A DNA stretch of 64,000 nucleotides from Enterobacter ludwigii (GTDB lineage: Bacteria; Pseudomonadota; Gammaproteobacteria; Enterobacterales; Enterobacteriaceae): the NCBI RefSeq assembly GCF_001750725.1, contig NZ_CP017279.1, positions 558,001 to 622,000 of the forward strand, written 5' to 3'. Positions 1 to 64,000 of this stretch are shown here, in pieces. The translations under genes and the position numbers were made by a program. The notes beneath the pieces were generated by a model. It was not told the DNA's origin. It saw only the letters and a list, made by a program, of their open reading frames with translations, and did not search any database. Each line of letters opens with the position of its first letter. Position 1 is the first letter of the stretch.

Positions 1-1
1 T

Positions 2-19
2 TGTTTAGTATACAAAACA
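2..19 (+). promoter_or_regulatory. NadR operator upstream of nadA
   Basis: The sequence reads TGTTTA, six bases, AAAACA, one mismatch from the NadR box TGTTTA-N6-TAAACA. It lies about 75 bp before the nadA start, where the NAD-responsive repressor NadR acts in enterics. Repression of nadA-pnuC when NAD is plentiful is inferred from the site. The rest of the promoter may lie partly outside the window. Confidence 0.8.
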
Positions 20-92
20 CATTTGCCGTCCGTTTTGCTATGTTATGCAAAAGAAAGGCAATAATGTTAAGCCAGTAAAACGAGAAGCCATA

Positions 93-1136
93 ATGAGCGT
101 GATGTTTGATCCAGAAGCCGCAATCTATCCCTTCCCGCCAAAGCCTGTCCCGCTGAGTCAGGATGAGAAGCAGTTTTACCGTGAGAAGATCAAACGACTT
201 CTCAAAGAGCGAGATGCAGTGATGGTTGCACATTACTACACCGACCCGGAAATCCAGCAACTGGCGGAAGAGACCGGGGGCTGCATCTCTGACTCTCTGG
301 AGATGGCACGCTTTGGTGCCAGACATCCTGCTTCCACGTTACTGGTCGCAGGCGTTCGCTTTATGGGGGAAACCGCAAAGATTCTCAGCCCTGAAAAAAC
401 CATTCTGATGCCAACGCTACATGCGGAGTGTTCACTCGACCTCGGCTGTCCGATTGATGCGTTCTCGGCCTTCTGCGACGCCCATCCGGACCGTACCGTG
501 GTGGTCTATGCCAATACCTCTGCCGCAGTGAAAGCGCGGGCAGACTGGGTCGTGACGTCAAGCATCGCCGTTGAACTGATTGAGCATCTGGACAGCCTGG
601 GCGAGAAAATCATCTGGGCGCCTGACCGCCATCTCGGCAATTACGTGCAGAAGCAGACCGGCGCTGACGTGCTTTGCTGGCAGGGTGCCTGTATTGTTCA
701 TGATGAATTTAAGACGCAGGCGCTCTCGCGCATGAAGGCGCTTTACCCGCACGCAGCGATCCTTGTTCACCCGGAATCACCGCAGTCCATTGTCGACATG
801 GCGGATGCCGTGGGATCCACAAGCCAGCTTATCAATGCTGCCAGGACGCTGCCGCACAAGCAGCTCATCGTGGCAACCGACCGCGGTATCTTCTATAAGA
901 TGCAGCAGGCCGTGCCTGAGAAAGAGCTGCTTGAAGCACCAACGGCGGGCGAGGGGGCGACGTGTCGTAGCTGCGCGCACTGCCCGTGGATGGCGATGAA
1001 CGGCCTGAAAGCTATTGCTGAGGGGCTGGAGAAAGGCGGAGCAGCGCATGAAATCCATGTGGATGCTGCTCTGCGTGAAGGTGCGTTAATTCCGCTTAAC
1101 CGCATGCTGGATTTTGCGGCTACACTACGTACTTAA
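93..1136 (+). CDS. nadA: Quinolinate synthase NadA
   Basis: NadA condenses iminoaspartate with dihydroxyacetone phosphate to give quinolinate, the second step of de novo NAD synthesis. The 347-residue product matches the enteric family in length and sequence. It carries the [4Fe-4S] cysteines in AECSLDLGC, in WQGAC and in the C-terminal CRSCAHC, and the family motif [14 protein letters not shown]. The reading frame extends upstream to 45, but the start at 93 (MSVMFDP) is chosen because homologues begin there; the extra residues look like translated leader. It is first in an operon with pnuC, 22 bp downstream, and lies behind a NadR box. Confidence 0.97.
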
Positions 1137-1158
1137 TTCAATACGCCCTGGGGAAAAG

Positions 1159-1878
1159 ATGGATTTTTTTAGCACACAGAACATTCTGGTTCATATACCG
1201 ATTGGTGCAGGTGGCTATGACCTGTCATGGATTGAGGCCGTGGGTACGCTGGCTGGGTTATTGTGTATCTGGCTGGCAAGCCTGGAGAAGATCAGCAACT
1301 ACGCGTTCGGGTTAATTAACGTTACGCTCTTTGCGATTATCTTCTTCCAGATCCAGCTGTACGCCAGCCTGCTTTTGCAGTTGTTCTTCTTTGCGGCGAA
1401 CATTTACGGTTGGTACGCGTGGTCGCGGCAGAACAGCCAGCAGGAGGCAGAGCTGCAAATCCGCTGGCTGCCCTTACCGAAAGCTATCGCCTGGTTTGTC
1501 GCCTGCGTTGTCGCCATTGGTTTAATGACCGTCTATATCAACCCGGTGTTTGCATTCCTGACCCGTGTCGCGGTGTCGGTCATGTCTGGCCTCGGGCTGA
1601 ATGTCGCTATGCCATCACTCCAGCCGGATGCTTTCCCGTTCTGGGACTCCTGCATGATGGTGCTGTCGATTGCTGCGATGATCCTGATGACCCGTAAATA
1701 CGTTGAGAACTGGCTGCTCTGGGTCGTCATTAACGTCATTAGCGTGGTTATTTTTGCACTTCAGGGCGTCTACGCGATGTCGCTGGAGTATCTGCTGCTG
1801 ACCTTCATTGCCCTGAACGGGAGCCGGATGTGGATTAACAGCGCGCGTGAGCGAGGCTCTCGCGCGCTTTCGAACTAA
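1159..1878 (+). CDS. pnuC: Nicotinamide riboside transporter PnuC
   Basis: PnuC is an inner-membrane facilitator for nicotinamide riboside, which feeds the NAD salvage route. The 239-residue protein is nearly all hydrophobic helices (about seven spans) and has the family motif around [13 protein letters not shown]. The start at 1159 (MDFFSTQN) is preceded by GGGGAAAAG as ribosome site and gives the usual length; an upstream in-frame ATG at 1114 lies inside nadA. It is cotranscribed with nadA. Its last four bases overlap the end of the convergent zitB gene. Confidence 0.95.
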
Positions 1879-2813
1879 TGATGGTGATGATGTGAATGGC
1901 CGGACTGCGCCTCGTTCAGGTGGCAGTCCGGGCCGTTACAGGGCTGGTACTCCATCTGGATGGTGGCGTGGCCAATCTCATAGTGATGGTCGAGAAAGTG
2001 CTGGATGCGCTCAAGCAGGCCATCATGGTCATGGGTAGGGATCACCTGGACGTGCAATGTCATGACGGGTTTCTCACCCACCAGCCAGACGTGAACATGA
2101 TGCACATTGCGCACCTCGGGCACGGAACGACGCAGGTTGCGTTTAAGCTCGGCAATGTCCACGGATGCCGGCGCCCCTTCAAGCAGTTCATTCACGCTCT
2201 CCTTCAGCAGCCGCCAGGCACTGCGCAATACCAGACACGATACCAGCACGGAAAGAATCGGGTCGACGGGCGTCCAGCCGGTATAAAGGATCACCAGCGC
2301 GGCCACAATAGCACCGACGGAACCCAGTAAATCGCCCATGACATGCAGAGCCGCAGCGCGCACGTTGAGGTTCTTTTCTCCGCTGCCGCGATGCAAAATC
2401 CAGAACGCCAGAAGATTCGCCAGCAGACCTGCTACGGCGATAACCATCATTGTCGCTCCGGCGACCGGCTGTGGGTGACGAAAGCGCTGTATGGCTTCCC
2501 AGACGATAAGAAGGGTGATAACCACCAGAGCAATAGCGTTAACAAACGCCGCCAGAGTGGTCAGTCGCAGCCAGCCAAAAGTATGACGCGCGTTAGGCGG
2601 ACGACGGGCAAACTGCACGGCCAACAGGGCAAAGAGCAGGGCGGCGGCATCGGTAAGCATATGTCCGGCATCCGCCAGAAGCGCCAGAGAGCCGGAAACC
2701 AGGCCACCAACGACCTCGATAACCATAAACGTTGCCGTGACGCCGAAGGCCAGCATAAGGCGTTTAGCGTTGTCATCGCCAGGAGATGGGGTGTGTGAAT
2801 GCGTGTGCGCCAT
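1875..2813 (-). CDS. zitB: Zinc efflux protein ZitB (cation diffusion facilitator)
   Basis: ZitB exports Zn2+ from the cytoplasm in exchange for protons. The 312-residue protein has six predicted membrane helices. The zinc-site signatures are HMLTD in helix 2 (about residue 50) and HVMGD in helix 5 (about residue 155). Both ends are histidine-rich: MAHTHSHT at the start and SGHSHHHHH at the very end. A cytoplasmic metal-binding domain follows helix 6. It converges on pnuC with a 4-bp overlap. E. coli ZitB has almost the same length. Confidence 0.95.
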
Positions 2814-2873
2814 ATCAGCTTTCCTTTTTGTTATTGTTTTTAGTGTAGCGTTTTTAATGGCTTACTCCAAAAG

Positions 2874-2897
2874 AAAGGAGAGCCAGAGCTCTCCTTT
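2874..2897 (-). terminator. Hairpin terminator of ybgS
   Basis: Nine-base arms AAAGGAGAG and CTCTCCTTT enclose a 6-base loop. Read on the minus strand, the hairpin is followed by CTTTT. It lies just after the ybgS stop codon. Confidence 0.75.
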
Positions 2898-2918
2898 TAC
2901 GTTTACATCCGTCACGGA

Positions 2919-3299
2919 TTATTGGGTTGTGCCATCCGTTTTGGTATTGGCATCGTCGCCCACTTTGTCATTCGAATTCGGACACTTACCGTCTTTGCAC
3001 ATGGTGTTCTTATGCATCTCATCGGTACTCATCGTGTCATGATTCATGGTGCCAGAGCCGCTACTGTCCGGATGCAACATCGTGCCTCCGGTATTGGTGT
3101 TCCCGGTATTGATCTGGCTGTTATCGACATTATTCGGGGCGATATTCTGTTTTGCATCAGGGGCGACCTGTCCCGCCGCCGCCGCGGCATTCGCGTCACC
3201 GTTGTTATCTGTTGAGCCCGTCTCAGCAGCAAGGACGCTGCCGCTTGCCAGGGTGAGGGAGGCTGTGAGGAAGAGGGTTGCCAGTTTCGTCATTTTCAT
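2919..3299 (-). CDS. ybgS: Small secreted protein YbgS
   Basis: This 126-residue protein is homologous to E. coli YbgS, whose function is not established. It has an N-terminal signal peptide ending near SVLAAE. The mature part is low-complexity and polar, rich in Asn, Asp, Gly and Thr, with two cysteines in MCKDGKCP. The start at 3299 (MKMTKLA) is chosen because it gives a proper signal peptide and follows AGGAGCACC; an in-frame ATG further upstream at 3380 would put a charged stretch before it. The gene stands alone, divergent from aroG, with its own terminator. Confidence 0.85.
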
Positions 3300-3603
3300 C
3301 TTGGTGCTCCTGTTCTTGTCGTTACGCTGGATAACATTTTCCAACAGTGCATCTTTTTCAGAGGCGAAAGATTCCGTCATACGGACTTACGTCAGTATGG
3401 AATCGCGTTTAATCAAACAAAAGTGGTTGTTACAGTTAAAAAGCTTAGGTTAGATCTCGTTTTTCGCTATTTTGAGGCGATTTTTAGGTGAATTCCAGGA
3501 ATTATCTGCGTGAAGTGTAAAACCGTGTTTACACTTTCTGGTCGGCAAGTTAGATTGAAAGGATTGCTTTCATTACTAAAGATATGGCAGAGCTGGAAAG
3601 AAA
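3300..3603. other. Intergenic region between ybgS and aroG
   Basis: This 304-bp stretch has no supported gene. It holds the ybgS leader on the minus side and the aroG control region with its TyrR box on the plus side. A stretch of reading frame between 3300 and 3380 on the minus strand is only an upstream extension of ybgS. Confidence 0.7.
3516..3533 (+). promoter_or_regulatory. TyrR box of aroG
   Basis: TGTAAA, six bases, TTTACA is a perfect strong TyrR box. It lies 71 bp before the aroG start, as in E. coli, where TyrR with phenylalanine or tryptophan represses aroG. The function here is inferred from the identical site and context. Confidence 0.9.
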
Positions 3604-4656
3604 ATGAATTATCAGAACGACGATTTACGTATTAAAGAGATCAATGAGTTATTACCTCCTGTAGCACTCCTTGAGAAATTCCCCGCCACTGAAAATGCCG
3701 CAAACACGGTGTCTCATGCTCGTAAAGCGATCCATAAGATCCTGAAAGGTAATGACGATCGTCTTCTGGTGGTGATTGGCCCTTGTTCAATTCACGATCC
3801 TGCTGCGGCCAAAGAGTACGCAGCAAGGTTGCTCCAGCTTCGCGAAGAACTGCAAGGCGAGCTGGAAATTGTCATGCGTGTTTACTTTGAAAAGCCGCGT
3901 ACGACCGTTGGCTGGAAAGGGCTCATTAACGACCCGCATATGGATAACAGTTTCCAGATCAACGATGGTCTGCGTATTGCGCGCAAACTGCTGCTGGAGA
4001 TCAACGACAGCGGTTTGCCGGCTGCCGGTGAGTTCCTCGACATGATTACGCCGCAATATCTGGCGGATCTGATGAGCTGGGGCGCAATCGGTGCGCGTAC
4101 TACAGAATCTCAGGTTCACCGCGAACTGGCGTCAGGTCTCTCGTGTCCGGTTGGTTTTAAAAACGGTACCGATGGCACCATTAAGGTGGCAATTGACGCC
4201 ATCAATGCCGCCGGGGCACCGCACTGCTTCCTGTCCGTCACCAAATGGGGTCACTCCGCCATTGTGAATACCAGCGGTAACGGTGACTGTCATATTATTC
4301 TGCGTGGCGGTAAAGAGCCGAACTACAGCGCAAAACATGTCGCAGACGTGAAGGTCGGGCTGGAAAAAGCGGGTCTGCCACAACAGGTGATGATCGACTT
4401 CAGCCATGCCAACTCCAGCAAGCAGTTTAAAAAGCAGATGGAAGTCGGCGCCGATGTTTGTCAGCAGATTGCCGGCGGTGAGAACGCGATCATTGGCGTG
4501 ATGATCGAAAGCCATCTGGTGGAAGGTAACCAGAATCTGGAAGGCAGCGAGCCGCTGGTGTACGGTAAGAGCGTCACGGACGCCTGCATCGGCTGGGACG
4601 ATACGGATGTCCTTCTGCGTCAGCTGGCGAATGCGGTAAAAGCGCGTCGCGGCTGA
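3604..4656 (+). CDS. aroG: Phe-sensitive DAHP synthase AroG
   Basis: AroG condenses phosphoenolpyruvate with erythrose 4-phosphate to DAHP, the entry step of aromatic amino acid synthesis. At 350 residues it has the full family length. Class I DAHP synthase motifs are clear: VIGPCSIHD with the metal-binding cysteine near residue 61, KPRTTVGWKG, and the late DFSHANSSK. The match to E. coli AroG rather than AroF or AroH is near-complete along the whole chain, so feedback control by phenylalanine is expected. It is a single-gene unit with a TyrR box before it and a shared terminator after it. Confidence 0.97.
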   Translation: MNYQNDDLRIKEINELLPPVALLEKFPATENAANTVSHARKAIHKILKGNDDRLLVVIGPCSIHDPAAAKEYAARLLQLREELQGELEIVMRVYFEKPRTTVGWKGLINDPHMDNSFQINDGLRIARKLLLEINDSGLPAAGEFLDMITPQYLADLMSWGAIGARTTESQVHRELASGLSCPVGFKNGTDGTIKVAIDAINAAGAPHCFLSVTKWGHSAIVNTSGNGDCHIILRGGKEPNYSAKHVADVKVGLEKAGLPQQVMIDFSHANSSKQFKKQMEVGADVCQQIAGGENAIIGVMIESHLVEGNQNLEGSEPLVYGKSVTDACIGWDDTDVLLRQLANAVKARRG

Positions 4657-4672
4657 GTTTCAGGAGCCAAAT

Positions 4673-4703
4673 AAAAAAGCGTGGATTGCTCCACGCTTTT
4701 TTT
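4673..4703. terminator. Bidirectional terminator between aroG and gpmA
   Basis: Arms GCGTGG and CCACGC around a 6-base loop are flanked by an A run on the left and a T run on the right, so the hairpin has a U tract on both strands. The convergent genes aroG and gpmA share it. Confidence 0.9.
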
Positions 4704-4717
4704 ATGTCCAGCGAAAA

Positions 4718-5470
4718 TTATTTCGCTTTACCCTGGTTCGCTACAGCCGCGGCTTTTGCAGCGATCTCATCAGCGTTGCCCAGATAGTAATGTTTGATTG
4801 GTTTGAAGTTTTCGTCGAACTCATACACCAGCGGAACGCCAGTTGGGATGTTCAGTTCGAGGATCTCGTCTTCACCCATGTTGTCCAGGTATTTCACCAG
4901 CGCACGCAGGGAGTTACCGTGAGCTGCGATGATCACGCGCTCGCCGCTTTTCAGGCGTGGCAGAATGGTTTCGTTCCAGTAAGGCACAACGCGGTCGATG
5001 GTCAGCGCCAGGCTCTCGGTCGTTGGCAGCTCAGCATCCGTCAGTTTCGCGTAACGCGGGTCGTGGCCCGGGTAGCGCTCGTCATCTTTGGTCAGCTCTG
5101 GTGGGGTTACCGCGAAGCCGCGACGCCACTGTTTAACCTGCTCATCACCGTATTTTTCAGCGGTTTCCGCTTTGTTCAGACCCTGCAGCGCACCGTAGTG
5201 ACGCTCGTTCAGTTTCCAGGATTTCTCAACCGGCAGCCAGGCCTGATCCAGTTCGTCCAGAACGTTCCACAGTGTATGGATGGCACGTTTCAGCACAGAG
5301 GTGTAAGCAAAATCAAAGCTGAAGCCTTCAGCCTTCAGCAGTTTACCTGCTGCTTTTGCTTCGCTTACGCCTTTTTCTGACAGATCAACGTCGTACCAAC
5401 CGGTAAAGCGGTTTTCGTTGTTCCACTGGCTTTCGCCATGACGCACCAGGACCAGCTTAGTTACAGCCAT
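4718..5470 (-). CDS. gpmA: 2,3-bisphosphoglycerate-dependent phosphoglycerate mutase
   Basis: GpmA interconverts 3- and 2-phosphoglycerate in glycolysis and gluconeogenesis, using a 2,3-bisphosphoglycerate cofactor. The 250-residue protein starts with the [13 protein letters not shown] motif that holds the phosphorylated histidine, and has the second catalytic histidine in [13 protein letters not shown]. The start at 5470 (MAVTKLV) follows a GGAGTACGAT ribosome site and gives the family length; the frame continues upstream to 5506 without homology. A Fur-like site lies about 30 bp upstream. Confidence 0.97.
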
Positions 5471-5497
5471 ATCGTACTCCTCATAAGCTTTATTGAA

Positions 5498-5512
5498 TGA
5501 TAACAATTCTCA
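5498..5512. promoter_or_regulatory. Fur-box-like site upstream of gpmA
   Basis: The 7-1-7 inverted repeat TGATAAC-A-ATTCTCA differs at two of 14 positions from the Fur core TGATAAT-N-ATTATCA. E. coli gpmA is known to respond to Fur, which supports the call. Binding is inferred only. Confidence 0.65.
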
Positions 5513-5651
5513 TTATATTGCCGTGACAGTGCCAGCAGCAACGCTTAACCCTAACCATAGCGAAAATAGTCTCTGAGTGTAAGATGCTTGTGAATCCAGG
5601 GTTATGATTTTGTCTGCGATCGGCGCTATTTTCAGCAACACGGAGAGAAAA

Positions 5652-5671
5652 AGCCCTCCGCAAGGAGGGCT
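5652..5671 (-). terminator. Terminator of the gal operon
   Basis: Eight-base arms AGCCCTCC and GGAGGGCT enclose the tetraloop GCAA. On the minus strand the hairpin runs into TTTTTCTC. It lies right after the galM stop codon. Confidence 0.9.
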
Positions 5672-5676
5672 GGGAA

Positions 5677-6720
5677 TTATGAATGCGGGATGAAATGATA
5701 TTCTGTCACGCTAACGTACTCTTCACCCGGGCGCAGCACACAGTCCGGCTGTGGCCATTCTGGATGGTTCGGGCTGTCCGGCAGGAACTCGCTTTCCAGC
5801 GCCAGACCTTGCCAGTCGCTGTACTCTTCATGTTCGCGTGCCGTGGTACCGCCAAGGTAGTTGCCTGAATAGAATTGCAGGGCAGGGGCCGTGGTGTAGA
5901 CCGTCATCTGCAGTTTCTCATCTGCAGACCAGACCTGCGCGGCAGGCTGAGTCACATCACCTTTCGCCTGCAGCAGGAACGCGTGGTCATAGCCTTTCAC
6001 CTTGCGCTGATCGTCATCGCTCAGGAAATCCTGCGCGATGGTTTTTCCGCTGCGGAAATCAAAGCTGGTATCGCTGACGGCCTTGAGTCCCTGATACGGG
6101 ATCCCCATTTCATCCACCGGCAGATAGGCATCGGCCAGGATCTGGAGCGTGTGATTACGCACGTCGCACTGGTTGCCGTCCAGGTTGAAATAAGCGTGGT
6201 TGGTCAGATTGACCGGGCACGGCTTATCAACTTTCGCGCGATATTCAATGGCGATACGGTTATCGTCAGTCAGCGTGAAATGCGCGAACGCGGTGAGGTT
6301 ACCGGGGAATCCCTGGTCACCGTCACGCGAGTCCAGTGAGAACAGCACTTCGCGGTCGTTTTGCTGAACGATTTTCCAGCGGCGCTTATCGAACCCTTCA
6401 GGTCCACCGTGCAACTGGTTTTCGCCCTGACTGGAAAGCAGCGAGTAACGCTCGCCATCAAGTTCGAAAGCGCTTTTCGCGATGCGGTTAGCATAACGGC
6501 CGACAGACGCGCCAAGATAGGCGGACTGATTGACATACTGCTCAGGCGACGCGCAGCCAAGCAGGGTTTCACGTACGCTGCCATCAGGCATTGGTACGCG
6601 AGCGGATAGCAAAGTGGCACCCCAGTCCATTAACGTAACCACCATTCCTGCGCTGTTGCGCAGGGTTAACAGGCGATACGGCAGGCCATCCGGGGCAAGG
6701 GTTGGCGTTTCGTTTAGCAC
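5677..6720 (-). CDS. galM: Galactose 1-epimerase (mutarotase) GalM
   Basis: GalM interconverts alpha- and beta-D-galactose so that galactokinase receives the alpha form. The 347-residue protein has the aldose epimerase fold signatures: the sugar-binding stretch [13 protein letters not shown], the catalytic histidine in [10 protein letters not shown] (about residue 175) and the catalytic glutamate in [16 protein letters not shown] (about 309). It is the last gene of galETKM. Its start overlaps the end of galK by 7 bp, so the two are translationally linked. Confidence 0.96.
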
Positions 6721-7862
6721 TGTCCTGCTCCTTGTGATGCTTTACACACGTAGAAAGTTTCTTTAATACCTGTTTTCGCTTCGTACTGTTTTTCCACCGC
6801 CTGCTGGACGGCAGGGACGAGCTCTTCCGGCATCAGGGCAACAATGCAGCCACCGAAGCCGCCGCCGGTCATGCGCACGCCGCCTTTATCGCCAATCGCG
6901 GCTTTGACGATGTCCACCAGGGTATCGATTTGCGGAACGGTGATTTCAAAATCGTCGCGCATGGAGGCGTGAGATTCTGCCATCAGTTCACCCATACGTT
7001 TCAGGTCGCCTTTCGCCAGCGCGGACGCCGCTTCAACGGTACGGGCATTTTCCGTCAGCACATGACGAACGCGTTTCGCCACTACCGGATCCAGTTCGTG
7101 CGCCACTTTATTGAACTCGTTGAGCGAAACGTCACGCAGCGCAGGTTGCTGGAAGAAGCGTGCGCCGGTCTCACACTGCTCGCGGCGGGTGTTGTACTCA
7201 CTGCCCACCAGCGTGCGTTTAAAGTTGCTGTTAATAATTACCACAGCTGCGCCTTTTGGCAAGGGAACGGCTTTGGTGCCCAGAGAGCGGCAGTCGATAA
7301 GCAAGGCATGCTCTTTTTTACCCAGCGCAGAGATCAGCTGGTCCATGATGCCGCAGTTACAGCCCACAAACTGGTTTTCCGCTTCCTGACCATTCAGGGC
7401 GATTTGTGCCCCGTCCAGCGGCAGATGATAAAGCTGCTGGAAGACGGTACCCACGGCGACTTCCAGCGACGCGGACGAGCTTAACCCGGCGCCCTGAGGC
7501 ACGTTTCCGCTGATGACCAGATCAGCGCCGCCCACGTTTTTATTACGTTTCTGCAGGTGTTTTACCACGCCGCGCACGTAGTTAGACCATTGCTGGCTGT
7601 CGTGGGTAACGATGGGTGCATCGAGGGAAAACTCATCCGTCTCATTGTTGTAATCCGCTGCAATAACGCGGACTTTGCGATCATCGCGCTTAGCGCAGCT
7701 AATGACCGTCTGGTAATCAATGGCGCACGGCAGAACGAAACCATCGTTATAGTCGGTATGTTCACCAATCAGGTTCACGCGGCCAGGCGCCTGAATGACA
7801 TGGGTGGCAGGGTAGCCAAATTTCTCAGCAAACAGGGATTGTGTTTTATCTTTCAGACTCAT
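6714..7862 (-). CDS. galK: Galactokinase GalK
   Basis: GalK phosphorylates alpha-D-galactose at C1 with ATP, the first committed step of the Leloir pathway. The 382 residues equal the E. coli length. GHMP-kinase motifs are present in order: the galactokinase signature [15 protein letters not shown] (about 28-42), the ATP loop [14 protein letters not shown] (about 130) and the C-terminal [11 protein letters not shown]. It is third in galETKM, 3 bp after galT, and overlaps galM at its end. Confidence 0.97.
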
Positions 7863-7865
7863 TTT

Positions 7866-8912
7866 TTAGACTCCTGATTCGCGATAATGGACGTCACTCA
7901 CAGCACGCAGGCGTTCTGCAGCCTGTTCTGCCGTCAGGTCACGCTGGGTTTCTGCCAGCATTTCATAGCCCACCATGAATTTACGTACCGTCGCAGAGCG
8001 CAGCAGCGGCGGATAGAAATGGGCATGCAACTGCCAGTGTTGATTCTCTTCACCGTTAAACGGAGCGCCATGCCAGCCCATTGAGTAGGGGAAGGAGCAC
8101 TGGAACAGGTTGTCATAACGGCTGGTCAGTTTCTTCAGTGCCAGGGCGAGGTCATCGCGCTGTGCGTCGCTCAGATCGGTGATGCGCATAACCTGTGCTT
8201 TTGGCAGAAGCAGCGTCTCAAATGGCCATGCTGCCCAGTAAGGTACGACGGCCAGCCAATGTTCGGTTTCCACCACCGTTCGGCTGCCATCGGCCAGTTC
8301 ACGACGGGTGTAATCCACCAGCATCGGCGATCCGTTTTCCGCGAAATAGGCTTTTTGCAGACGGTCTTCACGCTCGGCTTCGTTTGGCAGGAAACTGTTG
8401 GCCCAGATCTGACCGTGCGGGTGCGGGTTAGAGCAGCCCATTGCCGCGCCCTTGTTTTCGAACACTTGTACCCACGGGTAGGTCTGGCCCAGTTCAGCAG
8501 TTTGCGTCTGCCAGGTGCTGACGACCTCTTTCAGCGCGTCAACACTCAGCTCCGGCAGCGTTTTGCTGTGGTCGGGTGAGAAACAGATAACACGGCTGGT
8601 GCCGCGTGCGCTTTCACAGCGCATCAGCGGGTCCTGGCTATCCGGCGCGTCGGGCGTGTCGGTCATCAGGGCGGCAAAATCGTTGGTGAAAACGAAGGTG
8701 CCTTTGTAGTCCGGGTTTTTATCGCCCGTCACACGCGTGTTGCCCGGACACAGGAAGCAGTCCGGGTCGTGCTGGGGAAGCGTCTGTTTTGCAGGCGTCT
8801 CTTGCGCCCCCTGCCAGGGGCGCTTGGCGCGATGCGGAGAAACCAAAATCCATTGCCCGCTTAGCGGGTTAAAACGACGATGCGGATGATCGACGGGATT
8901 GAACGAAGTCAT
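7866..8912 (-). CDS. galT: Galactose-1-phosphate uridylyltransferase GalT
   Basis: GalT exchanges UMP between UDP-glucose and galactose 1-phosphate, giving UDP-galactose and glucose 1-phosphate. The 348-residue protein shows the zinc-binding CFLCPGNTR (about residue 52) and the active-site motif [10 protein letters not shown] with the nucleophilic histidine at about 166. It lies between galE (9 bp upstream) and galK in the operon and matches the E. coli enzyme end to end. Confidence 0.97.
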
Positions 8913-8921
8913 GACGGATCC

Positions 8922-9938
8922 TTAGTCCGGATAACCTTGTGGATGGCGAGACTGCCAGTGCCAGGTATCCTGTGCCATTTCATCAAGCGTGCGGGTGACA
9001 CGCCAGTTAAGCTCTTTATCGGCTTTGGAGGCATCGGCCCAGTAAGCCGGGAGGTCGCCTTCACGGCGCGGTGCGAAGTGATAATTCACAGGCTTACCGC
9101 AGGCCTTACTGAAGGCATTCACGACGTCCAGCACGCTGCTGCCGATCCCGGCGCCGAGGTTGTAAATATGCACGCCTGGCTTATCGGCCAGCTGCTGCAT
9201 TGCCGCCACGTGGCCGTCGGCCAGATCCATGACGTGGATATAATCACGCACACCGGTACCGTCTTCGGTTGGATAATCATTACCGAAAATAGCCAGAGAC
9301 TCACGGCGGCCAACGGCCACCTGGGCGATGTACGGCATCAGGTTATTGGGGATGCCCTGTGGATCTTCACCCATATCGCCTGACGGATGGGCGCCAACCG
9401 GGTTGAAGTAGCGCAGCAAGGCGATGCTCCATTCAGGCTGTGCTTTTTGCAGATCGGTGAGGATCTGCTCCACCATCAGTTTGCTTTTGCCATACGGGCT
9501 TTGCGGCGTACCGGTCGGGAAGCTTTCAACGTAAGGGATTTTTGGCTGATCGCCGTAGACGGTTGCGGAAGAGCTGAAGATAAAGTTTTTGACGTTCGCT
9601 GCGCGCATGGCGGAGATCAAACGCAGGGTACCGTTGACGTTGTTGTCGTAATACTCCAGCGGTTTCGCGACGGATTCACCCACCGCTTTCAGGCCGGCGA
9701 AATGGATCACCGTCTCAATGGCATGGTCGTGAAGGATCTCGGTCATCAACGCTTCATTGCGGATGTCGCCTTCCACGAAGGTCGGTTGTTTACCGCCAAG
9801 ACGTTCAATCACAGGCAGCACGCTGCGCTTACTATTGCACAGGTTGTCGAGGATGATGACATCATGACCATTTTGCAGCAGCTGCACGCAGGTATGACTA
9901 CCAATGTAACCGCTACCACCTGTTACCAGAACTCGCAT
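8922..9938 (-). CDS. galE: UDP-glucose 4-epimerase GalE
   Basis: GalE interconverts UDP-galactose and UDP-glucose, closing the Leloir cycle and supplying UDP-galactose for surface sugars. The 338-residue protein has the NAD-binding GGSGYIGSHT near the N-terminus, the catalytic serine in SSSATVYG (about 124) and the YxxxK pair in SPYGKSK (149 and 153). The start at 9938 (MRVLVTGG) follows GGAGCGAAAT; the frame runs further upstream, but that part is promoter DNA. It is first in galETKM, and its early coding sequence contains the internal gal operator. Confidence 0.97.
   Translation of the reverse strand: MRVLVTGGSGYIGSHTCVQLLQNGHDVIILDNLCNSKRSVLPVIERLGGKQPTFVEGDIRNEALMTEILHDHAIETVIHFAGLKAVGESVAKPLEYYDNNVNGTLRLISAMRAANVKNFIFSSSATVYGDQPKIPYVESFPTGTPQSPYGKSKLMVEQILTDLQKAQPEWSIALLRYFNPVGAHPSGDMGEDPQGIPNNLMPYIAQVAVGRRESLAIFGNDYPTEDGTGVRDYIHVMDLADGHVAAMQQLADKPGVHIYNLGAGIGSSVLDVVNAFSKACGKPVNYHFAPRREGDLPAYWADASKADKELNWRVTRTLDEMAQDTWHWQSRHPQGYPD
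9904..9919 (-). promoter_or_regulatory. Internal gal operator O_I
   Basis: On the minus strand GTGGTAGCGGTTACAT matches the E. coli internal gal operator, inside galE codons 7-12. Its centre is 113 bp from the external operator, the spacing known to support GalR-HU looping. Confidence 0.85.
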
Positions 9939-9970
9939 ATTTCGCTCCATTGGGCTTATGGTATGTAATA

Positions 9971-9981
9971 ACCATAGCATA
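9971..9981 (-). promoter_or_regulatory. Overlapping gal promoters P1 and P2 (-10 region)
   Basis: On the minus strand the stretch TATGCTATGGT carries two -10 elements five bases apart, TATGCT (P2) and TATGGT (P1), as in E. coli gal. A CRP half-site TGTGA (plus strand, 9998-10002) sits just upstream. Promoter behaviour is inferred by identity to the E. coli arrangement. Confidence 0.85.
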
Positions 9982-10016
9982 ACAGAGACGCGAAAAGTGT
10001 GACATGGGATAAAATA

Positions 10017-10032
10017 GTGGAATCGTTTACAC
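10017..10032 (-). promoter_or_regulatory. External gal operator O_E
   Basis: On the minus strand GTGTAAACGATTCCAC is identical to the E. coli external operator bound by GalR and GalS. It lies upstream of the gal promoters and the CRP region. Confidence 0.9.
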
Positions 10033-10140
10033 TGCTTTTGAAAACCGTTTTTTGGCGGCAATGCGACATTGTAGATCAAAGGGATAGGGAAGTCTTTGTG
10101 CAGGTTATCCGAAAAAACGGAGGGGCAGAGCCCTCCGGGG

Positions 10141-11613
10141 TTAATCGATTTTGCTCAGCAGGTACTGATAGCGTTCACCGTCGGGCACAAACTCGAGGCG
10201 ATGCGTAATGCAGGACGGGGCATCTTCGGCATGATGGGAAACGAACAGCAGCTGCGTTTCGCCTTCGCTAATCAGGACATCCACAAAACGCCGGATCAGC
10301 TGGCGGTTTAATGGGTCCAGCCCCTGTAGCGGTTCGTCGAGGATCAGAAGGGTCGGGTGTTTCACCAGCGCGCGAACGATCAGCGCCAGACGCTGCTGTC
10401 CCCATGAAAGGCTATGAAACGGCGCGTCAGCGACCCGGTTATCCATCCCCAGAATATCCAGCCACTGCTGGGCCAGCTTATGCTGTTTGTCCGAGACCGC
10501 CTGATAAATGCCGATGGAATCAAAATACCCGGACAGGATCACATTGCGCACCGTGGTGCTGACCCGGTAATCCAGATGCAGGCTGCTGCTGACATAGCCG
10601 ATATGCTTTTTGATATCCCAGATCGTTTCACCGCTTCCGCGGCGGCGGCCAAACAGGGTGAGATCGTTACTGTAGCCCTGAGGGTGATCGCCGGTGATCA
10701 GGCTCAGCAGCGTTGATTTTCCCGCGCCGTTGGGGCCAACAATTTGCCAGTGTTCACCCGGGTTGACCGTCCAGCTGAGATGATTAAGGATCGGTCGATC
10801 GTCATACGCTACCACGCCATCACGCAGTACGATGCGCGGCTGGTGGGGATCTAACGCGTGGCGGGCAGAAGGTGCGTCCGGTTCCGGCAGCGTGATGCCG
10901 TCCAGGTTTTCACTGTGCGCCAGCTGGGCAATTAACGCCTGCTTAAGTAACGCCGATTTTTCGCCGGTTTCAGTCAGGTTGCAGTCAGCGAGCACGCCAG
11001 CGTTCTGAATAAACTCAGGAATTTCATCAAAACGGTTAAGCACCAGTACCAGCGTATAGCCCTGCTGGTTAAGCGAGCCGAGCAGGGTGGCCAGCTGTGC
11101 GCGGGACTGCACGTCGAGACCGTCGAACGGTTCATCCAGAATCAACAGTTCCGGCTCGCTCATCAGCGCCTGACACAGCAGCGTTTTCCGGGTTTCACCG
11201 GTCGAGAGGTATTTAAAGCGCCGGTTCAGCAGGGAAGTGATGCCAAACTGTTCTGCCAGATACGCACAACGGGCAGGATTGTTGACCTCATCCTGAATAA
11301 TGTCTGCCGTCGTGCGGCCCGTATCCTCTTCGCCCGGGCTGAGTAAATCGGTGTTATTGCGCTGCCATTCATCGCTCACCAGCTTTTGCAGCTGTTCAAA
11401 TGACAGGCGCGTCAGGCGCGTAAAGTTACACTGGTATTCACCTTTAAGGTGCGCGAGCTCTCCGCTCAGCGCACGGGCCAGCGCTGATTTCCCGCTTCCG
11501 TTTGTACCGACAAACGCCCAGCTTTCACCGGCGCGTATTGTTAAATCAGAAATCGTCAGCGTTCGGGTGTCGCTAAGACGAAACGTGCCTTGCGAAATAT
11601 GCAATGATGACAT
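10141..11613 (-). CDS. modF: Duplicated ABC ATPase ModF
   Basis: ModF has two ABC ATPase domains in one 490-residue chain and no membrane part. Walker A motifs are GTNGSGKSA (about 37) and GPNGAGKST (about 293). Walker B segments are LLILDEPFDG and LLILDEPLQG. The signatures are LSTGETRK and LSWGQQRL. It resembles E. coli ModF (PhrA), cotranscribed with modE and tied to molybdenum by context; its exact role is not settled. It follows modE by 67 bp on the minus strand. Confidence 0.92.
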   Translation of the reverse strand: MSSLHISQGTFRLSDTRTLTISDLTIRAGESWAFVGTNGSGKSALARALSGELAHLKGEYQCNFTRLTRLSFEQLQKLVSDEWQRNNTDLLSPGEEDTGRTTADIIQDEVNNPARCAYLAEQFGITSLLNRRFKYLSTGETRKTLLCQALMSEPELLILDEPFDGLDVQSRAQLATLLGSLNQQGYTLVLVLNRFDEIPEFIQNAGVLADCNLTETGEKSALLKQALIAQLAHSENLDGITLPEPDAPSARHALDPHQPRIVLRDGVVAYDDRPILNHLSWTVNPGEHWQIVGPNGAGKSTLLSLITGDHPQGYSNDLTLFGRRRGSGETIWDIKKHIGYVSSSLHLDYRVSTTVRNVILSGYFDSIGIYQAVSDKQHKLAQQWLDILGMDNRVADAPFHSLSWGQQRLALIVRALVKHPTLLILDEPLQGLDPLNRQLIRRFVDVLISEGETQLLFVSHHAEDAPSCITHRLEFVPDGERYQYLLSKID

Positions 11614-11680
11614 GACTTATCCCATTTTTTGCAGCAACAGATGTCAGGGATACTCACTGTCGACACGCTTGTCAATGTGC

Positions 11681-12469
11681 TCAGCACAATGTGGCGATAA
11701 TCACCCGGTCGGCGTTGAAATATGCGGTCACCACAGCACCTTCTTCTAATTCTGCGGCATCGCTGAGGGGAAGGGTTGCGCAGAGTTCTTGCCCGTCCGG
11801 CAGGGTCATCAGTACTTCACACTGCTCTTCACCGCGTTCAACGTGGCGGATGGCACCGCGTAGCTGGTTATCAGCGGCTTTTGCTTTTTCGGCATCGGCA
11901 GTGATATTCACCCATGGCGCTTTCAGTAACACCAGCACCTCTTTACCTTCATTCAGCGCCAGCCGGTCTGCGCTTTGTGCGGTAATCGCGGCTTTCAGAC
12001 GGGTTGTTCCATCGGCAAGCAGGATCTCAATATGACGCTGCACCTGGGCGTTATCGCCCGCCATCACCGTACCAAACCACTGGTTACGGGCGCTGGTTTG
12101 CAGCGAAAAGCGGGAAATGGCAGCCAGCAGGCTGTCCAGCGGGAGATTATCGTCGTCACTTAACACATCAAACGCTTTTTGCTGGATCTGCGCCAGCAGA
12201 TCATACAGCTGAACCAGGCGCTGGCCGTAACGTGTCAGGATCGCACCTCCACCGCCTTTGCCGCCCGTGGCCCGGTCAACCAGCGTTTGCTCGCTCAGGG
12301 TGTTCATGTCGTTGATGGCATCCCAGGCGCTTTTATAGCTAATGCCAGCGTTCTTAGCCCCCTGGCTTATTGAACCGGTTTGTTCTATTTGTTTAAGCAG
12401 GGCGATACGTCGCGGATCGGCGAAAAGCTTCTGCTGTAGTCGTAGAGTGAGGAGAATTTCGGCCTGCAT
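11681..12469 (-). CDS. modE: Molybdate-responsive regulator ModE
   Basis: ModE is a dimeric DNA-binding protein that senses molybdate, represses modABC and activates moa and molybdoenzyme genes. The 262-residue protein has an N-terminal winged helix with [21 protein letters not shown] (about 25-45; LysR-like) and two C-terminal Mop/TOBE repeats that bind the oxyanion, the first near NQWFGTV and the second near GSTRLKA-type sequence in SADRLAL. The start at 12469 (MQAEILL) follows AGGACAG and gives the E. coli length. It is divergent from acrZ and modABC. ModE operators are visible at modA and moaA in this window. Confidence 0.95.
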
Positions 12470-12596
12470 AACACTGTCCTGGCAAAAAGTGCATTGTGAC
12501 CCAAATGGCGAAGGTCGCAAAGGGCACCGCACAAAAGGGGATGTTTTTCTCACTTTTCAGGGTAGAATAAGCCATTCACAATATCTGGAGAAAACC

Positions 12597-12746
12597 ATGT
12601 TGGAATTGTTGAAAAGTCTGGTATTCGCCGTGATCATGGTACCAGTAGTGATGGCCGTTATCCTCGGTGCCATCTACGGCCTGGGTGAAGTGTTCAACGT
12701 ATTTTCGAACATTGGTCACAGAGACCAGGCTAAAAAGCAGCATTAA
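12597..12746 (+). CDS. acrZ: AcrAB-TolC accessory small membrane protein AcrZ
   Basis: This 49-residue protein ([10 protein letters not shown]...) matches E. coli AcrZ (YbhT), which packs against AcrB in the inner membrane and changes which drugs the AcrAB-TolC pump exports. One long hydrophobic helix (about residues 8-30) is followed by a short polar tail ending in KKQH. The start is placed by homology and by the TGGAGAAAACC ribosome site just before it; the open frame extends further upstream through the modE leader without meaning. A strong terminator follows at once. Confidence 0.93.
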
Positions 12747-12757
12747 TTTCCCCCCGA

Positions 12758-12784
12758 AACGCCCGGCTTGCCCGGGCGTTTTGC
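12758..12784 (+). terminator. Terminator of acrZ
   Basis: Nine-base arms AACGCCCGG and CCGGGCGTT around a 5-base loop are followed by TTG. The hairpin lies 11 bp after the acrZ stop. Confidence 0.85.
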
Positions 12785-12882
12785 TCTCAAGTATTTCCCT
12801 TTCTCGCCGATATTATTTAAAGCATCAGCTTGCTGTACCCCTTGAGCGGTAAGATTTAACGCTGGGATCTCCCCGGAGTTAC

Positions 12883-12906
12883 CGTTATATTAGTGTGTAT
12901 ATAACG
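12883..12906 (+). promoter_or_regulatory. ModE operator of modABC
   Basis: The arms CGTTATAT and ATATAACG are perfect inverted repeats separated by eight bases. They overlap the likely modA promoter, 20 bp before the start codon. The site matches the known ModE operator of E. coli modA in form and place, so repression by ModE-molybdate is expected. Confidence 0.9.
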
Positions 12907-12925
12907 ATACTCACAGGAGCTACAA

Positions 12926-13699
12926 ATGGCACGTACATGGGTACGCCTTTTCGCAGGGGCAACGCTGACACTTTCGCTGAGCGGACACGCGCTGGCTAAC
13001 GAGGGTAAAATTACCGTCTTTGCGGCGGCGTCGTTGACTAACGCGATGCAGGATATTGCGACAGCGTATAAAAAAGAGAAGAACGTCGAGGTGGTCTCCT
13101 CTTTTGCTTCTTCATCGACGCTGGCACGTCAGATTGAAGCGGGAGCGCCGGCCGATCTGTTCATCTCTGCAGACCAGAAGTGGATGGATTACGCGGCTGA
13201 AAAGAAATCGATTGATGCGACAACCCGCGAAACATTGCTGGGGAATAGCCTCGTCGTGGTGGCGCCGAAAGCCAGTAAGCAAGGCGAAATCACTATCAAC
13301 AACGAGACCCCCTGGACCCGGTTGCTGATCGGAGGACGCCTGGCCGTTGGCGATCCGGAGCATGTACCGGCGGGGATCTACGCCAAAGAAGCATTGCAAA
13401 AACTGGGTGCCTGGGAGACGTTATCGCCCACACTGGCTCCGGCTGAAGATGTGCGCGGTGCTCTGGCGCTGGTTGAACGTAATGAAGCGCCGCTGGGGAT
13501 AGTCTACGGGTCGGACGCCGTCGCCAGTAAAGGGGTGAAAGTGGTTGGTACGTTCCCGGAAGACTCCCACAAGAAAGTGGAATATCCTGTTGCAATTGTT
13601 GATGGACATAAAAATGCGACCGTGACGGCCTTCAGCGAATACCTGAAGGGACCCGAAGCGTCCGCAATCTTTAAACGTTACGGATTTACGACTCACTAA
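12926..13699 (+). CDS. modA: Molybdate-binding periplasmic protein ModA
   Basis: ModA captures molybdate (and tungstate) in the periplasm and passes it to ModBC. The 257-residue precursor has a signal peptide cleaved after HALA-N (about residue 24). The mature part has the anion-binding loops FAAASLTNAM and SFASSSTLARQI and the later VGDPEHVPAGIYA and APAEDVRGALALVE. It is the first gene of modABC, directly behind a ModE operator. Its stop overlaps the modB start (TAATG). Confidence 0.97.
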   Translation: MARTWVRLFAGATLTLSLSGHALANEGKITVFAAASLTNAMQDIATAYKKEKNVEVVSSFASSSTLARQIEAGAPADLFISADQKWMDYAAEKKSIDATTRETLLGNSLVVVAPKASKQGEITINNETPWTRLLIGGRLAVGDPEHVPAGIYAKEALQKLGAWETLSPTLAPAEDVRGALALVERNEAPLGIVYGSDAVASKGVKVVGTFPEDSHKKVEYPVAIVDGHKNATVTAFSEYLKGPEASAIFKRYGFTTH

Positions 13700-14388
13700 T
13701 GATATTGACCGATCCTGAATGGCAGGCTGTCCTGCTGAGCCTGAAAGTCTCTTCCCTGGCGGTTGCGCTGAGTTTGCCCTTTGGGATCTTCTTTGCCTGG
13801 TTACTGGTTCGCTGTAGGTTTCCCGGCAAAGCCCTGCTGGATAGCGTTCTTCATCTTCCCCTCGTGTTGCCACCGGTGGTGGTTGGTTACCTGCTGCTGG
13901 TGTCGATGGGGCGGCGCGGTTTTATTGGCGAATGGTTATATGACTGGTTTGGGCTGACGTTTGCGTTTAGCTGGCGAGGGGCGGTACTGGCGGCGGCGGT
14001 GATGTCATTCCCGCTGATGGTGAGGGCCATTCGCCTGGCGCTGGAAGGGGTTGATATCAAACTGGAACAGGCTGCCCGCACGCTGGGTGCCGGGCGCTGG
14101 CGCGTCTTTTTCACCATCACGCTCCCGCTTACGCTGCCGGGCATTATTGTCGGCACGGTACTGGCGTTCGCCCGCTCGCTGGGTGAGTTTGGTGCCACGA
14201 TTACCTTTGTGTCGAATATCCCCGGTGAGACGCGGACGATCCCGTCAGCAATGTACACCCTGATCCAGACGCCGGGTGGAGAAGGTGCCGCGGCGCGGCT
14301 GTGCATCATCTCAATTGTGCTGGCGCTGGTCTCGCTGCTGGTTTCGGAATGGCTGGCGCGACTCAGTCGCGAGCGGATGGGGAAATAG
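13699..14388 (+). CDS. modB: Molybdate ABC transporter permease ModB
   Basis: ModB is the inner-membrane channel of the molybdate importer. It has 229 residues and about five hydrophobic helices. The cytoplasmic EAA loop that contacts ModC is visible as [16 protein letters not shown] (about 118-133) followed by PLTLPGI. It overlaps modA by one base and sits 2 bp before modC, so the three are translated together. Confidence 0.97.
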
Positions 14389-14390
14389 TC

Positions 14391-15449
14391 ATGCTCGAAC
14401 TTCAGTTCACCCAGACGCTGGGAAATCATACCCTGACCCTTAACGAGACGCTGCCTGCGAGCGGCATTACCGCCATCTTTGGCGTATCAGGTGCAGGGAA
14501 AACCTCATTGATCAATGCCATCAGCGGACTGACGCGGCCGCAGTCCGGACGGATTGTGCTCAACGATCGTGTCTTAAACGACGTTGAGAACAAAATTTAC
14601 CTGGCACCGGATAAGCGGCGAATTGGTTATGTTTTTCAGGATGCGCGATTATTTCCGCATTACAGCGTGCGCGGTAATCTTCGCTACGGCATGGCCAAAA
14701 GCATGGCCGCGCAATTTGATAAGCTGGTGGCGCTGCTGGGCATTGAGTCACTGCTGGACCGGCTCCCTTCATCGCTTTCTGGTGGTGAAAAACAGCGCGT
14801 GGCGATAGGCCGCGCGTTGCTCACCGCGCCAGAACTGCTGTTGCTCGACGAACCGCTGGCCTCGCTGGATATTCCGCGAAAACGTGAACTGCTGCCCTAT
14901 CTTCAGCGCCTTGCGCGTGAAATCAATATCCCGATGCTCTACGTCAGCCACTCGCTGGATGAGATCCTGCATCTGGCCGATAAAGTGCTGGTACTGGAAG
15001 AGGGCAGCGTTAAGGCATTCGGTCATCTGGAAGAGGTGTGGGGCAGCAGCGTGATGCACCCGTGGTTACCGAAGGAGCAGCAGAGCAGCATCCTTAAGGT
15101 GAGCGTGCTGGAACACCACCCGCACTATGCGATGACCGCACTGGCGCTGGGCGACCAGCATTTGTGGGTCAACAAAATCGACAAACCGCTGCAGTCTGCG
15201 TTGCGTATACGTATTCAGGCTTCAGATGTCTCTCTGGTGCTGCAAGCGCCGCTGCAGACCAGTATTCGCAATATCCTGCGCGCGAAAGTGGCGGAGTGTT
15301 TTGATGATAACGGTCAGGTTGAGGTGAAGCTCGAGGTGGGCAGCAAGACGCTCTGGGCGCGCATCAGTCCGTGGGCCAGAGATGAGTTAGGGATCAAGCC
15401 TGGCCTGTGGCTTTACGCGCAAATCAAGAGCGTCTCCATCACCACCTGA
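14391..15449 (+). CDS. modC: Molybdate ABC transporter ATPase ModC
   Basis: ModC supplies ATP energy to ModB. The 352-residue chain has Walker [10 protein letters not shown] (about 31), signature [16 protein letters not shown] (about 127), Walker [13 protein letters not shown] and the switch histidine in [10 protein letters not shown]-terminal Mop/TOBE domain (about 290-350) senses molybdate and can regulate transport. The start at 14391 (MLELQF) is chosen by homology; a longer frame starts inside modB. The stop codon abuts the stop of convergent ybhA with no gap. Confidence 0.96.
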
Positions 15450-16268
15450 TTACAGCAGGTGGGTATAAATATACTGCGCGATGCTGTCGGTGGTGTTATC
15501 ACCAATCACGACGTTAGCACGCGCTTTTACCGCATCGTCGGCGTTGCCCATTGCCACGCCTGTACCGGCGGCCTCCAGCATGCTGATGTCGTTGTAGTTA
15601 TCGCCAAAGGCAATCACATCCTGCATTGACCCGCCCTGAGACTCCACGAACTGTGTCAGACGTTTGCCTTTGCTGTTGCCTTTGCGGGCGATATCGACCT
15701 GGTCGTGCCAGGACCACTCGCACTCCAGACCCAGCGTTTGTTCAACGTGCGTCGCGAAGGCATTCAGTTTGGTGGTATCTTCATCCGTCAGCGCAAATTT
15801 CCAGATAGCATCGACATCCTGAGCCGCCTGGCGCAGGGAGGAAACCTGGGTAAAGACCGGACGCTGCGCTTCAGGCAGAGACAGTGCCCAGTTGCTGGTG
15901 CGGATCACGTGGCCTGTCGGACGTTCATACACCATTGCGTTATCCACGTACATCAGGCCGTGAATGGCATGCTCATCAAGCAGATCAATCAATTGCAGCG
16001 CCTGAGGCACGGGCAGCGGATCGGATTCTAAAACCTTTTTTGCCTGATAATCATACAAATAAGTGCCATTACAACAAATTGCAGGTGTATCTAACGCCAG
16101 TGCCTGATAAAAAGGATGAATGGCAACGTGATGTCGACCCGTTACGATAAGGAGTTGATATCCCACTTCCTGCGCGCGTTTGAGTGCTTCAAGGGAAGAG
16201 GGGAGAAGGGTTTTCTGCGGAGTAAGTAAGGTACCGTCTAAATCCAGAGCAATTACACGCGAGGTCAT
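15450..16268 (-). CDS. ybhA: HAD-family phosphatase YbhA
   Basis: YbhA is a Cof-type haloacid dehalogenase phosphatase. The E. coli protein acts on pyridoxal phosphate and some sugar phosphates; the true substrate in the cell is unclear. The 272-residue chain has the nucleophile motif LDLDGTLL near the N-terminus, TGR in motif II, a lysine in KGKRLTQFV and motif IV in AFGDNYNDISMLEAAG (about 214). It converges on modC and is divergent from pgl. Confidence 0.93.
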   Translation of the reverse strand: MTSRVIALDLDGTLLTPQKTLLPSSLEALKRAQEVGYQLLIVTGRHHVAIHPFYQALALDTPAICCNGTYLYDYQAKKVLESDPLPVPQALQLIDLLDEHAIHGLMYVDNAMVYERPTGHVIRTSNWALSLPEAQRPVFTQVSSLRQAAQDVDAIWKFALTDEDTTKLNAFATHVEQTLGLECEWSWHDQVDIARKGNSKGKRLTQFVESQGGSMQDVIAFGDNYNDISMLEAAGTGVAMGNADDAVKARANVVIGDNTTDSIAQYIYTHLL

Positions 16269-16408
16269 TTGTTTTTCCGGGTTAATATTGAATTTACGTT
16301 CTGAAGGGATGGTACACCGAGAGGCAAAGGCTTCAAAATTCCCGATGACAATTCAGCATTCACCGTCAAAAGTTAACTACTTTCATGCGCAGTGAGGAGT
16401 GAATATTC

Positions 16409-17404
16409 ATGAAACAAACCGTTTATACCGCCAGTCCTGAAAGCCAGCAGATCCACGTCTGGCGTTTAAATACCGAGGGTACCCTCACGCTGGTTCAGGT
16501 TGTTGATGTGCCAGGTCAGGTGCAGCCGATGGTTATCAGCCCGGATAAACGTTTCTTGTACGTGGGTGTGCGCCCGGAGTTTCGCGTGCTGGCCTACCGT
16601 ATCTCGCCGGACGACGGCGCGCTGACTTACACTGCGGAAGCACCTTTACCGGGCAGCCCAACGCATATCTCCACCGATCGCAAAGGCAACTTCATCTTCA
16701 GCGGCTCTTACAATGCCGGCTGTGTCAGCGTAACGCGCCTGGAAGCGGGCCTACCGGTTGAAACCGTGGATGTGGTTGACGGGCTGGAAGGTTGCCACTC
16801 GGCGAATATTTCTCCGGATAACCGTACGCTGTGGGTCCCTGCGCTGAAACAGGATCGTATCTGCCTGTTTACCCTGAGCGATGACGGTCACCTGGTGGCG
16901 CAGAATCCTGCAGAAGTGACCACCGTTGAGGGCGCGGGCCCGCGCCATCTGGTGTTCCACCCGAACCAACAGTACGCCTATGTGGTGAACGAGCTGAACA
17001 GTTCTGTGGACGTATGGGAACTGAAAGATCCTAACGGCAAGATTGAGTGCGTGCAGACGCTGGATATGATGCCGTCTGACTTCTCTGACACCCGCTGGGC
17101 GGCTGATATTCACATCACACCGGATGGGCGTCATCTGTATGCCTGCGACCGTACCTCCAGCCTGATTACGGTATTCAGCGTTTCTGAAGACGGTAGCGTG
17201 CTGGCGATTGAAGGTTTCCAGCCTACCGAAACCCAGCCACGCGGGTTTAATATCGATCACAGCGGTAAATACCTGATTGCGGCGGGGCAAAAATCCCACC
17301 ACATCGCGCTATACGAAATCAAAGGTGCGCAGGGGCTGCTGGAAGAGAAAGGGCGTTACGCCGTCGGCCAGGGGCCAATGTGGGTGGTGGTAAACGCACA
17401 CTAA
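16409..17404 (+). CDS. pgl: 6-phosphogluconolactonase Pgl (YbhE)
   Basis: Pgl hydrolyses 6-phosphogluconolactone to 6-phosphogluconate in the oxidative pentose phosphate pathway. The 331-residue chain is a seven-bladed propeller of the YbhE type, not related to the DevB-type enzyme. Repeated blade motifs such as [18 protein letters not shown] and [12 protein letters not shown] are visible about every 45-50 residues. Length and sequence match E. coli Pgl. It is a single-gene unit with a strong terminator right after it. Confidence 0.95.
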
Positions 17405-17415
17405 AAGGCTTAAAA

Positions 17416-17445
17416 CAAAAAACCTCGCAAATGCGAGGTTTTTTT
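17416..17445. terminator. Bidirectional terminator between pgl and ybhC
   Basis: Eight-base arms AACCTCGC and GCGAGGTT with loop AAAT are flanked by A residues on the left and five further T residues on the right. It serves pgl and probably convergent ybhC. Confidence 0.9.
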
Positions 17446-17447
17446 AT

Positions 17448-17465
17448 GCCCGGTGGGCACCGGGC
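17448..17465. repeat. REP-like palindrome
   Basis: Arms GCCCGGT and ACCGGGC around GGGC form a short GC-rich hairpin of the kind seen in enterobacterial REP units. It lies between the pgl terminator and the end of ybhC. Membership in a repeat family is inferred from form only. Confidence 0.5.
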
Positions 17466-17495
17466 GAGTACAGCAAAAGACATCAACGCATTCTT

Positions 17496-18779
17496 TTATT
17501 GCTTAGGCTCAGCAACCACTTTGCTACCCAGACCGCGGTTGTTGTATTCCCACATGCGGTTGAAGTTAGCGTCATTCAGGTTGCGCTGCACGTTACCTTT
17601 ATCATCCACGCTACCGGTATTGCCGGAGAAAGGACGTTTGGAGATAGCGGCATCGGCCCATGGCTTAGCCATGTTGAAACCTTCGTTGATCACGCTGTCA
17701 CGAATAACAACCTGACCGTTGGTGGCAGAGTCCACATCCAGCGAGCGGCCCAGCTGCGCGACGCCGTCACCGGACGCGTTAAAGCGGCTGTTAACCGCCA
17801 GGAAGCCGTAGAACAGGTTAGATTGCGTGGCAGGGGCAAACACATAACCTTCCTGCTGAGTGCGTGAATTCACCACGCGGAAATCGGTGTTCTCAAACAC
17901 CACCGCGCCGCGACCGGAGACCAGATCCACGTCACCTTCAACGTAGCTTTTAATGACCAGCGTACGGGTCAGACGGTTATTCTGCAGCGTGTTCTGAACA
18001 CCGCTGTTCGTCACGAAGAAGGTGTTCTGACGGCCGAGAATATTCACGTTGTTGATCTGCACTTTATCGCCATCGCTACGCAGTGCAACGGCCTGGTGGT
18101 TACCCGCATCAACGCTATCGCCCAGGGTATTCTGAATGGTCAGGTTCTGCAGCTGCAGGCCATTATTCTGAGACCAGACGACCGCCGAACACATCACGCC
18201 GATGGTGGCAGCACGCTTGCTCTGGCAGTTGTCAAACATGTACCACGCCGGTTTGCCTGGCATGTATTTACCCGCCGGGTTGACCAGGCGACGCCAGGTG
18301 TTGCTGTCGATTTCAGAATCAATCGCCAGACCAATTTTCACGTCGACCGCTTTCTCGCCTGTCCCGTAGAGGGTGATGCTGCCCGGTGCTGCCGGAACGT
18401 AAACGGTGCCTTCATATTCCCCAGGCAGGATCGCGATGTACTGGCGAGAGGCGCTGTGTTTGGTGATAGCCGCGTCAACCGCAGCCTGAATCGTTGTGTG
18501 GGTCACGCCCTGCGTACCTGCCGGACCGACAACGAAGTCAGGTTGTTTCGGCAGGTTAATAGAAGACGGTGTCCACGGCGCAGCGTTAGGGTCCATCGCC
18601 GAGAAGTAGTGTGCACGGTCAAAGTTCTTCGCTTCATCAGCGGACAAAATCGGGCGAGAGGCGGTACCCGGTGCAACCTGCTCAGAAGGCTGCTGGTCCG
18701 GTGGGGTAGAACTGCATGCGGATAATGTCACGCCAAAGGCGAGCGCTAACGCCAGACGGGAAATCCTGGAAATGTTCAA
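17496..18779 (-). CDS. ybhC: Outer-membrane lipoprotein YbhC, pectinesterase fold
   Basis: YbhC is a lipoprotein with a pectin methylesterase-type beta helix. The E. coli homologue sits in the outer membrane and has been described as a thioesterase rather than a true pectinesterase. The 427-residue precursor has a signal sequence with lipobox LSAC (cysteine at 22). The beta-helix core carries HTTIQAAVDAAI (about 95), the catalytic-region motif GRQNTFFVT and YVEGDVDLVSGRGAVVFEN. It reads away from the attB site and the hut genes. Confidence 0.92.
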   Translation of the reverse strand: MNISRISRLALALAFGVTLSACSSTPPDQQPSEQVAPGTASRPILSADEAKNFDRAHYFSAMDPNAAPWTPSSINLPKQPDFVVGPAGTQGVTHTTIQAAVDAAITKHSASRQYIAILPGEYEGTVYVPAAPGSITLYGTGEKAVDVKIGLAIDSEIDSNTWRRLVNPAGKYMPGKPAWYMFDNCQSKRAATIGVMCSAVVWSQNNGLQLQNLTIQNTLGDSVDAGNHQAVALRSDGDKVQINNVNILGRQNTFFVTNSGVQNTLQNNRLTRTLVIKSYVEGDVDLVSGRGAVVFENTDFRVVNSRTQQEGYVFAPATQSNLFYGFLAVNSRFNASGDGVAQLGRSLDVDSATNGQVVIRDSVINEGFNMAKPWADAAISKRPFSGNTGSVDDKGNVQRNLNDANFNRMWEYNNRGLGSKVVAEPKQ

Positions 18780-18828
18780 GGTAAAGCTCCTGGGTATGCA
18801 AGTCTTAACGGGATAGACGAAATAGCCT

Positions 18829-18843
18829 GCTTTTTTATACTAA
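18829..18843 (+). other. Phage lambda attB core sequence
   Basis: GCTTTTTTATACTAA is identical to the 15-bp common core O of the lambda attachment site, and flanking bases also match the E. coli site. It lies just upstream of ybhC, the same place as in E. coli (between ybhC and ybhB). No prophage is inserted; the hut genes follow on the right instead. Confidence 0.9.
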
Positions 18844-18943
18844 GTTGAGCGAAACGGGAAGATAAAAAGGGTAAAAGATGCATTTTTTACCCGCGGGAGG
18901 CGGGAAAGTCATCACAAATAAATAACATTTTCCGCCAGAGCGG

Positions 18944-18981
18944 TTGACAGCAGGGGGCAGATGAAAATAAATGTCTATACA
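18944..18981 (+). promoter_or_regulatory. Putative hutIGC promoter with HutC-like operator
   Basis: TTGACA at 18944-18949 is a perfect -35 hexamer. An AT-rich -10 candidate lies near 18967-18973 with no strong consensus. The operator-like TGTCTATACA at 18972-18981 overlaps the likely start of transcription and is the same 10-mer found in the hutU promoter. Repression by HutC until urocanate is present is the known logic of this system; the exact boxes are inferred. Confidence 0.6.
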
Positions 18982-19003
18982 ACCCATGACAAGTGGAATG
19001 CCC

Positions 19004-20227
19004 ATGCAGCAGCTTCATCCCGACGATGTAATATGGCGCAATGCGCGACTGGCGACAATGATCCCGGACGACCGCACGCCTTATGGCCTGAAAGCGCAGC
19101 ACGCCCTGGTGGTGCGCGGCCAGACGATTCTGGCCGTTATTCCCGAATCCGACATCCCTTCCGGCCACCGTCACTGTGTCGATCTGCACGGTCGTCTGGT
19201 CACCCCCGGGCTGATTGACTGCCATACCCACCTGGTGTTCGGTGGCGATCGTGCGGCAGAGTGGGAGCAGCGTCTGAACGGCGTCTCTTATCAAACCATC
19301 AGCGCGCAGGGCGGCGGGATTAACGCGACCGTGACGGCGACGCGGAGCAGTTCGCCCGAGACCCTGCTCAGGCTGGCGCAAAAGCGTCTGCAGCGGCTGA
19401 TCGATGAAGGGGTGACCACGGTTGAAATCAAGTCGGGATATGGTCTCAACGCCGAAGCGGAAGAGAAGATGCTGCAGGTCGCCCGCCAGCTGGGCCAGAA
19501 CAATCCGGTAGAGATCAGCCCAACGCTTCTGGCTGCGCATGCGGTTCCGGCGGAATACCGCCACGACGCGGACGCGTATCTCACCAGGGTGTGCGAGCAG
19601 ATGATGCCCACGCTGTGGCAAAAAGGCTTATTCGAAGCCGTGGATGTGTTTTGCGAAAATGTCGGCTTCACGCCAGCGCAAACCGAGCGGCTTTTCCGCG
19701 CTGCCACTGCCCTGGGGATTCCGGTCAAAGGACACGTGGAACAGCTTTCAAATCTTGGCGGCGCGGCGCTGGTCAGCCGCTTTAAGGGGCTTTCCGCCGA
19801 TCATATTGAATATCTCGACGATGACGGTGTTCAGGCGATGGCGCACAACGGCACGGTTGCGGTATTACTGCCGGGGGCGTTCTATTTTCTTCAGGAGCGC
19901 CAGCGTCCGCCGGTTGAACAGCTCAGAAAAGAGGGCGTTCCCATGGCTGTCGCCACCGACTATAACCCCGGCACCAGCCCGTTCGCGAGTATTCATCTCG
20001 CGATGAATATGGCCTGCGTGCAGTTTGGCCTGACGCCTGAAGAGGCCTGGGCTGGCGTGACGCGACATGCTGCCCAGGCGCTGGGACGCGGGGCCACGCA
20101 CGGGCAGCTGCAGGCTGGATTCGTGGCTGACTTTGTCGTCTGGGATGCACATCACCCGGTCGAAATGGTCTATGAGCCGGGACGTAATCCGTTGTATCAA
20201 CGTATTTTCCGTGGGGAGAGCGTATGA
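19004..20227 (+). CDS. hutI: Imidazolonepropionase HutI
   Basis: HutI opens the ring of imidazolonepropionate to N-formimino-L-glutamate, the third step of histidine breakdown. The 407-residue amidohydrolase has the metal motif [19 protein letters not shown] (about 68-86), a second histidine in VKGHVEQLS and the later aspartate in [10 protein letters not shown]. The start at 19004 (MQQLHPDD) fits the family length. In-frame ATGs at 18971 and 18998 are alternatives, and the first overlaps the operator. It overlaps hutG by 4 bp (ATGA). Confidence 0.94.
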
Positions 20228-21162
20228 GACTCTGGCGGCCGGTTGCCGAGACCGTCTGGCAGGGGCGTGACGACAGCGCCGAGGCCAGCAATGCAAAACG
20301 TATTTTTCAGACCCTGCGACAGATGCCGGTATTTACCCCTCAGTCGTCCGGCATCGCTTTGATAGGGTTTGAATGTGATGAAGGGGTAAAACGCAATCAG
20401 GGCAGGCCCGGCGCCGTACAGGCCCCGGAGGTGCTTCGCAAAGCGCTGGCGAACATGGCAAGTCATCATGGACATGACCGGCTGGTAGATATGGGGTCGG
20501 TGTATGTCGAGGGCGATAATCTGGAAGCGGCTCAGCGGGCGTTAAGCGATGCCGTGCAGGCCTGCCAGCAGTCCGGCATGCGTACGCTGGTTTTTGGCGG
20601 GGGACACGAGACCGCCTGGGCGCATGGCCGCGGGGTTCTGGATGCTTTCCCGAACGCGCGCGTGGTGGTGATAAACCTGGATGCACACCTTGACCTGCGC
20701 AAGGCGGACCACGCGACCTCCGGCACGCCGTTTCGTCAGCTGGCACACTACTGTGCGGAACAGGCGCGCGATTTTCAGTATGCCTGCCTGGGCGTCAGCC
20801 GGGCGGCGAACACGCAGGCGCTGTGGGATGAAGCTGAGCGACTAAACGTCACGCTGGTGGAAGACCTTCATTTCAGGCGAGATGCGTTATCGGCTCTGGA
20901 CAAGATTCTGGCCCAGGCCGACCGCGTTTACCTCACCATTGACCTCGATGTTTTGCCTGCTGGCGAAATGCCAGCCGTCTCAGCGCCCGCGGCGTTAGGG
21001 GTACCCGCGCTGGATCTTCTGCCGGTGATTGAACATATCTGCCGCAGTGGAAAACTGCAGGCTGCCGATCTGGTAGAATTTAACCCGCAGTACGATCGGG
21101 ACGGACAGGGGGCAAAGCTTGCCGCTCGTCTGGCCTGGCAAATTGCTCACTGGTGGGCATAA
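20224..21162 (+). CDS. hutG: Formimidoylglutamase HutG
   Basis: HutG hydrolyses N-formimino-glutamate to glutamate and formamide, the last step of this form of the hut pathway. The 312-residue protein belongs to the arginase/agmatinase family. Manganese ligands are seen in GGGHETAW (about 122), NLDAHLDLR (about 145) and [19 protein letters not shown] (about 237). It is coupled to hutI by a 4-bp overlap and followed 19 bp later by hutC. Confidence 0.95.
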
Positions 21163-21181
21163 CAACGTTTAAGGAGTCAGG

Positions 21182-21916
21182 ATGTTTTCACGCTCACCGC
21201 TGTCGCAGTCCAGCCCTCCCGCGCCTTTCTATGAAAAGGTGAAGCAGGCCATCAGCGAAAAAATCGCAACCGGCGTCTGGCGGCCGCACGATCGCATTCC
21301 GTCCGAGGCCGAACTGGTCGCACAGTTTGGTTTTAGCCGAATGACCATCAACCGGGCGCTGCGCGAGCTGACCGATGAGGGCCTTCTGGTGCGTCTGCAG
21401 GGGGTCGGAACCTTCGTTGCGGAGCCGAAAGGGCAATCAGCGCTGTTTGAGATCAGAAGTATTGCCGATGAGATAGCCTCGCGTAACCATCAGCACCACT
21501 GTGAAGTGCTGGTGCTCGAAGAGACACAGGCCAGCGCTGAGCAGGCCGTGGAGCTGAATGTCAAAGAGGGAAGCCGCATCTTTCATTCCGTGATGGTGCA
21601 TTATGAAAACGACATCCCGGTGCAGATTGAAGATCGCTGCGTGAACGCCGATCGGGTGCCCGAGTACCTGGATCAGGATTACACCCAGACCACACCGCAT
21701 GCCTATCTTTCGCTCATCGCGCCGCTGACGGAAGGGGAACATATTGTGGAAGCAGTTCGCGCTACGCCGCAGGAGTGCGAACTGTTGCGGATCAAAGAGC
21801 ACGATCCTTGCCTGCTCATTCGTCGCCGTACCTGGTCTTCGTTGCATATTGTGTCGCATGCCAGACTGCTGTTCCCGGGAAATCGATACCGGCTGCAGGG
21901 CCATTTCATGTCGTAA
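21182..21916 (+). CDS. hutC: Histidine utilisation repressor HutC
   Basis: HutC represses the hut genes and is released by urocanate. The 244-residue protein has an N-terminal GntR winged helix (about 20-85) with the recognition region FGFSRMTINRALRELTDEG and a C-terminal UTRA domain that binds the effector, starting near residue 95. It is the last gene of hutIGC, so it probably represses its own operon. Palindromes of the GntR/HutC kind lie at both hut promoters. A GGAGTCAGG ribosome site precedes the start. Confidence 0.94.
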   Translation: MFSRSPLSQSSPPAPFYEKVKQAISEKIATGVWRPHDRIPSEAELVAQFGFSRMTINRALRELTDEGLLVRLQGVGTFVAEPKGQSALFEIRSIADEIASRNHQHHCEVLVLEETQASAEQAVELNVKEGSRIFHSVMVHYENDIPVQIEDRCVNADRVPEYLDQDYTQTTPHAYLSLIAPLTEGEHIVEAVRATPQECELLRIKEHDPCLLIRRRTWSSLHIVSHARLLFPGNRYRLQGHFMS

Positions 21917-21935
21917 GGGTCATACGTTTTAAAAG

Positions 21936-21951
21936 CGTGATAGCTAACGCA
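21936..21951 (+). promoter_or_regulatory. CRP-like site of the hutU promoter
   Basis: CGTGA, six bases, ACGCA resembles TGTGA-N6-TCACA with three mismatches. Its centre lies about 80 bp before the inferred start of hutU transcription, close to the -81.5 CRP site known at Klebsiella hutU. Weak by sequence, supported by place. Confidence 0.45.
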
Positions 21952-21953
21952 AT

Positions 21954-21968
21954 ATAACAAAATTGTAT
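21954..21968 (+). promoter_or_regulatory. NAC-binding site of the hutU promoter
   Basis: ATA, six bases, TTGTAT fits the NAC consensus ATA-N6-TNGTAT without mismatch. Its centre is about -63 from the inferred transcription start, matching the position known for NAC activation of Klebsiella hutUH under nitrogen limitation. Activation here is inferred. Confidence 0.7.
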
Positions 21969-21988
21969 CTTTTTTGTTAAATCCGACC

Positions 21989-22017
21989 TTGTGTGTGCTT
22001 GTCTATACAAGTATATC
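21989..22017 (+). promoter_or_regulatory. hutU promoter with HutC operator in the spacer
   Basis: TTGTGT (21989-21994) and TATATC (22012-22017) are -35 and -10 candidates with a 17-bp spacer. The palindrome CTTGTCTATACAAG (21998-22011) fills the spacer and shares TGTCTATACAA with the hutI promoter. This is a natural place for HutC to block polymerase. Confidence 0.75.
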
Positions 22018-22052
22018 TGAATACATCATCTGTCCCGTATGAGGAGCACACA

Positions 22053-23737
22053 ATGTCGTCAGGTAAATACCGCCAGCAGGATGTCCGCGCCGCGCGCGGC
22101 ACCACACTTACCGCCAAAAGCTGGCTCACCGAAGCCCCGCTGCGCATGTTGATGAATAACCTCGATCCTGAGGTCGCGGAGAACCCCCACGAGCTGGTGG
22201 TGTATGGCGGCATAGGCCGCGCCGCGCGCAACTGGGAGTGCTATGACGCGATTGTTGAATCCCTGACTCATCTGGAACATGACGAAACCCTGCTGGTGCA
22301 ATCCGGCAAACCGGTCGGCGTGTTCAAAACCCACAAGAATGCACCGCGCGTGCTGATCGCCAACTCTAACCTTGTCCCGCACTGGGCGACCTGGGAACAC
22401 TTTAACGAGCTGGACGCCAAAGGGCTGGCGATGTATGGCCAGATGACGGCGGGAAGCTGGATCTACATCGGCAGTCAGGGGATTGTGCAGGGCACCTACG
22501 AAACCTTCGTGGAAGCCGGTCGTCAGCACTATAACGGTTCGCTGAAAGGTCGCTGGGTACTGACCGCCGGTCTGGGGGGAATGGGGGGGCGCAGCCGCTG
22601 GCCGCGACCCTTGCCGGTGCCTGCTCCCTGAACATCGAATGTCAGCAGAGCCGCATTGATTTCCGACTGCGTACCCGTTACGTCGATGAACAGGCTGAAA
22701 ACCTGGATGACGCGCTGGCACGCATCAAAAAATACACATCAGAAGGCAAAGCGATGTCGATTGCGCTCTGCGGCAACGCGGCTGACATTCTCCCTGAACT
22801 GGTGGCCCGTGGCGTTCGCCCGGATCTCGTCACCGACCAGACCAGCGCACACGACCCCCTTCACGGCTATCTGCCATCGGGCTGGACGTGGGAAGCGTAC
22901 CAGCAAAAAGCCGAAAGTGACCCGGAAGGCACGGTGCTCGCCGCTAAACGTTCCATGGCGGAGCACGTGAACGCCATGCTGGCCTTTAGCCAGATGGGCA
23001 TTCCGACATTTGATTACGGCAACAATATTCGCCAGATGGCGAAAGAGATGGGCGTGAGTAACGCCTTCGACTTCCCGGGGTTTGTGCCTGCCTATATTCG
23101 TCCGCTGTTCTGTCGCGGTATTGGTCCGTTCCGCTGGGTGGCCCTGTCCGGCGACCCGGAAGATATCTACAAAACCGACGCCAAAGTGAAGGAGATCGTC
23201 GCCGACGACGAACATCTGCACCACTGGCTGGATATGGCTCGCGAGCGCATTAACTTCCAGGGCTTGCCGGCGCGGATCTGCTGGGTCGGGCTGGAGTGGC
23301 GACAAAAACTGGGTCTGGCCTTTAACGAAATGGTGCGCAGCGGTGAAGTCTCCGCGCCGATTGTTATCGGACGCGACCATCTCGACTCGGGCTCTGTTGC
23401 CAGCCCGAACCGTGAAACCGAAGCCATGCGCGACGGCTCCGATGCCGTCTCCGACTGGCCACTGCTGAATGCCTTACTGAATACCGCCAGCGGGGCGACC
23501 TGGGTGTCGCTGCATCACGGTGGTGGCGTAGGAATGGGCTTCTCCCAGCACTCGGGAATGGTCATCGTGTGTGATGGTACGGATGAAGCGGCAGCGCGTA
23601 TCGCTCGCGTGCTGCATAACGACCCGGCAACCGGCGTAATGCGCCACGCGGATGCCGGTTACGAGATTGCGATTGAATGTGCCAAAGAGCAGGGCCTGAA
23701 CCTGCCGATGATCCCTGCCACACAAGGAAAGCATTAA
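22053..23737 (+). pseudogene. hutU: Urocanate hydratase HutU, broken by a one-base frameshift
   Basis: HutU converts urocanate to imidazolonepropionate with a tightly bound NAD+. Two frames cover one complete gene. The first starts at 22053 ([10 protein letters not shown]) and reads true through TAGLGGMGG, then leaves the family sequence and stops at 22631. The rest, from about 22590 to 23737, runs in the next frame. The break is at a run of seven G residues (22583-22589); eight would restore [12 protein letters not shown] and give about 561 residues, the family length. The break lies in the glycine-rich NAD-binding loop, so the short product would be inactive. It may be a true mutation or a sequencing error in the homopolymer. 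The end overlaps hutH by one base. Confidence 0.9.
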
Positions 23738-25257
23738 TGAACGCCTTAACCCTCACTCCCGGCTCACTGACGCTCAAACAGCTGCGTAACATCTGGCGTC
23801 AACCGGTTACGCTCTCACTTGATGAAAGCGCCCACGCCGCGATTAACGACAGCGTTGCCTGCGTTGAAGCCATTATTGCCGAAGGACGTACCGCCTACGG
23901 CATCAACACCGGATTTGGTCTGCTGGCGCAGACGCGTATCGCCACGCACGATCTGGAAAATTTACAGCGCTCGCTGGTGCTTTCGCATGCGGCGGGTGTT
24001 GGTCAACCGCTGGATGATGACATTGTCCGCCTGATGATGGTGCTCAAAATCAACAGTCTGGCACGTGGGTTCTCCGGAATTCGCCTCAGCGTGATCGAGG
24101 CGCTGATGGCGCTGGTGAATGCGGAAGTCTATCCGTGGATCCCGGCAAAAGGTTCCGTCGGTGCATCCGGCGATCTTGCGCCGCTGGCCCATATGTCGCT
24201 GCTGCTGCTCGGTGAAGGTCAGGCTCGCTGGAAGGGGGAGTGGCTCCCGGCGAAAGAGGCGCTGAAAAAAGCAGGGTTAACCCCGATAACGCTGGCGGCG
24301 AAAGAAGGGCTGGCGCTGCTTAACGGGACCCAGGCCTCGACGGCGTTTGCGTTGCGTGGTCTGTTTGAAGCCGAAGATCTTTTCGCCTCCGCGGTCGTGT
24401 GCGGTGCGCTGACCACCGAGGCGGTGCTTGGCTCACGTCGTCCGTTTGACGCCCGTATCCACGAGGTACGCGGCCAGCGCGGGCAGATTGACGCCGCGGC
24501 GATGTACCGTCACCTGCTGACCGAGACCAGCGATATTGCAGACTCTCACCATAACTGTGACAAGGTACAGGATCCGTATTCGCTTCGCTGTCAGCCCCAG
24601 GTGATGGGAGCCTGTCTGACGCAGCTGCGCCACGCGGCAGAAGTGCTGCTGGTGGAGGCGAATGCGGTGTCTGATAACCCGCTGGTGTTCGCTCAGGAAA
24701 ACGAAGTGGTCTCCGGGGGGAATTTCCACGCCGAGCCTGTGGCGATGGTGGCGGATAATATCGCGCTGGCGATTGCGGAGGTGGGGGCCTTATCCGAACG
24801 TCGCATCGCGCTGATGATGGATAAACATATGTCCCAGCTGCCACCGTTCCTGGTCCGCAACGGCGGGGTTAACTCCGGTTTTATGATTGCCCAGGTGACG
24901 GCCGCGGCGCTGGCGAGCGAGAACAAGGCCCTGTCGCATCCGCACAGCGTGGACAGTCTGCCAACGTCAGCGAACCAGGAAGATCATGTTTCTATGGCCC
25001 CGGCCGCTGGACGTCGTCTGTGGGAGATGGCCGCCAACACCCGTGGCGTGCTGGCGGTGGAATGGCTGGCCGCATGTCAGGGCGTTGATCTGCGTGAAGG
25101 TCTGAAGTCCAGCCCGCTGCTGGAACAGGCGCGTCATCTGCTGCGTCAACAGGTCGCGCATTACGATGATGACCGTTTCTTTGCGCCGGATATTGATAAA
25201 GCGATCGCGCTGCTGGAGAAGGGAAGCCTGGCGGGCTTACTGCCTTCGGTGCTCTAA
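23737..25257 (+). CDS. hutH: Histidine ammonia-lyase HutH
   Basis: HutH removes ammonia from histidine to give urocanate, the first step of the pathway and the source of the HutC inducer. The 506-residue protein has the Ala-Ser-Gly triad that forms the MIO group in [16 protein letters not shown] (about 138-153), the N-terminal [11 protein letters not shown] and the late [11 protein letters not shown]. The start at 23737 overlaps the hutU stop (TAATG) and gives family length; an in-frame ATG at 23677 lies inside hutU. With hutU broken, HutH would still make urocanate, which could then accumulate. Confidence 0.96.
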
Positions 25258-25264
25258 GATTTGC

Positions 25265-25301
25265 CCGGTGGCCCGGACACGTTCAGGCCACCGGTTTTTT
25301 T
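25265..25301 (+). terminator. Terminator of hutUH
   Basis: Nine-base arms CCGGTGGCC and GGCCACCGG with a 12-base loop are followed by seven T residues. The T run reaches the stop codon of convergent ybhB. Confidence 0.85.
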
Positions 25302-25776
25302 ACGAATACATTGCCGTGATCGATGCGCTGCCCAGCGAATGAAAATGGACGTTAAAGCCGACCATTGCGCCACTCGCGCCCTCATCCACCTCAATCTTGT
25401 CCACATCCAGCGCGTGAACCGTGAAGATATAGCGGTGCGTTTCCCCTTTTGGCGGCGCGGCGCCACCGTAACCCGCTTTGCCAAAATCGGTTCGGGTCTG
25501 GATAGCGCCTTCAGGCAGCGCCACCAGGTCAGAGCCGGAACCTTGCGGCAGAACGCGCGTATCCGCAGGCAGGTTCGCCACTATCCAGTGCCACCACCCT
25601 GAGCCTGTAGGAGCATCCGGGTCATAGCAGGTGACAACAAAGCTTTTGGTTCCCGCCGGAACATCGTCCCACGCCAGATGCGGAGAGATATTATCCCCCT
25701 GATAACCCATGCCGTTAAAAACGTGGCGTTCAGGCAGTTTTTCCCCGTCGCGCAGATCTTTACTGATGATTTTCAT
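25300..25776 (-). CDS. ybhB: PEBP/RKIP-family protein YbhB
   Basis: YbhB is a cytoplasmic member of the phosphatidylethanolamine-binding protein family; its role in bacteria is not known. The 158-residue chain has the ligand-pocket motifs YDPDAPTGSGWWHWIVANLP (about 50-70) and the late GETHRYIFTVHALD. It reads in the same direction as bioA, after a 72-bp gap with a nested inverted repeat. In E. coli it lies next to attB; here the hut genes lie between. Confidence 0.93.
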   Translation of the reverse strand: MKIISKDLRDGEKLPERHVFNGMGYQGDNISPHLAWDDVPAGTKSFVVTCYDPDAPTGSGWWHWIVANLPADTRVLPQGSGSDLVALPEGAIQTRTDFGKAGYGGAAPPKGETHRYIFTVHALDVDKIEVDEGASGAMVGFNVHFHSLGSASITAMYS

Positions 25777-25786
25777 ACGATTTACC

Positions 25787-25833
25787 TCGGTACCCGATTA
25801 TGCAAAAAGTGTAATGCATAAACAGAGTACCGA
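25787..25833. repeat. Nested inverted repeat between bioA and ybhB
   Basis: Outer arms TCGGTAC and GTACCGA enclose inner arms TTATGCA and TGCATAA, with internal loops of four and five bases and a 10-base apical loop. On the minus strand it comes after the bioA stop and before ybhB. It lacks a U run, so it could be an RNA processing or attenuation hairpin, or a protein site at the ybhB promoter. Function unknown. Confidence 0.55.
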
Positions 25834-25848
25834 CGTTAACGCTCAGGG

Positions 25849-27138
25849 TTAAATCGCAAAATGTGCGGGAATGTTAACAGCGTCAACTACCGCAGCCGTT
25901 AACTGACGTAGCTGAGCCGGCGAGATAACATAAGGCGGCATCAGATAGATAAGTTTGCCGAAAGGACGCACCCACACCCCCCGTTCCACGAAGAAACGCT
26001 GCAGCGCCGCCATGTTAACCGGATGGGTGGTCTCAATCACGCCGATGGCACCCAGCACGCGCACATCCGCCACGAATTCAGCCGCTGACGCTGCGCTCAG
26101 CTCCTGGCGAAGCTGCGCTTCAATCGTTGCGACCTGCGTTTGCCACTCGCCGCTCTCGAGAATGGCCAGGCTTTCGCTCGCCACCGCGCAGGCCAGCGGG
26201 TTGCCCATAAACGTCGGGCCGTGCATAAAGCAGCCTGCGTCACCGTCGCTGATGGTGTCGGCAACGTGGCGCGTTGTCAGCGTGGCGGACAGCGTCATGG
26301 TGCCGCCGGTCAGCGCTTTACCCAGACACAGAATATCCGGTGCGATCCCCGCATGCTCGCAGGCGAACAGCTTGCCGGTGCGGCCAAAGCCGGTGGCGAT
26401 CTCATCGGCAATCAGCAGAATGCCCTCGCGATCGCACATCTTACGAATGCGCGTCAGCCATGCCGGGTGGTACATCCGCATCCCGCCTGCACCCTGCACA
26501 ACCGGCTCAAGAATAACGGCGGCAATCTCATGGCGGTGGGCAGCCATCAGCCGCGCAAAACCGACCATGTCCATTTCATCCCACTCCCCGTCAAAACGGC
26601 TTTGCGGTGCCGGGGCAAAGAGGTTCTCTGGCAGATAGCCCTTCCACAGGCTGTGCATGGAGTTATCCGGATCGCACACCGACATCGCGCCGAACGTGTC
26701 GCCGTGATAGCCGTTGCGGAAGGTGAGGAACCGCTGGCGGGCCTCACCTCTGGCGTGCCAGTACTGCAGCGCCATTTTCATCGCCACTTCCACGGCAACA
26801 GAACCGGAATCTGCAAGGAAAACGCACTCCAGCGGGGCCGGGGTCATCGCGACCAGACGCCGGCACAGGTCAACCGCAGGCTGATGGGTGATACCGCCAA
26901 ACATCACGTGTGACATCTGGTCAATCTGCGCTTTCATCGCCGCATTCAGACGCGGGTGGTTATACCCGTGAATAGCCGCCCACCAGGATGACATGCCGTC
27001 CACAAGCGACTCACCGCTGCTCAGGGTCAGTTCGCACCCGTGAGCCGAGGCGACCGGGTAAACGGGTAGGGGGCGGGTAGTGGAAGTGTAAGGGTGCCAG
27101 ATATGCTGCTTGTCGAAGGCGAGATCGTCCTGGGTCAT
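25849..27138 (-). CDS. bioA: Adenosylmethionine-8-amino-7-oxononanoate aminotransferase BioA
   Basis: BioA converts KAPA to DAPA, using S-adenosylmethionine as amino donor and PLP as cofactor. The 429-residue protein begins [19 protein letters not shown] and has [18 protein letters not shown] (about 110-127), the PLP aspartate in [15 protein letters not shown] (about 245) and the lysine in CLGKALTGG (about 274). The start at 27138 is chosen by homology; the in-frame ATG at 27156 lies within the BirA operator. It is divergent from bioBFCD. Confidence 0.96.
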
Positions 27139-27145
27139 AATCGAC

Positions 27146-27179
27146 TTGTAAACCATTTTGAAAAGTTTTAGGTTTACGA
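27146..27179. promoter_or_regulatory. BirA operator between bioA and bioB
   Basis: Arms TTGTAAACC (27146-27154) and GGTTTACGA (27171-27179) are separated by 16 bp, one mismatch from a perfect inverted repeat. This is the bioO arrangement, where BirA with biotinyl-AMP represses both divergent promoters. Confidence 0.92.
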
Positions 27180-27224
27180 GTATAAACCGATCTGAAAATT
27201 AACAAAACCCTTTGGAGAAGCCCC

Positions 27225-28265
27225 ATGGCTCACCACGCACGCTGGACGATGTCGCAAGTTACTGAATTATTCAATAAACCTTTCCTTGAGCTGATGTTTG
27301 AAGCCCAACAGGTGCATCGTCAGCACTTCGATCCACGCCATGTGCAGGTCAGTACGCTGCTGTCGATCAAGACCGGCGCATGCCCAGAAGATTGCAAATA
27401 CTGCCCGCAGAGTGCGCGCTATAAAACCGGGCTTGAATCTGAACGTCTGATGGAAGTGGAGCAGGTGCTCGACTCCGCCCGTAAGGCGAAAAATGCAGGC
27501 TCAACCCGATTCTGTATGGGCGCGGCATGGAAAAACCCGCACGATCGCGACATGCCGTATCTGGAGCAGATGGTGAAAGGGGTGAAAGAGATGGGGCTGG
27601 AAGCCTGCATGACCCTTGGCACGCTGAACGAAGAGCAGGCGCAACGCCTTTCCGCAGCAGGGCTGGATTACTACAACCACAACCTCGACACCTCCCCTGA
27701 ATTTTACGGCAATATCATCACCACGCGGACCTATCAGGAGCGTCTCGATACGCTGGATAAAGTGCGTGACGCCGGCATCAAAGTCTGTTCAGGCGGGATT
27801 GTGGGGCTGGGCGAAACGGTGAAAGACCGTGCGGGTCTTCTGCTGCAGCTGGCGAACCTGCCCACGCCGCCGGAAAGCGTGCCGATCAACATGCTGGTGA
27901 AAGTTAAAGGTACGCCACTGGCGGATAACGAAGACGTGGATGCATTTGATTTTATCCGCACCATTGCGGTGGCGCGAATCATGATGCCAACCTCCTACGT
28001 GCGCCTCTCGGCGGGTCGTGAACAGATGAGCGAACAGACGCAGGCGATGTGCTTTATGGCCGGGGCCAACTCCATCTTCTACGGCTGCAAACTGCTGACC
28101 ACCCCGAACCCGGAAGAGGACAAAGACGTCCAGTTGTTCCGCAAGCTGGGGCTGAACCCGCATCAGACCGACGTCCTGACGGGGGATAACGAGCAACAGC
28201 AGCAGCTGGAGCAGCAGATTTTCAACGCCGATACTGACCAGTTCTACAACGCGGCAACCGTATGA
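27225..28265 (+). CDS. bioB: Biotin synthase BioB
   Basis: BioB inserts sulfur into dethiobiotin by radical SAM chemistry, the last step of biotin synthesis. The 346-residue protein has the radical SAM cluster motif [10 protein letters not shown] (about 53-62) and conserved cluster-side segments such as [12 protein letters not shown] and [11 protein letters not shown]. It is first in bioBFCD and overlaps bioF by 4 bp (ATGA). An AGGAG-like GGAGAAGCCCC precedes the start. Confidence 0.97.
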
Positions 28266-29419
28266 CCTGGCAGGCACGTATCCATTCTGCGCTCGAAGAA
28301 CGGCGGGCGGCAGATGCCTTTCGCGTTCGCAACGTAGTAGAAAACGGCGCAGGCCGTTTTCTCACCCGCGAGGGCCGGCAGTTTTGCAATTTTTCCAGCA
28401 ATGATTATCTCGGGCTGAGCCAGCACCCGGCAATCGTCCGCGCCTGGCAGCAGGGGGCGGAGCGGTTTGGCGTCGGCAGCGGCGGCTCGGGGCATGTCAG
28501 CGGCTACACCACGGCGCATCAGGCGCTGGAGGAGGCCCTTGCCGACTGGCTGGGGTATCCGCGTGCGTTGCTGTTCATTTCAGGTTTTGCCGCCAACCAG
28601 GCGGTCATCACCGCGCTAATGGGCAAGGACGACCGCATTGTTGCCGACCGCTTAAGTCACGCCTCGCTGCTGGAAGCGGCAAGTTTAAGCCCTGCGCAGC
28701 TCCGCCGCTTTGCCCATAACGATGCGGCTCAGCTTGCTGGCCTGCTCGATAAGCCCTGCACCGGACAGCAGCTGGTGGTCACAGAAGGGGTGTTCAGCAT
28801 GGACGGCGACAGTGCACCGCTGCGTCCGCTGCATGAGACGGCGCAGCGACAAAACGCCTGGCTGCTGGTTGATGATGCGCATGGTATTGGCGTGATGGGT
28901 GAGGAAGGGCGCGGTAGCATCCATCAGCAAAACGTGAAGCCGGAACTGCTGGTGGTGACTTTCGGGAAAGGTTTTGGCGTGAGCGGGGCGGCCATGTTGT
29001 GCAGCGAGTCTGTCGCCGACTATCTGCTGCAGTTCGCCCGTCATCTCATTTACAGCACCAGTATGCCGCCCGCACAGGCCGTGGCGCTGTCTGCATCACT
29101 GGCGGTGATCCGCAGCGCTGAAGGCGCGGAACGACGGGCGCGTCTGGCGGAACATATTCGGCGTTTTCGCCAGGGGTTACGCCATCTCCCGTTCCAGAGC
29201 ACCGATTCGCAGAGCGCAATCCAGCCGGTGATGGTGGGGGAAAACGGTCTGGCTCTCACGCTGGCGCAGACGCTTCGCGAGCGGGGGATATGGGTGACGG
29301 CTATTCGTCCACCAACCGTACCGCCAGGCACTGCCCGGCTGCGTCTGACGCTCACGGCGGCGCACGAAGCAGAGGATATCGAGGCACTTCTGGAGGCGCT
29401 GCATGACACCCGTGAATAA
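28262..29419 (+). CDS. bioF: 8-amino-7-oxononanoate synthase BioF
   Basis: BioF joins pimeloyl-ACP and alanine with loss of CO2 to form KAPA, using PLP. The 385-residue protein has [19 protein letters not shown] (about 73-91), [18 protein letters not shown] (about 200) and the PLP lysine in [13 protein letters not shown] (about 236). It is translationally coupled on both sides: 4-bp overlap with bioB and 17-bp overlap with bioC. Confidence 0.97.
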
Positions 29420-30158
29420 ACAGGCGATCGCGGCGGCATTTGGCCGGGCCGCGCGCAGCTATTCGCAGCACGATGAACTCCAGCGTCAGAGTGCGCAGGG
29501 GCTGCTTGCTTTACTCAACGAGACCCGGTTCCCTCAGGTGCTGGACGCCGGGTGTGGGCCGGGTGCCAATAGCCGACACTGGCGTGCGGCCGGCAGCGAG
29601 GTGACGGCTATCGACCTGTCGCCCGATATGCTCGAGGAGGCCCGTCAGCAGCAGGCCGCGCACCACTATCTGGTTGCCGATATTGAGTCCATTCCGCTGC
29701 CGGATGCGCGGTTTGATCTGGTCTGGAGCCATCTGGCGGTACAGTGGTGCAGTAGTCTCCCGCAGGCATTAAACGAGCTTTATCGCGTGGCGCGCCCGGG
29801 TGGATGCGTGGCCTTCACCACGCTGCTGGAAAGCTCTTTACCGGAGCTCAATCAGGCGTGGAAAGCGGTGGATGAACAACCTCACGCTAACCGTTTTTTG
29901 CCGCACGAGCAGGTCATCCACGCGCTGGCGGGATGGCGCTATCGCTGTGCTGAGCAGACCATTACGCTGAATTTCGACGATGCCTTCAGCGCCATGCGCT
30001 CCCTGAAGGGCATTGGCGCGACCCATCTGCATGCGGGGCGTGAAAAGAAACCTCTTACCCGCGGCCAGTTGCAGCGTCTGGAGCTGGCGTGGCCGCAGCA
30101 GCGGGGGCAGTTCCCGCTCTCATATCAACTTTTTCATGGGATTATTGAACGTGACTGA
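29403..30158 (+). CDS. bioC: Malonyl-ACP O-methyltransferase BioC
   Basis: BioC methylates malonyl-ACP so that the fatty acid machinery can build the pimeloyl chain. The 251-residue SAM methyltransferase shows motif [16 protein letters not shown] (about 45-59), the acidic loop [13 protein letters not shown] and [11 protein letters not shown]. It overlaps bioF by 17 bp and bioD by 8 bp, so the operon is tightly packed. Confidence 0.96.
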
Positions 30159-30852
30159 ACGTTATTTTGTCACCGGAACAGATACCGAAGTGGGCAAGAC
30201 GGTTGCCAGCTCAGCGCTGCTGCAGGCGGCGCGCATGCAGGGAAAAACCACCGCCGGATATAAACCTGTCGCCTCCGGCAGCGAGATGACGGCGCACGGG
30301 TTACGCAATACCGACGCGCTGGCGCTCCAGCGCAACAGCACGCTTGAACTTGCCTATTCAGCGGTGAATCCGTACACCTTTGCCGAGCCCACCTCACCGC
30401 ATATTATCAGCGCCGATGAAGGTCGCCCGATTGATTTTGCCGTGCTTTCTGCCGGGTTACGCGCCCTTGAACGCCAGGCTGACTGGGTACTGGTGGAGGG
30501 CGCCGGTGGCTGGTTTACGCCACTTTCGGCGGACCAGACCTTTGCTGACTGGGTGCAAATCGAGCAGCTGTCGGTAATTCTGGTGGTAGGGGTCAAACTC
30601 GGCTGTATCAACCATGCGATGCTGACTGCCCAGGCCGTTCAGCAGGCCGGGCTGCGCCTGGCCGGCTGGATAGCCAACGACGTGGTTGCGCCGGGCAGGC
30701 GACATCAGGAGTATCTGGCAACGCTGAAGCGGGTGATTCCTGCGCCGTTTCTTGGGGAGATCCCGTGGCTGGCTGACACTGCCGGGTGCGCTGAAACCGG
30801 GCATTACCTCGATCTCAGCGTCTTGCCTCCAGCGACATCCAGTGTGCGATAA
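30151..30852 (+). CDS. bioD: Dethiobiotin synthetase BioD
   Basis: BioD closes the ureido ring of dethiobiotin with CO2 and ATP. The 233-residue protein starts [19 protein letters not shown] after a GTG at 30151, with the P-loop GTDTEVGKT (about 9-17) and [12 protein letters not shown] (about 111). The GTG start is chosen by homology and coupling to bioC; an ATG at 30136 would add five residues. The C-terminal codons overlap by 38 bp the end of the convergent ABC ATPase gene. Confidence 0.94.
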
Positions 30853-31537
30853 GCTCGTCGTCCAGCTCGTTAACGTGGCCCTGGGCCACGTTACGCCCGC
30901 GATACAGCATGCAAAAGCGCTCCGCGACCCGGCGGATAAACGACAGCTGCTGCTCAGCTAACAACACCGTCATTCCCAGTTCCCGGTTTAACCGCACCAG
31001 CAGCTGGCTCAGCTTCTGGGCGAAGCTGTGGCCCGCGCCATGCATCGGTTCATCCAGAATCAGCATCCGCGGACGGATGACCAGCGCATTGGCCAGCGCC
31101 AGCTGATACTGGTCGTCTGGCGAAAGCGTGTTGGCCCGGGTTTGTCGCAGCGCATAGAGTTCCGGAAAGAGGTCGTAAACGTCACTTTTCGCTTCAGGGT
31201 CTGGTTTCCCTGTCGCGCGCATGGCGATATGCAGATTTTCATCAATGGTTAACTGGGAGAAAATCCGCCTGTCCTGCGGGACATAGCCTATTCCCGGGCC
31301 AGCGAAAGGTTCTGGCGTCTGGCTAAGCAAATCTCGCGGCGGTGCACCGGCTTCGTGCCAGATGATGGTGCCGCTGTCGACAGGCACTTTCCCGGCGATG
31401 CAATTCATCAGGGTCGTTTTGCCCATCCCCGGCAGGCCAACAACGCCTGTACACATGCCTTTGGGAAAATCTAAATCCACGTTCCATAGCGTATGTTGGC
31501 TTCCGTAAAACTGGTTAACTGCACGCAGACTCAACAT
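30815..31537 (-). CDS. Orphan ABC ATPase of the UrtE/LivF type
   Basis: This 240-residue protein is a single ABC ATPase domain close to the UrtE/LivF branch, which energises urea or branched amino acid importers. Walker A is GLPGMGKTT (about 34-42), the Q-loop region is YVPQDRRIFSQLTI, and Walker B is RMLILDEPMHG. The signature reads LSPDDQYQLALANAL, where family members have LSGGQ, so the motif that contacts ATP is degenerate. No permease or binding protein lies nearby. AGGAGAG before the start suggests it is translated. It runs convergent to bioD with a 38-bp tail overlap and is not at this place in E. coli. It could be a relic of a urea-type transporter, or serve a distant partner. Confidence 0.8.
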   Translation of the reverse strand: MLSLRAVNQFYGSQHTLWNVDLDFPKGMCTGVVGLPGMGKTTLMNCIAGKVPVDSGTIIWHEAGAPPRDLLSQTPEPFAGPGIGYVPQDRRIFSQLTIDENLHIAMRATGKPDPEAKSDVYDLFPELYALRQTRANTLSPDDQYQLALANALVIRPRMLILDEPMHGAGHSFAQKLSQLLVRLNRELGMTVLLAEQQLSFIRRVAERFCMLYRGRNVAQGHVNELDDELIAHWMSLEARR

Positions 31538-31864
31538 CTTTCTCTCCTTAAAAATCTGTGTGGATGAGGCTCATTGTGGGATGTGCAAAACTCCTGCCAG
31601 AAACCCTAAATTGATTAAAAAAGAGGCTTTTTTAGGAATTTGTCCTGGATAAGCGGTGTGTGATTACCCCCTTTGCACATCCGCGGTGCCGGACGTGATG
31701 AGTTGTGGTGCAGGGTTAAAATGGTGGAAATGTGAGCAAGATCGCATCGGTTGGTTATGAATGACACAACTGTTTATCAGCAAAAAATAGCTATAAAAAA
31801 TTTTTGCTGCCGTTTCGTGGGAAAAGTCGGGAATTTGCTGAGCGGCGGTCTGCACGGGCTGGAA

Positions 31865-31905
31865 GCAGTTATCCACTATTCCTGTGGATAACCATGTGCA
31901 TTAGA
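31865..31905. other. DARS1-like DnaA-box cluster
   Basis: TTATCCACT (31869-31877, one mismatch) and TGTGGATAA (31883-31891, perfect box on the minus strand) face each other across five bases. TGTGCATTA (31895-31903) is a weaker third box. In E. coli the DnaA-reactivating sequence DARS1 lies between bioD and uvrB and has a core of three DnaA boxes; place and form agree. Further one-mismatch boxes are at 31559-31567 and 32092-32100. Activity is inferred. Confidence 0.75.
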
Positions 31906-32193
31906 GTTAGAAAACACGCGATAAGCGAGAGAAGACGCGGGTTACGACCAAATTGGCGCGAAACGCGGCTTTAGAAAATATCGCTTAATATTTAATTGGT
32001 TAGATAAAAGCAATTGCCGTAATGAAAGTGTCACCTGTTGCCATAAAACTATCATTACCTGGCTTGACAAATGTTAAAAAAGAAAAAGTTCTGGGGATAA
32101 CCCGTCCTGACTGGTGTTTTATGTTGTCACGGTCCAAATTTTGACCACTATCGCGCTAATCACCCTGCCGGTACTCTAAATATCCTGACATGC

Positions 32194-32213
32194 TACTGGT
32201 TTTTCATCCAGTG
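32194..32213 (+). promoter_or_regulatory. LexA box of uvrB
   Basis: TACTG, ten bases, CAGTG contains the required CTG-N10-CAG (32196-32211). It lies about 80 bp before the uvrB start, as in E. coli, where LexA blocks the SOS promoter of uvrB. Confidence 0.9.
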
Positions 32214-32288
32214 TTTTTTACTGGCATTCCTGGCAGCAACGAGTAAAATTACTCACCTGCCGCTTATAACGTCATCAGGTTGTCGCCC

Positions 32289-34304
32289 ATGAGTAAACCG
32301 TTCAAATTGAATTCTGCATTCCGTCCTTCCGGCGATCAGCCTGAGGCGATCCGACGTCTCGAAGAGGGGCTGGAAGATGGGCTGGCGCACCAGACGCTGC
32401 TGGGGGTAACCGGTTCGGGCAAAACGTTTACCATTGCTAACGTTATCGCCGATCTGCAGCGCCCCACGATGGTGCTGGCCCCAAACAAAACCCTGGCCGC
32501 TCAGCTTTACGGCGAGATGAAAGAGTTCTTCCCGGATAACGCCGTGGAATATTTTGTCTCCTACTACGATTACTACCAGCCTGAAGCGTATGTCCCGAGC
32601 TCTGACACCTTCATTGAGAAAGATGCCTCGGTGAACGAACACATTGAGCAGATGCGTCTGTCGGCGACGAAGGCGCTCCTTGAGCGTCGCGATGTGGTGG
32701 TGGTGGCGTCAGTGTCGGCTATCTACGGTCTGGGCGATCCGGATCTCTATCTGAAGATGATGCTGCACCTGACCCAGGGGATGATCATCGATCAGCGCGC
32801 TATTTTACGCCGTCTGACAGAGCTGCAGTACACCCGTAACGATCAGGCGTTCCAGCGCGGTACCTTCCGCGTGCGCGGCGAGGTGATTGATATCTTCCCG
32901 GCAGAGTCGGACGATATCGCCCTGCGCGTTGAGCTGTTTGACGAAGAGGTTGAACGCCTGTCGCTGTTTGACCCGCTGACCGGCCACGTCGAGTCGGTCG
33001 TTCAGCGCTATACCATCTACCCGAAAACGCACTACGTGACGCCACGCGAGCGTATCGTGCAGGCGATGGAAGAGATCAAAGTTGAGCTGGCAGACCGCCG
33101 TAAGGTGCTTCTGGCGAATAATAAGCTGCTGGAAGAGCAACGCCTGAGCCAGCGCACCCAGTTTGACCTGGAGATGATGAACGAGCTGGGCTACTGCTCC
33201 GGTATCGAAAACTACTCACGTTTCCTCTCCGGGCGTGGTCCGGGCGAGCCACCGCCGACGCTGTTTGATTACCTGCCGGCAGACGGTCTGCTGGTGATCG
33301 ACGAATCTCACGTGACTATCCCGCAAATTGGCGGGATGTATCGCGGTGACCGGGCGCGTAAAGAGACGCTGGTGGAGTATGGTTTCCGTCTGCCATCGGC
33401 GCTGGATAACCGTCCCATGAAGTTTGAAGAATTTGAGGCGCTGGCACCGCAAACCATCTACGTCTCGGCTACGCCGGGCAACTACGAGCTCGAAAAATCG
33501 GGCGATGAGGTGGTTGACCAGGTGGTGCGTCCGACCGGGCTGCTGGATCCGATTATCGAGGTGCGTCCGGTCGCCACTCAGGTTGACGATCTGCTGTCAG
33601 AAATCCGTATCCGCGCGGCCATCAACGAGCGCGTGCTGGTAACGACGTTGACCAAGCGCATGGCGGAAGATCTCACCGAGTATCTTGAGGAGCACGGTGA
33701 GCGGGTGCGTTATCTGCACTCGGATATCGATACCGTCGAGCGTATGGAGATCATCCGCGACCTGCGTCTGGGCGAGTTTGACGTGCTGGTGGGTATCAAC
33801 CTGCTGCGAGAAGGCCTGGATATGCCAGAAGTCTCGCTGGTGGCGATTCTGGATGCCGACAAAGAGGGCTTCCTGCGTTCTGAACGCTCCCTGATCCAGA
33901 CCATTGGCCGTGCCGCGCGTAACGTTAACGGTAAAGCGATCCTTTACGGTGACAAAATTACCCCGTCAATGGCGAAAGCAATTGGCGAAACGGAGCGTCG
34001 TCGTGAGAAACAGCAGCGTTACAACGAAGAGCACGGCATTACGCCGCAGGGCCTGAACAAGAAAGTGGTGGATATTCTGGCGCTGGGTCAGAACATTGCG
34101 AAGACCAAAGCGAAAGGGCGCGGAAAAGCGCGTTCAGTGGTTGAGCCGGATACCGTCGAGCTGACGCCAAAAGCGCTGCAGCAGAAAATCCACGAACTGG
34201 AAGGGCAGATGATGCAGCATGCGCAGAACCTCGAATTCGAAGAGGCCGCGCAAATCCGCGACCAGCTGCATCAGTTGCGCGATCTGTTTATCGCCGCCTC
34301 CTAA
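32289..34304 (+). CDS. uvrB: Excinuclease ABC subunit B
   Basis: UvrB is the damage-verifying helicase-like core of nucleotide excision repair. It is loaded by UvrA, and then UvrC cuts on both sides. The 671-residue protein has Walker [11 protein letters not shown] (about 39), the beta-hairpin aromatic cluster [16 protein letters not shown] (about 92-108), the DEAH-type box IDESH, the helicase motif [10 protein letters not shown] and a C-terminal UVR domain (about 630-665) that contacts UvrC. The start at 32289 (MSKPFKLN) is chosen by homology over an ATG three codons upstream. Confidence 0.97.
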
Positions 34305-34312
34305 GTAAAAGC

Positions 34313-34339
34313 AAAATGACAGCCGCAGGCTGTCATTTT
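34313..34339. terminator. Terminator of uvrB
   Basis: Arms ATGACAGCC and GGCTGTCAT with loop GCA, preceded by A residues and followed by a T run. It lies 9 bp after the uvrB stop and can act on both strands. Confidence 0.85.
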
Positions 34340-34352
34340 TTTAGTGGTTGCT

Positions 34353-34368
34353 CTCTCCCGTGGGAGAG
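34353..34368. repeat. Short GA-rich palindrome, possible interspersed repeat
   Basis: CTCTCCC-GT-GGGAGAG followed by TGGTCGGGTGAAGGCA resembles a palindromic intergenic element common in enteric chromosomes. It lies between the uvrB terminator and the convergent ybhK end. Family membership would need a genome-wide search. Confidence 0.4.
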
Positions 34369-34390
34369 TGGTCGGGTGAAGGCATAATTT

Positions 34391-35299
34391 CTATCCCAGG
34401 TCCTGAATCGCCTTCTCCAGCGCTTCACGCAGCAGGTGACGGTCGTGGCGATATTTGATATCGCTCGCTTCCAGCGGCTCCTGAACCACCACGCGATCGC
34501 CAATCCCTGATACATCAACTTTCGGGCCGACCACCACGCCATCGATGATTTTCTTCCCGACGTACTGCTCCATCAGATTCAGTTTGTCCGCCAGCGACAG
34601 GCTCGCCGCCGCCGGGCTCAACTCACGGCCTAAATTGCCGATGTAAACCATGGGGGCGGGCGTTCTGCGCAGGGCCTGTGCCAGCTCTTTGACCAGTAAA
34701 ATGGGCATCAGACTGGTGTAAAAACTGCCCGGCCCAATCAAAATCAAATCCGCTTCGCCGATGGCCTCAATGGCTTCACGCGTGGCGGGCACGCTTGGGT
34801 AGGTCATCAGCTCTTTTGGCGGCACGGTAAGCTGGTCGATGTTCACTTCGCCATAAACCTCGTGCCCTTCCGCATCGATCGCCATTAAATCGACCGGTTG
34901 TTCGGACATTGGGATCAGGAACGCGTCAACCTTGAGCAGGTTTCGGATCAAATTGATGGCTTCCAGCGGGCGCACTGACAGGTGATCCAGCGCTTTAAGC
35001 ATCAAATTTCCAAGGTTATGCCCGGAAAGTTCGCCGTTACCGCCAAAACGGTACTCAAACATCGCCGAAGCGACGCTCGGCTCGGTAATTAACTGATTCA
35101 GACAATTACGCATATCGCCCCAGGCGATACCCCCTTCCGCGCGTCGAATACGCCCGGTGGAGCCGCCATTATCCGTGGTTGTCACTATCCCTGTCAGCCT
35201 TGAGCCAAGTGAAGACAGAGAAGACATCACTCGCCCCAGACCATGGCCTCCGCCAAGAGCGACAACACGGTCAAGATCCGCAAAAGTGCGATTGCGCAT
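34391..35299 (-). CDS. ybhK: YvcK/CofD-like protein YbhK
   Basis: YbhK belongs to the YvcK family, related to CofD-type transferases. Gram-positive members bind UDP-sugars and affect cell wall and carbon metabolism; the E. coli role is not known. The 302-residue protein has the nucleotide-binding [15 protein letters not shown] (about 12-26), [13 protein letters not shown] and [15 protein letters not shown] (about 195). The start at 35299 (MRNRTFADL) is chosen by homology; an ATG two codons upstream is an alternative. It is divergent from moaA and converges on uvrB. Confidence 0.92.
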
Positions 35300-35440
35300 A
35301 CACATTCCTTATCACGTTCGATCTGCGTAACACTACCCTAACTACCCCTAAAAGACGATGCCTCACCCGGCGCAAAATGACGTATATCAATGTGAATATG
35401 CTGTTTTTAGGTATTCTGTAGCGAAAATACACGATTATGT

Positions 35441-35464
35441 CGTTATGTATATTGTTATATAGCG
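35441..35464 (+). promoter_or_regulatory. ModE site of the moa operon
   Basis: Arms CGTTATGT and ATATAGCG with eight bases between have the same 8-8-8 layout as the modA operator, with one change in each arm. It lies about 200 bp before moaA and upstream of the candidate -10, suiting activation. E. coli ModE activates moa. Confidence 0.8.
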
Positions 35465-35537
35465 TTAAGTGATAATGGCGAAGGGGAGATTTCCGCGCTA
35501 CTATCGCCATAACCACGTTTTCAAATTTGAAAACATA

Positions 35538-35642
35538 CACTCGAGCCCTGGCGCCTGTGTCGAAAGATATGGCGTCCTGGCCGTGGCGAATATGCCACCA
35601 GGGTACAGAAAGAAATGACTGTGCCTCCCGTCTCTGGAAAGG
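35538..35642 (+). promoter_or_regulatory. Molybdenum cofactor (Moco) riboswitch
   Basis: The moaA leader matches the E. coli Moco element in order and spacing. Helix CCTG/CAGG with inner GTGGC/GCCAC is at 35576-35602. Helix GGTACAG/CTGTGCC is at 35602-35625 with loop AAAGAAATGA, and CTCCCGTCTCTGGAAAGG lies just before the start. In E. coli this RNA lowers moaA translation when Moco is abundant. The second helix keeps pairing although its bases differ from E. coli. Confidence 0.88.
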
Positions 35643-35647
35643 TGTAC

Positions 35648-36637
35648 ATGGCTTCACAACTTACTGATGCATTCGCGCGTAAGTTTTTTTACTTACGTCT
35701 GTCGATTACCGATGTGTGCAACTTCCGTTGCACCTACTGCCTGCCCGATGGCTACAAACCGGGCAGCGTCACCAATAACGGCTTTCTCTCCGTGGACGAA
35801 GTGCGCCGCGTCACGCGCGCATTCTCTGAGCTCGGCACGGAAAAGGTCCGCCTGACCGGAGGGGAACCCTCTCTGCGTCGTGATTTCCCCGATATCATTG
35901 CTGCGGTGCGTGAGAACGATCGTATCCGTCAGATTGCGGTCACCACCAACGGGTACCGTATGGCTCGCGACGTTGCGGCCTGGCGCGACGCGGGCTTAAC
36001 CGCCATCAACGTCAGCGTGGACAGCCTTGATGCCCGCCAGTTTCATGCCATTACCGGCCAGGATAAATTCCGTCAGGTGATGGATGGAATTGACGCGGCG
36101 TTCAGTGCCGGGTTCCAGAAGGTCAAAGTCAATACGGTGCTGATGCGTGACGTCAACCATCACCAGCTTGATACCTTCCTGGCGTGGATCAAATCCCGCC
36201 CCATCCAGTTGCGTTTTATCGAGCTGATGGAAACCGGCGAGGGCAGTGAGCTGTTCCGTCGGCATCACATCTCCGGGATGGTGTTGCGTGCTGAGCTGCT
36301 GAAACGCGGCTGGATCCACCAGATCCGTCAGCGCAGCGACGGCCCGGCGCAGGTCTTTTGTCACCCGGATTACGAAGGGGAAATCGGGCTTATCATGCCG
36401 TATGAGAAAGACTTCTGTGCCAGCTGTAACCGTCTTCGCGTCTCCTCCGTTGGTAAGCTGCATCTGTGCCTGTTCGGGGATGGCGGTGTCGACCTTCGCG
36501 ATCTGCTGGCGGAAGACGCCCAACAGGCCGCGCTTGAAGCGCGGATTTCTGAAGCTCTGACGCACAAAAAACAGACCCACTTCCTGCATCAGGGCAACAC
36601 CGGCATTACTCAGAACCTGTCCTACATTGGCGGGTAA
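35648..36637 (+). CDS. moaA: GTP 3',8-cyclase MoaA
   Basis: MoaA is the radical SAM enzyme that starts molybdopterin synthesis by converting GTP to 3',8-cyclo-dihydro-GTP. The 329-residue protein has the N-terminal cluster motif CNFRCTYC (about 24-31), [11 protein letters not shown], and a second C-terminal cluster in [11 protein letters not shown] and LCLFG. It ends in the conserved GG. The start at 35648 (MASQLTDA) follows AAAGGTGTAC, part of the riboswitch. It heads moaABCDE. Confidence 0.97.
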
Positions 36638-36661
36638 TCAGGCTTAAGAAGGAACCAGAAG

Positions 36662-37174
36662 ATGAGTCAGGTTAGCGCGGAATTTATCCCGACACGCATT
36701 GCTATTCTTACCGTTTCCGACCGCCGCGGTGAAGAGGATGACACCTCCGGCCACTGGCTGCGCGATGCGGCACATGATGCCGGGCACAGTATTGTTGATA
36801 AGGCGATCGTGAAAGAGAACCGTTATGCCATTCGTGCCCGGGTCTCTCAGTGGATTGCCAGCGATGAGGTGCAGGTGGTGCTGATCACCGGTGGCACCGG
36901 CTTTACCACAGGCGACCAGGCTCCCGAGGCGCTCGTCCCGCTGTTTGACCGGGAAGTGGAAGGCTTTGGTGAAGTGTTCCGCATGCTCTCGTTTGAAGAG
37001 ATTGGCACCTCCACGCTGCAGTCGCGTGCGGTGGCCGGTGTGGCGAACGGCACGTTGATTTTTGCCATGCCAGGCTCGACAAAAGCGTGTCGCACCGCGT
37101 GGGAAAATATCATTGCGCCGCAGCTGGATGCCCGTACCCGTCCGTGTAATTTCCATCCCCATTTAAAGAAATAA
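36662..37174 (+). CDS. moaB: Molybdopterin biosynthesis protein MoaB
   Basis: MoaB is a MogA-like protein of the MoCF-binding fold. In E. coli it is not needed for cofactor synthesis, and its exact task is unclear. The 170-residue protein has the family signature LITGGTGFTTGDQAPEA (about 73-89) and the late AMPGSTKACRTAWENI. It lies 24 bp after moaA and 3 bp before moaC. Confidence 0.95.
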   Translation: MSQVSAEFIPTRIAILTVSDRRGEEDDTSGHWLRDAAHDAGHSIVDKAIVKENRYAIRARVSQWIASDEVQVVLITGGTGFTTGDQAPEALVPLFDREVEGFGEVFRMLSFEEIGTSTLQSRAVAGVANGTLIFAMPGSTKACRTAWENIIAPQLDARTRPCNFHPHLKK

Positions 37175-37177
37175 GTT

Positions 37178-37663
37178 ATGTCGCAACTGACCCACATTAA
37201 CGCCGCTGGCGAAGCACATATGGTGGATGTCTCCGCCAAAGCCGAAACGGTGCGTGAGGCGCGTGCTGAAGCCTTCGTGACCATGTTGCCAGAGACCCTG
37301 GCGATGATTATTGACGGCAGCCATCACAAAGGCGACGTCTTTGCCACCGCCCGCATCGCCGGGATCCAGGCTGCGAAACGCACCTGGGACTTAATTCCGC
37401 TCTGCCACCCGCTGATGTTGAGCAAGGTGGAAGTTAACCTGCAGGCGCAGCCGGAGCACAACCGCGTGCGCATCGAGTCGCTCTGCCGCTTAACCGGGAA
37501 AACCGGGGTTGAGATGGAAGCCCTGACGGCGGCCTCTGTCGCCGCGTTGACTATCTATGACATGTGCAAAGCGGTGCAGAAAGATATGGTGATTGGCCCG
37601 GTTCGTTTGCTGGCGAAAAGCGGTGGTAAATCCGGTGATTTTAAGGTGGACAGCCATGATTAA
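37178..37663 (+). CDS. moaC: Cyclic pyranopterin monophosphate synthase MoaC
   Basis: MoaC converts the MoaA product to cyclic pyranopterin monophosphate. The 161-residue protein has the active-site stretch [15 protein letters not shown] (about 70-84), [22 protein letters not shown] (about 112-133) and the catalytic lysine in [12 protein letters not shown]. It overlaps moaD by 8 bp. Confidence 0.97.
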
Positions 37664-37901
37664 GGTGCTCTTTTTTGCTCAGGTCCGCGAGCTGGTGGGC
37701 ACCGACAGCCTGATGCTTGATGCCCCGTTTGACACCGTTGCCGACCTGCGTGCGCATCTTGCCGCGCAAAGCGACCGCTGGGCGCTGGCGCTGGATGAAG
37801 GCAAGCTGCTGGCCGCGGTTAACCAGACGCTGGTGGAGCTGACCCATCCGCTGACGGCCGGGGATGAAGTGGCCTTCTTCCCGCCGGTGACAGGGGGCTA
37901 A
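37656..37901 (+). CDS. moaD: Molybdopterin synthase sulfur carrier subunit MoaD
   Basis: MoaD is a ubiquitin-like protein. Its C-terminal glycine carries a thiocarboxylate that gives sulfur to the dithiolene of molybdopterin. The 81-residue product ends in FFPPVTGG, with the required GG tail. The start at 37656 ([13 protein letters not shown]) is set by homology; the frame is open upstream within moaC. It is followed by moaE after one base. Confidence 0.95.
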
Positions 37902-37902
37902 G

Positions 37903-38355
37903 ATGGCTGAAACCCGAATTCTGGTAGGTCATGATCGTTTCAGCGTTGGTACAGAATATGACTGGCTGGCAGAGCGTGACGAAGACGGTGCGGTTGTCAC
38001 CTTCACCGGTAAAGTGCGTAACCATAATCTCGGCGACAGCGTAAAGGCGCTGACGCTGGAGCACTATCCGGGCATGACGGAGAAATCCCTCGCGGAGATC
38101 GTTGAACAGGCGCGTGGCCGCTGGCCGCTCGGGCGAGTGACGGTTATCCACCGTATTGGTGAAATGTGGCCTGGCGAGGAAATCGTTTTTGTCGGCGTGA
38201 CCAGTGCCCATCGTAGTAGCGCGTTTGCAGCAGGGGAGTTCATTATGGATTACCTCAAAACTAAAGCGCCATTCTGGAAACGTGAAGCGACGCCGGAAGG
38301 CGACAGGTGGGTTGAGTCGCGTGACAGCGACAAAGAAGCCGCCAGTCGTTGGTAG
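37903..38355 (+). CDS. moaE: Molybdopterin synthase catalytic subunit MoaE
   Basis: MoaE forms the heterotetramer with MoaD that makes molybdopterin from cyclic pyranopterin monophosphate. The 150-residue protein has FTGKVRNHNLGDSV (about 35-48), LEHYPGMTEKSL, the conserved HRIGEMWPGEEIVFVGV (about 84-100) and the catalytic lysine region LKTKAPFWKRE (about 120). It is the last moa gene; no strong terminator separates it from ybhL, 58 bp on. Confidence 0.96.
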   Translation: MAETRILVGHDRFSVGTEYDWLAERDEDGAVVTFTGKVRNHNLGDSVKALTLEHYPGMTEKSLAEIVEQARGRWPLGRVTVIHRIGEMWPGEEIVFVGVTSAHRSSAFAAGEFIMDYLKTKAPFWKREATPEGDRWVESRDSDKEAASRW

Positions 38356-38413
38356 TCGGTTCGCGTGGATGTGTTAGTCTTAACGTGTGTGTCTACTTAA
38401 TCAGGAGTGAATC

Positions 38414-39121
38414 ATGGACCGATTTCCGCGTTCCGATTCAATAGTACAGCAGACCCGTACCGGGCTGCAGACGTATATGGCTCAGGTTTATGGCTGGATG
38501 ACGGTCGGTTTACTGCTGACCGCCTTTATCGCATGGTATGCAGCCAACACGCCTGAGCTGATGATGTTTATCTTCTCAAGCAAAATCACCTTCTTTGGGC
38601 TGATCATCGCGCAACTGGCGCTGGTCTTTGTTCTCTCCGGCCTGGTGCAGAAGCTGAGCGCCGGAATGGCGACCACGCTGTTTATGCTCTATTCGGCACT
38701 GACGGGGCTAACGCTCTCCAGCATCTTCATCGTGTATACCTATTCCTCCATCGCCAGCACGTTTGTGGTCGCTGGCGGGATGTTTGGTGCGATGAGCCTC
38801 TACGGCTACACCACGAAGCGTGACCTGAGCGGTTTCGGCAGCATGCTGTTTATGGGGCTGATTGGGATTGTGCTGGCGTCGCTGGTGAACCTGTGGCTGA
38901 AGAGTGAAGCGCTGATGTGGGCGGTGACCTATATCGGGGTTGTGATCTTCGTCGGTTTGACGGCCTACGACACTCAGAAGCTGAAAAATATTGGCGAACA
39001 GATTGACGTACGCGACAGCTCAAACCTGCGCAAATACGCGATTCTGGGCGCCCTGACGCTGTATCTGGACTTCATCAACCTGTTCCTGATGTTGCTGCGT
39101 ATTTTAGGCAACCGTCGTTAA
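38414..39121 (+). CDS. ybhL: BAX inhibitor-1 family membrane protein YbhL
   Basis: YbhL is an inner-membrane protein of the BI-1/TMBIM family, whose members can act as pH-sensitive calcium leak channels; the role in enterics is not known. The 235-residue chain has seven hydrophobic helices. The C-terminal family signature is ITYIGVVIFVGLTAYDTQ-like in AVTYIGVVIFVGLTAYDTQ (about 176-194). It reads after moaE but probably from its own promoter. Confidence 0.92.
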   Translation: MDRFPRSDSIVQQTRTGLQTYMAQVYGWMTVGLLLTAFIAWYAANTPELMMFIFSSKITFFGLIIAQLALVFVLSGLVQKLSAGMATTLFMLYSALTGLTLSSIFIVYTYSSIASTFVVAGGMFGAMSLYGYTTKRDLSGFGSMLFMGLIGIVLASLVNLWLKSEALMWAVTYIGVVIFVGLTAYDTQKLKNIGEQIDVRDSSNLRKYAILGALTLYLDFINLFLMLLRILGNRR

Positions 39122-39132
39122 GGGTATTTCCC

Positions 39133-39163
39133 TTACCCGACCTGCGTTGCGCAGGTCGGGTAA
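39133..39163. repeat. Long GC-rich palindrome between ybhL and ybhN
   Basis: Thirteen-base perfect arms beginning TTACCCGACC and ending GGTCGGGTAA surround the loop GTTGC. There is no T run, so it is more like a REP-type unit than an intrinsic terminator. It separates two convergent genes. Confidence 0.7.
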
Positions 39164-39179
39164 GTTCCCCCGCCAGACC

Positions 39180-40142
39180 TCACTTCGCTAACGCTTTCTC
39201 ATTCTTCGCCCGCAGTTTCTTCGCCCGACTCTCCAGCACCAGATAACACACCGTTGCCAGCGCCAGCGGCAGGAAGTAATAGAGCATACGGTAGGCCAGC
39301 AGGGCGGCAATAATCGTACCCTGTGAAACATGCTCTCCGGCGAGCAGGGCGATAAATACCGCCTCCAGCACCCCAATCCCCGCCGGAATATGCACGATTA
39401 CGCCGGCAATGCTGCTGACCAGCAGCACGCCCAGCACAAAGAAGTAATTCACATCTTCACCAATGAGCATCCAGATAATCGCCCCCATCGCCATCCAGTT
39501 GGCGCTGGACACGGCCATCTGCAGGACCGCGAATTTCCACGAAGGCAGCACCAGTTTTTGCCCCTTGATGGTCATGTGTCGGCGTTTGGCAAAGGCGCAG
39601 GCCCAAAGATAGAGCGCAATGATGAGCAGTAATGCAAAGCCTAAAATCCGCAGCGTGGTTTCATCGATGTACCAGTGCGCAGGCAATTGCACCACGCCGA
39701 TGGTGAAAATCACTCCGCCGAGCAGAATGTAACCCAGCCAGTTGGTGGTGATGCTGAGGGAAAAAATGCGCGTAATGGTCCCACCCGGCAGGCCGAGGCG
39801 CGAGTAAAGGCGATAGCGCATGCCGATCCCGCCCACCCAGGTACTCAATGTCAGGTTAAAGGCGTAACAGATAAACGACACCAGCATGACCTGGCGCTTC
39901 GCAAGCTTATGGCCGCAGTAGGCGCGGCCCAGCAGGTCATAGCAGCCGTATATGAGGTAGCTTACAATCACCAGCCCCACCGCGCCCAGCAGCACCAGCC
40001 GGTTGTAGTTGCGGATAACTTTCCACACCTCTTCCCAGTCAACTTTCTGGGCGTAAACCACCAGCAGAACCGCGACGGCGATGAAAAACAGCCAGGTGAG
40101 GATCTTTTTAGCCAGCCGCCAACGTGGATGTGATTTCGACAT
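39180..40142 (-). CDS. ybhN: Inner-membrane protein YbhN (LPG synthase-like family)
   Basis: YbhN is a polytopic membrane protein of the UPF0104/lysylphosphatidylglycerol synthase transmembrane family, without the soluble transferase domain; its function is not established. The 320-residue chain has about eight hydrophobic spans and a very basic C-terminus ending in KALAK. It overlaps clsB by one base, and clsB overlaps ybhP by four, so the three form an operon ybhP-clsB-ybhN. Confidence 0.92.
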   Translation of the reverse strand: MSKSHPRWRLAKKILTWLFFIAVAVLLVVYAQKVDWEEVWKVIRNYNRLVLLGAVGLVIVSYLIYGCYDLLGRAYCGHKLAKRQVMLVSFICYAFNLTLSTWVGGIGMRYRLYSRLGLPGGTITRIFSLSITTNWLGYILLGGVIFTIGVVQLPAHWYIDETTLRILGFALLLIIALYLWACAFAKRRHMTIKGQKLVLPSWKFAVLQMAVSSANWMAMGAIIWMLIGEDVNYFFVLGVLLVSSIAGVIVHIPAGIGVLEAVFIALLAGEHVSQGTIIAALLAYRMLYYFLPLALATVCYLVLESRAKKLRAKNEKALAK

Positions 40143-41383
40143 CAGGTTTTCCCTCCATCTTCCGCTTCAACGCGGTCCTGGGTTTCCATTTCGGGCTGGA
40201 CAGGCGGATCCACCAGCGCAAGTTTTGGCGTGTGCGCCGGCAGCCAGCCCACCATCGCCGGGAAATGACGCAGGAAGTGGAACACCACCACGCTAATACC
40301 CAGATTCCACCAGGTGCGTTTGGGCACCATGGATTCGTCCACGCGCACGCAGTCGTTCACGATCAACGCCTGCAGGTTATCCCTGAGAGTCTGGTTGAAA
40401 TGGCGATCGTGGATGATCAGGTTAGCTTCAAGATTGAGTGATAAACTCAGCGGGTCGAGATTGCTGGAGCCCACGGTGGCCCAGTGATCGTCCATCAGGG
40501 CAACTTTGCCGTGCAGCGGCCGACGGCGATATTCGTAAATTTGTACGCCACCTTTCACCAGATAGTTGTACAGCAGCCGGGCACCGATTTTGACAATCTG
40601 CATGTCCGGCTCGCCCTGAACAATGAGCTTCACGCGAACGCCGCGTCGGGCCGCATTGCGCATGGCATGCAGCAGGCGATAGCCCGGGAAAAAGTAGGCG
40701 TTGGCGATGATCACTTCGCGCTTCGCATTCGCCAGCATCTTCAGGTAATGCCGCTCAATGTCGTCCCGGTGCTCACCGTTATCCCGCCAGACAAACAGCG
40801 CCTGCGCTTCACCGGGGTGACGGTTCTCTTCCGGACGATGGTGGCGGCGCTGCCACCAGCGGCGGGCAGCTTCTTTACCGGGCAGGTTTTCCAGCTCAAA
40901 GAGCAGGATATCCTGCACCACCGGTCCTTCAATGCGAATCGCGTAATCCTGCTTGGCTTCCGGGCCGTAATCGGACATATGTTCAGCGGAGTAGTTAATG
41001 CCGCCAACAAACGCTACCGTCTCATCCACCACCACAATTTTGCGGTGCATCCGGCGGAAAAGATTGGTACGCATGCCGAAAAGGCGAGGGCCAGGATCGT
41101 AATAACGGAACACGACGCCTGCTGAGGTGAGCTCATTGACGAACGCATCACTGAGGTCCGGTGAGCCATAGCCATCCAGCAGCACTTCGATTTTGACGCC
41201 ACGCAGGGCAGCACGCAGCAGCACGCTGTGCAACTGCTTACCGACGTCGTCTTCGAACCAGATAAACGTTTCAAGGATCACTTTCTGCTTTGCGTGGTCA
41301 ATCGCGTCAAACACCGCGGGGTAATATTCATCCCCGTTGACCAGCAGCGTGATCCGGTTGCCTTCCTGCCATGAACATTTCAT
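40142..41383 (-). CDS. clsB: Cardiolipin synthase B
   Basis: ClsB belongs to the phospholipase D superfamily and makes cardiolipin from phosphatidylglycerol; in E. coli it can also make phosphatidylglycerol in vitro. The 413-residue protein has two HKD motifs: [20 protein letters not shown] (about 113-132) and [20 protein letters not shown] (about 293-312). Between ybhP and ybhN it forms a tightly overlapping three-gene unit. Confidence 0.95.
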
Positions 41384-42141
41384 AAGTGGATCTCCGCGCT
41401 GAGCGGCGCATGGTCGGAAAGATGTCGCCAGTTAAGTAACGCCAGTGCGGTCGGGCTGCTGGCATGGGCGTTTTTCACGTAGATTCTGTCGAGTCGCAAA
41501 AACGGGAACCGTACCGGAAAGGTGCGTGCAGGCCTGCCGTTTGCACGGGTGAAAATCTCCTCAAGTCCGGCATCAACCTTCAACGGATGGTTAGCCCGCT
41601 GCCGCCAGTCGTTGAAATCACCGGCCACGACCACGGGTTCACCTTCGGGCAGGGCATTGGTCCATTCGGCCAGCATTTTTAGCTGAGCCTGGCGATGGGC
41701 TTCGCGCAGGCCCAGATGAACACAGCCCACGTGCACCGGGAACGCCAGATCCGGCGGGGCGATACGGCAGTAAAGCAGCCCGCGTTTTTCACTTTCACCC
41801 ACAGAGACGTCGCGGTTTTCGTAATGTTCGATGGGAAAACGTGACAGCACCGCATTACCGTGATGCCCTTCCGGGTACACCGCGTTGCGCCCGTAGGCGT
41901 AATCACTCCACATGGTGTCGGCCAGGAATTCGTAGTGCGGGGTGTCCGGCCAGTTTTCAAAGTGAAGCGGATGCACTTCGTGCGCGCCCATGACTTCCTG
42001 AAGGCAGACAATGTCCGCGCTGACGGTGCGAACCGCGTCGCGCAGCTCCGGTAAAATGAAGCGGCGGTTAAATGCTGTGAAGCCTTTATGAATGTTTATC
42101 GTCAGCACTTTAAGCGAGAAATGCTGCATTTTTTTGGTCAT
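41380..42141 (-). CDS. ybhP: Endonuclease/exonuclease/phosphatase-family protein YbhP
   Basis: YbhP has the metal-dependent EEP fold shared by DNase I-like enzymes and phosphatases; its substrate is not known. The 253-residue chain has LTINIHKG (about 13-20), the metal glutamate in [12 protein letters not shown] (about 46-57), AGDFNDWR (about 178) and the terminal [11 protein letters not shown]. Its place before clsB suggests a link to membrane lipids, but this is only inferred from context. Confidence 0.92.
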
Positions 42142-42274
42142 ACGTTCCTTCCAGGGTGACTATCCCGATGAAAATAAAGTGTAGTAGGCGTCACAAAAAG
42201 ATGCGGTGTTACGGAATTTTCCGTAAAGTGCGGTAGTCTGATTAAGCAGAGAAAAATCCTTCAGGAGAGAAGCC

Positions 42275-42685
42275 ATGAAGTGGCAACAACGCGTTCGTGT
42301 CGCAACTGGCCTGAGTTGCTGGCAGATAATGTTGCATTTACTGGTCGTGGCCGTACTGGTGATGGGCTGGATGAGCGGCACGCTGGTGCGGGTCGGCTTA
42401 GGGCTATGCGTCCTCTATGGCGTCACCGTACTGTCGATGCTGTTTTTACAGCGCCACCACGAAGCACGCTGGCGTGAGGTGGGTGATGTGCTCGAAGAGC
42501 TCACCACCACCTGGTACTTTGGTGCGGCGATGATTGTGCTTTGGTTGTTGTCGCGTGTGCTGCAAAACAACCTGCTGCTGGCCCTGGCCGGTCTGGCAAT
42601 CCTCGCAGGGCCTGCCGTGGTCTCGTTACTGACCAAAGAGAAAAAGCTACGCGATGTTTCGTCTAAACATCACGTACGCCACTGA
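42275..42685 (+). CDS. ybhQ: Small inner-membrane protein YbhQ
   Basis: YbhQ is a 136-residue membrane protein of unknown function, conserved in enterics. Four hydrophobic segments are visible, with the central cytoplasmic stretch around [16 protein letters not shown]. It is well preceded by AGGAGAGAAGCC. Its last 39 bp overlap the end of convergent ybhR, yet both proteins keep family length. Confidence 0.9.
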
Positions 42686-43753
42686 GCCCGTCGTGGCCGC
42701 TATGATCAGTAGCGGCCACAAACTTCCCCAGACAATGTCCAGACTCGCATCCTTCAGATAGATCTGCTTGGTGATATCCGTGAAGTGCCGAATCGGGTTT
42801 ATCCACGTCAAATCCTGTAACCATACCGGCATGTTCTCGACGGGCGAGACGTAGCCCGAAAGCAAAATCGCCGGCATCATAAAGACGAACACGCCAATAA
42901 ATGCCTGCTGCTGGGTAGAGCAGAGCGCGGAAATCAGCAGTCCAAACCCGACCAGCGACAGCCCGTAAATCACCATCGTGAAGTAGAACAGCGCCAGCGA
43001 ACCGGCGAACGGGATTTGGTAGGCCCATATTCCCACGCCCAGCACGATGGTGGCCTGGAAGGTCGCGACAATCAGCGCCGGAACCGCTTTGCCGACGAAA
43101 ATTTGCCATGTTGCGAGCGGGGAAACCAGCAGCTGATCGAGCGTCCCCTGTTCGCGCTCACGGGCGACGGAGAGTGACGTTACGATCATCACTCCGATGG
43201 TGGTGATCATGGCGATCAGCGATGGCACCACGAACCATTTGTAATCCAGATTCGGGTTATACCAGTTGCGCACCACCAGCTCGCTGTTGTTAAGTTTCGG
43301 TTTCCCGTCCATCAACTCCTGTTGGTAATCCTTCACCACCTGCTGAAGATAGTTGGCTGCAATCTGGGCGCTGTTGGAGTTGCGCCCGTCGAGGATTAAC
43401 TGCATTGGTGCCGTCTGGAAGGTATCCAGGTTGCGGGAAAAATCGGCCGGGAAACGCACCAGCAATAACGCTTTTTGCGTATCGATGGTGGGCTGGATCT
43501 CCTGTGGGCTTTTCAGCAGCAGGATGTGGGTAAAAGCCTTCGCCCGGGCGAAACGCTGCGTCAATTCGACGGAATGTTTGCCGTTATCTTCGTTGTAGAT
43601 AGCAATGGTGGCGTTAGTCACCTCCAGCGTGGCGGCAAACGGGAAGAGCAACACCTGAAGCAACACCGGTAATACCAGAATGGCGCGCGTCTGCGGCTCG
43701 CGCAGCAGCGACTGCAGCTCTTTGCGTATCAATGTCCATAAACGGTGAAACAT
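42647..43753 (-). CDS. ybhR: ABC exporter permease YbhR
   Basis: YbhR is one of two ABC-2 type permeases of the YbhGFSR exporter. E. coli work links this exporter to drug and cation efflux. The 368-residue protein has one N-terminal helix, a large periplasmic domain (about 50-180) and five C-terminal helices with the signature region [18 protein letters not shown] (about 195-212). It is the last gene of the operon, 9 bp after ybhS. Confidence 0.93.
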
Positions 43754-43762
43754 GTTCGCTCC

Positions 43763-44896
43763 TTAATCCAGACGCCGTTTGGTCTTTATCCACGTCAGCC
43801 CAATAAACATCGTTGCCGATGCCAGCAAAAACAGCGTGTTGATGATCAGCACCACCGGAATATTCCCCGCCAGGAACAGGCTTTGCAGCGTACTCACGAA
43901 GTAGCGCGCCGGAATAATGTAAGTCACGGCACGGATTACGGCGGGCATGCTGTCTATCTGGAAAATAAACCCGGACAGCATAATCGACGGTAAAAAGGCG
44001 GCGTTCAGGGCCACCTGCGCGGCGTTGAACTGATTACGGGTGATGGTGGAGATAAGCAGCCCCATCCCGAGGGTGCTCAGTAAAAACAGACTGGTGATAA
44101 AGAACAGCACCACCAGCGATCCGCGGTACGGCACGCCGAGGATAAACACCGAGACCAGCATGCAGAGCAGCATCGCCAGCATGCCGAGGAAGTAGTAGGG
44201 AATAAGTTTACAGAGCAGCAGTTCAACCCGTGTGACCTCGGTAGACAGCAGCGCCTCCATGGTGCCGCGTTCCCACTCGCGGGCAATCACCAGCGAGGTC
44301 AAAATGGCGCCAATAACCGTCATGATGATGGTCACCGCACCCGGGATAATAAAATGCTGGCTAATGGCCGCAGGGTTAAACCAGTAGCGCGTCTGCACGT
44401 CGATCAGCGGTTCGAAGGTTTCCCCGCGGTCTTCGGCGCGCTGCATTTGCCACAGCTGCCAGATGCCCTCCACATAGCCTTGTACAAAGTTCGCGGTGTT
44501 TGGCTCGCTGCCGTCGGTGATCACCTGCACCGGCGCACTGGCATCGGTGCGCGCCATGTTGGTGGCAAAATCTACCGGGATCACCACCAGCCCGCGTATC
44601 TTCCCGGCCTGCATCATCTGGATTAACGCCTGCCGGTTGTCGCTGATGGTGGCGTCGATGTAAGGGGAGCCGGTCATGGTGTGGGTGAAATCAAGCGCCT
44701 CTTCGCTCTGTTGCTCCAGCAAAATCCCGACCCGCAGTTTGCTGGAGTCGAGGTTGATCCCGTAGCCAAAGATGAAGAGCAGCAGCAGGGGGATCACCAC
44801 AGCGATCAGCCAGCTGCTGGGGTCACGCACGATCTGGCGCGTCTCTTTGATACACAACGCACGCACCCTGCGCCATGAAATGGCGTTATTGCGCAT
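43763..44896 (-). CDS. ybhS: ABC exporter permease YbhS
   Basis: YbhS is the partner permease to YbhR, with the same ABC-2 layout: one N-terminal helix ([16 protein letters not shown]), a periplasmic domain and five C-terminal helices around [18 protein letters not shown] (about 200). The start at 44896 ([11 protein letters not shown]) gives 377 residues, the E. coli length, and follows AGGAGAATGCCC; the frame continues upstream to 44971 inside ybhF. It overlaps ybhF by 11 bp. Confidence 0.92.
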
Positions 44897-46625
44897 GGGC
44901 ATTCTCCTTATCCCAGTCGTGGATGAGGGTAATAAACGCCTGTTCCATGGTCGGGTCCGGCACCTCATCATCGGCAGCCTGTTCTTTCAGGTCGTCCGGC
45001 GTACCGTGGGCAATCAGCTTGCCGCGATACACCAGCCCGATGCGGTCGCAGTATTCCGCCTCATCCATAAAGTGGGTGGTTACCATGACCGTGACCCCTT
45101 TCTCCACCATGCTGTTAATATGCAGCCAGAACTCGCGGCGGGTGAGGGGGTCAACGCCGGAGGTCGGCTCATCGAGAAACAGGATATCGGGCTCATGCAT
45201 TAATGAGCAGGCCAGCGCCAGCCGCTGCTTGAAACCGAGCGGCAGTTCGTCGGTGGCATGGGAAGCAATGCCCGTCAGGCCAAAGGCCTCGCTCATGCGG
45301 TGGATTTTCTCGTTCTGCGCGCGGCCCCGCAGGCCGTACACGCCGGAGAAAAAGCGCAGGTTCTGCTCGACCGTCAGGTTGCCATACAGCGAGAATTTTT
45401 GCGCCATATAGCCCAGATGCTGACGCGCCTTGCCGGAGCTGACCTTCAGGTCCATGTCGAGCACCAGCGCTTTCCCCGAGGTCGGTACCAGCAGGCCGCA
45501 CATCATCTTAAAAGTGGTCGATTTCCCGGCGCCGTTTGGCCCGAGCAGGCCAAAAATCTCACCGCGTTTCACCGCGAAATTGACGTTATCGGTGGCGGCG
45601 AAATCCCCAAACTTTTTGGTGAGGGATTTGGCTTCAATCACCGTTTCACCCGGCGTACCTTCAACCGTGTGCAGGATCGCGGCGAGGGGGGATTCTGATG
45701 TCCCTGCGCCGCCGAGCAGATCGATAAACGCATCTTCAAAGCGTGGCGCGGTCTCCTCCATCTCAATTTCAGGCATACCCGGTGCACGACGTATATCGTC
45801 CGCGGTCGCCTCTTTCGTGAGGATCACGCGCACCGAACGGCCCTGAATCATTCCATCGCTGACCTGAGGTAGCTTTAGCACCCGCTGCAGCAGCTGACGG
45901 TTGGAGGCCTGGGCGCTGTGCAACAGGAAGCTGCGACCAGCCATGCTCTGCGTCAGCGTGGTCGGCTCGCCCTGATAAAGCAGCTCACCTTCGTTCATCA
46001 GCAGAACGTCACGGCACTGTTCCGCTTCATCAAGGTACGAAGTGCTCCAGAGGATCAGCATCCCATCGCCGGCTAACTCATGCACCATCTGCCACAGCTC
46101 GCGGCGCGAAATCGGGTCGACGCCCACGCCAGGTTCATCGAGCAAGAGAACCTTCGGCTCGCCCACCAGCGTACAGGCCAGCCCCAGCTTCTGTTTCATC
46201 CCGCCGGAGAGCTTGCCCGCCAGCCGGTCGGTGAAGGGGCCAAGCGAGGTAAATTCCAGCAAACGGGCAAAGGTCTTCTGACGGGTTTCGCCAGTGACGC
46301 TGCGCAGGTCAGCATACAGATTGAGGTTTTCCATCACCGTCAGGTCTTCATACAGACCAAACTTCTGCGGCATATAGCCCAGCATGGCATGGAGCGCGCC
46401 ATCGTCTTTAATCGGGTCGAGTCCGAGCACGCTGGCGGTTCCTTCATCGGGCTTTAACAAACCCGCCAGCATCCGCATCAGCGTCGTTTTGCCTGCGCCG
46501 TCCGGGCCAACCAGCCCGGTCACATAGCCTTTCTGAATGGTACAGTTCAGCGGGGCGACGGCAGGTTTTTCCATTCCCGCGAAGCGTTTGACCAGATTGT
46601 TGAGCTGAATAACCGCGTCATTCAT
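44886..46625 (-). CDS. ybhF: ABC exporter ATPase YbhF (two fused domains)
   Basis: YbhF has two ABC ATPase domains in 579 residues and powers the YbhR/YbhS permeases. Walker A motifs are GPDGAGKTT (about 37) and GPNGAGKST (about 347). Walker B motifs are [12 protein letters not shown] and [12 protein letters not shown]. The first signature is LSGGMKQK, the second the altered LPLGFKQR, so the two sites are unequal. It overlaps ybhG by 8 bp upstream. Confidence 0.94.
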
Positions 46626-47613
46626 GTCGTTCCCCGTCGCTGACTTTTACGGTGACAGGCATGCCCTGACGCAGCGCGTCGTCGGCATCGGTCACGATGA
46701 TGCGCAGGCGATAAACCAGGTCGGTACGCAGATCCGGCGTTTCAACCGTTTTAGGCGTGAATTCAGCCGTCGGTGACACAAAGCCAACTTTGCCATGATA
46801 CGGTTTATCCGGCCGACCGTCGGTGTAGAGCAGCAGCTCGCGGCCCGGCTGCATCTGGCCGAGATTAGGCTCATCAATGTAGGCGCGCACCCATACCGGA
46901 CGCGTCAGAGAAAGCGTCAGGACGGTGCTCCCCGCGCTTAACATGCTGCCCGGCTCCACGGCGCGGGTCATCAGCGTGCCGTCAGACGGGGCAATGAGCG
47001 TGGTGTCGTGCAGATCCAGTTCCGCCTGCGCCAGCTGCGCCTGCGCCTGTTCCAGGCTGGCTTTTGCCTGCGCGATGTCCTGCGGGCGGTTACCGGTGTG
47101 GTACTGGCTTAATTTATCCTGGGCGGATTTCAGCGTCGCCTGGGCCTGGTCGCGGGAGGAGCGGGCGTTTTCCAGGTCGTTGGCAGAAATGGTGCGGCTT
47201 TTCCACAGTCCCTGCTGACGGGCATAGAAGTTTTGCGCGTAGTCATAGGCGGCCTGCGCCTGTTTGACCGCGGCGGCGGCCTGAGCAATCTCTTCGTCAC
47301 GGTAGCCGGCCAGCATCAGGTCATATTGCGCCTGCGCCACGGAAACGCCTGCTTTCGCCTGCATCAGCGCGTTCTCGTACGGGGCCTTGTCGAGCATCCC
47401 CAGCCTCTGACCGGTTTTGATGGTATCGCCTTCATCAACGGTGAGGGAGGCCAGGCGCCCCCCGACGCGGAAACTCATATTCACGGTGCGAATATCGACG
47501 TTACCGTACAGCGTCAGGCCTCTGTCCTGGTGACTTTGATACCACAGCCAGCCGCCGATACCTGCGGCAAGCAGAACAACGACCACCAGAATGATGGCGA
47601 CAGGTTTTTTCAT
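46618..47613 (-). CDS. ybhG: HlyD-family membrane fusion protein YbhG
   Basis: YbhG is the periplasmic adaptor of the YbhGFSR exporter and probably links it to an outer-membrane channel such as TolC. The 331-residue protein has an N-terminal membrane anchor, a lipoyl-like half motif [17 protein letters not shown] (about 38-54), a long alpha-helical hairpin rich in Ala and Gln (about 75-205) and a beta-barrel part. It follows cecR with a 4-bp overlap. Confidence 0.93.
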
Positions 47614-48287
47614 GACTTCAGGCTCCTTTGCGTTAAGCCTTGCAGGATCAGATCGAGATGACAGGTGATGACCTGGCTAATCTGCGCGGCTTTATCCTCA
47701 TCAAATTGTGTCCAGCCGGTGCGTAACAGGATCGTTTCGCGCCCAAGACGGAAGGCGAGAATTTCACCCAGCAGGGCGTGGGTATGCAAAATAGTCTCGG
47801 TATCGTCGGCGTCTCGTCCGGTATAGGCCGCGATCAGCCGGGTCAGGTGCGTATGCATCGGGGCAATCACCTGATCGTGCACTCGCTGGTAAGCCGCCGT
47901 AGGGGAGAGCTGCTCACGGGAGATGAACTTACTCAGGCTCAGCGTCTCGTCGTGGGTCAGCAGGCGAATCATATTGTCGCAGGCGCTGATAATCAGCTGC
48001 CTGATGGCGGCGCGATCCGGCGACGGTTGGCTCAATAGCCCGCTGGCCTCTTCAACGTGTGGCCGAAAATGGTTACCGATAAAGTCGGCGATCCACTGGG
48101 CACAGGCGAGGTACAAATCCTCTTTTGAGCCAAAATAGTAGGTGATGGCCGCAATGTTTTGCCCGGCCTGCGCCGCGATGTCCCGCGTGGTGGCATGCAG
48201 ACCATATTCGCCAAACTGCGCCAGCGCGGCGGCAATAAGCTGGTTTTTGGCCTGTTCACCTTTCGATGTCGTAGGGGTCGTATTCAT
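47610..48287 (-). CDS. cecR: TetR-family regulator CecR
   Basis: CecR (YbiH) controls the ybhGFSR exporter genes and rhlE, and in E. coli affects sensitivity to cefoperazone and chloramphenicol. The 225-residue protein has the TetR helix-turn-helix in [27 protein letters not shown] (about 33-59, split by the turn) and a helical ligand domain after it. It heads the operon and is divergent from rhlE. A perfect 20-bp palindrome just upstream is the likely operator. Confidence 0.93.
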
Positions 48288-48301
48288 GGCGGTTTTAAAA
48301 A

Positions 48302-48321
48302 TTAATCAATCGATTGATTAA
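48302..48321. promoter_or_regulatory. Likely CecR operator
   Basis: A perfect 20-bp palindrome with half-site TTAATCAATC lies 15 bp before the cecR start, in the gap shared with rhlE. Its form fits a TetR-family dimer. It could control both the exporter operon and rhlE. Confidence 0.8.
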
Positions 48322-48524
48322 CATTATGCCCGGTTGCCCATTTTGTCCAGTGACCACACGGCGGGAAATCTTTCGTCAACGCAGCGCCGCGGGATATTTT
48401 ATGCGCCACGTCACAAAACCTGCTACACTCCGCTGCTTCACGACATTGTGGTTTTTGTCCTTCCCTATTCGTTATATCTCCCTGAAAACTACACCTGTGA
48501 TGGTCGGGGCGGTTCGGAGTTTTT

Positions 48525-49913
48525 ATGTCTTTTGATTCCCTTGGCCTGAACCCTGAAATTTTGCGCGCTATCGCAGAGCAGGGCTACGTCGAGCCAACCC
48601 CAATCCAGCAGCAGGCTATTCCGGCCGTTCTGCAGGGCCGCGACCTGATGGCCAGCGCCCAGACCGGTACCGGTAAGACCGCGGGTTTTACCCTGCCGCT
48701 GTTAGAGCTGCTGGTAAAAAATCAGCCGCACGCTAAAGGACGTCGTCCGGTGCGTGCCCTGATCCTCACCCCAACGCGTGAGCTGGCGGCCCAGATTGGT
48801 GAGAACGTGCGTGAGTACAGCCGCTATCTCAACATTCGCTCGCTGGTGGTTTTCGGTGGAGTAAGCATTAACCCGCAGATGATGAAGCTGCGCGGTGGCG
48901 TGGACGTGCTGGTGGCAACGCCGGGTCGTCTGTTGGATCTTGAGCACCAGAATGCCCTGAAGCTTGATAGCATCGAAATCCTGGTGCTGGACGAAGCTGA
49001 CCGCATGCTGGATATGGGCTTTATCCACGACATTCGTCGCGTGCTGGCTAAGCTGCCACCGCGTCGTCAGAACCTGCTGTTCTCTGCCACCTTCTCTGAT
49101 GAGATCAAGGCGCTGGCGGAAAAACTGCTGCATAACCCGCTGGAAGTGGAAGTGGCGCGCCGCAACACCGCCTCTGAGCAAATTACCCAGCACGTTCACT
49201 TCGTTGATAAAAAGCGTAAGCGGGAACTGCTCTCCCATATGATTGGTCAGGGCAACTGGCAGCAGGTGCTGGTCTTTACCCGTACCAAGCACGGCGCTAA
49301 CCATCTGGCGGAGCAGCTGAATAAAGACGGTATCCGCAGCGCGGCGATCCACGGTAACAAAAGCCAGGGGGCACGTACCCGCGCGCTGGCTGAATTTAAA
49401 TCCGGTGACATTCGCGTCCTGGTTGCCACCGACATTGCTGCCCGTGGTCTGGATATTGAAGAGCTGCCGCACGTCGTCAACTACGAGCTGCCAAACGTAC
49501 CGGAAGACTATGTTCACCGTATCGGTCGTACCGGTCGTGCGGCGGCAACCGGTGAAGCGCTTTCGCTGGTGTGTGTGGATGAACACAAACTGCTGCGTGA
49601 TATCGAACGTCTGCTGAGAAAAGAGATCCCGCGTATCGAAACCCCGGGCTATGACGTGGACCCGTCCATCAAGGCGGAGCCTATTCAGAATGGCCGTCAG
49701 GGCGGCGGCGGTGGTCGTGGTCAGGGGGGCGGGGGGCGCAGTCAGCAGCCGCGTCGTTCTGAAGGCGGTGCACCGAAAGCCGCGGGCAAACCTCCGCGTC
49801 GTAATACAGAGGCTAAGCCAGGCGGTGAAAGCCCATGGCGTAGCGGCGAGGGGAAACCGGCAGGGGAAGGGCAGCGCCGACGCCGCCCGCGTAAACCTGC
49901 TAACCCGCAGTAA
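48525..49913 (+). CDS. rhlE: ATP-dependent RNA helicase RhlE
   Basis: RhlE is a DEAD-box helicase that remodels RNA, with a role in ribosome assembly and in RNA decay. The 462-residue protein has the Q motif [10 protein letters not shown], Walker A AQTGTGKT (about 45-52), DEAD (about 155), SAT, and motif [11 protein letters not shown] (about 326). The C-terminus (about 390-462) is a basic Gly/Arg/Pro tail ending in [12 protein letters not shown], likely an RNA-binding tail. It is slightly longer than E. coli RhlE because of this tail. Confidence 0.96.
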
Positions 49914-49918
49914 TCTGG

Positions 49919-49944
49919 AAGCCCGGTCGTAAAGCCGGGCTTTT
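49919..49944 (+). terminator. Terminator of rhlE
   Basis: Eight-base arms AAGCCCGG and CCGGGCTT with an 8-base loop are followed by TT and CTTTT. It lies 5 bp after the rhlE stop. Confidence 0.85.
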
Positions 49945-49975
49945 CTTTTGCGGCAGCGGAAAGAAAGTGCCACAA

Positions 49976-49995
49976 TAGTGGCTGTTTATACAGTA
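49976..49995 (+). promoter_or_regulatory. LexA box of dinG (one degenerate half)
   Basis: TAGTG, ten bases, CAGTA fits a LexA box in which the left CTG is GTG. E. coli dinG has the same kind of irregular box at the same place, 15 bp before the start. SOS induction of dinG is expected. Confidence 0.8.
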
Positions 49996-50009
49996 TTTCA
50001 GGTCCTCCG

Positions 50010-52187
50010 ATGGCTTTAACCGCGGCGCTCAAAGCGCAAATTGGCGCCTGGTATAAGGCGCTACAACAGCAGATCCCCGACTTTATCCCCCGAGCGCCTC
50101 AGCGGCAGATGATTGCTGATGTGGCAAAAACGCTCTCCGGGGACGACGGACGACATCTGGCGATTGAAGCCCCGACGGGTGTCGGGAAAACCCTTTCGTA
50201 TTTAATCCCGGGCATTGCCATCGCGCGGGAAGAGCAAAAAACGCTGGTGGTCAGCACCGCTAATGTGGCCCTGCAGGATCAAATCTTCAGCAAAGACCTG
50301 CCGTTGCTGCGCAAAATTATCCCTGAACTGCGATTTACAGCCGCCTTTGGCCGCGGGCGTTATGTGTGTCCGCGCAATCTCGCGGCTCTCGCCAGCAGTG
50401 AGCCCTCTCAGCAGGATCTGCTGGCCTTCCTGGATGATGAACTGACGCCGAACAACAAAGCGGAACAGGAGCAGTGCGCGAAGCTAAAAACCGAGCTCGA
50501 CAGCTACAAGTGGGACGGCCTTCGCGATCACACCAGCCATGCCATCAGCGATGATTTGTGGCGCAGGCTCAGCACCGATAAAGCCAGTTGCCTTAACCGC
50601 AACTGCCACTACTATCGCGAGTGCCCGTTCTTTGTCGCACGGCGGGAGATTCAGGAAGCGGAGGTGGTTGTCGCTAACCACGCGCTGGTCATGGCCGCGC
50701 TGGAGAGTGAGGCCGTCCTGCCGGAGCCCAAAAACCTGCTGCTGGTGCTCGATGAAGGCCACCATTTGCCCGATGTGGCGCGGGATGCGCTGGAGATGAG
50801 CGCCGAAATCACCGCGCCGTGGTTCCGCCTGCAGCTGGATCTGTTCTGCAAGCTGGTGGCGACCTGCATGGAGCAGTTCCGCCCGAAAACCACGCCGCCG
50901 CTGGCGGTGCCCGAGCGGCTGAGCGAACATTGCGAAGCGGTCTACAGCCTTATTGCTTCCCTGAATAACATCCTCAATCTTTATCTCCCGGAGACCCAGG
51001 AAGCAGAGCATCGCTTTGCGATGGGAGAGCTGCCCGACGAGGTGATGGAGATCTGCCAGCAGCTGGCGAAGCACCTTGAAAAGCTGCGCGGGCTGGCGGA
51101 GATGTTCTTAAACGATCTCAGTGAGAAAACCGGTACCCACGACGTGGTACGTTTGCACCGCATTCTGCTGCAGATGAACCGTGCGTTGGGCATGTTCGAA
51201 GCCCAGAGCAAGCTCTGGCGTCTGGCCTCGATGGCGCAGGCGTCCGGTGCGCCGGTCACCAAATGGGCAACCCGTGACGTGAAAGACGGACAGGCGCACC
51301 TGTTTTTCCACTGCGTGGGGATTCGTGTTGCCGATCAGCTGGAAAAGCTTATCTGGCGCAGCGTGCCGCACGTGGTAGTGACTTCCGCGACGTTGCGTTC
51401 CCTGAACAGTTTCTCCCGTTTACAGGAGATGAGCGGACTGAAAGAGAAAGCTGGCGATCGTTTTGTGGCGCTGGATTCGCCGTTTAACCACTGTGAACAG
51501 GGCAAGCTGGTCATTCCGCGCATGAAGTATGAGCCGCTTATCGACAACGAAGAACAGCACATTGCCGAAATGGCAGCGTATTTCCGCGAGCAGCTGGAGA
51601 GTGAAAAATATCCCGGCATGCTGGTCCTGTTTGCCAGTGGAAGGGCGATGCAGCGTTTTCTGGAGCACGTTACCGACCTGCGATTGCTGTTGCTGGTGCA
51701 GGGCGATCAGCCCCGCTACCGGCTGGTAGAGCTGCACCGCAAACGCATTGATAACGGGGAACGTAGCGTGCTGATCGGGCTGCAGTCATTCGCGGAGGGG
51801 CTGGATCTGAAGGGGGATTACCTGACGCAGGTGCATATCCATAAAATCGCCTTCCCGCCCATCGACAGCCCGGTCGTCATCACCGAAGGTGAATGGCTCA
51901 AAAGCCTCAATCGCTATCCGTTCGAGGTCCAAAGCTTACCCGCGGCATCGTTTAATCTGATTCAGCAGGTGGGGCGTCTCATCCGTAGCCACAGCTGCTG
52001 GGGAGAGGTGGTGATTTATGACAAACGTCTGCTCACCAAAAATTACGGCCAGCGGTTACTCAACGCTCTGCCTGTTTTCCCGATTGAACAGCCAGACGTG
52101 CCCGATGTTAAAAAACGTCCGGCAAAACCTGCCGCCGGACGGCGTAAAAGCATCCGTACGAAGGGGCGCGGGCCTACTGGTAAGTAA
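50010..52187 (+). CDS. dinG: SOS-induced DNA helicase DinG
   Basis: DinG is a 5'-to-3' XPD-like helicase that unwinds forks, R-loops and D-loops and helps replication through transcribed regions. The 725-residue protein has Walker A APTGVGKTLSYL (about 54), the [4Fe-4S] cysteines in RYVCPRN and SCLNRNCHYYRECPF (about 120-206), the DEGH box (about 248) and QQVGRLIRS (motif VI, about 651). The C-terminus is basic, ending in RGPTGK. Its last 14 bp overlap the end of the convergent fimbrial gene. Confidence 0.95.
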   Translation: MALTAALKAQIGAWYKALQQQIPDFIPRAPQRQMIADVAKTLSGDDGRHLAIEAPTGVGKTLSYLIPGIAIAREEQKTLVVSTANVALQDQIFSKDLPLLRKIIPELRFTAAFGRGRYVCPRNLAALASSEPSQQDLLAFLDDELTPNNKAEQEQCAKLKTELDSYKWDGLRDHTSHAISDDLWRRLSTDKASCLNRNCHYYRECPFFVARREIQEAEVVVANHALVMAALESEAVLPEPKNLLLVLDEGHHLPDVARDALEMSAEITAPWFRLQLDLFCKLVATCMEQFRPKTTPPLAVPERLSEHCEAVYSLIASLNNILNLYLPETQEAEHRFAMGELPDEVMEICQQLAKHLEKLRGLAEMFLNDLSEKTGTHDVVRLHRILLQMNRALGMFEAQSKLWRLASMAQASGAPVTKWATRDVKDGQAHLFFHCVGIRVADQLEKLIWRSVPHVVVTSATLRSLNSFSRLQEMSGLKEKAGDRFVALDSPFNHCEQGKLVIPRMKYEPLIDNEEQHIAEMAAYFREQLESEKYPGMLVLFASGRAMQRFLEHVTDLRLLLLVQGDQPRYRLVELHRKRIDNGERSVLIGLQSFAEGLDLKGDYLTQVHIHKIAFPPIDSPVVITEGEWLKSLNRYPFEVQSLPAASFNLIQQVGRLIRSHSCWGEVVIYDKRLLTKNYGQRLLNALPVFPIEQPDVPDVKKRPAKPAAGRRKSIRTKGRGPTGK

Positions 52188-52677
52188 AAGTCACCTGGAC
52201 CACACTGTTAAACGTTCCGGCGGTGACGGGCAATGCGCTGGCATAATAGCGGGCAGCCAGAGGAAACGTTGCCGTGTGGTCCGCTGAGTTAACCGGAACG
52301 TTAAAGGCTGCCTGCGGGGCAATGAGTATATTGTCCTGGCGGTCTGCCAGTTCCAGAGCCAACCCTTTCGCACTGCCGATATTGGCGAATTTTGTCGGGT
52401 GCGTACTGTCGGCCTGACCATAGAAAAAGGCGGTCGCCAGTGCAAGTGTGGGAGGGCAATGCGAGACCGAGAGCGTAAAGTCTTTCCACGCGCCGGTATC
52501 GCCCACATTTTTAAAATCCCCTGTTACCGCCTGGCCTAAATCCACCGTCAGGTTGCGGCTGGCGCTGTCAATAATGCAGGTGTTGGCGTAAATATTGCCT
52601 GTCATCTGGATCTGAATATCGTCCGCCTGTGCCCGGGCAATCAAGCCGAGAATCAGGATCGCAAGTGTCTTTTTCAT
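52174..52677 (-). CDS. Minor fimbrial subunit
   Basis: This 167-residue pilin-domain protein is probably a minor subunit of the pilus, such as a tip adaptor or terminator. A signal peptide ends near ARAQA-DD. Pilin features are the cysteine pair (ANTCIID and VSHCPP) and the C-terminal beta strand ending VQVTFTYQ. The ATG at 52677 (MKKTLAIL) is chosen for its clean signal peptide; a GTG at 52686 that overlaps the adhesin stop (GTGA) is an alternative. It is the last gene of the operon and overlaps dinG by 14 bp. Confidence 0.8.
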   Translation of the reverse strand: MKKTLAILILGLIARAQADDIQIQMTGNIYANTCIIDSASRNLTVDLGQAVTGDFKNVGDTGAWKDFTLSVSHCPPTLALATAFFYGQADSTHPTKFANIGSAKGLALELADRQDNILIAPQAAFNVPVNSADHTATFPLAARYYASALPVTAGTFNSVVQVTFTYQ

Positions 52678-52682
52678 GTTGG

Positions 52683-53672
52683 TCACTTATAAGCCAGAGT
52701 GATCGTCGCCACGGTATTGGCTGGCCCCGGTGTCACCACGTTGCTGACCTGTTCGTAGCGAACCTCGAACGGTATTCGCAGGGTTTCGTTGGCGATGGCC
52801 TGGCTTCGGGTACTGACATAGGTGTCAAAGGTGGCGAGATGGTCATCAAAGAGCATTCTCACGCCCACGCCGGTTGCCATGCCGTTCTGCTGAGTCAATT
52901 TGATCACCCCTTCGAATGCCGTTTCGTAGCCGTTTGCGCTGGTCACCTTTAGCTCAGGCTGGACGGTGCTGTCGCAATTAATCGTGACGTCAAAGTTTTG
53001 TGCAGGGCTGGATAGCAACCCGATACTGATAAAATCACTGACGGGAAAATCGCCCAGGTTCACGGTGAGATTTTTGGGCAGGACAGAGCAGGTAACCGTT
53101 TCGAGGTTCACATTGCCCGCATAGGAAATCGTATTGGGATCGCTGATGCCTTCATGCTGATAAACCCCGACGCCAAATTTAGACTCCGCCTGAGAAAGCG
53201 AACCTGATTTGACCGTATTGCTCGTTTTCACCAGTTCCAGCGTGACATTAAAGTTAAAGGACTCAGAAATGTCGTTGGAGACATAGCCCAGCGGCGTGCC
53301 GCTTGAATTACAGTAAATTCCCCCGGCACCGGTAATTCGCTGGCCTTTGTCATTCATCAGCGCTACGCCAATTCCTTCCAGCCCTGATTCATACACCCCA
53401 GAAAGACCGGGGATCTCCAGACCTGCGCCGTAATAGCACGCAACAATCGGAAGCCCGAAGTCAGAAGGGTTATAGCAGTTGCCCGCCACGTGAACGGTCT
53501 GCTCGGTGCCCGGAATGGTGGCACCTACCGGCAACGTGCTTGAGACGGATACGGAGGCCACATTAATCTGTTTTGGCAGATCGGAGGAGGTACAGAGCGC
53601 GTTAGCATGTGGCATAAATAACGCGGCGGTTCCCAGAACCAGGAAGAAAAAGCACTGTTTAATCATTTGCAT
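52683..53672 (-). CDS. Two-domain fimbrial tip adhesin
   Basis: This 329-residue secreted protein has the layout of a FimH-like tip adhesin. It has a signal peptide (cleavage after HANA, residue 25), an N-terminal receptor-binding domain with cysteines at 27, 66, 79 and 121, and a C-terminal pilin domain from about 190 with cysteines 195 and 233. It ends in a beta strand, ATITLAYK. The lectin part matches no well-known adhesin that I can name, so the ligand is unknown. The start at 53672 (MQMIKQC) is chosen over an internal ATG two codons on; the open frame runs back into the usher gene. Confidence 0.82.
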   Translation of the reverse strand: MQMIKQCFFFLVLGTAALFMPHANALCTSSDLPKQINVASVSVSSTLPVGATIPGTEQTVHVAGNCYNPSDFGLPIVACYYGAGLEIPGLSGVYESGLEGIGVALMNDKGQRITGAGGIYCNSSGTPLGYVSNDISESFNFNVTLELVKTSNTVKSGSLSQAESKFGVGVYQHEGISDPNTISYAGNVNLETVTCSVLPKNLTVNLGDFPVSDFISIGLLSSPAQNFDVTINCDSTVQPELKVTSANGYETAFEGVIKLTQQNGMATGVGVRMLFDDHLATFDTYVSTRSQAIANETLRIPFEVRYEQVSNVVTPGPANTVATITLAYK

Positions 53673-53694
53673 AATGGTTTGCCTGAACGGTGAA

Positions 53695-56238
53695 TCAGTG
53701 GCACTGCGCAGCAGCGTTAAGGATGTTGGTTTTCTCTGTCTCATCCGTAAGGACGTAGTCGGCCTCGCAGTGCTCGCTCGCATCCTGTCCCCAGGTGACG
53801 GTGAGATGCCCTTGCTTTGGCAGGCCGGAGAGATAGGTCTGGCCGTCATTGCCGACAATAAATTCGCTGTCCTTATCCTCCGTTGTTACCGTCGCACCGA
53901 AGGGCAGCGGTTTACCGTTGTGCGTCAGCGTCATCAGGACCCGGCTGCCCACGCGGGTATTAAAGCTGGCGCGCACCACGGCCCCGCGTGTCGGGGTAAC
54001 AACGTACGCTGCGTGCGTCACGTCGGCCTCGTCGGGCAGGGTTTCGGTATCCAGCGCAATGGTATTGTGGCGATAAGGGGTAACAAACGGCACGACGGTA
54101 TAGCCGCGGAAGTCGGTCTCAACGCCCGTCTGATTGGCGATATGCGTACCGTGTGTTCCCGGTGCTTTCACCAGCGCAATGGTCTCTCCGAGCGGCTGGC
54201 TCAGGGTTATCCCGTTGGCGTGCACGATCGCGCCACCCTGCAGCCCGACGTTTACGGTTTGCTGGTATTTATCCTGGCTTACCCCGCCGCTCACTTCGCC
54301 ATAGGTCGCTTTATAATCGGCGTTCATGCTGGTGGAGTTTCCGCTACCGGTGCTGCTCAGCCCCTCCTGAATATTCCAGTTCAGGTTGTCTCCCTTCAGC
54401 GCGGTACCGTTAAGGCCGATGTTCTGTGTCGTGCCGTCTTTGGTGTTGTTGAGGTTGTAGGTGGCCCAGGTGTTATGCATCCAGCGATCCAGTGGAACGG
54501 AGACGTTTAACGAGAACTGGTTGTCGTTCATCACATCCTCACCGTTCGCATCGCTGTCCTGGGTGTTTTTGTTCATGCTGTAGCTCAGGCTGTAGCTGAC
54601 GCCGTGCCAGCTGTTGTTGTAGCTGACGCTCATGGAGGTCATATCCTGGCTCTGGCTCCAGTAGGTCTCTTTGACCAGGCTCAGGGTGACAGAGCCCCAG
54701 CCCGCGGGCAGCGTCTGGTCGACGGTGGCTTCCGTTCGGGCACGTCGCTGCTGCGGCGCAGACCCGTCATCTGAACGGGTGTAAGACTCCATCGTGTCTT
54801 CCAGGGTGTAAAACCCTTTGCTGTTGTAGCGATAGCCCGCCAGGGAGAAGTGAGTGCCCGAGGCGACAAAATCTTTGCTGTAGCGAACGCGCCAGGATCG
54901 GCCTTTGCTGGTCTGCTGTTTTTTCAGCAGCGCTTTGGCGCGGGTGACATCAAGGGAGAAAGCACCCAAATCGCCCAGGTTTTTCCCGACGCCCAGCGCC
55001 CGGGACTGATAATGGCGACTCTGCTGCGCACCACCGTAGGCGGTGAAACCCAATGGCATGCCGTAGATGGCGCTGCCCTCGGCAAACGGGGTTTGTTCGA
55101 CGTCCTTGTCGTAAGACCGGTAACGCCCGGCGGTCACGCTGTAGCGGAGATTCTTTTCACGCTGCAGTACCGGGACCGAGGCGTAGGGCACGACAAAGTG
55201 ACTTTCGCTGCCGTCGGTCTCTTTCACGGTGACCTGCAGATCGCCGCTGCTGCCGGTGGGATAGAGATCGTTAATTTCAAACGCACCGGGTGCAACCGTG
55301 TTCTGATAAATGACGTAACCGTTCTGACGAACCATCACCAGCGCATTGCTGTGGGCAGTGCCGCGAATAATCGGCGCATAGCCTTTTTCACTGTCCGGGA
55401 GCATGTCGGTATCGGATTTCAGCTCAACCCCGGTATAGGGCACGCTGTCGAAAACGTCCGACGGGGAGGTGCTTTGCCCGACGGTCATATCGCTTTTCAT
55501 CGCCACGATATCGCGTTGAGCATAGGTGTAGACGGAGGAGAACCTGTGCTCTTCCTCGCTGCCCGTTGTGCTGCGAGTCCACGTGGAATAATTGCGTATG
55601 CGCCAGGCCCCCACATTGAGGCCCGGGCGCAGGTTAACGTACTGGCTGCTGTTATCCTGCTCTCCCTGCACACGGGCATGGCTCTGGCTGGCGGTGGCGC
55701 TGTAGTTCAGCAGACCTGCGGTGATCCCTTCGTCGAACGTTTTCGGGTCGATATACCCGCGTGGGACCTGGCCCAGTGCCGTTTGTGGAATACTGAGCAA
55801 CAGTTGCTGATGACGAACCTGAAACGTTGCGGATGCCGCGGGAATGGCGTTTATATCGGCGCACTGGCCTTTAGCCATCAGCGCGGGATACTGCCGGGTT
55901 TTGATCCCAAGGTTTTTTAGCTCATCCAGGCTAAAGCAGGGTTGAAGAGAATGATTGCCCTGAGCGTCTTTTATTAATTTGAACGTGACATCACGGGTAT
56001 CAATTTTATTATTGTTGATGAAAATGTTGACCTGATATTTCCCGGGGGCTTGTCCCGGTCCTTTTTCATAAACAGACAGGTCGGTTTTCCCCTGTTGAGG
56101 ATTATCAATATCCAGTAATGCCGGGTTGAAATAATCATCAGCCATAACCTGCTGCGCAAAGATCGCCAGTGCCAGGCCACATAAAATGACCAGCATTGAA
56201 GAAAGGCGATGGATGAACGGCTTTTTATGGCTGTACAT
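53695..56238 (-). CDS. Fimbrial outer-membrane usher
   Basis: This is the outer-membrane assembly pore of a chaperone-usher pilus. The 847-residue precursor has a long signal peptide (to about 33, VMA-DD), an N-terminal periplasmic domain that takes chaperone-subunit complexes (YFNPALLDID onward), a beta barrel with plug (about 150-680) containing PTGSSGDLQVTVKETDGS, and C-terminal domains with FRGYTVVPFVTPYRHN and VTPTRGAVVRASFNTRVG. It is intact and reads into the adhesin gene after 22 bp. Confidence 0.93.
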   Translation of the reverse strand: MYSHKKPFIHRLSSMLVILCGLALAIFAQQVMADDYFNPALLDIDNPQQGKTDLSVYEKGPGQAPGKYQVNIFINNNKIDTRDVTFKLIKDAQGNHSLQPCFSLDELKNLGIKTRQYPALMAKGQCADINAIPAASATFQVRHQQLLLSIPQTALGQVPRGYIDPKTFDEGITAGLLNYSATASQSHARVQGEQDNSSQYVNLRPGLNVGAWRIRNYSTWTRSTTGSEEEHRFSSVYTYAQRDIVAMKSDMTVGQSTSPSDVFDSVPYTGVELKSDTDMLPDSEKGYAPIIRGTAHSNALVMVRQNGYVIYQNTVAPGAFEINDLYPTGSSGDLQVTVKETDGSESHFVVPYASVPVLQREKNLRYSVTAGRYRSYDKDVEQTPFAEGSAIYGMPLGFTAYGGAQQSRHYQSRALGVGKNLGDLGAFSLDVTRAKALLKKQQTSKGRSWRVRYSKDFVASGTHFSLAGYRYNSKGFYTLEDTMESYTRSDDGSAPQQRRARTEATVDQTLPAGWGSVTLSLVKETYWSQSQDMTSMSVSYNNSWHGVSYSLSYSMNKNTQDSDANGEDVMNDNQFSLNVSVPLDRWMHNTWATYNLNNTKDGTTQNIGLNGTALKGDNLNWNIQEGLSSTGSGNSTSMNADYKATYGEVSGGVSQDKYQQTVNVGLQGGAIVHANGITLSQPLGETIALVKAPGTHGTHIANQTGVETDFRGYTVVPFVTPYRHNTIALDTETLPDEADVTHAAYVVTPTRGAVVRASFNTRVGSRVLMTLTHNGKPLPFGATVTTEDKDSEFIVGNDGQTYLSGLPKQGHLTVTWGQDASEHCEADYVLTDETEKTNILNAAAQCH

Positions 56239-56264
56239 GATGATATTAATAGCCTGAGTGGGTG

Positions 56265-56939
56265 TTAATGAACGGATGCCGACCAGGTCTGACTGATGCT
56301 GCCGTAATCAGTAATAATGGAGTAGGTGACGGTCGACCCGCTGGCATTATCGGGTAAGGCAAAGTGCGTTTCCGTTTTGGGGACTGCCCAGGTGGCTTTA
56401 TCCACTTTATGGCCGTTAAGCATCACCGTCTGGAAATTCATATAGAAAGGCGTCGGGTTATTCACAACCAGGTCGTGACCTTCACGATGCCACTGAAGCT
56501 TGTCCGCCACAGCCTCGGGTTTGCCAGTTATTGCTGACGGGCGATACAACAATTTAATGCGTGTATTAATGGCAATCTGCAGGGTATTTACCCCTTCGAC
56601 GTGCTTTGACGAGGGAATAGCTTTGATATTAAGCCAGTAGAGAGACTCACGATCCTCGGGCAAATTTCCGCCGGTACGCACGACACGCAGGACGTTATCC
56701 TCTTTTGCATCGAGACGAAACAGCGGTGGGGTGATCAGGAAGGGGGCTTTAGCCGGGTTTTTACCGCCAGAATCAACCCAGGACTGTACCAGATAATCCG
56801 TGGCATCTGGGTTTGAAAGACCCAGAGACGACTCCTTTTTATCGCCCTGGTAGACCAGGCGTGTGCCATTAATAACGACACCGGCATGGGAAGTGGCGGC
56901 TACCAGTAAAAGAGCACTCAGTAAATAACCGTGGCGCAT
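56265..56939 (-). CDS. Fimbrial periplasmic chaperone
   Basis: This FimC/PapD-type chaperone stabilises pilin subunits in the periplasm by donating a beta strand. The 224-residue precursor has a signal peptide ending TSHA (residue 19). The N-terminal Ig domain starts GVVINGTRLVYQG with the conserved arginine, and RIKLLYRPSAI (about 128) holds the conserved lysine of the subunit anchor. It lies between the major subunit and the usher. Confidence 0.92.
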   Translation of the reverse strand: MRHGYLLSALLLVAATSHAGVVINGTRLVYQGDKKESSLGLSNPDATDYLVQSWVDSGGKNPAKAPFLITPPLFRLDAKEDNVLRVVRTGGNLPEDRESLYWLNIKAIPSSKHVEGVNTLQIAINTRIKLLYRPSAITGKPEAVADKLQWHREGHDLVVNNPTPFYMNFQTVMLNGHKVDKATWAVPKTETHFALPDNASGSTVTYSIITDYGSISQTWSASVH

Positions 56940-56960
56940 AAAGGTATCTCAATAAAAGAA

Positions 56961-56994
56961 GAGATATTAACTCCCAGAACAGAGCTAATATCTC
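56961..56994 (-). terminator. Hairpin between major pilin and chaperone genes
   Basis: Nine-base perfect arms GAGATATTA and TAATATCTC enclose a 16-base loop that can pair three further bases (CTC/GAG). It lies just after the major subunit stop. It has no U run, so it may work as partial terminator or as 3' protection of the pilin message, giving more pilin than chaperone and usher. Inferred. Confidence 0.6.
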
Positions 56995-57007
56995 AGGATG
57001 GATAATA

Positions 57008-57544
57008 TCAGTTATAAATAACGGTGAAGGTCGACACGGCGTTTGCCAGACCTGCGGTGATTGCAGCCTGGGTCTGAATATAACGGGCTCCAAATTCCAG
57101 GTTATTGACCGCCGTACCGGAGGCTAACGGATATTGCTGAGAGGGCGTATACAAACTCACCGGTTGCTCAGACGCGTCCACCAGCTGAATAGCGACACCT
57201 GTTGCAGCATCTACATCCGGCGTTAATGCCAGCGTAGTGTTGTTATCCGGATCCGGCGTGCCACCGAAGTTAATGGCGGCGGAAGTCACGGTCTCCGGGC
57301 AATTCTTTAATTGAATATCAAACTTGGTTAATGTGCTGGTAGATCCAGCCCCGGTAAATACCGTTTTAGACACTTTGCCTAACTGAACATTTAATGGATT
57401 ACTTAACCCGTTCACTACCTGACAAGCAGAATCAATAATTTCACCGGTGAAGTTAATCTGACCTTCACCGTTTGTTGCCGCAAATGCGGATGCAGAACAT
57501 CCTGCCGTTGCGGCGATAAATAAACCTATAGCAACCTTGTTCAT
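57008..57544 (-). CDS. Major fimbrial subunit (FimA-like)
   Basis: This 178-residue pilin is probably the main shaft subunit. The signal peptide ends at SAFA-AT (about 22). The mature protein has the N-terminal donor strand (GEGQINFTGEII), the cysteine pair in DSACQVV and KNCPE, and the C-terminal beta-zipper ending FTVIYN with the penultimate tyrosine. It is first in the operon and separated from the chaperone by a hairpin. Exact fimbrial type is not assigned. Confidence 0.88.
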   Translation of the reverse strand: MNKVAIGLFIAATAGCSASAFAATNGEGQINFTGEIIDSACQVVNGLSNPLNVQLGKVSKTVFTGAGSTSTLTKFDIQLKNCPETVTSAAINFGGTPDPDNNTTLALTPDVDAATGVAIQLVDASEQPVSLYTPSQQYPLASGTAVNNLEFGARYIQTQAAITAGLANAVSTFTVIYN

Positions 57545-57800
57545 AACAAATCCTGGTATGTTTCTGGTGAGAACGTTGCCTAGACGTTTTCACCGTTGAC
57601 CTTAAATGATTTTCCGTTGGTTATTTAATCAGAAACGGGTGGGGTAAGAATCTTCAACGGCAATCACAAATAATTGAAATAGTGCTTGAGTTTCTTTTTT
57701 CGTCATAAAAACAGAAGGATGATCCGGTTCAAAAACACTAACGGCCAGACGTTCTTCAGGGCTATATTGTTAACAAGATGAAGCTGTCAGGAGAGATGTC

Positions 57801-58763
57801 GTGGATTATCGCAAAATTATCAAAGAGGTAGGACGAGGGAAAAATCATGCCCGCGATCTGGACCATGAAACCGCTCGTGCGCTCTATACGCATATGCTCA
57901 ACGGTGACGTACCCGACCTTGAAATGGGCGGTATCCTGATAGCGCTGCGTATCAAAGGAGAAGGCGAAGCGGAGATGCGTGGCTTCTACGAAGCAATGCA
58001 GGCGCAGACCCTGCGCTTAAACGCGCCAGTGGCAAAACCGATGCCGATTGTGATCCCGAGCTATAACGGGGCACGCAAGCAGGCCAACCTGACGCCGCTG
58101 CTCGCTATTTTATTGCACAAGCTGGGCTTCCCGGTGGTGGTGCATGGTGTAAGCGAAGATCCAACCCGCGTGCTGACCGAAACGATTTTCGGCATGCTGG
58201 GTATCGAACCCACACGGCATGCCGGCCAGGCACAGGCGAAGCTTGATGGCCATCAGCCGGTTTATATTCCTGTCGGAGCCCTTTGCCCCCCGCTGGAGAA
58301 GCAGCTGGATATGCGCTGGCGCATGGGCGTGCGTAACAGCGCGCATACGCTGGCGAAACTGGCTACGCCGTTTGGCGAAGACGCGGCTCTGCGTCTTTCC
58401 AGCGTCTCTCACCCGGAGTACGTGACGCGCGTGGGGAAATTCTTTGAAGACATAGGCGGCAGGGCCTTGTTGATGCACGGCACGGAAGGCGAGGTGTATG
58501 CTAACCCGCAGCGCTGCCCACAGATGATGCTGATTGATTCCGCTGGCACGCGCGCCATTCTCGAGCGAGGGGAAGAGCGTTCCGACGCGATCCTGCCTGA
58601 CGCAAAAGATCCGCATACCACCGCCCACTGGATTGAGCAGTGCCTGGCCGGAAAGGTTCCGGTACCGCACGCGATCAAGTTGCAGATGGCCTGTTGCCTG
58701 CTGGCGACCGGTGAAGTTGAATCCGTAGAGGCAGGGATGGAACGCGTCGGGGAGACGTTTTAA
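57801..58763 (+). CDS. ybiB: Nucleic-acid-binding TrpD2-like protein YbiB
   Basis: YbiB is related to anthranilate phosphoribosyltransferase (TrpD2 family) but lacks that activity in E. coli, where it binds nucleic acids and belongs to the SOS regulon with dinG. The 320-residue protein starts MDYRKIIKEVGRGKNHARDL. The start codon is GTG at 57801, after AGGAGAG. A glycosyltransferase-like fold is suggested by PSYNGARKQANLTPLLA and GTEGEVYANPQRCP. Here a fimbrial operon separates it from dinG, and I see no LexA box before it. Confidence 0.93.
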   Translation: MDYRKIIKEVGRGKNHARDLDHETARALYTHMLNGDVPDLEMGGILIALRIKGEGEAEMRGFYEAMQAQTLRLNAPVAKPMPIVIPSYNGARKQANLTPLLAILLHKLGFPVVVHGVSEDPTRVLTETIFGMLGIEPTRHAGQAQAKLDGHQPVYIPVGALCPPLEKQLDMRWRMGVRNSAHTLAKLATPFGEDAALRLSSVSHPEYVTRVGKFFEDIGGRALLMHGTEGEVYANPQRCPQMMLIDSAGTRAILERGEERSDAILPDAKDPHTTAHWIEQCLAGKVPVPHAIKLQMACCLLATGEVESVEAGMERVGETF

Positions 58764-58765
58764 GC

Positions 58766-58797
58766 CCAAAAAAAAGCCCGTCCAGTGGCGGACGGGC
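58766..58797 (-). terminator. Terminator of ybiJ
   Basis: Eight-base arms GCCCGTCC and GGACGGGC with a 6-base loop are followed on the minus strand by a run of eight T residues. It serves ybiJ and lies directly after the convergent ybiB stop. Confidence 0.85.
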
Positions 58798-58878
58798 AAG
58801 CAAGGGTAACAACAACAGGGTCAATGAGGGTTGGAGCAGCTCACCAGAGGGTATGGCGAGGGTGGAGCATTCAGTCAA

Positions 58879-59139
58879 TTACTTATAGATAACCGCAGTA
58901 CCGCTCAGTTTGTTATTGGTGTTCGCGGAGGTGATGGTGTATCCGCTTGCACCGGCAGCAGCAGCTTTCTCAGCCAGTTTCGCTTCCAGACCGTCCAGAG
59001 TGGTCGCGCCTTCAGCACTTACCACACCGAGTTTGTTCATGCTCTGCGCCTGAGATGGAGACACAGGTTCTGCAGCAAAAGCGCCGAAAGACAGAGCGGA
59101 CAGGGCAACAGCAGCAACAGCATATTTGATGGTTTTCAT
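58879..59139 (-). CDS. ybiJ: Small periplasmic YhcN/BsmA-family protein YbiJ
   Basis: YbiJ is an 86-residue secreted protein of the DUF1471 (YhcN/BhsA/McbA) family, whose members answer to stress and affect biofilm. A signal peptide ends at GAFA-AE (about 22). The domain reads TLDGLEAKLAEKAAAAGASGYTI and ends in the family tail LSGTAVIYK. The start at 59139 is chosen for the signal peptide. It is close to E. coli YbiJ along its whole length. A second family member, mcbA, lies 0.9 kb away. Confidence 0.93.
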   Translation of the reverse strand: MKTIKYAVAAVALSALSFGAFAAEPVSPSQAQSMNKLGVVSAEGATTLDGLEAKLAEKAAAAGASGYTITSANTNNKLSGTAVIYK

Positions 59140-59424
59140 AATTAATCTCTCGCAGGTGATTCTGTTAAGGGGACGATGTTCCGTCGATGTGACAAGTATC
59201 ACGTTTTTTTATGCGAGAGAAAATCGAAGAGAATTGACGTGGTTGCTCAAAAAAATTGAATGACAAATAACTTATTGAATATTAATAAATTCAGAGGACG
59301 ACTTTACACTTCTTGTAGCTGCGCTTTACAGAAGCGACGAGAAGGGCACATTTTGCTACGCGGTTCACAAAAAACCGTGAGCGTAAAGGTAACCGCTTGC
59401 GCCGTTAACTTCGGTAAAGGAAAG
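59140..59424. other. Intergenic region between ybiJ and ybiI
   Basis: This 285-bp AT-rich stretch has no supported gene. It holds the ybiJ leader and a small imperfect hairpin with arms CGGTT and AACCG at 59361-59377. Confidence 0.6.
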
Positions 59425-59691
59425 TCAACGTAGCTGGCTGTCTTTCGATCCTCTGCGATTATATCCTGAGTGTGCGCTATTTTTCGAATCTTTCTCCTGC
59501 TGGCAGGCGATGCATAACCGTACGCCCGGTATGGCTTTGCGCCGCGCTTCCGGGATCACTTCTCCGCACTCTTCACATTCATAGAGACTTTCACCGCGCG
59601 GAATTTCACCGCGAGCGCGCGCAACCGCATCTTCAATTGTACTGTTGATTTGTTCGTTAACGGCGTCATCATTCGCCCAACCGGAAGCCAT
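59425..59691 (-). CDS. ybiI: DksA/TraR-type zinc finger protein YbiI
   Basis: YbiI is an 88-residue protein with a single C4 zinc finger of the DksA/TraR type, CEECGE and CIACQQEKD (about 38-66). It lacks the long coiled coil of DksA, so it is unlikely to act just like it. The E. coli homologue has no settled function. The N-terminal part (NEQINSTIEDAVARARGE) is a helix. It sits between the two YhcN-family genes; the E. coli neighbours ybiX and fiu are absent. Confidence 0.9.
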   Translation of the reverse strand: MASGWANDDAVNEQINSTIEDAVARARGEIPRGESLYECEECGEVIPEARRKAIPGVRLCIACQQEKDSKNSAHSGYNRRGSKDSQLR

Positions 59692-59763
59692 GGTTTACTC
59701 CTGGGATCTGTTAAGCCCTGTTTTTACTATGGGGTGAAAAAACGTGCAGTCAAGGCAGAGAGG

Positions 59764-59790
59764 AACTGCATCTGTCAGGCAGATGCAGTT
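59764..59790. repeat. Strong hairpin between ybiI and mcbA
   Basis: Eleven-base perfect arms AACTGCATCTG and CAGATGCAGTT enclose TCAGG. It lies 18 bp after the mcbA stop on the minus strand but has no clear U run there. It may end or protect the mcbA message. Confidence 0.6.
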
Positions 59791-59808
59791 TGTTTATAGA
59801 AAGAGACG

Positions 59809-60075
59809 TTATTTATAAATGGTCGCCGTGCCATACATATGGTTATCCCCGCCCGCGGCGTTAACCACGAAACCTTTAGCCCCTTCCTGGCGGGCTTTTT
59901 CGGCGAGTTTATTCTGGAGATCGTCAAGGTTACTTGCGCGGCTTACCGAGACGGTGCCCGCAGGCTTAAGCTGGCTGGTATCTGTATTGTCGGTCAATGA
60001 CTGTACCGCCATGGCAGAGAATGACGCGGTAGCCAGTGCACCCGCGAGAACAACAAGGGTCAGGTATTTTTTCAT
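59809..60075 (-). CDS. mcbA: YhcN/BhsA-family protein McbA
   Basis: McbA is a small periplasmic DUF1471 protein. In E. coli it is induced through McbR and alters colanic acid and biofilm traits. The 88-residue precursor has a signal peptide ending near SAMA-VQ (about 22). The mature part reads LKPAGTVSVSRASNLDDL, then KLAEKARQEGAKGF, and ends YGTATIYK. The start at 60075 (MKKYLTL) is chosen for the signal peptide. It shares the family fold with ybiJ nearby but differs in sequence. Confidence 0.92.
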   Translation of the reverse strand: MKKYLTLVVLAGALATASFSAMAVQSLTDNTDTSQLKPAGTVSVSRASNLDDLQNKLAEKARQEGAKGFVVNAAGGDNHMYGTATIYK

Positions 60076-60318
60076 AATCACATCCTCATTAGGAAACAAC
60101 AGGTGATTCCCTTTAAGTTTAGAAGCCTGGCGAGTGTGATTTAGCGCAAAAATTTGATGATGATCTGCTTATTTTTTGAACGATAAAAATTGACGTTTTA
60201 CTGACAGATCATAGACATAAAGGTGTTTGATTTATGACGGGTTTTTGAGCGTCGCAGAGAAATATTTACCGTTGAGCCTGCAAAGGGTATCTTACGCCGC
60301 TGTTTAAAGGAGAAAGCC

Positions 60319-61230
60319 ATGACTTCCCAAAAGCCGGGATTGCACCCACGAAATCGCCATCGTAACCGCTATGACATGAATGCGTTGTGTCAGAGCTGTC
60401 CTTCGCTGCAGGACTACATTGTGCAGACACCTGCCGGTGAACCTTCGGTCAACTTTGCCGATCCGCAGGCGGTTAAAATGCTCAATAAAGCCCTGCTGGC
60501 ACACTATTACGGTGTGGCGCACTGGGATATTCCGGAAGGCTTTCTCTGCCCACCCGTGCCGGGGCGGGCCGATTATCTCCACCATCTTGCCGATCTTCTC
60601 GCTGACGATCGCAACGGTGTCATCCCTGAGCAAGCATCCGTGCTTGATATCGGTACCGGGGCGAACCTGATTTATCCGTTGATTGGCGTTCATGAATATC
60701 ACTGGCGCTTTACCGGCAGTGAAATCGGTAATGAGGCGTTTTCCAGCGCACAGGCGATTATCAACGCCAACCCTGGGTTAAGCCGGTCTGTCCGCTTGCG
60801 TCGGCAGAAAGATGCCGCATCGATCTTCAACGGGATTATCCACAAGAACGAAAGCTACGATGCCACCCTGTGTAACCCACCGTTCCATGACTCCGCGGCC
60901 ACCGCCCGTGCGGGCAGCGAGCGCAAACGCCGCAATCTCGGTCAGGCGGAAGATGCCGCGCTGAACTTTGGGGGGCAGCAACAGGAACTGTGGTGCGAGG
61001 GGGGAGAAGTGGCATTCATCCTGCGAATGATTGAGGAAAGTAAAGTATTTGGCCGTCAGGTTAAATGGTTCACGACGCTGGTATCCCGTGGGGATAACCT
61101 GCCCCCCCTGTACCGTGCACTGACCGACGTGGGCGCCGTTAACGTGGTGAAAAAAGAGATGGCGCAAGGCCAGAAGCAGAGCCGCTTTATCGCCTGGTCA
61201 TTTATGGACGCTAACAATCGCAGTAAATAA
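60319..61230 (+). CDS. rlmF: 23S rRNA (adenine1618-N6)-methyltransferase RlmF
   Basis: RlmF (YbiN) methylates A1618 of 23S rRNA. The 303-residue protein has a SAM motif [16 protein letters not shown] (about 107-122), the catalytic NPPF (about 190) typical of N6-adenine methyltransferases, and an RNA-binding basic N-terminus ([11 protein letters not shown]). Length is close to the E. coli enzyme. AGGAGAAAGCC precedes the start. Confidence 0.95.
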
Positions 61231-61242
61231 CCCACAGGCAGG

Positions 61243-61268
61243 CCGGGTAAGGCGACGCCGTTACCCGG
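61243..61268. repeat. REP-like palindrome after rlmF
   Basis: Arms CCGGGTAA and TTACCCGG with an inner GGC-GAC-GCC form a typical REP-type hairpin. It separates rlmF from convergent ybiO and has no T run. Confidence 0.65.
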
Positions 61269-61276
61269 TCCCCACG

Positions 61277-63487
61277 CTATAAGGTGGGCTCCTGTGGCGG
61301 TGTGGGGGACGCCGGTGAGGGTAATACCTGGTAGGTCTGCACCGGCATCCGCACCGCGGCCAGGTCAAAGTGTTTTTTCACCATACTGTCGAGCGCAAAG
61401 CGCACCGTCCACTGCTTCAGTGGCTGCGTGGTGAACGACACGCGCAGGGTAAATGCCGTGTTCGTCAGGCCGACAATACCGGCAAACGACGGCTCTCCAA
61501 TCACCAGCCCACGAATATCCTCCATCGCCATCATCTCTTCCACGGCGTCCCGTAGCGCCTGTTTCGCTTTATCTGCATCTTCATGACGGTCAACGTCGTA
61601 GTTGGCCACTACCGAGCCAATGCCTCGGACAAAGTTAGCGAAAGTGGTTATCGATGACCAAGGAATTATGTGGTACGCCCCGGTGTCCTGGCGCACGCCG
61701 ACGGAACGAATGGACATGCGCTCTACCGTGCCGGTTAACGGCCCAATCGTGACCAGATCCCCGGTGTTCATCCCGTTCTCAAACTGGATAAAGACGCCGG
61801 TGATTATATCCTTCACCAGGGTTTGCGAACCAAAGGAGATAGCCAGCCCCAGCGCGCCGGCACCTGCCAGCAGTGGCGCGATGTTCACGCCGATTTCCGA
61901 GAGCACAATCATGATGGTAATGGTGCTGATAATAACCGCCAGCGCATTGCGAAACAGCGTCAGCAGGGTGCGGGAACGGGCGCTGGGCAGGGGGCGGCCG
62001 TGAATGTCGGACACCAGACGGTTCTCGATAAGGCTCGCCAGCAACGTCCAGCCAACCGCAGAGAAGAAGAGGATCAGCGCGATGCGAATTAAAATATCGA
62101 CGGTCTTTTCGCCCGCGCCGTTGTGCAGCCAGTTCCAGAAGTCAAACAATCCCCATGCGTTAAGCAACAGCATAATCGCCACGCAGACGGTGAGAATACG
62201 CGCCACTTTCAGTGATACCGAGATCCAGCCGTTGACCCTTTTTTGCAGTTCCGGATAACTGCGCTGCACCTGTGGCGAGAGGGTGAAGGTTTTCGATAGC
62301 CAGCGCGACAGCAGGCCAGAGACAAATGCCGCAATGCCAATGATGGCCAGGCTCTTGAACGTCGCCCCCATCATAAATTTCAGGCTGTTGCCCGGGTCGA
62401 ACAGCGAGAAGAAGCACAACACGATAAAGTAGGCGCTCGCCAGCCAGTGCCACACCAGCGCGAAGGCGCGGATAAAGAGACTGAAAAACGACAGGGAACG
62501 ATCGGCCAGATGCAGCAAGCTTTGGGTAATGGTCTTTTTGTTATGGAAGATAAGGTACAACGCCCAGACGGTAATGCAGATCATAATCAGCACATTCGCC
62601 AGGGCGCCAAACTGCACGTTGACCTGGTTGGAGATGATCGGCACGGCAACCAGCAGACCGTAACCAATCAATCCACTGAGCACGCTGAGGCGCAGCGCCC
62701 AGTATCTGGCGCTCTCATCCCGAATCGAGAAGGGACGAAGATCCGGTACGTGCGGGCAAAATATCAAACGCAGCAGCGCCTTAAAGAACTCGATCAGCGC
62801 AAAGGCGTTAAGGAAGAGCGCCTGCTGGAAAGCGATGGTTTTATTGCCGGCGTTAAGCCTGTCGGCCAGGACCTGGCCCATAAACAGCGTCAGCGCCAGC
62901 AGCAGTAAATCTATGATAAACGCCGACGCTATCATCAGCGGCAGGTGTAACCAGCTGCTTTTCTGCTGGTTCTTCTTGCGCCCCCATTGCCCCATTTTAC
63001 GGTAGAGCGGCCATGCGCACAGGCGTACCAGCCAGTAAAACAGAAATACAGCGCCCGCCAGCATCAAAAACTGCGTGGCGGCTGTCGTAAACGTATGGGG
63101 ATTAAACGGTTTATGGGGCGAACCAATCAGGTTGCGATAGAGCTGGGCAAAGCGCGAGGAGAGCTCGCTTCCATAGTGACGGCTCACGTCGGTGACATTT
63201 TCCAGCACCGTTTTTTGTTCTTCCACTTGCGGAGGGGTAATTGTCGGCACCGGCTCCTGTGGCGGCGTGGCGGCGACTTTTCGCAACTGTCCGATTAACT
63301 CCTGCCGGGAAGTATCGTTTTCAAGCACATCGGCAAGGGCACTGTAGGCGGCTTTTTTCTGTTCAACATCCGGCTCTGGGGGCGGTGTCGTTTGCTGTGT
63401 GGCGGTCGTGCCGGTGGTGACGCCGGGGATGGAAACGGCGAACGATGGCGCACAAAACAGGCTAAGCAACAGCAAGATCCACGGCAC
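61277..63487 (-). CDS. ybiO: Mechanosensitive channel YbiO
   Basis: YbiO is a large MscS-family channel that releases solutes on osmotic downshock. The product is about 736 residues: signal peptide (to about SFAVS), periplasmic domain with a Pro/Thr-rich and charged stretch, about ten membrane helices, then the MscS core with APLLAGAGALGLAISFGSQTL pore helix (about 545) and a C-terminal soluble vestibule. The start is taken as GTG at 63487, after GGAGGATGCC, because homologues begin there; an ATG at 63586 would add 33 residues that do not look like a signal peptide. Confidence 0.9.
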   Translation of the reverse strand: MPWILLLLSLFCAPSFAVSIPGVTTGTTATQQTTPPPEPDVEQKKAAYSALADVLENDTSRQELIGQLRKVAATPPQEPVPTITPPQVEEQKTVLENVTDVSRHYGSELSSRFAQLYRNLIGSPHKPFNPHTFTTAATQFLMLAGAVFLFYWLVRLCAWPLYRKMGQWGRKKNQQKSSWLHLPLMIASAFIIDLLLLALTLFMGQVLADRLNAGNKTIAFQQALFLNAFALIEFFKALLRLIFCPHVPDLRPFSIRDESARYWALRLSVLSGLIGYGLLVAVPIISNQVNVQFGALANVLIMICITVWALYLIFHNKKTITQSLLHLADRSLSFFSLFIRAFALVWHWLASAYFIVLCFFSLFDPGNSLKFMMGATFKSLAIIGIAAFVSGLLSRWLSKTFTLSPQVQRSYPELQKRVNGWISVSLKVARILTVCVAIMLLLNAWGLFDFWNWLHNGAGEKTVDILIRIALILFFSAVGWTLLASLIENRLVSDIHGRPLPSARSRTLLTLFRNALAVIISTITIMIVLSEIGVNIAPLLAGAGALGLAISFGSQTLVKDIITGVFIQFENGMNTGDLVTIGPLTGTVERMSIRSVGVRQDTGAYHIIPWSSITTFANFVRGIGSVVANYDVDRHEDADKAKQALRDAVEEMMAMEDIRGLVIGEPSFAGIVGLTNTAFTLRVSFTTQPLKQWTVRFALDSMVKKHFDLAAVRMPVQTYQVLPSPASPTPPQEPTL

Positions 63488-63570
63488 GGCATCCTCCGGT
63501 GAAAATAATGAACAAAAAGATAAGTATAGAGGGCGAGGCGCGCGGGAGGATTTTTGGGAACAATCTGGCG

Positions 63571-63594
63571 TAAAAAAGCCGGGCATGCCCGGCT
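63571..63594 (-). terminator. Terminator of glnQ
   Basis: Arms AGCCGGG and CCCGGCT around CATG run on the minus strand into TTTTTTA. It lies 25 bp after the glnQ stop. Confidence 0.88.
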
Positions 63595-63618
63595 CAGAAT
63601 GGCGTAGCTGAAGCGCTA

Positions 63619-64000
63619 TCAGGAGACGTGCTGCAGGAACTCCTGCAGGCGCTGGCTCGGTGGATTGGCGATCAGCGCTTGTGGGTTACCGTCTTCAGCG
63701 ATACGGCCCTTATCAATAAAGATCAGGCGGGAAGCCACTTTCTCAGCAAAGCCGATTTCGTGGGTCACGATGACCATTGTCATCCCTTCTTCAGCCAGAT
63801 CCTGCATGACTTTCAGCACTTCGTGACGCAGTTCCGGGTCAAGCGCCGAGGTTGGCTCATCAAACAGCATCATCTTCGGTTTTACCGCCAGTGCGCGGGC
63901 GATAGCCACACGCTGCTGCTGTCCACCGGACAACTCAGATGGGTAGTGATGAGCACGTTCCGCGAGGCCGACTTTAGCCAGCAGATCTTTAGCCAGCGTT
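63619..64000 (-). CDS. glnQ: Glutamine ABC transporter ATPase GlnQ (3' part)
   Basis: GlnQ powers the GlnHPQ glutamine importer. Only the C-terminal 126 residues are in the window; the gene runs off the right edge. The signature LSGGQQQRVAIARAL, Walker B MMLFDEPTSALDPE and switch histidine in VTHEIGFAEKVA are all intact, and the end PPSQRLQEFLQHVS matches E. coli GlnQ. The frame stays open to the edge in family sequence (LLAKVGLAERAHHYPSE). Confidence 0.95.
   Translation of the reverse strand, partial: TLAKDLLAKVGLAERAHHYPSELSGGQQQRVAIARALAVKPKMMLFDEPTSALDPELRHEVLKVMQDLAEEGMTMVIVTHEIGFAEKVASRLIFIDKGRIAEDGNPQALIANPPSQRLQEFLQHVS

Follow-up and report, generated by a model that had tools for sequence, protein, structure and literature searches.

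Is the cluster of DnaA boxes upstream of uvrB in this Enterobacter ludwigii chromosome the counterpart of Escherichia coli DARS1, the site at which ADP-DnaA is turned back into ATP-DnaA, and how much of the surrounding DNA belongs to it? We considered this in a 64-kb stretch of the chromosome (referred to here as the window), which we compared with the E. coli locus and with related loci from the same and from other families. By sequence comparison, the window site is a DARS1 orthologue, much as published work would lead one to expect; what was not expected is an IHF consensus found ~120 bp from box I in relatives.

A DnaA box core with the DARS1 layout

The sequence-only reading of the window had described an opposed pair of DnaA boxes, five bases apart at 31869-31891, with a weak third box next to it. 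The coordinates, strands and spacing of the pair are as it described, and the third box proved to be a one-mismatch sequence on the - strand, three bases past box II:

31869..31877, + strand: DnaA box I, TTATCCACT
31883..31891, - strand: DnaA box II, TTATCCACA, unchanged in 95/95 family orthologues
31895..31903, - strand: DnaA box III, TAATGCACA, with one mismatch

The spacers, five bases between boxes I and II and three between boxes II and III, produce a 9-5-9-3-9 layout with box I opposed, which is the core arrangement of DARS1. Allowing boxes I and III up to one mismatch and box II none, a scan finds this layout a single time in the window and never in 20 mononucleotide-shuffled windows. 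When the whole genome was scanned for the box I/II pair with up to two mismatches, the window site and two places in the DARS2 region near 4.59 Mb were the only ones found.

Among single boxes, exact TTWTNCACA is about as frequent in the window as chance predicts (5 versus 3.4 expected), and TTATNCACA is enriched, both across the window at up to one mismatch (51 versus 33.6 expected, with 0/100 shuffles reaching 51, an enrichment not confined to the DARS1 site) and in its exact form genome-wide (104 sites versus 46 for a reversed control pattern). This abundance speaks for a reading in which the boxes merely titrate DnaA, or are scattered boxes without special function. We nonetheless regard such a reading as extremely improbable, as the 9-5-9-3-9 geometry is fixed in 95/95 family orthologues, almost all of which show hardly any net change in length as far as about +146 (judged from an ungapped profile), and the layout was not recovered in any of the 20 shuffles. 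The case for a DARS1 site stands on the box arrangement and its conservation.

Alignment with an E. coli locus (L001) upheld the proposed DARS1 counterpart in place, box layout and flank: the intergenic region aligns, and a ~70-bp block spanning the three boxes and their flank is almost identical. The site is located upstream of uvrB, between the bio operon and uvrB, with an ATPase gene between bioD and the site, and the homologous DARS1 place is present in 5374/5426 E. coli genomes. It should be noted that passages of PMC5742627 describe E. coli DARS1 as a 101-bp site made up of the three-box core and a ~50-bp stimulatory region, and also give the box spacing as identical in DARS1 and DARS2 and the positions as conserved among related bacteria; part of PMC4585315 reports the three DARS1 boxes as conserved across 59 E. 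coli genomes. A candidate for the stimulatory region follows box III in the window, where it is recognised by its conservation.

DARS2, which is located between rppH and mutH and has IHF and Fis sites, does not describe the window site, which adjoins uvrB. The genome has its own DARS2 core apart from the window site (G000:C1:4590247-4590269), consisting of TTATTCACC, five bases, TGTGGATAT, three bases and TGTGAAGAA, i.e. the same 9-5-9-3-9 layout; this lies between genes matching mutH and rppH, as in E. coli, and its box I ends in C. We also noted a DARS2-like core, TTATTCACTTTTTCTGTGGATAG, in a 1.6-Mb genome without a DARS1 match (G119:C2:14506-14528), and several congeners have TTATCCACAG..CTGTGGATAA pairs that form perfect palindromes of 21-24 bp, at 3-kb loci (L006, L017, L020, L025-L027) containing no uvrB.

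Conservation across the family and beyond

We surveyed 149 genomes of the host's family (148 genera) with a 104-base query, which matched 95 of them (94/148 genera; L112, a second weak match in genome G129, was excluded from the 95). The 54 genomes without a match are all ≤2.4 Mb and the 95 with one are all ≥2.7 Mb, a split which is a property of this sample and need not hold for symbionts generally, since an Arsenophonus endosymbiont contig (L180, named as such) retains the DARS1 element. The loci from other families numbered 54 distinct ones after the removal of L193, a duplicate of L134, and named loci were assigned as outside the family from their names.

A box arrangement not kept in relatives had been named beforehand as grounds for giving up the DARS1 claim, and the arrangement is kept in all 95 family orthologues: in every core TTATCCAC with a final T or C is separated by five bases from TGTGGATAA, which a three-base spacer separates from box III, and this spacing is fixed. 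The ninth base of box I is T in 72 of these, C in 23 and never A, and in the 54 other-family loci it is T in 36, C in 17 and G in 1, a tally in which many loci were collected with patterns excluding A and from which some listed cores with A at this position are absent. A box I that falls short of the consensus in this way may ease the departure of apo-DnaA. Box III has one mismatch in 92 family orthologues and two in 3, and is weak in other families (at least two mismatches in 35/54 loci).

A conserved element reaching to +146

Offsets given here are counted from the first base of box I, and refer to an ungapped profile of the 95 family orthologues which stays structured through +146, beyond the published 101 bp. 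Judged from this profile, the conserved unit runs from 31869 to about 32014 (~146 bp), plus one further conserved box at 32092, and beyond box III it includes the following features:

31904..31943, + strand: conserved, putatively stimulatory region containing the two blocks listed next, the predicted counterpart (role by homology) of the ~50-bp regulatory part of E. coli DARS1 described in passages of PMC5742627
+39..+46, + strand: block TTAGAAAA of the 95-orthologue profile
+55..+75, + strand: block AAGCGAGA..ACGCGG of the 95-orthologue profile
31990..32002 (+122..+134), + strand: degenerate IHF-type site, ATTTAATTGGTTA, with two mismatches to WATCARNNNNTTR and the key C absent
32005..32014 (+137..+146), + strand: conserved TAAAAGCAAT, family consensus TAAAA[TG]CAA[GT], which closes the conserved block
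32092..32100 (+224), - strand: outer one-mismatch DnaA box, TTATCCCCA

Additional conserved columns are found in the same profile at +85..87 (TTG) and +101..104. We note that the TAAAA[TG]CAA motif directly after the IHF-type site is nearly invariant in the 95 family genomes.

Two one-mismatch boxes further out had also been assigned to the cluster, and one of these belongs to it. The box at 32092-32100 is conserved, with a TTATCCCCA-type box falling within +191..+270 in 83/95 family genomes and at +224 in E. coli; the other, TCATCCACA at 31559-31567, is found in 0/19 other genus-level loci. Another box, TTTTGCACA at 31582-31590, recurs exactly and in roughly the same place in 6/19 of these loci, and on this comparison the 31559 and 31582 boxes are both outside the conserved unit.

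Conservation to +146 and to the box at +224 might also be expected if the block beyond box III were a leader RNA or a small reading frame of the transcript from uvrBp3, the distal uvrB promoter, and a TG after column +26 in 95/95 orthologues (seen by eye) means that an NTG codon could open a short frame. We consider this very unlikely. RNAalifold, run on 93/95 sequences (without L082 and L103, which have indels), pairs just the box I/II palindrome, and within the AAGC/GCTT repeat pairing at the variable positions is limited to 66% for 56-74 and 53% for 57-73; Rfam gave no match for the conserved stretch, and a frame from +26 would have variable columns at all codon positions (again by eye).

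An IHF-type site near +122 in relatives

With its two mismatches and absent C, the window falls outside the group of DARS1 elements having an IHF-type site within one mismatch near +122; a C in the motif is described in part of PMC8407004 as highly conserved in all IHF sites predicted there. Across the family, the consensus WATCARNNNNTTR is found at +122..134 exactly in 31/95 genomes and with at most one mismatch in 73/95, where shuffles gave a mean of 0.4 and a maximum of 3. The motif was then counted in two sets of loci from other families. In the first set, 25/28 uvrB-linked cores have it at +118..124 within one mismatch, where the null gave a mean of 0.56 and a maximum of 3 and control windows reached ≤3/28. 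The second set, fetched later as a check, has it in 15/27 uvrB-linked loci (null mean 0.52, maximum 4) and is uneven, with 5/5 in family f12 and 0/5 in family f21 (L311, L314, L316, L317, L319). When the two sets were pooled and the duplicate removed, 39/54 loci had the motif at ≤1 mismatch with starts from +119 to +123, and no window elsewhere in the scanned range exceeded 3/54; L200 and L206 end before the IHF-type site and were excluded from the count. Cores in other contexts have the motif in 1/9 cases, and those linked to mutH/rppH in 0/4; in these four, all from one family, a one-mismatch site starts at +116 or +117.

The mean pairwise identity of the 39 motif-bearing loci is 34% at 49-25 bases before the site and 64% within it, the latter being inflated as matching the consensus was in part what chose its 13 columns; the columns at -10 and -9, which hold A/T only, lie outside this selection. 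Among named loci, exact matches occur in Klebsiella pneumoniae, Serratia proteamaculans, Edwardsiella anguillarum and Proteus cibi, as well as in two from beyond the family, Paraglaciecola marina and Oceanimonas marisflavi. Two mismatches are found in both Shewanella loci (L194, L201), as in the E. coli site TTTTAACTGGTTA, which has lost the C as in the window, and two Salmonella loci and 3/4 measured Citrobacter loci have two mismatches but retain CAR....TTA. In the host genus, 7/20 loci (the window included in the 20) are within one mismatch. This suggests that many relatives carry a putative IHF site, apparently lost from E. coli and from this bacterium. On a UvrB tree with weak support (89 rows), the state of the site requires 17 changes, so that it comes and goes often.

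IHF regulates many promoters, and the element is usually found upstream of uvrB, both of which count for a reading in which the conserved +122 motif is an IHF site for uvrB transcription and unrelated to DnaA exchange. We find this doubtful, if still deserving some weight. The motif keeps almost the same distance from the DnaA core (+122 among family genomes and +119 to +123 in 39/54 others) while the distance between the element and uvrB varies from ~330 to >2000 bp, and two loci without a nearby uvrB (L097, L110) keep the motif at one mismatch. Furthermore, the DARS2 of E. coli, exemplified by strain A37, has two IHF-type matches with one mismatch each, a reverse one at +94..106 and a forward one at +110..122, separated by three bases as in the published description of IBS1-2, with more distant matches at +347 and +436. 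The DARS2 in the window's own genome has a forward match at +96..108, not +110. With the forward DARS2 match as reference, the DARS1 motif is 12-26 bp more distal in E. coli A37 and the window's genome, and 2-7 bp more distal for the four mutH/rppH-linked loci.

Passages of PMC4245941 and PMC8682772 state that in E. coli IHF is needed by DARS2 and not by DARS1, which fits the decayed site in E. coli DARS1, and the IHF-independent DARS1 of E. coli may therefore be derived. None of the literature matches listed joins DARS1 with an IHF-binding site, in a search whose coverage left out most subscription papers. We lean, by a small degree, towards the view that DARS1 was ancestrally a joint DnaA-IHF machine like DARS2, in which IHF bending would activate ADP release and couple this to the cell cycle across much of the order. 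Against this IHF reading count the absence of the motif in family f21, the lower share in the second set than in the first, the +96 start of the forward match in the window genome's own DARS2 and the partial selection of the 13 site columns. The site would then have been lost or weakened in E. coli, Salmonella, most of the examined Citrobacter loci and much of the host genus, with the IHF-independent DARS1 as a derived exception.

Neighbouring genes and the distal uvrB promoter

The genes and promoter element on either side of the DnaA boxes are as follows:

30815-31537, - strand: solitary ABC-type ATPase gene, between bioD and DARS1
32194..32213, + strand: putative LexA-type box of the uvrB proximal promoter, TACTGGTTTTTCATCCAGTG, by comparison with the E. 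coli box in part of PMC6015884
32289..34304, + strand: uvrB, the downstream neighbour of the element

In the fetched 3 kb, uvrB is found downstream and on the same strand in 89/95 family loci, and it is downstream of 55 cores in other families (28 + 27). The E. coli promoter uvrBp3 overlaps DARS1 and is repressed via the middle box with LexA competing, according to passages of PMC6015884. Both points would favour the boxes being chiefly the operator of uvrBp3, where DnaA would repress uvrB in competition with LexA, with replication control secondary, and we judge this to be unlikely. The whole element is found beside a Grx4 gene in L097 and L110 (two genera), where no uvrB was found in the fetched 3 kb and yet the boxes, inner spacing and IHF-type motif are kept, and DARS2 shares the core layout without uvrB. 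An Alteromonadaceae locus (L167) has a MATE gene between the element and uvrB, which also tells against an operator, though both genes may be one operon. In L058, L074, L104 and L113 uvrB was likewise not found in the fetched 3 kb. Control of uvrBp3 by DnaA and LexA probably coexists with DARS1 function, by analogy with E. coli.

The sequence-only reading had further pictured the ATPase gene as an insertion that shifts bioD away from the boxes. The gene does lie between bioD and the boxes, but it is not an insertion special to this genome, as an ATPase gene is found upstream and in the opposite orientation in 54/95 family genomes; a recent insertion is ruled out by this shared place and orientation. 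The protein is UrtE-like yet scores well under the UrtE cut-off (198.9 vs 285.8 bits), has LSPDDQ at the place expected for the LSGGQ signature (by eye), and no other transporter gene adjoins its gene in the window. The presence of the ATPase gene requires 16 changes on the weakly supported UvrB tree (89 rows), and the ATPase and BioD proteins have 91 and 90% identity to those of Enterobacter mori, and 82 and 86% to those of Enterobacter cloacae, respectively.

Chromosome position of DARS1 and DARS2

In the assembly containing the window (G000), oriC is at 3205327, dif at 1527800, DARS1 at 589869 and DARS2 at 4590247, giving arms of 3.18 and 1.68 Mb with DARS1 and DARS2 both on the longer one, and the usual dosage argument may not hold there. 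Among 12 congeners, G017 is similar to G000 and the other 11 have DARS1 and DARS2 on opposite arms, at 0.28-0.32 and 0.18-0.22 of chromosome length, respectively (a 14th genome, G004, gave no match to oriC and does not figure in the position table). GC skew (20 samples) agrees with the oriC and dif positions in G000, an agreement which an inversion across oriC would preserve whether it is real or a misassembly at repeats.

Proposed mechanism and significance

We are highly confident in the explanation as a whole, that the site is a DARS1 orthologue where DnaA would be recharged on opposed boxes and where an ancestral IHF site would have decayed. Weighing against it are the four loci with no uvrB in the fetched 3 kb (L058, L074, L104, L113), the shared chromosome arm of DARS1 and DARS2 in G000 and the weak box III of other families. 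ADP-DnaA would bind box I and boxes II-III in opposed orientation, with the head-to-head contact of AAA+ domains loosening ADP, and apo-DnaA would then depart and reload with abundant ATP, with recharged DnaA supporting initiation at oriC on time. In this explanation the boxes, their spacing and location, their long conservation and the separate DARS2 in the same genome are observations made here, to which ADP release, expected to need no added factors, and its effect on initiation, which loss of the site would delay, would be added by analogy with work on E. coli. The ancestral element would have had an IHF site ~120 bp from box I, a position not far from that of the DARS2 IHF sites, and the host lineage, like E. 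coli, would have let this site decay, leaving an element that would work without IHF.

This comparison defines a longer conserved unit of ~146 bp, and predicts that in many relatives DARS1 receives an input from IHF. Such an input, if it exists, would recast the timing of DnaA recharging outside E. coli, and would explain the differing IHF dependence of the two E. coli DARS sites.

Comparison with known systems

Three E. coli systems can be compared with the window site. The DnaA/LexA-controlled promoter uvrBp3 has overlapping sequence and the same downstream gene, a likeness known here from sequence alone, but unlike this promoter the element also occurs with no uvrB nearby (L097, L110). DARS2 (rppH-mutH, 455 bp) has the same core layout as the window, and its IHF-type matches fall at a similar distance to the DARS1 motif found in relatives; in contrast, it is at another locus with TTATTCACC as box I, and Fis sites belong to DARS2, whereas DARS1 has no Fis consensus conserved at a fixed place (no offset had ≥25/95 exact matches). 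Finally, DARS1 itself (bioD-uvrB intergenic, 101 bp) shares with the window the three-box orientation and spacing, the place upstream of uvrB, the near-identical flank and a degenerate IHF-type site at +122. The window differs from it in having an ABC-type ATPase gene between bioD and the site and one base changed in box III, and conservation among relatives continues to +146, at least 45 bp past any 101-bp stretch containing box I.
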